A stretch of 23,572 bases of DNA from positions 1 through 23,572 of IMG/VR virus record IMGVR_UViG_3300032313_000104, one strand, 5' to 3'. The position numbers and the translations under genes were made by a program. The notes below the pieces were generated by a model. It did no database searches. It saw only the letters and a list, made by a program, of their open reading frames with translations, and was not told the origin of the DNA. Each line of letters starts with the position of its first letter. The first letter of the stretch is position 1. Shown piece by piece: positions 1 to 23,572 of the stretch. This stretch comes from a virus.

Positions 1-384
1 GCCATTAGCCCTTCTATAAGTGCTTTTAGCCAAGACGTTTGTATTGTGCCTGTTACTGGTTCTGTATCTAGTACATTGTTTGGCTTAAGTGGTGGCTCTG
101 GCTATAAAGACGTAAACTGTGAACGTATTAAACTAGCTAAAACTCTTAATGACTTAGGTCTTAAAGTTGCAGCAGTATCTATCCTTTGTCAAGATGATAG
201 AGTATTTGAAGCCATGATACAGTCAGGTTCACCATGTCCTATTAATGGTTCTATTGGTGATGCTGCTAAACGTGGCTGGTATGAACGTAACCCTTCTATA
301 TTTAAGAAACTATATGGCGATACATACACGATACCGCTTGTTCCTGACGAGCCTATTACTACTTCTATCACTACAAGGAAATAA
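1..384 (+). CDS. C-terminal part of unidentified phage protein (cut by left edge)
   Basis: The frame is open from base 1, so the start lies outside the window; 127 residues are visible. A GTG at 46 is a possible internal start but nothing supports it. The visible part is a mixed, soluble-looking sequence with a conserved-looking stretch (DDRVFEAMIQSGSPCP, then IGDAAKRGW) and two cysteines in that region. No catalytic motif or membrane segment is seen. I do not recognise the family. The last 71 bases also encode the signal peptide of the next gene in another frame. Its place before the lysis genes fits the end of a tail or accessory gene, but this is inference. Confidence 0.65.
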   Translation, partial: AISPSISAFSQDVCIVPVTGSVSSTLFGLSGGSGYKDVNCERIKLAKTLNDLGLKVAAVSILCQDDRVFEAMIQSGSPCPINGSIGDAAKRGWYERNPSIFKKLYGDTYTIPLVPDEPITTSITTRK

Positions 385-1384
385 TGCTTATGCTTGGTAT
401 TGTAACTATACTCCAACACCTGAAGGCTATATGCTTCAAGGTTCTCTCGTATGTAATGGCATTGATCCACAAATTGCACTTAAAGACTATTGGTGCGTAT
501 CTTATAACCCAAGTGACCCAATTTGCGGTGCGTATCAAACACCTACTTGTTCAGACTTGGTTGAAAATCAAACCACAGCTTGCACGCTACCTCACTATAG
601 CGGTGCTGTTAATCAAAGCAGGAACTTTAATTGTACTGCAAACGCTTGGTCAGCTTGGACAGAAACTAGCAACAATTGCACGCAAGATCCTCCAACGTGC
701 CAAGCAAGTACTGAAACTAGACAGCTAGCCTGTCAAGCAGACTATGTAGGTGAGGTTACAGAAACTAGAAATTCATCTTGTCCAGATCCTTATGGTAATG
801 ATGTATGGGGTGCTTGGGTAGAAACATCTAATTCATGTGTTAAGAGTGCTACAAACGTCACTAACGTATCTTCACCAGTTAGTCCTAGTAGTCCACTTAA
901 CCCTATAAATAACCCACCACCTATTGCAGCTACACCACCTCCTGCTGGGCTACCTGCAAATAGCCCTAGTGAGCCTGTTTTATCTAGTCCTCCTGCTATT
1001 AAGGTTGAACAACCAAAACAGGAAAATAAAAGTGAGCCAAAGGCAAAAGAAGATAGTCCAAAAGATACACCAAAAGCAGAACAAAAAAGTGATAGCAAGG
1101 ATAGTCCTAAACTTGAAATACCAAAGGGCAAAGAGCTTGTACATGGTTTTGGAATAGTCCTTTCACTAGAAATACTTAACAGACCAATTATAAACCAAAT
1201 TGAACTAACAGACCCTTTTAAATTTGATCAGGAACTTAATAATGACTTCGGAAAAACCCAAAACTTTCAGCTTGAGCTTATCCAGCTCGGCACTTCTCAA
1301 GATGATTTTAATAGCATTGCCAATAGTAGCTGGCTCGGCTTACGCAGGCATAACTTTTTACAACAAGATGGTTACGGCAATTGA
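314..1384 (+). CDS. Secreted cysteine-rich tandem-repeat protein with Pro/Lys-rich linker
   Basis: A 356-residue protein if started at ATG 314. That start gives a textbook signal peptide: RYR near the N-terminus, a core of LLLLLSL, and an AYA cleavage site near residue 27. The longer start at 245 would bury it. The mature part has many cysteines and two tandem units of about 45 residues (roughly residues 75-120 and 124-173). Each unit has C, a Q-rich strand, AC, Y-x-G-x-V, a C, then W(S/G)AW and ETSN(N/S)C, loosely like thrombospondin type 1 repeats. A Pro/Ser-rich then Lys/Glu-rich linker follows (about 180-280), ending in a distinct C-terminal segment containing GFGIVLSLEILNRP. No lipobox, so it is not an obvious o-spanin. 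Both ends are overprinted by neighbouring genes. Export to the periplasm is likely; function unknown. Confidence 0.7.
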   Translation: MAIHTRYRLFLTSLLLLLSLQGNNAYAWYCNYTPTPEGYMLQGSLVCNGIDPQIALKDYWCVSYNPSDPICGAYQTPTCSDLVENQTTACTLPHYSGAVNQSRNFNCTANAWSAWTETSNNCTQDPPTCQASTETRQLACQADYVGEVTETRNSSCPDPYGNDVWGAWVETSNSCVKSATNVTNVSSPVSPSSPLNPINNPPPIAATPPPAGLPANSPSEPVLSSPPAIKVEQPKQENKSEPKAKEDSPKDTPKAEQKSDSKDSPKLEIPKGKELVHGFGIVLSLEILNRPIINQIELTDPFKFDQELNNDFGKTQNFQLELIQLGTSQDDFNSIANSSWLGLRRHNFLQQDGYGN

Positions 1385-1649
1385 AGCTGTTGACAGTTTA
1401 GACTTAGCTCCTATAGAGTCTAAGTTAAATGGTTTAGAGATACAAGTTAAAGCTATTAATGAAAGACAATATCAACTATCAGAATCTATTATGAAAGCTA
1501 GTGAAAAATCTTCAGATGCTATTGCTAACTCTCGTGAAACATCTGCTATGGTAAGTGGATTAAGAAAAGAATTAGAAGCAACCGTAAATGCTATGGATGA
1601 TAAGTTAAATACTGTTAAACGTAGCACAATGAACCCATTATCAAAATGA
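1242..1649 (+). CDS. Membrane-anchored coiled-coil protein (possible i-spanin-like)
   Basis: A 135-residue protein. ATG 1242 is chosen over TTG 1224 because AGGAA lies 8 bases upstream. One hydrophobic segment at about residues 17-40 (ALLKMILIALPIVAGSAYAG) is followed by a long helical, charged region to the C-terminus with heptad-like spacing. This type II layout (short cytoplasmic end, one membrane span, periplasmic coiled coil) matches inner-membrane spanins such as Rz. It also sits just upstream of the holin and endolysin. No matching o-spanin lipoprotein is seen, so the spanin role is inference. The first 143 bases overlap the end of the upstream gene in another frame, and the end overlaps the next gene by ATGA. 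Confidence 0.75.
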   Translation: MTSEKPKTFSLSLSSSALLKMILIALPIVAGSAYAGITFYNKMVTAIEAVDSLDLAPIESKLNGLEIQVKAINERQYQLSESIMKASEKSSDAIANSRETSAMVSGLRKELEATVNAMDDKLNTVKRSTMNPLSK

Positions 1650-2005
1650 CATTCATTACAGAAAATAACATAGCTAATCTCTATAGTGCAATTATAGAGA
1701 TGCCTATATTTGATGAATATAAATTGCCCCCATCAAGTAAAGTAGACTTTGTTATTGTAGATGATGATAGTATTTGTGGACAATATGAACCACCAGAACA
1801 AGGTGAGCCTCATGTCATTACTATTTCTGTAGCAAGACACTCTCACTTATATCCTGTTTTAATTACACTCTGTCATGAAATATTGCATATGTGTGTATAT
1901 ACAGTTTCACCAAAAACAGAGCAGTACACGAGTCATAAAGGATTGTTTCTTAAATTACAAAAACGTGTAGCCAAAATGTATGGCTTTGACCCAAAAGAAT
2001 TATAA
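1646..2005 (+). CDS. Small zinc metallopeptidase, SprT-like
   Basis: A 119-residue protein with HEILH at residues 77-81, the HExxH zinc site with a catalytic Glu78, and His97 in SHKGLF as a likely third ligand. The C-terminal KRVAKMYGFDP is typical of small SprT-like or putative metallopeptidases in phage genomes. No signal peptide, so it probably acts in the cytoplasm. The start overlaps the upstream stop as ATGA, suggesting translational coupling. Its substrate is unknown; a role near lysis or virion maturation is only suggested by position. Confidence 0.75.
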   Translation: MTFITENNIANLYSAIIEMPIFDEYKLPPSSKVDFVIVDDDSICGQYEPPEQGEPHVITISVARHSHLYPVLITLCHEILHMCVYTVSPKTEQYTSHKGLFLKLQKRVAKMYGFDPKEL

Positions 2006-2028
2006 TTTTTTTTAGAGGAATTTAACGA

Positions 2029-2529
2029 ATGTTCAGCATCATCTCAGGAATTTTAGGCTTTGCCACAAGTGGACTACCAAGTTTATTAGGTTTCTTTCAG
2101 CAAAAGGGTGACCAAAAACATGAACGTGAAATGGCTATGTTGCAAAATCAACAAGCATTGCTTATGGCTGAAAAAGGTTTTGTAGCTCAAGAAAAGATTG
2201 CAGCTATTGAATTGGAAGGAACGTACGCAGAAACGTACGCACAAGAACGTGAAGCATTATACACACATGATGCTAAACTTGTAGAAGGTGCATCACAATG
2301 GGTCAAGACTCTTAATGCTTGTGTCAGACCATTCGTTGCATTTACTTTTGTAGGTTTACTTGTATTCGTTGATGTAGCTGGATTTGTATGGGCAGTTAAG
2401 TCTACAGGTGGATTCACACCAGAGTCTATGGATGCTATATTTTCTAGTGATGAAATGTCAATTGTAGCATCTATCATTGGTTTCTATTTTGGTTCTAGAA
2501 CTTGGGAAAAGAAACGTGAAGGTATCTGA
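2029..2529 (+). CDS. Holin, three-TM type
   Basis: A 166-residue protein, GTA_holin_3TM-like. Hydrophobic stretches lie at about residues 3-22 (IISGILGFATSGLPSLLGFF), 95-121 (RPFVAFTFVGLLVFVDVAGFV) and 142-156 (MSIVASIIGFYFGSR). Between the first two is a charged, Gln/Glu-rich helical region. The RxW-type end (SRTWEKK) is also common in this family. AGAGGA lies upstream of ATG 2029. Holins form inner-membrane holes that release the endolysin, and the endolysin gene overlaps its 3' end by 14 bases. Confidence 0.8.
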   Translation: MFSIISGILGFATSGLPSLLGFFQQKGDQKHEREMAMLQNQQALLMAEKGFVAQEKIAAIELEGTYAETYAQEREALYTHDAKLVEGASQWVKTLNACVRPFVAFTFVGLLVFVDVAGFVWAVKSTGGFTPESMDAIFSSDEMSIVASIIGFYFGSRTWEKKREGI

Positions 2530-2965
2530 TAAACTTATTAAGTTACTACGTCATCACGAAGGTGTTAGAAATAAACCATACAAGTGTCCCGCAAAACTTT
2601 GGACAGTAGGAATCGGTCACTTGATAGGTGATGGCAAAACACTACCACCTGAATGGAATAAAACATTTACAAACGAGGAAATAGATGGAATTCTTAAACA
2701 CGACCTCAAACGTTTTGAGTTGGGAGTACATAAGATGCTACCTAACGTGCCTTTACGACAGCATGAGTTTGACGCTATTGTCAGCTTTTGCTTTAATCTG
2801 GGTCTTGGATGCTTTCAGCGTTCAACCATCCGTCAAGCGTTGCTTCGTGGCGATAAAGAAGCGGCTATGGAATCGCTAGTCAAATACTGTAGAGCTGGTG
2901 GTAAGATATTAAAAGGTTTACAAAACAGACGTTTAGATGAAAGAAGGCTTTTTGAAGGTTTATAA
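2516..2965 (+). CDS. Endolysin, GH24 lysozyme
   Basis: A 149-residue protein from GTG 2516; the longer ATG 2477 start would add 13 residues not typical of the family. E15, C24 and T30 have exactly the T4 lysozyme E11-D20-T26 spacing, with Cys in place of Asp as in phage P1 Lyz. The motif WTVGIGH follows, and FDAIVSFCFNLG plus the C-terminal GLxxRRxxER(R)LF element are family hallmarks. It cleaves the glycan backbone of peptidoglycan. No signal-anchor is seen, so release through the adjacent holin is expected. It overlaps the holin by 14 bases. Confidence 0.88.
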   Translation: MKVSDKLIKLLRHHEGVRNKPYKCPAKLWTVGIGHLIGDGKTLPPEWNKTFTNEEIDGILKHDLKRFELGVHKMLPNVPLRQHEFDAIVSFCFNLGLGCFQRSTIRQALLRGDKEAAMESLVKYCRAGGKILKGLQNRRLDERRLFEGL

Positions 2966-2966
2966 T

Positions 2967-2993
2967 AAGTTCTCTCAACACTAGAGAATACTT
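2967..2993 (+). promoter_or_regulatory. Hairpin covering the ribosome-binding site of the exonuclease gene
   Basis: TTCTCT (2970-2975) pairs with AGAGAA (2983-2988) over a 7-base loop, and AAG/CTT extends the stem across a small bulge. It ends directly before ATG 2994, and the only SD-like sequence (GAGAA) is in the 3' arm. It could limit translation of the exonuclease. It has no T-tract, so it is not an intrinsic terminator. Confidence 0.4.
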
Positions 2994-3731
2994 ATGAAAA
3001 TACTTTTACTTGATATTGAATGTGCTCCAAACCTTGCAACTGTATGGGGTATTTGGCAACAGAACGTAGCATTGAATCAGTTATTAGAATCATCTTATAC
3101 ATTATGCTATGCAGCAAAGTGGTATGGTGAATCAAAGATTATGTTTGATTCAATATACAAAACAGATCGTAAGCATATGCTAAAAAGCATTCATGAGCTT
3201 ATGGAATCTGCTGACGTGATTGTCCACTATAATGGCCTACGTTTTGATATTCCAATGCTTAACAAAGAATTCCTAGAGGCTGGTATGAATCCACCAAGCC
3301 CAGTAAAACACATTGACTTATTAAGGGTAGTAAAAAGTAATTTTAGATTTGTTTCAAATAAATTAGATTATGTTTCTCAGCGATTAGGTATTGGAAAAAA
3401 GACTGACCATGAAGGCCATGAGCTATGGCTAAAGGTTATGAATAATGATCGTGCAGCATGGAAACGCATGGAAGAGTATAACAAGAATGATGTAGTACTT
3501 CTTGAATCACTCTATGATCGCCTCAAGGGTTGGATTAAACAACATCCAAACCATAATGCGTATTCTGCAAATACTGTATGTACAAATTGCGGATCAAGCA
3601 AATTACACAAACGTGGTGAAGTAAGATCAAGAACATCAATATTCCAACGCTTTCAATGTCAAGATTGTGGTGCTTGGTCAAGATCAAATAAATCACAAAA
3701 AATTGGTAAAGAATTTCTTGTAAACATTTAA
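2994..3731 (+). CDS. DEDDy 3'-5' exonuclease with C-terminal zinc ribbon (RNase H-like)
   Basis: A 245-residue protein. Exonuclease motif I is D7-I-E9 in LLLDIEC, motif II is HYNGLRFD with D85, and motif III is Y162-N-K-N-D166, giving the DEDDy set of an RNase_H_2/YprB-like fold. A zinc ribbon follows, with C196-x2-C199 and C222-x2-C225. The family degrades single-stranded or 3' ends of DNA or RNA; the zinc ribbon suggests nucleic-acid binding. It follows the endolysin gene by 28 bases, separated by a hairpin. The exact substrate cannot be read from sequence. DNA polymerase motifs are absent. Confidence 0.82.
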   Translation: MKILLLDIECAPNLATVWGIWQQNVALNQLLESSYTLCYAAKWYGESKIMFDSIYKTDRKHMLKSIHELMESADVIVHYNGLRFDIPMLNKEFLEAGMNPPSPVKHIDLLRVVKSNFRFVSNKLDYVSQRLGIGKKTDHEGHELWLKVMNNDRAAWKRMEEYNKNDVVLLESLYDRLKGWIKQHPNHNAYSANTVCTNCGSSKLHKRGEVRSRTSIFQRFQCQDCGAWSRSNKSQKIGKEFLVNI

Positions 3732-3739
3732 GGATTAAT

Positions 3740-3913
3740 ATGTCTGGCGATATTCAAAAACTATGCGAAAAAATAGTTGGTAAAACAATTGTCAGTTGCG
3801 AGGTTGATTTTAATGATCAAGTTATTTACCTTGAATTTGAAGATAGTTCTCTAGTGGAAATATCTGGTGAGGATTTAGATATTTACATGGAATTTCAAGA
3901 ATTAGATGATTAA
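3740..3913 (+). CDS. Small acidic protein, unknown
   Basis: A 57-residue acidic protein. AAGGA lies 5 bases before ATG 3740, it begins 8 bases after the exonuclease stop, and its stop is followed at once by the next gene's ribosome-binding site. The sequence (VSCEVDFNDQVIYLEFEDSS, then a D/E-rich end) suggests a small beta-strand fold. No motif is recognised. Confidence 0.6.
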   Translation: MSGDIQKLCEKIVGKTIVSCEVDFNDQVIYLEFEDSSLVEISGEDLDIYMEFQELDD

Positions 3914-3921
3914 GGATGAAG

Positions 3922-5151
3922 ATGACTTTAGAAGATATTTTATCTGGTAATATTTATTTGCAAAATCCAACTAAGGGTGGATTATCTGCAACTAATACTA
4001 TTGCTCCAAGTTTTTCTATGGGAACTCCTATTGAACAAGCATACTCAAGATGGAAGCAATCAGATATACCATTTGCAAGACAATTGCGTGGTGAGCAAGT
4101 AAGTGCTAATGATTATGCTAAAAATTTGGCATATCAATTAGAATTGGCATCTAAAGATCCACTAAACTTTTTAGGAACTACAAAAGCAACAGGATTGGCT
4201 AAAGGCTTGCTTGAAACTAAAGTAGGTGCAAAAGGATTTGACCCTCGTTTTGATCCTCGTGCTAAAGAACAATTAAAATTACAAAACCTTAAAACTGTTG
4301 TTGAGCCTACTGGCAGACAAGATATTCCAAATGTATCACTAGCGGACTTTGAAGGTAAACCATTTATTACTTCTATGTCAGATAGGACTGCTGCTGGCGG
4401 CAGATTAGTGGGTATCAATGACATCATGCTTAATAGGCCTATTGATCTTAAAGGTGGTCAAGACTATATGTTTAATAATGCTGGTCAAGTATGGGCATCT
4501 GGCCAAGCACCTGTTAAACAAATAATGAATAATGCTCAAACCATTAAACAGATTACAGGCCAAGATCCATTGTATATGGCATGGAGGATGGCACCAAGCG
4601 GCGGTGACTTTGCACATATGACTGGTGAAACAATGTTATCTTATGCTGATTCTGCATTAGGCAAATCAGACAAGAAACAAATGGATAAGCTCATTAACAA
4701 ACTTATTCCAAACTGGAAAGGTGTAAGTAATCCAGAGTCTGTTGATCAGTATAGAGCAGCTCCAGATACTGTTAGAAAGCAATTAAAAGGCCTTCTAGAC
4801 GTTGAATTTAGAGATAAGGGTGGTATTGGCTTAGGTGAAGCAAGATTGTCTGTGGCTGATCCAAAACAACTTATAGCACCAGATGCTGGTATTATGAATA
4901 TTGGTAAGATTTATGCTGATCAACCAGTCATTATGAACTCTGGACATCCATCATATCCTAGAGGTATTGCTGGTGAAGGTATTGGCAGAGCAAGTAAACA
5001 ACACAATATATTTGAATTATTGCCACAAGTTGTAGAGCAAAGAAAAATATTAGACCCATTAAACCCATCTCAGACAGATATAAGGGCATTGCAAATGAAA
5101 CCTTATGCTGGAATCCTTACTGCAGATTTACTTAAGAAACTTGGGTATTAA
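3922..5151 (+). CDS. Conserved phage protein, possible virion or polyvalent-type protein
   Basis: A 410-residue protein. ATG 3922 is preferred because AAGG at 3912-3915 is 6 bases upstream; ATG 3916 is also possible and adds two residues. The central part has SMSDRTAAGG, GGQDYMFNN and YMAWRMAPSGGDFAHMTGET. I recall this pattern from large phage internal or polyvalent proteins, but I cannot name a family with certainty. No membrane segment or signal peptide. It is the last + strand gene before the convergent leftward block and overlaps the facing gene by 20 bases. Function unknown; a virion-associated role is an inference. Confidence 0.7.
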   Translation: MTLEDILSGNIYLQNPTKGGLSATNTIAPSFSMGTPIEQAYSRWKQSDIPFARQLRGEQVSANDYAKNLAYQLELASKDPLNFLGTTKATGLAKGLLETKVGAKGFDPRFDPRAKEQLKLQNLKTVVEPTGRQDIPNVSLADFEGKPFITSMSDRTAAGGRLVGINDIMLNRPIDLKGGQDYMFNNAGQVWASGQAPVKQIMNNAQTIKQITGQDPLYMAWRMAPSGGDFAHMTGETMLSYADSALGKSDKKQMDKLINKLIPNWKGVSNPESVDQYRAAPDTVRKQLKGLLDVEFRDKGGIGLGEARLSVADPKQLIAPDAGIMNIGKIYADQPVIMNSGHPSYPRGIAGEGIGRASKQHNIFELLPQVVEQRKILDPLNPSQTDIRALQMKPYAGILTADLLKKLGY

Positions 5152-5332
5152 ATAAATAATCAGAACTAAATTCATCTGACATATTTTGATCAAAGTTCTT
5201 TAATAACCATTGACGTACTTCATTTTCATTTACCTTTGTAATGCTAGACATTACACAATATGTTTCATGTAATGTAAGAGCCTCAAGCATATGCTGAGGC
5301 ATCTTAACTTCAGTATTTACAATAGGTGACAT
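5132..5332 (-). CDS. Small hypothetical protein
   Basis: A 66-residue protein whose ATG overlaps the stop of the DUF3310 gene by one base (TAATG), which supports coupled translation. It has a mid-acidic, probably helical sequence (NENEVRQWLLKNFDQ) and no motif I recognise. Its 3' end overlaps the facing + strand gene by 20 bases, so it is the last gene of the leftward operon. Confidence 0.55.
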   Translation of the reverse strand: MSPIVNTEVKMPQHMLEALTLHETYCVMSSITKVNENEVRQWLLKNFDQNMSDEFSSDYLFNTQVS

Positions 5333-5607
5333 TATTCGTCATCAAACCTTTGAAGATGAGCTTCAATCTCTGGAGGATTAACAGCCTCTACACTTCTGAT
5401 AACTTCAATCAGTTTATTTTTAAACCATTCCGATTTAGCAAGATCCTCTTCTACGTTTCCTTTAAATGGATAACGTAAATCATACTTCATTTTACTACCC
5501 TTCAAGTACCCTACAAACTCTTCCTTAGTAAGCCTAGACTCAATAATATCTATTGTTTCTAATCCGCCTATATTATAGTGTTTTGGGTGATTAATATTAT
5601 CTGACAT
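5332..5607 (-). CDS. DUF3310 protein (T7 gp1.7-like family)
   Basis: A 91-residue protein. The start HPKHYN, then GGLETIDIIESRL, GYLKGSKMKYDLRYPFKG and DLAKSEWF, is the DUF3310 signature almost in full. Phage T7 gp1.7, a nucleotide kinase, contains this domain; whether this shorter protein has that activity is not shown. AAAGGA lies 5 bases before the ATG. Gene order suggests nucleotide or DNA metabolism within the leftward operon. Confidence 0.82.
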   Translation of the reverse strand: MSDNINHPKHYNIGGLETIDIIESRLTKEEFVGYLKGSKMKYDLRYPFKGNVEEDLAKSEWFKNKLIEVIRSVEAVNPPEIEAHLQRFDDE

Positions 5608-5609
5608 AA

Positions 5610-5726
5610 CTATCCTTTCATAAAAAATAAATCAATTAGAGTATAACAGCCAAACAAAAACCAAACAATTCCACTAACAATTGATAAGTAAACAATAAAA
5701 TCAAGCAGTTTTTCTAAAAAGGCCAT
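5610..5726 (-). CDS. Tiny single-pass membrane protein
   Basis: A 38-residue protein. ATG 5726 is chosen because GGGGAA lies 5 bases upstream; a longer frame to 5801 overlaps the HTH gene. It is almost entirely one hydrophobic helix (FIVYLSIVSGIVWFLFG) with a short charged end. It overlaps the upstream HTH gene by 26 bases and the DUF3310 SD site covers its end. Function unknown; small phage membrane proteins often affect the host envelope or superinfection. Confidence 0.55.
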   Translation of the reverse strand: MAFLEKLLDFIVYLSIVSGIVWFLFGCYTLIDLFFMKG

Positions 5727-5907
5727 TGCGTTCCCCATATGGTGTAGGTTTAGGTAATTTGATGTATCCTTGTCTTTCAAGATTTTTAAGCCTATGAACA
5801 TTTGTCACACAATTTTGAATAATATTTTTCATAGTGCAATTAGGATTATCTTCAATATAATTTTTTATAAAATATGCCTGTCTTATGCTGTCTGCTCTTG
5901 TATACAT
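5701..5907 (-). CDS. Small winged-helix DNA-binding protein
   Basis: A 68-residue protein. The layout is a helix (YFIKNYIEDNP), a turn, a candidate recognition helix (MKNIIQNCVTNVHRLKNLERQGYI) and a basic tail, as in MarR- or GntR-like winged helices. AAGGA is 7 bases upstream of ATG 5907, which supports this start even though it overlaps the FkbM gene by 25 bases. It may regulate the phage or host; its target is unknown. Confidence 0.6.
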   Translation of the reverse strand: MYTRADSIRQAYFIKNYIEDNPNCTMKNIIQNCVTNVHRLKNLERQGYIKLPKPTPYGERNGLFRKTA

Positions 5908-6488
5908 AAATTAGTCCTTAAGTATTTTAATACACCATAATTATAACCACGCATTGTACACTCTAAAAGCGTATAGTCAAGTAGTAATTCATCTATGCGT
6001 CTGCGGTTATGTGCACTATGAAACTCTATCAAAAATATTGATGGAAAGTTTACTAGGTTTTCTAGTATTTCAATCTCTGCACCTTCAGTATCAATCTTCA
6101 TAATGTCACACTCTGGCAAATGTTTAGCTGACATTACCTTAACTATTTCACCTTCTTTAGCCTGCTCTTCACCACTATACAGACTAGCCTCACCACAGTT
6201 ATGTAGCCCATAATACATTTGACGTTCACCATCTTCTTTCCCTATAGCAAAGTTTCTAATGGCTATATCTGTGCCAGCTGTATTTTGTCTTAATAAACTA
6301 TAATTTTCTTTTATAGGTTCATAACAATCTATTTTTGGATTCTTAAAAAACTCATGTGCCCATACTGCAAAACCACCTACATTAGCACCAATGTCAATAA
6401 TGTATGGATTCTCTAATGCTCCAAGTACAGCATACTCACCTTGAAATATTTTACCTACATGACTAATCATGTTATTTGGTATTATCAT
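5883..6488 (-). CDS. FkbM-family SAM-dependent methyltransferase
   Basis: A 201-residue protein. The SAM-binding loop is DIGANVG at residues 32-38, with an acidic residue after strand 2 (DCYEP) and the FkbM mark MKIDTEGAE at 130-138, followed by FLIEFHS. The family O-methylates sugars and other small molecules. AGGTGGG lies just upstream of the ATG. The nearby glycosyltransferase suggests joint modification of a glycan, on the virion or host surface; this is inferred from position. Confidence 0.85.
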   Translation of the reverse strand: MIIPNNMISHVGKIFQGEYAVLGALENPYIIDIGANVGGFAVWAHEFFKNPKIDCYEPIKENYSLLRQNTAGTDIAIRNFAIGKEDGERQMYYGLHNCGEASLYSGEEQAKEGEIVKVMSAKHLPECDIMKIDTEGAEIEILENLVNFPSIFLIEFHSAHNRRRIDELLLDYTLLECTMRGYNYGVLKYLRTNLCIQEQTA

Positions 6489-6630
6489 CTTCCCACCTTG
6501 TTTTAAAGTGCCACCATTGTTTTCTCATTTTGTATATTTTATCGTAAACTCTTTTATTTTTGTCAGATTCTCTCATCTTAACAGCACGTTTTTTTAAACC
6601 AAATAAACCTTTAACACAATGAACTATCAA
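6472..6630 (-). CDS. Small basic Trp-rich protein
   Basis: A 52-residue frame. TTG 6630 overlaps the glycosyltransferase stop (TTGA), with AGG upstream; ATG 6576 would give only 34 residues. The sequence is very basic and aromatic (GLFGLKKRAVKMRESDKNKR, then MRKQWWHFKTRW). Its 3' end overlaps the FkbM start by 17 bases and holds that gene's SD site. It fills a gap that is otherwise non-coding. Unrecognised and uncertain. Confidence 0.4.
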   Translation of the reverse strand: MIVHCVKGLFGLKKRAVKMRESDKNKRVYDKIYKMRKQWWHFKTRWEDDNTK

Positions 6631-7364
6631 ACAAGCCTGCCACTATATTGATAAGTTCCTGTATGAACTAATTGTGTCCAAGCTGCACCATGTACCTTAA
6701 TTCCGTTATCACGAGCTAGTTTACAAAAATGATAATCTTCACTTAATAGGTGATTCTTTTCATCTATGCTAGTGGCAAAGTATTCTGTTACCTTGTCACC
6801 TAAATCAGAGTTATCATTAACGTCATTCATATTGTGTGTATATGTTGGGCACTTGTCTTTTAACTTTTCAAACACTTCACGCTTAATTAACATAAAGCCA
6901 GTCCCACCATGTCTTATCTCAAATGGTTTATCAGTTGGCACAAGTTGATTTTCATTTTCCTCTATAGTATTTACAACATACTCACCAGTAAAATATTTAA
7001 GTTGATGATCTGGAACTTTTTTCTCAATGGCAAATTTAACAGCATTCCAATTAATTTCTTTTTTAGGGTACAGGCCACAAATAATATCTACGTCAGCATC
7101 CAGCATCTTAAAAAAGTGTTCTGGTTCAAAACTAATATCAGCATCAATAAACATCATGTGTGATGCGTCACCTTTTAAGAAGTCATTAACCAATGTATTG
7201 CGGCCACGAGTAATAAGTGATTCGTTGTAAAGAAACGAAAAGTATGCATCTATGTCTTTAGATATAAGCCATGCCTGTAGCTTTAACATGGATTCAAAGT
7301 ATGTGCCATAGCACAAGCCACCATACATAGGTGTTGCAATAAATAAGCTGGGTTTAGTTGCCAA
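6627..7364 (-). CDS. GT-A fold glycosyltransferase
   Basis: A 245-residue protein. TTG 7364 is chosen because a perfect GGAGG (7371-7375) lies 6 bases upstream; ATG 7406 has no SD and would overlap the upstream gene by 53 bases. The N-terminal strand LFIATPMYGG starts a Rossmann-like fold, MMFIDADISF holds the DxD metal site (about D74-x-D76), and GGTGFMLIKREVF and the late SEDYHFC match GT2-like or mannosyltransferase-like enzymes. It would transfer a sugar from a nucleotide donor; acceptor unknown. The adjacent FkbM enzyme suggests a glycan-modifying pair. Confidence 0.8.
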   Translation of the reverse strand: MATKPSLFIATPMYGGLCYGTYFESMLKLQAWLISKDIDAYFSFLYNESLITRGRNTLVNDFLKGDASHMMFIDADISFEPEHFFKMLDADVDIICGLYPKKEINWNAVKFAIEKKVPDHQLKYFTGEYVVNTIEENENQLVPTDKPFEIRHGGTGFMLIKREVFEKLKDKCPTYTHNMNDVNDNSDLGDKVTEYFATSIDEKNHLLSEDYHFCKLARDNGIKVHGAAWTQLVHTGTYQYSGRLV

Positions 7365-7584
7365 GATGTGCCTCCACAAGTTTTTTTGAGTCGTACTTTT
7401 TAACATTAGTTACTTTAATAATATTTTTTGTATCTGGGATTAATGGAGTGATAGTCCAGTTATGTAATTTATTTTTTATATCTTGAGAAATTTCTAATGA
7501 CGTTGGCTCTGAAGTCATAAGTCCTGACCATACAAGTTTACCTGTACTGTCAAATTCTTCCACTAAAAATGCAATAGGCTTCAT
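7354..7584 (-). CDS. Small conserved hypothetical protein
   Basis: A 76-residue protein beginning MKPIAFLVEEFD. ATG 7584 overlaps the SleB-type stop by one base (TGATG); a longer start at 7635 would overlap that gene by 52 bases. It has beta-type strands (KLVWSGLMT; WTITPLIPD) and a lysine-rich end. No function recognised. Its 3' end overlaps the glycosyltransferase start and carries that gene's SD. Confidence 0.6.
   Translation of the reverse strand: MKPIAFLVEEFDSTGKLVWSGLMTSEPTSLEISQDIKNKLHNWTITPLIPDTKNIIKVTNVKKYDSKKLVEAHLGN
7371..7375 (-). promoter_or_regulatory. Strong SD that decides the TTG start of the glycosyltransferase
   Basis: GGAGG on the minus strand is 6 bases upstream of TTG at 7364. 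It lies inside the end of the upstream gene. The upstream in-frame ATG at 7406 has no such site. Confidence 0.65.
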
Positions 7585-7964
7585 CAATAAAAAACCATCC
7601 GTTTTATATGTATTATCTTTTTGCGTCCAAACCATTCTTTTTTTGGTGGTATAGAGTCATCATGAAAATACAGACTGTTAGCAACGGGATTAGCATACTT
7701 GTTAAACACTATGGTGTCAAGCACTAATAATTTAGTTTTGAGATATGCCTTCTCATTCACAGGCTCATGCTTTTCATCTTGCACAGCAAACTGGCCATTT
7801 GCGTACACAACGCTGCACACGCTATGACCCCACCTACCAGACTTAACTCTGTTTCTGATTACGTTAATAACACCTAGCTTTTCTTCAAGCGTCCTAGTGT
7901 TGACTTCGTGGTAAACAGCGGTACTGTAGCAGGCTATATCAAGCTCTAAATTATGAATGTCCAT
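7584..7964 (-). CDS. SleB-type cell wall hydrolase
   Basis: A 126-residue protein. YHE with Glu20, then GVINVIRNRVKSGRW, VCSVVYANGQF and SLYFHDDS, is the Hydrolase_2/SleB pattern, in which the Glu is catalytic in a lytic-transglycosylase-like fold. It cleaves peptidoglycan. There is no clear signal peptide, though it could leave through the holin. It is the second muralytic enzyme here besides the GH24 endolysin but lies in the early leftward operon. AGGA is 9 bases upstream of the ATG. Confidence 0.8.
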   Translation of the reverse strand: MDIHNLELDIACYSTAVYHEVNTRTLEEKLGVINVIRNRVKSGRWGHSVCSVVYANGQFAVQDEKHEPVNEKAYLKTKLLVLDTIVFNKYANPVANSLYFHDDSIPPKKEWFGRKKIIHIKRMVFY

Positions 7965-8202
7965 TATTACGCTTTCCTATAATGTCATGAATATAGTGTT
8001 CATCATATCCAGATAATATTAGGCATATGTCTTTTACAACGTTATCGTGTTCATTAAGCCACCTAATAGCAGATTCACGTTCAGTACCATAACCATCTAT
8101 GGCATCTTTCATGGCCTGCAATAGTATTGCATGGAATAGTCTAGCGTGTGGTGTAGTTGCTAATTCTGCCCTTATAGACTCTTTAAACTCAAACTTAAAC
8201 AT
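7951..8202 (-). CDS. Small conserved phage protein
   Basis: An 83-residue helical, acidic protein (LFHAILLQAMKDAIDG; ESAIRWLNEHD; VVKDICLILSGYD). The pattern, with a central WL and a C-terminal C-x2-LxG, resembles small phage proteins of unknown function that often sit near replication genes. AGAGG lies just before ATG 8202, and it overlaps the SleB gene by 14 bases. It borders the pqqA gap. Confidence 0.65.
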   Translation of the reverse strand: MFKFEFKESIRAELATTPHARLFHAILLQAMKDAIDGYGTERESAIRWLNEHDNVVKDICLILSGYDEHYIHDIIGKRNNGHS

Positions 8203-8249
8203 AGACCTCTTTCATGGTTTTACTGATATTCCAGATAGCTTGCTGGGTG

Positions 8250-8255
8250 TATAAT
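8250..8255 (+). promoter_or_regulatory. -10 element likely serving pqqA
   Basis: A perfect TATAAT preceded by TG lies 43 bases upstream of the pqqA start. I see no good -35 at the usual distance, so this is a partial promoter call. Confidence 0.4.
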
Positions 8256-8298
8256 CACACTTAATGGCATAAGCCAGAAACCTTTAAGGATACTAACC

Positions 8299-8370
8299 AT
8301 GTGGACAACTCCAGTAGCTACTGAAATGCGTTTCGGTTTTGAAGTAACTATGTACGTTATGAACAAGTAA
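8299..8370 (+). CDS. pqqA: PqqA, precursor peptide of PQQ cofactor
   Basis: A 23-residue peptide starting MWTTPVATEM and carrying E15-V-T-M-Y19. Length, the N-terminal MW, the R11-x-G13-x-E15 core and the E15/Y19 positions match bacterial PqqA (for example Klebsiella, E15 and Y19). PqqE joins these two side chains and the rest of the peptide is removed to build PQQ. AAGGA lies 8 bases upstream of ATG. It is alone in a 275-base gap, on the opposite strand to its neighbours, so it is probably its own unit. No other pqq gene is seen, so the phage would depend on host PqqB-E. It likely raises PQQ supply for methanol or other quinoprotein dehydrogenases during infection; this is inference. Confidence 0.88.
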   Translation: MWTTPVATEMRFGFEVTMYVMNK

Positions 8371-8402
8371 CATATATTACTTTATTAAAGTTTCATGCAA
8401 AT

Positions 8403-8446
8403 TGTTTTCATTCTTTCTATATAAATCAATGACTTGAGTGAAAACA
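8403..8446. repeat. Imperfect inverted repeat downstream of pqqA
   Basis: TGTTTTCATTC (8403-8413) and GAGTGAAAACA (8436-8446) pair at 10 of 11 positions over a 22-base spacer. TGTTTTCACTC recurs after the capsid gene (21991-22001). It may be an operator or RNA hairpin between pqqA and the facing operon. Confidence 0.45.
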
Positions 8447-8468
8447 TATGTAAAGTATACTTATCAAT

Positions 8469-8495
8469 GGGGATGTCCTAAAAAGGAACATCCTC
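8469..8495 (+). terminator. Possible terminator for pqqA transcript
   Basis: GGGGATGTCC pairs with GGAACATCCTC (one bulged A, one G-T pair) over a 6-base loop and is followed by ATTGTTTTCTT on the + strand. It overlaps the stop of the facing SSB-like gene, so coding constraint could explain part of it. Confidence 0.35.
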
Positions 8496-8699
8496 ATTGT
8501 TTTCTTCGGTTTTCTTCACTTCTTTTAATTGCACTTGTCCAGAAATAAATTCACCTTTTGCACTTTGTCTGATCCATCCAGACATTCTAAACTCAATACC
8601 ATCCACGTTTAAATTTCCACTCCAGTCTGGTCTTTTAGGGTTTTGACCCTTATCGTTTACAAACAATGTAAACGTATTTGTATTATCATATTCTGCCAT
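8478..8699 (-). CDS. Small single-strand DNA-binding-like protein
   Basis: A 73-residue protein. It is strand-rich (FTLFVND; DWSGNLNVDGIEFRMSGWI; FISGQVQLKEV) and consistent with an OB-like fold. The C-terminus is acidic and ends EDVPF, close to the DDIPF tip that bacterial SSB uses to bind partner proteins. Position after the annealing protein and exonuclease supports an SSB role in recombination. AAGGAG is 6-7 bases upstream of the ATG. It lacks the length of a canonical SSB. Confidence 0.65.
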   Translation of the reverse strand: MAEYDNTNTFTLFVNDKGQNPKRPDWSGNLNVDGIEFRMSGWIRQSAKGEFISGQVQLKEVKKTEENNEDVPF

Positions 8700-8702
8700 A
8701 CA

Positions 8703-9251
8703 TTACTCCTTAATAAAAATTGGCTTACGTTTCCACCTTACTGGTTCAACATCATCTTCAAGAGATTTTAAAAACTCTAATGCTAACGGTGTGTACCATT
8801 CAATGAAATCTTTGTTACGTTCTACTTTAGTTACTTGTGTTGCATCTGGTGTCCAAACATAAAACCATGCGTATGGTTGGTCACATACTTCAAGCTGTAA
8901 CTGAACTTGAAAATAATATCGTTCTGGAATCTCTGGGTACACCACTTGAGTGAAGGGACACTTCAGCTCAACTGGAATTGAATCAATGAATGCATCTGGG
9001 CTGGCAGCAAATGGCAACTCTGGATGAAGTATTAATTTATTACCAGACTCACAGATAACATCCATATCCTTTTCAAACTGACTCAATGCTACTGGCTCGT
9101 AAAGTTGACCCCATTCTGTGGCCTCATTACCTTCAAATGGAGGGCTACGAAACGTCATGTCCCTCCAAAGTTTTTGCCTCTCATAAACCGCTGCCCATGC
9201 ATTACTAGCGGTAATACGATTGTGTCTAGCATTGTTTTTTAAATGACTCAT
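8703..9251 (-). CDS. YqaJ-type (lambda exonuclease-like) recombination nuclease
   Basis: A 182-residue protein. RITAS at 12-16, WGQLYEP with Glu52, SPDA with D86, then E95-L-K97 and the QxQxQ helix (YYFQVQLQLEV) give the PD-(D/E)XK active site of YqaJ exonucleases. These resect double-stranded DNA 5' to 3' and hand single strands to an annealing protein. Its start overlaps the annealing-protein stop by 4 bases (ATGA), so the two are coupled. Confidence 0.88.
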   Translation of the reverse strand: MSHLKNNARHNRITASNAWAAVYERQKLWRDMTFRSPPFEGNEATEWGQLYEPVALSQFEKDMDVICESGNKLILHPELPFAASPDAFIDSIPVELKCPFTQVVYPEIPERYYFQVQLQLEVCDQPYAWFYVWTPDATQVTKVERNKDFIEWYTPLALEFLKSLEDDVEPVRWKRKPIFIKE

Positions 9252-9775
9252 GCAGCTTTTCTTAAATCATTAGCAAAGTCACGCAACTTTTCTTGTGCGT
9301 ATGGACTTAACTTATGGAAGGCCTGCTTTAACTCACCAGCTTCATGAGATAAGATCAGTTGGCCTTTAATAACCTCAAGATCATCGTCTGAAATCTTTTC
9401 AACAACTGGATTATTTTGTTGGTACATAGCATTAGCAACTTCTTCAGCTGAAGCAAATTGCTCACCACTTAATCCTAATGCACTCAGGCAGCGACCTATT
9501 GCTGATGTTTCACAATTTTCTACATAAGACGTACCATTAATTTGTGATGCCTTTCTAAACTCTTGTGCATGGCCTGTGGCAAATGTTTGAACATTACCAT
9601 TATCAGTATGAATACCTGCATAGGCTTTAATGATACATTGCTCATCATCAATCTTTACAATTTCAGTAGTTAAAAAATAACTAGGAAACTTTTCTTTAAA
9701 CTCTTGCACACGAAGTGCAACCGTTTTATATTCTTTACCACGAATATTTACTACACCTTGTTTAGCTGTTGACAT
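9248..9775 (-). CDS. Single-strand annealing protein (Sak3/Rad52-like)
   Basis: A 175-residue protein. The segment ENCETSAIGRCLSALGL followed by FASAEEV (about residues 86-113), after a beta-rich N-terminal half, is typical of phage single-strand annealing recombinases of the Sak3-like group. A helical C-terminus ends LRKAA. GGAGG is 7 bases upstream of the ATG. It pairs with the YqaJ exonuclease and SSB-like protein for recombination or concatemer formation. The exact subfamily is not certain. Confidence 0.75.
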   Translation of the reverse strand: MSTAKQGVVNIRGKEYKTVALRVQEFKEKFPSYFLTTEIVKIDDEQCIIKAYAGIHTDNGNVQTFATGHAQEFRKASQINGTSYVENCETSAIGRCLSALGLSGEQFASAEEVANAMYQQNNPVVEKISDDDLEVIKGQLILSHEAGELKQAFHKLSPYAQEKLRDFANDLRKAA

Positions 9776-9948
9776 TACTTGCCTCCGTTTGTTTTTGTTG
9801 TTGTTCTAATAGTTCTTGCTCTTGCTGCTGGTACTGCTGGTAAAACTGTATATCGTCCATTTTCTTTTTGCTCCGCTTTATCGTTATCGGCCTTTAGCTC
9901 ATCTGCAGCGGCCTTCAATTCTGCAATAATTTTATCTAATGAATTCAT
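9775..9948 (-). CDS. Small helical protein, unknown
   Basis: A 57-residue protein. Its stop overlaps the annealing-protein start by one base (TAATG). The N-terminal half is a clear charged helix (MNSLDKIIAELKAAADELKA); the C-terminal half is Arg/Thr-rich and less gene-like. A second frame from ATG 9860 to 9762 gives a 32-residue Gln-rich peptide (MDDIQFYQQYQQQEQELLEQ at its start), so either or both may be made. GGAG lies 11 bases upstream of ATG 9948. Function unknown. Confidence 0.5.
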   Translation of the reverse strand: MNSLDKIIAELKAAADELKADNDKAEQKENGRYTVLPAVPAARARTIRTTTKTNGGK

Positions 9949-10052
9949 AAATAAAGTAACTCCAAAATATGACTACAAACCACTTTACCACGATATAAAA
10001 CTTTTGTGTAAACTTTTTTTGTAATCTTGTGTTAGTAATAATTCTAAAGAAC

Positions 10053-10259
10053 CTATCCATTTTTACCATCCTTAAATTGATCTGGAGCTATTGTATTCCA
10101 TATTTCAAAAGTTGGGTCAATAGATTTTGCTGTTTCAAGCAATTTTGTTTCTGTGGCCGATCCTAGCATCCATGCTTGATGATCGTCTGAAAAATTATAG
10201 TACCAGTCATGGTTTTGAAGATCATCTATGTAGCTTTTTAAGATTGATATTGCGTCCAT
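10053..10259 (-). CDS. Small early protein, unknown
   Basis: A 68-residue protein, the first gene of the leftward operon, with GGAG 7 bases before ATG 10259 and the consensus-like promoter about 30 bases further up. It is acidic and aromatic (SYIDDLQNHDWYYNFSDDH). No motif recognised. Being promoter-proximal suggests an immediate-early role. The 104 bases between it and the next gene show no coding or clear signal. Confidence 0.65.
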   Translation of the reverse strand: MDAISILKSYIDDLQNHDWYYNFSDDHQAWMLGSATETKLLETAKSIDPTFEIWNTIAPDQFKDGKNG

Positions 10260-10290
10260 TTATTTCTCCGTTGTTAATGTTGATATAGTT

Positions 10291-10318
10291 ATCTTATAGA
10301 TTTGGTAAAATATGTCAA
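10291..10318 (-). promoter_or_regulatory. Sigma70 promoter for the leftward operon
   Basis: Read on the minus strand: -35 TTGACA (10318-10313, perfect), 16-base spacer, -10 TAAGAT (10296-10291, 4 of 6). It predicts a start near 10284 and a leader of about 25 bases to ATG 10259. Confidence 0.7.
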
Positions 10319-10322
10319 GAAC

Positions 10323-10352
10323 TATTTATATAATATTTATATAATATTTATA
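10323..10352. repeat. AT-rich 11-base tandem repeat
   Basis: TATTTATATAA occurs twice in a row, followed by 8 bases of a third copy, between the two divergent promoters. It could be an operator array, an UP-like element, or a DNA-unwinding site; sequence alone does not decide. Confidence 0.6.
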
Positions 10353-10418
10353 CTAAAATAGTTTGCAATTCGTTAAAAATTGTGCTAACGTGCATTTTCT
10401 CACTATAACGGAGGATTT

Positions 10419-10820
10419 ATGAGAATACGCAATTGGAGTAAATTTCAGCATTTTAAGAACAAAACATCTATGGTTTGGTTTAAGGTTTACGGTAGGGACA
10501 TTATAAATGATCCAGATTGGCATGAACTAAGCTCAGACCAAAAGGCCACACTTTTTGAACTTTGGTGCTTGGCCTCAGAAAAGAACGGTGAACTTCCAGA
10601 TCTCAAAAAACTATGTTTCAGATTGCATAAGGATAAAGAGTTTGTCCAGAATATGTTAATCACTCTAAACTCTTGGTTTGAAGGCGATCCAGACAATTCT
10701 ATATACGAAGTATATAAGGATTATGCTAGAGAAGAGAGTAGAGAAGAAGAGAAGAGAGGATATGAGAAGAAAGAAGATAAGAAGATATCCTTTATAAATG
10801 ACTTAGAATGGAAGATATAA
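10419..10820 (+). CDS. Replisome-organiser-like DNA-binding protein
   Basis: A 133-residue protein. MRIRNWSKFQHFK, WFKVYGRDIINDPDW and ELSSDQKATLFELWCLASEKNGELP match the N-terminal winged-helix domain of phage replisome organisers and primosomal-type proteins. The C-terminus is a charged, Glu/Lys/Arg-rich tail (EESREEEKRGYEKKEDKK) that could be flexible. It likely binds an origin and helps load the helicase two genes on. GGAGG is 5 bases upstream of the ATG. First gene of the rightward operon. Confidence 0.68.
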   Translation: MRIRNWSKFQHFKNKTSMVWFKVYGRDIINDPDWHELSSDQKATLFELWCLASEKNGELPDLKKLCFRLHKDKEFVQNMLITLNSWFEGDPDNSIYEVYKDYAREESREEEKRGYEKKEDKKISFINDLEWKI

Positions 10821-10822
10821 AA

Positions 10823-11233
10823 ATGAATATCTATGAATTTATTGGTCACTTTGAAAAATCTTACAAGTCTGGCAAAGACGAATACCAATGTATATGCCCA
10901 GCCCATGACGATAGAACAGCATCGCTAGGGGTAAAAGAACTTCCAGATGGTAGAATTCTTATTAATTGCTTTGCAGGATGTGCAGCTAATGATATACTTG
11001 GTGCTGTTGGATTAACTTTTGATGATATTGTGCCTCAACGTATTGGTGACTTCAAGCCAGTATCAAAACCATTTAATCCTTATTCTGTTTTAAAATCTAT
11101 CTCTAATGAAACATTACTTGTAGCTCTGGCCGCTATAGATATTGCTAATGGGAAAAAGCTACCACTAGAAGATCACGATAGACTAATGGTGGCATCACAA
11201 AGACTGAGAAAGGCCTACGACTTATGTCATTAG
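10823..11233 (+). CDS. Primase-type zinc-finger protein (no catalytic domain)
   Basis: A 136-residue protein from ATG 10823 (GGAAG about 8 bases upstream; 10808 is an alternative). The CHC2-like zinc finger uses C25-x2-H28 in CPAHDD and C49-x3-C53 in CFAGC. About 80 residues follow with no TOPRIM or polymerase motif. It would recognise priming sites on single-stranded DNA. It lies directly before the helicase, so the two may act together like split parts of a T7 gp4-type primase-helicase. The missing RNA-synthesising domain must come from elsewhere. Confidence 0.75.
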   Translation: MNIYEFIGHFEKSYKSGKDEYQCICPAHDDRTASLGVKELPDGRILINCFAGCAANDILGAVGLTFDDIVPQRIGDFKPVSKPFNPYSVLKSISNETLLVALAAIDIANGKKLPLEDHDRLMVASQRLRKAYDLCH

Positions 11234-12135
11234 AAGAAAAAGTACAGAACCTCATTGTTGATGAGGATAAAATTAAAAATTATTTTTTTAGAAGGGATAG
11301 CGATGAATACCGTAAAATTAAGAGTCCAGATACTTTTATTGAATCTACTATTGGATACTTCTCTGGCGAGGTACAAAGCGGTGCGTATCTTCCGTTTGAT
11401 AAAGCGGAAAATTTCAGACTTCGTTTAGGGGAAACGACAGTCTGGTCTGGCTACAGCGGCCATGGCAAGAGTATGCTCCTCAGCTATGTAACGCTTAAAC
11501 TTATTGAGAACTACAAGGTTATGATCTGTTCTTTTGAGATGTCATGCAGAAGTACATTGGCCAGATATATCCGTCAATCAGTAGGTACTAGCGAACCTAC
11601 AGAGGGTGCAATAACTGATTTTTGCAATAATGCAACTAATAAATTATTTTTGTACGATCAGTTAGGAAGCACAAATCCTACAGCAGTATTGTCAGTTATC
11701 TATTATGGAGCTGAGCAATTAGGCATTCAGCATTTTGTAGTGGATAGTTTAATGAAGTGTTCTATTAATGAGGATGATTACAATGGCCAGAAGAAGTTTG
11801 TTGATCAACTTTGTATTGCAGCACGAGATTTAAATATTCATATTCATCTCATTGCACATAGCAGAAAAACAATAGATGAAACAACTCATACACCTAGTAA
11901 GTTTGACGTGGCAGGTTCTGCGACAATCACCAATCTTGCAGACAATTGCGTTTCGGTGTACCGTAATAAGAAAAAAGAAAAAGACATAATGGAGGGTAAA
12001 CTTTCTGAAGAAGATGCAAGGATTGTTCCAGATGGATTTATGGCTGTGAATAAGCAAAGGCATTTTGAGTGGGAAGGATCTATACCATTATGGTTTCAAC
12101 CAAAGTCATTGAGATATAGGGACAAGCCTATATGA
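11224..12135 (+). CDS. DnaB/Twinkle-like replicative helicase
   Basis: A 303-residue protein. Walker A GYSGHGKS at 76-83, the motif with likely catalytic Glu105 (ICSFEM), Walker B HFVVDSL with D174, then LIAHSRK and a C-terminal KQRHFEWEG-type finger are the RecA-like core of hexameric 5'-3' helicases. The N-terminal primase part is absent; a zinc-finger protein is encoded just upstream with a 10-base overlap. It would unwind DNA ahead of the replication fork. Confidence 0.85.
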   Translation: MSLEEKVQNLIVDEDKIKNYFFRRDSDEYRKIKSPDTFIESTIGYFSGEVQSGAYLPFDKAENFRLRLGETTVWSGYSGHGKSMLLSYVTLKLIENYKVMICSFEMSCRSTLARYIRQSVGTSEPTEGAITDFCNNATNKLFLYDQLGSTNPTAVLSVIYYGAEQLGIQHFVVDSLMKCSINEDDYNGQKKFVDQLCIAARDLNIHIHLIAHSRKTIDETTHTPSKFDVAGSATITNLADNCVSVYRNKKKEKDIMEGKLSEEDARIVPDGFMAVNKQRHFEWEGSIPLWFQPKSLRYRDKPI

Positions 12136-12320
12136 ACTATAAAACAACTGAATGGTTTAAATACTTTGACATTGATGAAGAAGGAAAACTTTTATCACCT
12201 ACTGAATGGAAGGTAACATTAAGAAATGGAATGGTTTACAAATCTACTAACTGGAGCAAAAAATATGAGGATAACGAAACACAACATATTATTAGCAGTA
12301 GCAAAAATTCATCGTCATGA
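12132..12320 (+). CDS. Small hypothetical protein
   Basis: A 62-residue protein starting in an ATGA overlap with the helicase stop. It has aromatic, beta-like sequence (TEWFKYFDID; WKVTLRNGMVYKS) and a Ser-rich end. The last 56 bases overlap the NinB-like gene in another frame and carry its SD. No function recognised. Confidence 0.5.
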   Translation: MNYKTTEWFKYFDIDEEGKLLSPTEWKVTLRNGMVYKSTNWSKKYEDNETQHIISSSKNSSS

Positions 12321-12630
12321 CTTTGAAAAAGAAGGTGACTTAGAACTTGGTAAATTTAAATCAAAGCGAAGCAATTCTCAAAATGATTATTATTGGGCAA
12401 TGCTTAAAGAGCTAGGTGATTACACAGGATACTCTGAAGAAGAGTTGCATGATATGTTTAGATTTAAATATTTGTCTGAAAAGAAAACAGTTGCAGGATC
12501 TGAAATCTATGCTATAAAGAGCACTACGTCTTTAAATGTAGATCAGTTTGCAGAATACATTCATGACATTCAGCGATTTGCAATTGGATTAGGATTCCAC
12601 TTTGACCAAAACAGAGAAGCAACACTATGA
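12265..12630 (+). CDS. NinB-like recombination protein
   Basis: A 121-residue protein. ATG 12265 is preferred over 12226 because GGAG is 8 bases upstream. KRSNSQNDYYWAMLKELGDYTGYSEEELHDMF and STTSLNVDQFAEYIHDIQRFA resemble the NinB/Orf family, which binds single-stranded DNA and helps phage recombination. Context with a Ref-like nuclease immediately after supports a recombination role. Similarity is by eye only. Confidence 0.6.
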   Translation: MRITKHNILLAVAKIHRHDFEKEGDLELGKFKSKRSNSQNDYYWAMLKELGDYTGYSEEELHDMFRFKYLSEKKTVAGSEIYAIKSTTSLNVDQFAEYIHDIQRFAIGLGFHFDQNREATL

Positions 12631-12886
12631 CAAATTATCACAACTGGGTTGCATTGTTTGTTTAAGAGAGGGTCATGGCTATTCACCGCCACACATACAT
12701 CACTTACGTCACAATATGGGCATGGGTATGCGTAATAATTTTATGAATGCAATTCCATTGTGCCCGCTACATCACCAACATGGCGGTCATGGTGTAGCAC
12801 TTCATGCAGGACAAGAAACATTTGAAAGTAAGTTTGGTACTGAGGAAGAGTTGCTTGCCGATACATTAAGGAAAATAAATGCTTAG
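12602..12886 (+). CDS. Ref-like HNH nuclease
   Basis: A 94-residue protein from TTG 12602, with AGGA 7 bases upstream; no ATG fits the frame. C17-x2-C20, IHH (residues 32-34), then C54-x2-HH form a zinc-finger HNH site, and FESKFGTEEELLA matches the end of the phage Ref family (recombination enhancement, RecA-dependent nuclease). It may cut displaced DNA during recombination. It overlaps the NinB-like gene by 29 bases. Confidence 0.72.
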   Translation: MTKTEKQHYDKLSQLGCIVCLREGHGYSPPHIHHLRHNMGMGMRNNFMNAIPLCPLHHQHGGHGVALHAGQETFESKFGTEEELLADTLRKINA

Positions 12887-13001
12887 ATTTATTGTAGGTA
12901 TAACTGGCTTTATGTTAGTGCCATTCTTAATTCCATTTGTAGCAATTGAAGCAGCTTATAAATATATTAAAGTTCATATCATGGAGGATGATGATGGGTA
13001 A
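12879..13001 (+). CDS. Tiny single-pass membrane protein
   Basis: A 40-residue protein with AAGGA 6 bases before ATG 12879; it overlaps the Ref-like gene by 8 bases. One hydrophobic helix (FIVGITGFMLVPFLIPFVAI) is followed by a short charged tail ending EDDDG. Function unknown; possibly envelope-directed. Confidence 0.5.
   Translation: MLRFIVGITGFMLVPFLIPFVAIEAAYKYIKVHIMEDDDG
12983..12987 (+). promoter_or_regulatory. Shine-Dalgarno site that decides the 12994 start
   Basis: GGAGG followed by ATGATGATG. Only the third ATG (12994) has a usual 6-base gap. Confidence 0.6.
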
Positions 13002-13179
13002 AGGTTCTGGAAGAAGGCCATTGTTAATTTCTGAGCAGGAGTTAGCAGATCGCTGGGATAATATTTTTAAACAAAAACCACACGAAGGACAATTTGATGG
13101 CAATGTCACCGACACAAGTAGCACTAGCAAGAATGAAGAAGGAAAATTACCCACTAGTGCAGATAGTGGAAACATTTAA
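12994..13179 (+). CDS. Small conserved phage protein
   Basis: A 61-residue protein. GGAGG at 12983-12987 is 6 bases from ATG 12994, which decides the start; upstream ATGs at 12988 and 12991 are too close. MGKGSGRRPL followed by ADRWDNIF is a pattern I recall from many small phage proteins of unknown function. It has no enzyme motif and its C-terminus overlaps the next gene by 83 bases. Confidence 0.6.
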   Translation: MGKGSGRRPLLISEQELADRWDNIFKQKPHEGQFDGNVTDTSSTSKNEEGKLPTSADSGNI

Positions 13180-13417
13180 CTTTCATGCTGGTGTACGCAA
13201 AGACCTTTTTACGTTTATTGACATCCTTGCTATAACTGAAGAAGGCCAAGTAGTAGCGGTGCAGGTCACATCAAAGAGCAATATGGGGGCACGAATAAAA
13301 AAGATAGCTGATAGTGAATCTGTTAAGTATGTACGCAAGGCAGGTTGGAAGATACTTGTATGGGGTACATATAAACAAAACAACCGTTGGCAAATAAAAG
13401 AAGTTGATGTTTCGTGA
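13097..13417 (+). CDS. PD-(D/E)XK-like fold protein, active site unclear
   Basis: A 106-residue protein, AAGGA 7 bases before ATG 13097. HAGVRKDLFTFIDILAI followed by VVAVQVTSKSN and ending with KAGWKILVWG resembles a small nuclease or resolvase fold: D in IDIL, then a strand where ExK would be expected. Here the residues are Q-V-T, so catalysis may be lost or use other residues. Its stop overlaps the next gene by GTGA, suggesting coupled production with that nuclease. Function unproven. Confidence 0.6.
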   Translation: MAMSPTQVALARMKKENYPLVQIVETFNFHAGVRKDLFTFIDILAITEEGQVVAVQVTSKSNMGARIKKIADSESVKYVRKAGWKILVWGTYKQNNRWQIKEVDVS

Positions 13418-13926
13418 TTGAAGTAAATATTACAAAGGAAATGATTAAGTCGGCACAAGATAGAGCAGATAAGTTTTCTTTTAATAGAAAAGAATTAAGT
13501 AAGTTTGGTGCTGAAAAAAGTAGAACAGTATTTGGTTATTTAGGTGAAGAAATTATAAAAGATTTTCTTGGCATAAAAACAATTACTGACAGTTACGATT
13601 ATGATATGGAATACAAAGGATATAAGTTAGAAATAAAAACAATTTCATGTAAATTTAAACCTTTGCCACATTACTTGTGTACTGTAAACTCTCATGATGT
13701 AAACAGTATGCATAAACAAGATGCCGATTATTATATATTTACTAGAATTATTAATGATCAATCTAAAGGATGGATACTTGGATACATGAGGTGTAAGGAG
13801 TTTTTTGAAAAAGGCAACTTTGTTAAGATGGGAACTAAAATAGCAGATGGTGTTAATCTTGACCATGCACACGCTACAACTTTAGAAATTAATAAATTAC
13901 ATAGATTTAAAAAAGACAATGGATAA
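13414..13926 (+). CDS. PD-(D/E)XK endonuclease-like protein
   Basis: A 170-residue protein from GTG 13414, which overlaps the upstream stop by 4 bases. GYLGEEIIKDFLG holds a helix Glu, DYDM follows and KLEIKT gives ExK: together a PD-(D/E)XK set. This fits a restriction-like or junction-resolving nuclease. Specificity cannot be read. It is coupled to the smaller related-looking protein upstream. Confidence 0.65.
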   Translation: MIEVNITKEMIKSAQDRADKFSFNRKELSKFGAEKSRTVFGYLGEEIIKDFLGIKTITDSYDYDMEYKGYKLEIKTISCKFKPLPHYLCTVNSHDVNSMHKQDADYYIFTRIINDQSKGWILGYMRCKEFFEKGNFVKMGTKIADGVNLDHAHATTLEINKLHRFKKDNG

Positions 13927-14311
13927 CAAATCTCAAAAATTATATTTAGTTAATGGTGAGTATATTAACGTTACTAAATTAAGGCAGTTAATTCTTAATG
14001 CAATTGGTAATGAAAGGGTTACCTCAACAGAAATAGCTGAACGTATCAATGCAAAGTATCACAGTATAAGAAGTGCTATATCATCTATGGTGGCCTACAG
14101 ATTTTTAAATTCAAGTGGAAGTAAAAGCCACACAGTTTATTTTGTAAACAATCCTTGTCCATTACAAGATATATTTCATCCAATGCCAAACTTTGATGGA
14201 AAAATTAAAAGTGTATATACACATACTGAAGATAAAGACAAACACAATAACTTTAGAATGCAACACGCTGAAAGTTTTAACGCAAGTGCATTATATTATT
14301 TAGAGGATTAG
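13919..14311 (+). CDS. Winged-helix DNA-binding protein
   Basis: A 130-residue protein overlapping the nuclease gene by 8 bases. The HTH spans about residues 18-65: LRQLILNAIG, VTSTEIAERINAKYHSIRSAISSMVAYRFL, then a wing-like SSGSKSHTVYFV. The C-terminal half is uncharacterised. It may regulate the switch to late genes, as it sits two genes before the Q-like protein; this is inference. Confidence 0.6.
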   Translation: MDNKSQKLYLVNGEYINVTKLRQLILNAIGNERVTSTEIAERINAKYHSIRSAISSMVAYRFLNSSGSKSHTVYFVNNPCPLQDIFHPMPNFDGKIKSVYTHTEDKDKHNNFRMQHAESFNASALYYLED

Positions 14312-14312
14312 A

Positions 14313-14441
14313 ATGAACCCATTAACAGACGAACAAATATTAGCAGCATTTAAGGCCAGCATTGGAAGTTTAGGTGGCCTGTCAACTATTGATCAAGTAT
14401 TTTTATTTGCAAGATTAATTGAAAAGGAAGTTTCTAAATGA
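14313..14441 (+). CDS. Tiny hypothetical protein
   Basis: A 42-residue helical protein (DEQILAAFKASIGSLGGLST) with AGAGGA upstream. It ends in an ATGA overlap with the Q-like gene, which supports translation. Function unknown. Confidence 0.5.
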   Translation: MNPLTDEQILAAFKASIGSLGGLSTIDQVFLFARLIEKEVSK

Positions 14442-14761
14442 CAATGAATCATTTACTTGATTTATTAAAGGCATGGTCTGTCTACATGAAGCAAAGTACA
14501 TCAAAGTCTTTGGGATACCCAAACAAATCATCTGGAATGTATGGGGGTGGTACGAGTACTTCCTTTGATGAGATGTACGAATCCATGACAGCAGATCACG
14601 TTAGGACTATTGATGCAATAATTCATTCATTACCAGAAAGGCAGCAGAATGCTGTGTACCATAGGTATCTTGGATCAAAAGCAGAAGTGTTGCAAGATTA
14701 CCACATGAATCAAGCATTAGATAACCTTTTAACCATATCATCCAGAAGAATACCTAGTTAG
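14438..14761 (+). CDS. Candidate Q-type late antiterminator
   Basis: A 107-residue protein. It begins with a helix (LLDLLKAWSVYM), has a Gly/Ser-rich middle and ends with a two-helix DNA-binding-like region (IDAIIHSLPERQQNAVYHRYL), broadly like phage antitermination Q proteins of the phage 82 type or a sigma-region-4 domain. Main support is position: its stop is 3 bases from a perfect sigma70 promoter with an early intrinsic terminator, as for lambda Q and pR'/tR'. A Q protein loads onto RNA polymerase paused there and lets it read the late genes. The match is by pattern, so confidence in the function is moderate. Confidence 0.55.
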   Translation: MTMNHLLDLLKAWSVYMKQSTSKSLGYPNKSSGMYGGGTSTSFDEMYESMTADHVRTIDAIIHSLPERQQNAVYHRYLGSKAEVLQDYHMNQALDNLLTISSRRIPS

Positions 14762-14764
14762 AGC

Positions 14765-14793
14765 TTGACACCATTATGGTTTAGTGGTATAAT
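14765..14793 (+). promoter_or_regulatory. Perfect-consensus late promoter (pR'-like)
   Basis: TTGACA (14765-14770), 17-base spacer, TATAAT (14788-14793). A second -10-like GATAAT with TGg before it (14805-14810) follows the likely start near 14800 and could be a sigma-dependent pause signal, as used by Q proteins. Confidence 0.85.
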
Positions 14794-14799
14794 ATGGGG

Positions 14800-14877
14800 G
14801 TTGGGATAATTGTATCTATTACTTTTATGTTCAATACCTCCGTTGTTTATTAGCCCACGTTCTGTGGGCATTTTTTT
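14800..14877 (+). ncRNA. Predicted short leader RNA from the late promoter
   Basis: If transcription starts near 14800 and stops at the terminator, an RNA of about 78 bases is made, the counterpart of lambda 6S RNA. Only promoter and terminator positions support it. Confidence 0.4.
14853..14877 (+). terminator. Intrinsic terminator (tR'-like)
   Basis: GCCCAC (14853-14858), loop GTTCT, GTGGGC (14864-14869), then A and seven T. A perfect 6-bp GC-rich stem with a T-tract, about 55 bases after the expected start. It would also stop read-through from the early operon until antiterminated. Confidence 0.88.
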
Positions 14878-14888
14878 AAGTAAAGTGT

Positions 14889-15053
14889 ATGCAAGTATCT
14901 ATTTGTTCTGAATGTGGCCAACCGTTTGACACAACAGGTTATGATATTTGTCCAGACTGTACAAACCTAACGCATTTTAAATTAAGGATACCTAATGAAG
15001 AAGCCAACAACAAAAGCAGGCAAGATGAAGAAAGTAGCAAAAGTGATGGGTGA
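14889..15053 (+). CDS. Small zinc-ribbon protein
   Basis: A 54-residue protein with C6-x2-C9 and C21-x2-C24 (ICSECG; ICPDCT), a likely structural zinc site. The C-terminus is polar and charged and overlaps the next gene by 59 bases in another frame. The SD is weak. It is the first frame after the terminator, so it would be made only with read-through. Function unknown. Confidence 0.5.
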   Translation: MQVSICSECGQPFDTTGYDICPDCTNLTHFKLRIPNEEANNKSRQDEESSKSDG

Positions 15054-15168
15054 GTACAAGGCTGGTACACTTCATTCTGGTAAGGGTGGCAAGGTAGTTA
15101 AATCTAAAGCTCAAGGTATTGCTATTGCGTTAAGCGAAGCAGGCATGAGCAAGAAAAAGAAAAAATAA
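14995..15168 (+). CDS. DUF6496-like small basic protein
   Basis: A 57-residue protein, AAGGA 6 bases before ATG. KVMGEYKAGTLHSGKGGKVV followed by AIALSEAG and a Lys tail is the DUF6496 pattern. Very basic, so DNA contact or packaging is possible but not shown. First of a run of small basic late proteins. Confidence 0.72.
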   Translation: MKKPTTKAGKMKKVAKVMGEYKAGTLHSGKGGKVVKSKAQGIAIALSEAGMSKKKKK

Positions 15169-15177
15169 GGACACATC

Positions 15178-15507
15178 ATGGATAGATTAGCAGGATTACT
15201 AGGTGGATCTGGTGGTAAATCACCTACAGCAACTATGACTGAAGCTGAATTAGCAGCGTTAAAGTTTGCACAAATGAAAGCCCAAATGGATGAAATGTCA
15301 AGAGCTAGACAAATGGGTGATGTTTACACACAAGGCACTCCAGCAGATGTAAACTTTCTAAGAGGATATAATCCACAAGCTAACACAATGCAAAACATTC
15401 CTCCTTATGCTGGTGGTATGTCTATGCAAAATGCAATGCCAATGCAAAATACAATGATGCCACAAGGCATGGATTTAAATGCAATTATAAGAATGCTAAC
15501 TAGATAA
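15178..15507 (+). CDS. Met/Gln-rich small late protein
   Basis: A 109-residue protein with AAGGA upstream. Gly-rich start (AGLLGGSGG), a helical middle (EAELAALKFAQMKAQMDEMS), and a Met/Gln/Pro-rich end with repeated MQN. No family recognised. Its place among late genes hints at a virion or assembly role. Confidence 0.6.
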   Translation: MDRLAGLLGGSGGKSPTATMTEAELAALKFAQMKAQMDEMSRARQMGDVYTQGTPADVNFLRGYNPQANTMQNIPPYAGGMSMQNAMPMQNTMMPQGMDLNAIIRMLTR

Positions 15508-15517
15508 AGGAAAAACA

Positions 15518-15649
15518 ATGCCAAACGTTAATGGTAAAAAATTCAGTTATACAAAAGCTGGTGTTGCAGCTGCAAAAAAAGAAGCTAAAAAAACAGGCAA
15601 AAAGATGGTTGCTAAACCTGCAAAAAAAGGAATGAAAAGTGGCTACTAA
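15518..15649 (+). CDS. Tiny Lys-rich phage protein
   Basis: A 43-residue protein (KKFSYTKAGVAAAKKEAKKT core), AAGGA upstream. Lys/Ala-rich like a small phage protein type I recall near terminase genes. Function unknown. Confidence 0.6.
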   Translation: MPNVNGKKFSYTKAGVAAAKKEAKKTGKKMVAKPAKKGMKSGY

Positions 15650-15794
15650 AACTGGACTCTATGCCAACATCGCAGCAAAAAAGGCTAGAATCAAGGCGGG
15701 CTCTGGTGAGAAGATGAACAAGGTGGGTTCTAAGAAAGCTCCTTCAGCAAAAGACTTTAGGGATGCAGCAAAGACAGCTAAGAAGAAAAAATGA
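15639..15794 (+). CDS. Small conserved Lys-rich phage protein
   Basis: A 51-residue protein from GTG 15639, overlapping the previous gene by 11 bases, with AAAGGA upstream. ATKTGLYANIAAKKARIKAG, then SGEKM, KKAPSAKDF and a Lys tail, is a recurrent small phage protein next to DUF6321 genes. Role unknown. Its stop overlaps the next start as ATGA. Confidence 0.68.
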   Translation: MATKTGLYANIAAKKARIKAGSGEKMNKVGSKKAPSAKDFRDAAKTAKKKK

Positions 15795-16042
15795 TTAAGA
15801 AGGGTAAAGAAACATTCTCTGGTGTTAATAAACCTAAGAGAACTCCAAACCATCCCACTAAAAGCCATGCAGTACTGGCAAAGGTAGGCGATAAAGAAAA
15901 ACTTATTCGCTTTGGCCAGCAAGGTGTTAGTGGTGATAAAAAAGATACTGCAAGATCTAAGTCATTTAAGGCAAGACATTCTGATAATATAGCTAAAGGT
16001 AAGATGAGTGCAGCTTACTGGGCTAATAAAGTAAAGTGGTAA
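15791..16042 (+). CDS. DUF6321 protein
   Basis: An 83-residue basic protein. KLIRFGQQGVSG and KSFKARHSDNIAKGKMSAAYW are hallmarks of DUF6321 in phages. Often found just before terminase, as here. Function unknown; the charge suggests nucleic-acid contact. Coupled to the upstream gene by ATGA. Confidence 0.78.
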   Translation: MIKKGKETFSGVNKPKRTPNHPTKSHAVLAKVGDKEKLIRFGQQGVSGDKKDTARSKSFKARHSDNIAKGKMSAAYWANKVKW

Positions 16043-16086
16043 ACATTTAACAACTAAGGTAATGACCCAGTAATGGAGTTACAATC

Positions 16087-16329
16087 ATGGCAGAGAGATT
16101 ACGCAAAAGACATCAAGAAGAAGTAAGGACTAAAATACAAACTAGTCAGCTCGTAAATGTTCTTCAAAATCATGCACTTGGCTTGACTGAAAATGAGATT
16201 TCAGCAACAAGAATGAAAGCAATTGAGCTATTACTCAAGAAAAGTTTACCAGACTTATCTTCTACAGAAATTACAGGCGATGCTGATCAACCAGTATCCA
16301 TTAAAGTTATAACAGGCATAGATGTCTGA
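16087..16329 (+). CDS. terS: Terminase small subunit
   Basis: An 80-residue helical protein (TSQLVNVLQNHALGLTENE; MKAIELLLKKSLPDLSSTE) with the pattern of short phage small terminases that recognise the packaging site. It overlaps the large-subunit start by 8 bases. GGAG lies upstream of the ATG. Shorter than many small subunits, but context is strong. Confidence 0.78.
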   Translation: MAERLRKRHQEEVRTKIQTSQLVNVLQNHALGLTENEISATRMKAIELLLKKSLPDLSSTEITGDADQPVSIKVITGIDV

Positions 16330-17617
16330 AGAAATTGAAACATTTTACGATGACGAGGACATAGTATCTACTGAGTATACTCCTCGTGCTCCACAGAAGT
16401 TGATTCACCAAATGGTGAAGGACAACAGGTTCACAGTAGTGGTAGCTCATAGACGTATGGGCAAGACAGTATCAGCCATAAACCAGTTGATACATTCATC
16501 ACTACTGTGTGATAAACCTAACCCAAGATTTGCTTACATTGCACCAACGTACTCACAATGTAAAAGAATTGCATGGGATTACTTATTACAGTATACAAGG
16601 CCACTAGGTGCTATTGCTAACATAGCAGAGTTAAGAGTGGACTTTATGGGTAGACGTATATCTTTATACGGTGCAGACTCACCAGATTCTCTTCGTGGTA
16701 TTTATTTAGATGGTGTGGTCATTGATGAGATTGGTGACGTAAACCCAGCTATATTTAGTGATGTAGTTAGGCCAGCATTAGCAGACCGTATAGGGTATGC
16801 AATGTTTATTGGTACACCAAAAGGCAACAACCATTTCAAGGATCTAAGAGATCGTGCTGATAAAGCAGAGGATGGATGGAAGCTATTAGAATTTAAAGCT
16901 AGTGAAACAAAGTTATTGATTCCTAGCGAATTAACATCTGCTCGTAATGAGATGGGCGATGACAAATATAACCAAGAGTTTGAGTGCAGCTTCAACGCAG
17001 CAGTTGAAGGATCATATTATGGTAAACTCATTAATGACTTGGAAGAGCAAGATAGAATTACAACTATTCCTAACGAAGAATTGTCAAAGACATTCTGTGC
17101 TTGGGACTTAGGTATGTCTGATTCAACTTCTATTTGGGTAGCCCAAGTAGTTGGTAAAGAAATTAGATTAGTTGATTACTATGAGAATCATGGGCAAGGA
17201 TTAGACACATATGTATCTTACATTCGTGATAATGGATGGAGTCATGCGACTCAACTGTTACCTCATGACGTGGTAGTTAGAGAATTAGGAACAGGTAAAT
17301 CTCGTAAAGAAGTATTAGAGGCAGCAGGATTAGAAATAACAGTAGTGCCAAAACTATCTGTACAGGATGGTATACAAGCAGTAAGACAGATTCTTCCACG
17401 ATGCTGGTTTGATAAAGATAAGACAAAGAAAGGCCTAGATGCCTTGCGAAACTATCGTAGAGTGTTTGATGAGAAGCGTAACGTATTCTTTGACACACCA
17501 TTACACGACTGGGCATCACATTCTAGTGACGCTTTCCGCTATCTTTCGGTAGGATTAGATGAGTCTGGATCTGATTGGGGAGCTCCACTAAACATTAACA
17601 CAAATTGGATAGTATAG
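16322..17617 (+). CDS. terL: Terminase large subunit
   Basis: A 431-residue protein. Walker A HRRMGKT at 43-49, Walker B GVVIDE with D135 and E136, and a coupling motif IGTPKGNNHF near 163-172 form the packaging ATPase. The nuclease domain has CAWDLG with D262 and a late HDWASHSSDAFRY motif, the RNase H-like DNA cutter. It pumps DNA into the procapsid through the portal and cuts the concatemer. Full length for the family. Confidence 0.95.
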   Translation: MSEEIETFYDDEDIVSTEYTPRAPQKLIHQMVKDNRFTVVVAHRRMGKTVSAINQLIHSSLLCDKPNPRFAYIAPTYSQCKRIAWDYLLQYTRPLGAIANIAELRVDFMGRRISLYGADSPDSLRGIYLDGVVIDEIGDVNPAIFSDVVRPALADRIGYAMFIGTPKGNNHFKDLRDRADKAEDGWKLLEFKASETKLLIPSELTSARNEMGDDKYNQEFECSFNAAVEGSYYGKLINDLEEQDRITTIPNEELSKTFCAWDLGMSDSTSIWVAQVVGKEIRLVDYYENHGQGLDTYVSYIRDNGWSHATQLLPHDVVVRELGTGKSRKEVLEAAGLEITVVPKLSVQDGIQAVRQILPRCWFDKDKTKKGLDALRNYRRVFDEKRNVFFDTPLHDWASHSSDAFRYLSVGLDESGSDWGAPLNINTNWIV

Positions 17618-19669
17618 ATGATTGATATTAACAAATTAAAAAGCATTATTGAATCTGAGATAGATGACTCATTAGGTTATCTTGAAACAGATACTACAGA
17701 TGAACGTCAAGAAGCTCTAAAATATTACTTGCGTGAGCCCTACGGAAATGAGGTGGAGGGCAAATCTTCAATTGTTACAGGTGAAGTTGCAGAAGCGGTT
17801 GACGGTGCATTACCACAACTCATTCGTGTATTTACTTCTAGCGATAACGTAGTAGAGTTTGCACCAGCTAAAGATGGTGACGAACAAAATGCTGAACAGG
17901 CCACACAATTAGTTAATCATGTATTCTATAAAGATAACGATGGCTTCTTAATTTTACACAATTGGTTTAAAGATGCATTACTTCAAAAGACTGGTGTAGT
18001 TAAAGCATACTGGAATGATGATAAAGATTTAACAAAAGAAAAGTATGAAGGCCTAACAGATGATGAGCTAATGATGCTCATGCAAGATCCAGAGGTTGAA
18101 CTTGTATCACAAGAAATTATTGAAGAGTCAACAGTAGATGAGATGACTGGCCTATCAACATTCAGCAAGTCTAATAACGTTACATTAAGACGCACAAAGA
18201 ATAACGGTAAGATCGTTGTAGAAAACGTACCACCAGAAGAGTTCTTAATATCTAAACGTGCTAAGACAATTCAAGACTCACCATTCGTAGCTCATCGTAG
18301 AATGATTACTCGTTCTGAATTAGTGGCTATGGGTTTTGACAAAGATACAGTTAATTCGCTAGAGTCTGGTGACACACTAGAATTCAGTCCAGACAGAATT
18401 GCACGTTACTCTCGTGGTGAACAACCTAACTCAATGGGCTCACAAGATGAGTCAATGGAAGTTGTAGAAGTATACGAATGCTACATTAAAGTTGATTACA
18501 ATGATGATGGCATTGCTGAATTAAGAAGAGTGGTATATGCATCTAATGAGATTCTTTCAGATGAAGAGTGTGACTATGTTCCATTCCATTCAATTTGCCC
18601 AATACCAATTCCACATAAATTCTATGGCCAATCACTAGCGGATCGTACTTTAGACATTCAACTTATTAAGTCTACAGTTACTCGCCAAATGTTAGATAAC
18701 TTATACCTAACAAACAATTCAAGAATTGCAGCAGTAGAAGGCCAAGTGAACTTAGATGATTTATTAACGTCTACAGCAGGTGGTGTAGTTCGTGTTAAGA
18801 ATGCAGGTGCAATCGTACCATTAACAGTACAGTCTAGTGCATCACAATCATTCCCAATGCTAGAGTATTTAGACGGTGTTCAAGCTAAACGTACTGGTGT
18901 TAGCGATGCTCAACAAGGTTTAAGTGCGGATGTATTACAAAACGTTACAGCAACAGCGGTTGCTACAATGTCTAATGCATCATATGGTAAGTTAGAACTG
19001 ATTGCTCGTATCTTTGCAGAAACAGGTGTTAAATCACTATTTAAAGGTATCCTACAATTACTATGCAAGTACCAAGATGTTACTAGAACACTACGCATTA
19101 ATGGTAGATTTGTGCCATTTAATCCTCGTGAATGGGATACAGAATACAACGTTACAATCAATGTAGGTTTAGGTACTGGCTCACGTCAAGAACAACTTGC
19201 AACTATGCAAATGATCTTAGGTAAGCAAGAACAAATCTTACAAGCATATGGTGTAAGCAATCCACTTATCTCACTAAAACAATATAGAGATACATTGGCT
19301 AAGTTTGTACACATGGCTGGATTCAAAGATGCTACAGCATTCATGAATGAAATTACTCCAGAGATTGAACAACAAGTTATGCAAGATGCATCACAAGAAA
19401 AAGCAGATCCAAATACTAGGGCAGCTGAAATCTTGGCTCAAGTTGAACGTGAGAAAGCACAACTTAAACAACAAACAGAGATGGCTAAACTTGAATTAGA
19501 GAAACAGCAAATGGAATTAGATAATGCTCGTAAGCAATTAGAATTACAGATGCAAGCATTTAAGATTCAAGCTGACGCTTCTAACCAATCAGAGATGACT
19601 CGTAACTCACAAACTAAAACAGTTATAGATACATTGGAAAAGTTTAACAAAGCTCAAACAGGACAGTAA
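17618..19669 (+). CDS. Portal protein, P22-like
   Basis: A 683-residue protein starting one base after the terminase stop. The N-terminal half (GNEVEGKSSIVTGEVAEAVD; GVVKAYW) and the central NVPPEEFLISKRAK, DRTLDIQLIKSTVTRQMLDN and TGVSDAQQGLSADVL are typical of P22-type portals. The last ~100 residues are a Gln/Glu/Lys-rich helix, as in the P22 barrel. Twelve copies form the DNA entry ring. Confidence 0.9.
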   Translation: MIDINKLKSIIESEIDDSLGYLETDTTDERQEALKYYLREPYGNEVEGKSSIVTGEVAEAVDGALPQLIRVFTSSDNVVEFAPAKDGDEQNAEQATQLVNHVFYKDNDGFLILHNWFKDALLQKTGVVKAYWNDDKDLTKEKYEGLTDDELMMLMQDPEVELVSQEIIEESTVDEMTGLSTFSKSNNVTLRRTKNNGKIVVENVPPEEFLISKRAKTIQDSPFVAHRRMITRSELVAMGFDKDTVNSLESGDTLEFSPDRIARYSRGEQPNSMGSQDESMEVVEVYECYIKVDYNDDGIAELRRVVYASNEILSDEECDYVPFHSICPIPIPHKFYGQSLADRTLDIQLIKSTVTRQMLDNLYLTNNSRIAAVEGQVNLDDLLTSTAGGVVRVKNAGAIVPLTVQSSASQSFPMLEYLDGVQAKRTGVSDAQQGLSADVLQNVTATAVATMSNASYGKLELIARIFAETGVKSLFKGILQLLCKYQDVTRTLRINGRFVPFNPREWDTEYNVTINVGLGTGSRQEQLATMQMILGKQEQILQAYGVSNPLISLKQYRDTLAKFVHMAGFKDATAFMNEITPEIEQQVMQDASQEKADPNTRAAEILAQVEREKAQLKQQTEMAKLELEKQQMELDNARKQLELQMQAFKIQADASNQSEMTRNSQTKTVIDTLEKFNKAQTGQ

Positions 19670-19902
19670 TGCAAAACAAATTAGATGCAATCAAAGCATT
19701 ATTACAAGATCAACATTTTCTTGATGTAATGGAAGAGTTAAAGCAGCAACACATTAGCACAATTATTTACTCTAACGATCAAGATAAAGATATAAGAGAG
19801 CAAGCATATCAACGCATAGCTTGCTACAACGAACTCATGACTCACTTAGAATCAATCGCTAAAACTGGCGAAATTAAAAGCAAGTCTTGGAAAATATTGT
19901 AG
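19669..19902 (+). CDS. Small protein between portal and scaffold
   Basis: A 77-residue helical protein (MQNKLDAIKALLQDQHFLD; QAYQRIACYNELMTHLESI) overlapping the portal stop by one base (TAATG). No family recognised. Its position suggests a part in head assembly. The 50 bases to the next gene hold a weak 5-bp hairpin (ACCTC/GAGGT) and an AGGA site. Confidence 0.65.
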   Translation: MQNKLDAIKALLQDQHFLDVMEELKQQHISTIIYSNDQDKDIREQAYQRIACYNELMTHLESIAKTGEIKSKSWKIL

Positions 19903-19952
19903 ACAATTCTACATTTGGTACACCTCCCATAGAGGTAATATAGGAAATATAA

Positions 19953-20954
19953 ATGAGTGAAACAACCATGACTCCAGAAAATTCTGGAAGTGGCGAGCTT
20001 ACTGTAGGTCAAGCAGCCAATGCATTTGAAGGTCTAATGGACACCCCAGCTAACTCTGCGGAGCAACTAGCAGGTGAACAAGAAACTGAACAAGCACAGG
20101 CTCAAGAAGCAGAGCCACAAACTGAAGAAGTAGAACAAACTGAAGCAGAAGAAGGCGAAGCAGAAGAACAAGAAGATGACGGTCAAGAAGAAGAGGAACA
20201 ACCACGCTACAAGGTAAAAGCTGCTGGCGAAGAAAAGGAAGTTACCCTTGACGATTTGATTAAAGGTTATCAACTTGGTGCTGACTATACAAAGAAAACT
20301 ACTGAAGTTGCAGAACAACGTAAGGCTGTTGAAGCTGAACGTGCAGCAATTGAGGAGGCCAAGTATGCTCGTGATACATATGCTCAACGTTTGCAAGCTA
20401 TAGAGCAATTTATAGTATCGCAAGCCCCACAAGAAGATTTAAACCTTCTAAAGGAAAACGACCCTATAGGATATGCAGTCAAAGTGGCTGAACTTTCTGA
20501 AAAGAAAGAACAACTCCAAGCTATAAGAGCAGAGCAGGAACGAATTGCATATATGCAACAATCGGAACAGGCTCAAGCCATGCAACAAAGAGTTGCTCAA
20601 GAAGCACAAAAATTGACTCAAGTTCTACCAGAGTTTTCAGATCCAACCAAAGGCGAAAACCTCAGAAAAGAGATTCGTACTTATGGTCAAAGTCTAGGCT
20701 TCACAGATGCAGAATTATCTAGCGTCTATGATTCTAGGCACGTTGTTACATTGCACAAGGCCATGATGTATGACAAATTGCAAAAGTCAAAACCAGCCTT
20801 GACAAAAAAAGTAGCTGAAGCACCTAAGATGATGAAGTCTGGTACTGTAGCGAAAGCAGGCAACAACGAAACAATTAAAAAACAAACTCAACAGTTGCGA
20901 ACATCTGGAAGAGTAAAAGATGCAGCAGCTTTATTTGAACAATTCTTAAATTAG
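19953..20954 (+). CDS. Capsid scaffolding protein
   Basis: A 333-residue protein. Residues about 40-87 are extremely acidic and Gln/Glu-rich, then a folded patch (YKVKAAGEEKEVTLDDLIKG), a long coiled-coil region (about 115-215), and a basic C-terminus likely to touch the capsid. Its place directly before the capsid gene is the usual one. It guides procapsid assembly and leaves before maturation. AGGA is 8 bases upstream of the ATG. Confidence 0.85.
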   Translation: MSETTMTPENSGSGELTVGQAANAFEGLMDTPANSAEQLAGEQETEQAQAQEAEPQTEEVEQTEAEEGEAEEQEDDGQEEEEQPRYKVKAAGEEKEVTLDDLIKGYQLGADYTKKTTEVAEQRKAVEAERAAIEEAKYARDTYAQRLQAIEQFIVSQAPQEDLNLLKENDPIGYAVKVAELSEKKEQLQAIRAEQERIAYMQQSEQAQAMQQRVAQEAQKLTQVLPEFSDPTKGENLRKEIRTYGQSLGFTDAELSSVYDSRHVVTLHKAMMYDKLQKSKPALTKKVAEAPKMMKSGTVAKAGNNETIKKQTQQLRTSGRVKDAAALFEQFLN

Positions 20955-20969
20955 AAAGAAGAAAAAAAC

Positions 20970-21923
20970 ATGGCAACATATCAAACCTACACAGCTATAG
21001 GTCAACGTGAGGATTTAACTGACGTTATCTATAACATTTCTCCAACAGAAACACCATTTATGTCATCAGTTGGCAAAACAAAAGCTACTGGTGTTTTACA
21101 TGAGTGGCAAACAGACTCATTAGCTAACGTTAATGGTTCTAACGCTGCAGTTGAAGGTGCAACAGCATCTGACGCTACATTATCACCAACAACACGAATT
21201 GGTAACCGTACACAAATTTCACAAAAAACTGTGAAGATTGCTGGTACTTTAGAAGCAGTAAACAAAGCTGGTCGTAAATCTGAAAAGGCTTACCAATTAG
21301 CTAAAGCATCTGCTGAAATCAAACGTGACATGGAATACATCCTTTTAAGCAACCAATTAAACTCAGCTGGTAACGCAACAACAGCTCGTACACTTGGTGG
21401 TTTACAAGCATGGTTAAATACTAACTACGTTGGTGGCACTAACGGCACAGCAGGTTCTGGTGGTACAACTGCTCGTGTATCTGGTACTGACGCAGCTTTC
21501 ACAGAAACAATGTTGAAATCTGCTGTTAAGAAAGCATACACAGCTGGTGGTAACCCAACAGTATTAATGGTAACTCCAACACAAAAACAAGTAGTGTCTG
21601 GCTTTACTGGTATCGCTGCACAACGTTACATGGCTCCATCTGATAAGCAATCAACAATTATCGGAGCTGCTGACGTTTACCTTTCAGACTTTGGTACGAT
21701 TTCTGTTGTTCCTAACAGATTTATTCCAGCTGATTCAGATGATAGCGGTGAAGTTGCATTTGTACTTGATCCAGAAATGGCATCAGTTGCATACCTACGT
21801 CCATTTGCTACAAACGAATTGGCAAAAGTTGGTGACGCTGACGTAACTCAACTCTTAGTAGAATACACACTAGAAGTTAAGAACCAAGCTGCTCACGCAA
21901 TTATTGCTGACTTAGCAGAGTAG
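20970..21923 (+). CDS. Major capsid protein, SU10/DUF5309 type
   Basis: A 317-residue HK97-fold capsid candidate. The N-terminus (REDLTDVIYNISPTETPFMS) and the later VEGATASDATLSPTTRIGN, IKRDMEYILL and the end GEVAFVLDPEMASVAYLRPF match the SU10 major capsid family. Follows the scaffold gene and precedes a hairpin, both usual for a highly expressed capsid gene. It forms the head shell. Confidence 0.92.
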   Translation: MATYQTYTAIGQREDLTDVIYNISPTETPFMSSVGKTKATGVLHEWQTDSLANVNGSNAAVEGATASDATLSPTTRIGNRTQISQKTVKIAGTLEAVNKAGRKSEKAYQLAKASAEIKRDMEYILLSNQLNSAGNATTARTLGGLQAWLNTNYVGGTNGTAGSGGTTARVSGTDAAFTETMLKSAVKKAYTAGGNPTVLMVTPTQKQVVSGFTGIAAQRYMAPSDKQSTIIGAADVYLSDFGTISVVPNRFIPADSDDSGEVAFVLDPEMASVAYLRPFATNELAKVGDADVTQLLVEYTLEVKNQAAHAIIADLAE

Positions 21924-21936
21924 TTGTAATTAGATT

Positions 21937-21967
21937 AGGCCTATCTTTTGTGGTAGGCCTCTTCTAC
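21937..21967 (+). terminator. Hairpin after the capsid gene, partial terminator
   Basis: AGGCCTATC (21937-21945) pairs with GGTAGGCCT (21952-21960; one G-T pair) over a 6-base loop. The tail CTTCTAC has few T, so partial termination or mRNA end protection is more likely than a full stop. Confidence 0.5.
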
Positions 21968-21982
21968 CTAACATATTTGTCT

Positions 21983-21999
21983 GTGAAAATTGTTTTCAC
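21983..21999. repeat. Palindrome sharing the GTTTTCACTC motif
   Basis: GTGAAAA, 3 bases, TTTTCAC. TGTTTTCACTC (21991-22001) nearly matches the arms of the inverted repeat near pqqA, and TTGACA follows at 22004. A possible regulator site; not proven. Confidence 0.4.
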
Positions 22000-22025
22000 T
22001 CAATTGACAGGCAAAAGGAAAATGA

Positions 22026-22334
22026 ATGAAACCTACAACATTTAGAACATCTGTAGCACATGACACAGATCAAGGCTTAGTGCTTGAAACTAGGCAAGAT
22101 ATTAGTGAGATTATTGAGAATAATCTACAACAAAGAAAATTAACAGACAAACGCACTCGTTGGGGTGATGATATATTTGACAATAAAATTGCATCTATTC
22201 CAATGACAGTAATTGATTCGCTAAACCATAACGGTATTATGCGAGGTTTCCATATCGTTGACCAAAAACGATTTAAAGAATTCTTAAACAATCCAGATAA
22301 CAGAGTATTTAGAACACGAGAGGGCAAAGTTTAA
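22026..22334 (+). CDS. Conserved small protein after capsid gene
   Basis: A 102-residue protein, AAAGGA upstream. VIDSLNHNGIMRGFHIVDQKRFKEFLNNPDNRVFRTREG is a pattern I recall in several podovirus-like genomes at this location. Function unknown, maybe head completion. Its stop overlaps the adaptor start by one base (TAATG). Confidence 0.72.
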   Translation: MKPTTFRTSVAHDTDQGLVLETRQDISEIIENNLQQRKLTDKRTRWGDDIFDNKIASIPMTVIDSLNHNGIMRGFHIVDQKRFKEFLNNPDNRVFRTREGKV

Positions 22335-22954
22335 TGGCTTTTACTAATTATACAGATTTAAAAGCTACGGTAGCTGACTACCTTGCTCGTACAGATCTCA
22401 CAGCACAAATTCCAGATTTTATTACACTAGCAGAAAATAGATTAAGACGTGATTTAAGATTACGACAAATGATTAAAGTAGTAACTACAACTACTACAGC
22501 AAGTGACTCTACAGTAGCATTACCTAGTGATTTCTTAGAAATGCGTGACATTCATATTGAAACAAATCCAATTCAAACAGTCATATATCAAAACCCAAGT
22601 AACTTTTTTAGAAACTCTAACGTTACAGTTGGCGGAATGCCTAGCTATTACACAGTTACTGGATCAGAGTTTCAATTTGCACCAATTCCAGATTCAGCAT
22701 ATACACTTAAAATGATTTATTACGCAGCACCAACATATTTAAGTTCATCCGTTTCATCTAATGTATTCTTGGCCACTTGCCCAGACTTATTATTATATGC
22801 TTCTTTAGGTGAAGCAGAACCATATTTGATGAATGACGCAAGAGTTGCAACATGGGCTGCATTATACGATAAGGGTTTAACTTCATTAACAATATCAGAT
22901 GATGCTGGTGAACAACCATCGTCACCAATGGTAATTTCAGTAGCAACACGATAA
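22334..22954 (+). CDS. Head-tail adaptor, SU10/P22 gp4-like
   Basis: A 206-residue protein. It starts with helices (YTDLKATVADYLARTD; FITLAENRLRRDLRLRQM) followed by ALPSDFLEMRDIH and a strand-rich part ending near YDKGLTSL. This is the phage adaptor pattern that binds under the portal ring and connects to the tail. Position after the capsid fits. Confidence 0.82.
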   Translation: MAFTNYTDLKATVADYLARTDLTAQIPDFITLAENRLRRDLRLRQMIKVVTTTTTASDSTVALPSDFLEMRDIHIETNPIQTVIYQNPSNFFRNSNVTVGGMPSYYTVTGSEFQFAPIPDSAYTLKMIYYAAPTYLSSSVSSNVFLATCPDLLLYASLGEAEPYLMNDARVATWAALYDKGLTSLTISDDAGEQPSSPMVISVATR

Positions 22955-22963
22955 GGATAAATT

Positions 22964-23350
22964 ATGTCAGAAATGTCAAACTATTTAGAGAACGCTTTAA
23001 TTAACGTAACTCTACGAGCAACATCTTACACAGCACCAACAACAGTATATGTAGCATTATTTACAACAGACCCTACAGATGCAGGTAGTGGTACAGAAGT
23101 AACTGGTGGTTCATACGCTAGAACAGCTGTAACATTTGCTGCACCTTCTAACGGTGTAACTACAAATAATGCTGACGTTACTTTCCCAACAGCAACAGCT
23201 TCATGGGGAACAGTAGGCTGGATTGGTATTTATGATGCTTCAACAGCAGGCAACTTACTTTATCACACAATTTTGGACGTATCTAAAACAATCGCTACTG
23301 GTGATATTTTTAAAATTACTACTGGCAATCTTTCAGTAACATTAGCGTAA
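22964..23350 (+). CDS. Tail-fibre-like virion protein
   Basis: A 128-residue protein. YLENALINVTLRATSYTAP, VYVALFTTDPTDAG, GSYART and ADVTFPTATASWGTVGWIGIYD form the widespread small virion or tail-fibre protein pattern of phages. Thr/Ala-rich, beta-type. The name tail fibre is customary; its actual place in the virion is not shown. Confidence 0.75.
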   Translation: MSEMSNYLENALINVTLRATSYTAPTTVYVALFTTDPTDAGSGTEVTGGSYARTAVTFAAPSNGVTTNNADVTFPTATASWGTVGWIGIYDASTAGNLLYHTILDVSKTIATGDIFKITTGNLSVTLA

Positions 23351-23359
23351 GGATAACTC

Positions 23360-23572
23360 ATGGCTCTCGTAGTTAAAGATAGGGTACGAGAAACGAGTAC
23401 CACTACAGGCACAGGTACATTCACGCTTGCTGGTGCAGTTACTGGATTCCAAACATTCTCTAGTGCTATTGGTAATGCAAATACAACATACTATACCATT
23501 GTAAATGGTGCAGAATTTGAAGTAGGTTTAGGTACAGTAGGTGCTGGCACATTAGCTAGAACAACTATATTA
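23360..23572 (+). CDS. Tail-fibre-like protein, N-terminal part (cut by right edge)
   Basis: 71 codons open to the right edge. MALVVKDRVRETSTTTGTG, TFTLAGAV, then YTIVNGAEFEVGLGTV and LARTT form the start of a common phage structural protein with beta-rich repeats. AAGGA is 6-7 bases before ATG. Full length and receptor role cannot be judged here. Confidence 0.75.
   Translation, partial: MALVVKDRVRETSTTTGTGTFTLAGAVTGFQTFSSAIGNANTTYYTIVNGAEFEVGLGTVGAGTLARTTIL

Follow-up and report, generated by a model that had tools for sequence, protein, structure and literature searches.

The window, a 23,572-nt viral record that was analyzed over its whole length, carries at positions 8299 to 8370 (+) a frame that, judged from its sequence, encodes a genuine PqqA substrate peptide, for which cross-linking by PqqE/PqqD and processing to PQQ are predicted. 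The phage probably gives this consumed precursor peptide to the PqqB-E enzymes of its host, which would sustain PQQ and methanol dehydrogenase during infection. A sequence-only reading had described a phage-encoded PqqA at this site and interpreted it as an auxiliary metabolic gene; the observation was confirmed, and the comparisons reported here support the interpretation. The pqqA frame consists of 23 codons followed by TAA, and its translation, MWTTPVATEMRFGFEVTMYVMNK, agrees exactly with the 23-residue peptide that had been read. Both E15 and Y19 are present in the E-x-x-x-Y spacing; these two are the pair that PqqE links in known PqqA and that provide the PQQ skeleton. In the profile check, the peptide exceeded both curated cut-offs, with 35.9 bits against Pfam PqqA PF08042 (cut-off, 21.1) and 34.7 bits against the NCBIfam equivalog TIGR02107 (cut-off, 20). 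A search of the 23,572-nt record returned 8299 to 8370 as its sole PqqA (E value of 1.8e-9), and none of the 14 control genomes gave a match.

The record is a 23.6-kb viral contig with an SU10-type portal (17618 to 19669, +; PF23899), an SU10-type capsid, and a terminase, and it is a small podovirus on the basis of the portal and capsid. The portal protein was used to place the phage and to gather relatives blind to pqqA. Among named relatives, the portals most similar to that of the window were those of MW202481 (Manatee Spring; 73% identity) and of Venkman, a methylophage of OM43 (62%). In shared gene content, the closest record was G013 of IMG/VR (37.3 kb), with 35 of 40 open reading frames (ORFs) in common at a mean of 77%. 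In a tblastn search of 127 viral records (2.08 Mb), pqqB, pqqC, pqqD, and pqqE were found in none, and thus no phage-borne full PQQ operon was seen; the same search found these genes in 19 to 29 of 120 host loci. Because portal, capsid, and terminase lie on the same record, pqqA is also present in complete isolate genomes, and the 127 viral records contain no pqqB-E, the gene sits in a phage genome and is not mistaken host DNA. The result for pqqB-E also agrees with the earlier proposal that the phage peptide needs the host enzymes.

The genes on either side of pqqA are encoded on the opposite strand, so that pqqA stands alone in its orientation, as had been described. On one side are a single-strand DNA-binding protein gene (8478 to 8699, −; PHROG 18154, with synteny to MW202481) and a YqaJ/RecE-like recombination exonuclease gene (8703 to 9251, −; PF09588, PHROG 434). 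On the other side are genes for a small protein of unknown function (7951 to 8202, −; no PHROG match) and an endolysin-like protein (7584 to 7964, −; PHROG 938); in MW202481, a gene close to pqqA bears the annotation lytic transglycosylase. The leftward gene block additionally includes an FkbM-type methyltransferase gene (5883 to 6488, −; PF05050), possibly involved in glycan modification. The −10 box and Shine-Dalgarno (SD) site that had been attributed to pqqA were both found: an exact TATAAT hexamer (8250 to 8255, +) lies 43 nt upstream of the ATG, and AAGGA (8286 to 8290, +) lies 8 nt before it. No recognizable −35 was seen upstream of the window pqqA, and for want of a good −35 a simple sigma-70 promoter scan omits the site. 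G013, the closest relative, retains both the −10 and the leader. The predicted folding of the RNA across leader and gene was unremarkable (z of −0.39).

The distribution of pqqA in annotated phages was examined by tblastn of PqqA against 50,697 phage records. Genuine matches were obtained in P19250A, MEP301, MEP401, MEP402, Venkman, four Melnitz isolates, and MW202481, corresponding to nine cultured methylophages of five lineages and one spring virus. Two matches labeled "Acinetobacter phage MD-2021a" (CAKLQF020000010.1 and CAKLQH020000055.1) were dropped, as they appear to be bacterial contigs and hold a full pqqABCDE operon. An Acinetobacter PqqA query retrieved the same phage set from the 50,697 records and no further phages, indicating that phages of other PQQ-making hosts in this collection are without pqqA at that sensitivity. 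In none of the 10 phage records was the gene annotated as PqqA; the site carried either nothing or a hypothetical protein, which in MW202481 and Melnitz-1 was on the opposite strand, and PHROGs contained no family matching PqqA. The expectation that the gene is short enough to be missed was thus borne out, and annotation pipelines with minimum gene lengths miss auxiliary genes of 20 to 30 codons.

The numbers of ORFs shared with the window were 20 for MW202481, 12 for Venkman, 4 for P19250A, 1 for MEP401, and zero for MEP301 and Melnitz. The phages were clustered by a proportion threshold of shared genes; single-linkage merged all of them into one component. Judged by shared genes, the cultured pqqA phages are mutually unrelated or distant. 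MEP301 and Venkman have few other genes in common, and both carry the leader motif CTTGATTAAC. This common motif, together with the varied genomic positions of pqqA, suggests repeated acquisition or passage between phages, and the sequence data suggest that promoter, leader, and pqqA may travel together as a small cassette. The motif was observed directly before the pqqA SD at loci L247 (MEP301), L248 (Venkman), L017, L054, L060, L063, L069, and L337, which come from phages that otherwise share few genes.

In addition to the annotated phages, at least 147 IMG/VR contigs carried pqqA in scans with two degenerate DNA patterns. The first pattern gave at least 120 loci, each with a clean 23-codon frame; the second, in which residues 15 and 19 were left free, gave at least 120 loci, of which 27 were new, all of 23 residues. 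No frameshift was found in related phages, since every copy found was exactly 23 residues long. Among the 127 viral records examined, 94 fell in clusters with a cultured or complete reference phage, and each of the 36 phage records checked had exactly one pqqA copy. At the 95 loci with both flanks visible, pqqA was alone on the strand opposite both neighbors in 43 and codirectional with both in 28. By these pattern searches, phage pqqA is of a far wider kind than the published cases that we found. A PqqA of a different type (MWTKPSAIDMRFGFEVTMYVARS; MWTKPTYE.IRLGFEVTMYFKN.) was seen on viral contigs L120 (about 3475 to 3546, +), L009, L018, L023, and L028. L120 has a terminase and a portal, L018 is a putative phage, and these contigs are possibly phages of other methylotrophs or methanotrophs.

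Prevalence was then compared by lineage. When relatives of the window were gathered by their portal, blind to pqqA, the gene was present in all 14 records of 22 kb or more, and the five relatives without it were fragments of 14 to 21 kb. Among long relatives of the MEP401 portal, only 2 of 12 carried it, and one relative without it was 42.8 kb long with a portal 93% identical. The gene therefore looks fixed in the window lineage and optional elsewhere, and it is dispensable in some lineages. The idea that pqqA is universal across methylophages was rejected on the MEP401-type count and on its absence from all six relatives, possibly methylophages, that were gathered by the P19250A tail gene.

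Next, the host was assigned from sequence, the window being a 23.6-kb fragment with no isolated host. The pattern MWxxP...E(M/L/V)R(F/Y)GFEVTMY was scanned against one genome per species of 84,980 bacterial and archaeal species. The matches listed were almost only from Methylophilaceae (Methylotenera, Methylophilus, Methylobacillus, Methylovorus, Methylopumilus, and OM43); the few others listed were labeled only Betaproteobacteria, Gammaproteobacteria, Nitrosomonadales, Rhodocyclaceae, Burkholderiales, or less. This near confinement of the signature, among the matches listed, points to the phage host, and the window virus most likely infects methanol-eating bacteria of the Methylophilaceae. 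The earlier guess of a methylotroph host is thereby strengthened, as it is by the genuine phage matches with a named host, all of which were methylophages. Among the host matches listed, the commonest peptide, MWTTPAATEMRFGFEVTMYVMNK, differed from the window peptide by one residue, and many identical peptides were shared by hosts and phages. The 34 host genomes in which copies were counted, picked for having a match, held 1 to 12 pqqA copies each, including three in OM43 LSUCC0665 (1.3 Mb) and twelve in Methylotenera mobilis 13. The copies, up to 12 per Methylophilaceae genome, were scattered, and many were unlinked to pqqBCDE (M. mobilis 13, G003, G066, and others). A PQQ producer grown on methanol is reported to have several pqqA copies (PMC9851590), as is Methylovorus in a work cited there (its reference 20).

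In the role that we consider probable, host PqqD would present phage PqqA to host PqqE, PqqE would join E15 to Y19, and host proteases, PqqB, and PqqC would complete PQQ. One PqqA is consumed per PQQ, and PqqB-E are reusable catalysts already in the cell; thus, the phage need bring only the peptide. A gene of 72 bp that brings its own promoter and ribosome site could keep PQQ production going after host gene expression falls, so that the PQQ-dependent methanol dehydrogenase (XoxF/MxaF) of the Methylophilaceae host would stay loaded and the energy supply would run through infection. We infer transcription of pqqA and its timing, processing and cross-linking of the peptide, higher PQQ, and a benefit to the phage. 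Sustaining the cofactor during infection is plausible, since xoxF transcripts outnumbered all others in an OM43 isolate (PMC5120137) and the OM43 phages MEP401/402 have a latent period of about 17 to 20 h (PMC10580990). PqqA added to a Gluconobacter extract gave PQQ, as cited in PMC9851590. Overexpression of pqqAB in Acetobacter raised PQQ by only 29% versus eightfold for the full operon (PMC7936290), indicating that PqqA need not be limiting in every host. A point against the supply of precursor by the phage is that the hosts already have several pqqA copies. The OM43 medium in which Melnitz was grown has PQQ at 1 nM (PMC9004378), an amount that could hide an effect of phage pqqA in culture.

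PQQ made from the phage peptide could have a use other than methanol dehydrogenase, serving another quinoprotein or acting as an antioxidant during infection. Methylophilaceae genomes encode several PQQ-type dehydrogenases, and redox-protective effects of PQQ are found in the literature; however, XoxF, the dominant transcript in the OM43 isolate (PMC5120137), fits host energy metabolism best, and in the 50,697-record collection pqqA was seen in no phage whose host is another PQQ user. We regard such another use as unlikely.

A decoy or brake, in which the phage peptide occupies PqqD/PqqE unconverted or otherwise blocks the pathway and shifts metabolism away from methanol oxidation, appears quite improbable. 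PqqA is known to bind PqqD/PqqE, and phages often inhibit host pathways. A decoy would nevertheless be expected to lose the cross-link residues, and among the matches listed from the scan in which both positions were free, E15 was kept in 120 of 120 copies and Y19 likewise in 120 of 120. The phage peptides are also identical or nearly identical to host peptides, and one virus record supplies methanol dehydrogenase instead of working against it. This 72-kb record, G018 (IMGVR_UViG_3300025120_009955), has a methanol dehydrogenase family gene at 34049 to 35731 (TIGR03075, 628-residue frame), and its pqqA at 41887 to 41943 is about 6 kb away. Among the 51 viral records tested, only G018 showed this pairing, which resembles that of the Lake Baikal population VP_266.

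The gene could also be a neutral passenger that came from host DNA by recombination and does nothing for the phage, and the scattered host copies would be an easy source; many MEP401-type relatives without the gene are likewise in keeping with such carriage. The measured selection and retention largely refute this explanation, and its probability is very low. Codons fixed by the search pattern were set aside; over the remaining 16, dS was 1.27 and dN was 0.17 (dN/dS of about 0.13), and R11, G13, and F14 were invariant though their codons vary. Phage pqqA is under purifying selection and is maintained, and all frames found were intact 23-mers. Of 123 phage pqqA leaders, 117 had the SD core, versus about 5 expected from shuffles. 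Of 136 distinct phage leaders, 46 had TATAAT a short way upstream of the gene, versus 1 of 127 host leaders; base composition may explain part of this contrast, although shuffled phage leaders gave only about 16 of 123. Retention in all 14 long relatives, and presence in five cultured lineages with little or nothing else in common in their gene content, also argue against carriage without function. Finally, a chance or misread short frame without a coding role has practically no probability left: the frame spans only 23 codons and no sigma-70 site is called here by the simple promoter scan, but the two curated profiles far above cut-off, the SD site, the 14 unmatched control genomes, and the conservation of more than 100 homologues with varied synonymous codons under purifying selection have already refuted chance as the origin of frame 8299 to 8370.

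Methylophilaceae (OM43 and LD28/Methylopumilus) are abundant methanol oxidizers in lakes and on coasts, and if the PQQ precursor is regularly replenished by their phages, viral infection bears directly on methanol turnover. On balance, we lean toward pqqA being a recurrent methylophage hallmark in at least five unrelated lineages, one of the smallest auxiliary metabolic genes known and one that standard annotation overlooks. With it, the virus would add nothing but the consumed precursor to a host pathway that turns a peptide into a cofactor, and infection may thereby keep methanol oxidation going in lakes and coastal seas. The cultured virus-host pairs (Venkman, Melnitz, and the MEP phages) make the idea of PQQ supply testable now. 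In the literature covered, from which subscription papers were mostly outside the scope, there was no report of the breadth of phage pqqA, its conserved cross-link residues, or its systematic nonannotation, and phage pqqA goes unmentioned in the open-access descriptions of MEP301, MEP401/402, and Melnitz. Breadth, constraint, and systematic nonannotation thus appear unreported. A 2026 reservoir study listed virus-encoded pqqA, pqqE, and pqqD among phosphorus-cycling genes (PMC13188868).

The nearest published case is the Lake Baikal virus population VP_266, a methylotroph phage with pqqA and methanol dehydrogenase for which the same function was proposed in 2020 (PMC7678222). In that study (Microbiome 2020), PqqA of VP_266 and VP_139 was put forward as an auxiliary metabolic gene of Methylophilaceae phages, as is done here; however, those viruses are T4-like with methanol dehydrogenase, whereas the window, from a small podovirus, lacks that enzyme and belongs to a lineage in which pqqA appears to be fixed. 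Venkman, MEP301, MEP401/402, Melnitz, and P19250A each have one intact pqqA with 77 to 96% peptide identity, and in Venkman and MEP301 the gene is also alone on the strand opposite its neighbors. In contrast to this likeness, the cultured methylophages share only 0 to 12 ORFs with the window and carry pqqA at different places. The PqqA of Methylophilaceae (PF08042, TIGR02107) resembles the window peptide in its length of 23, the pattern MWT.P..TEMRFGFEVTMYVMNK, and E15/Y19. Unlike the host gene, the window copy is in a phage genome without pqqB-E, alone opposite recombination and lysis genes, and host copies seldom have a close upstream TATAAT. The photosynthesis genes of the psbA type in cyanophages are a generally known parallel, in which a turned-over component of host energy metabolism is resupplied by the phage. 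Unlike psbA, phage pqqA would supply a consumed cofactor precursor, not the protein that uses the cofactor.
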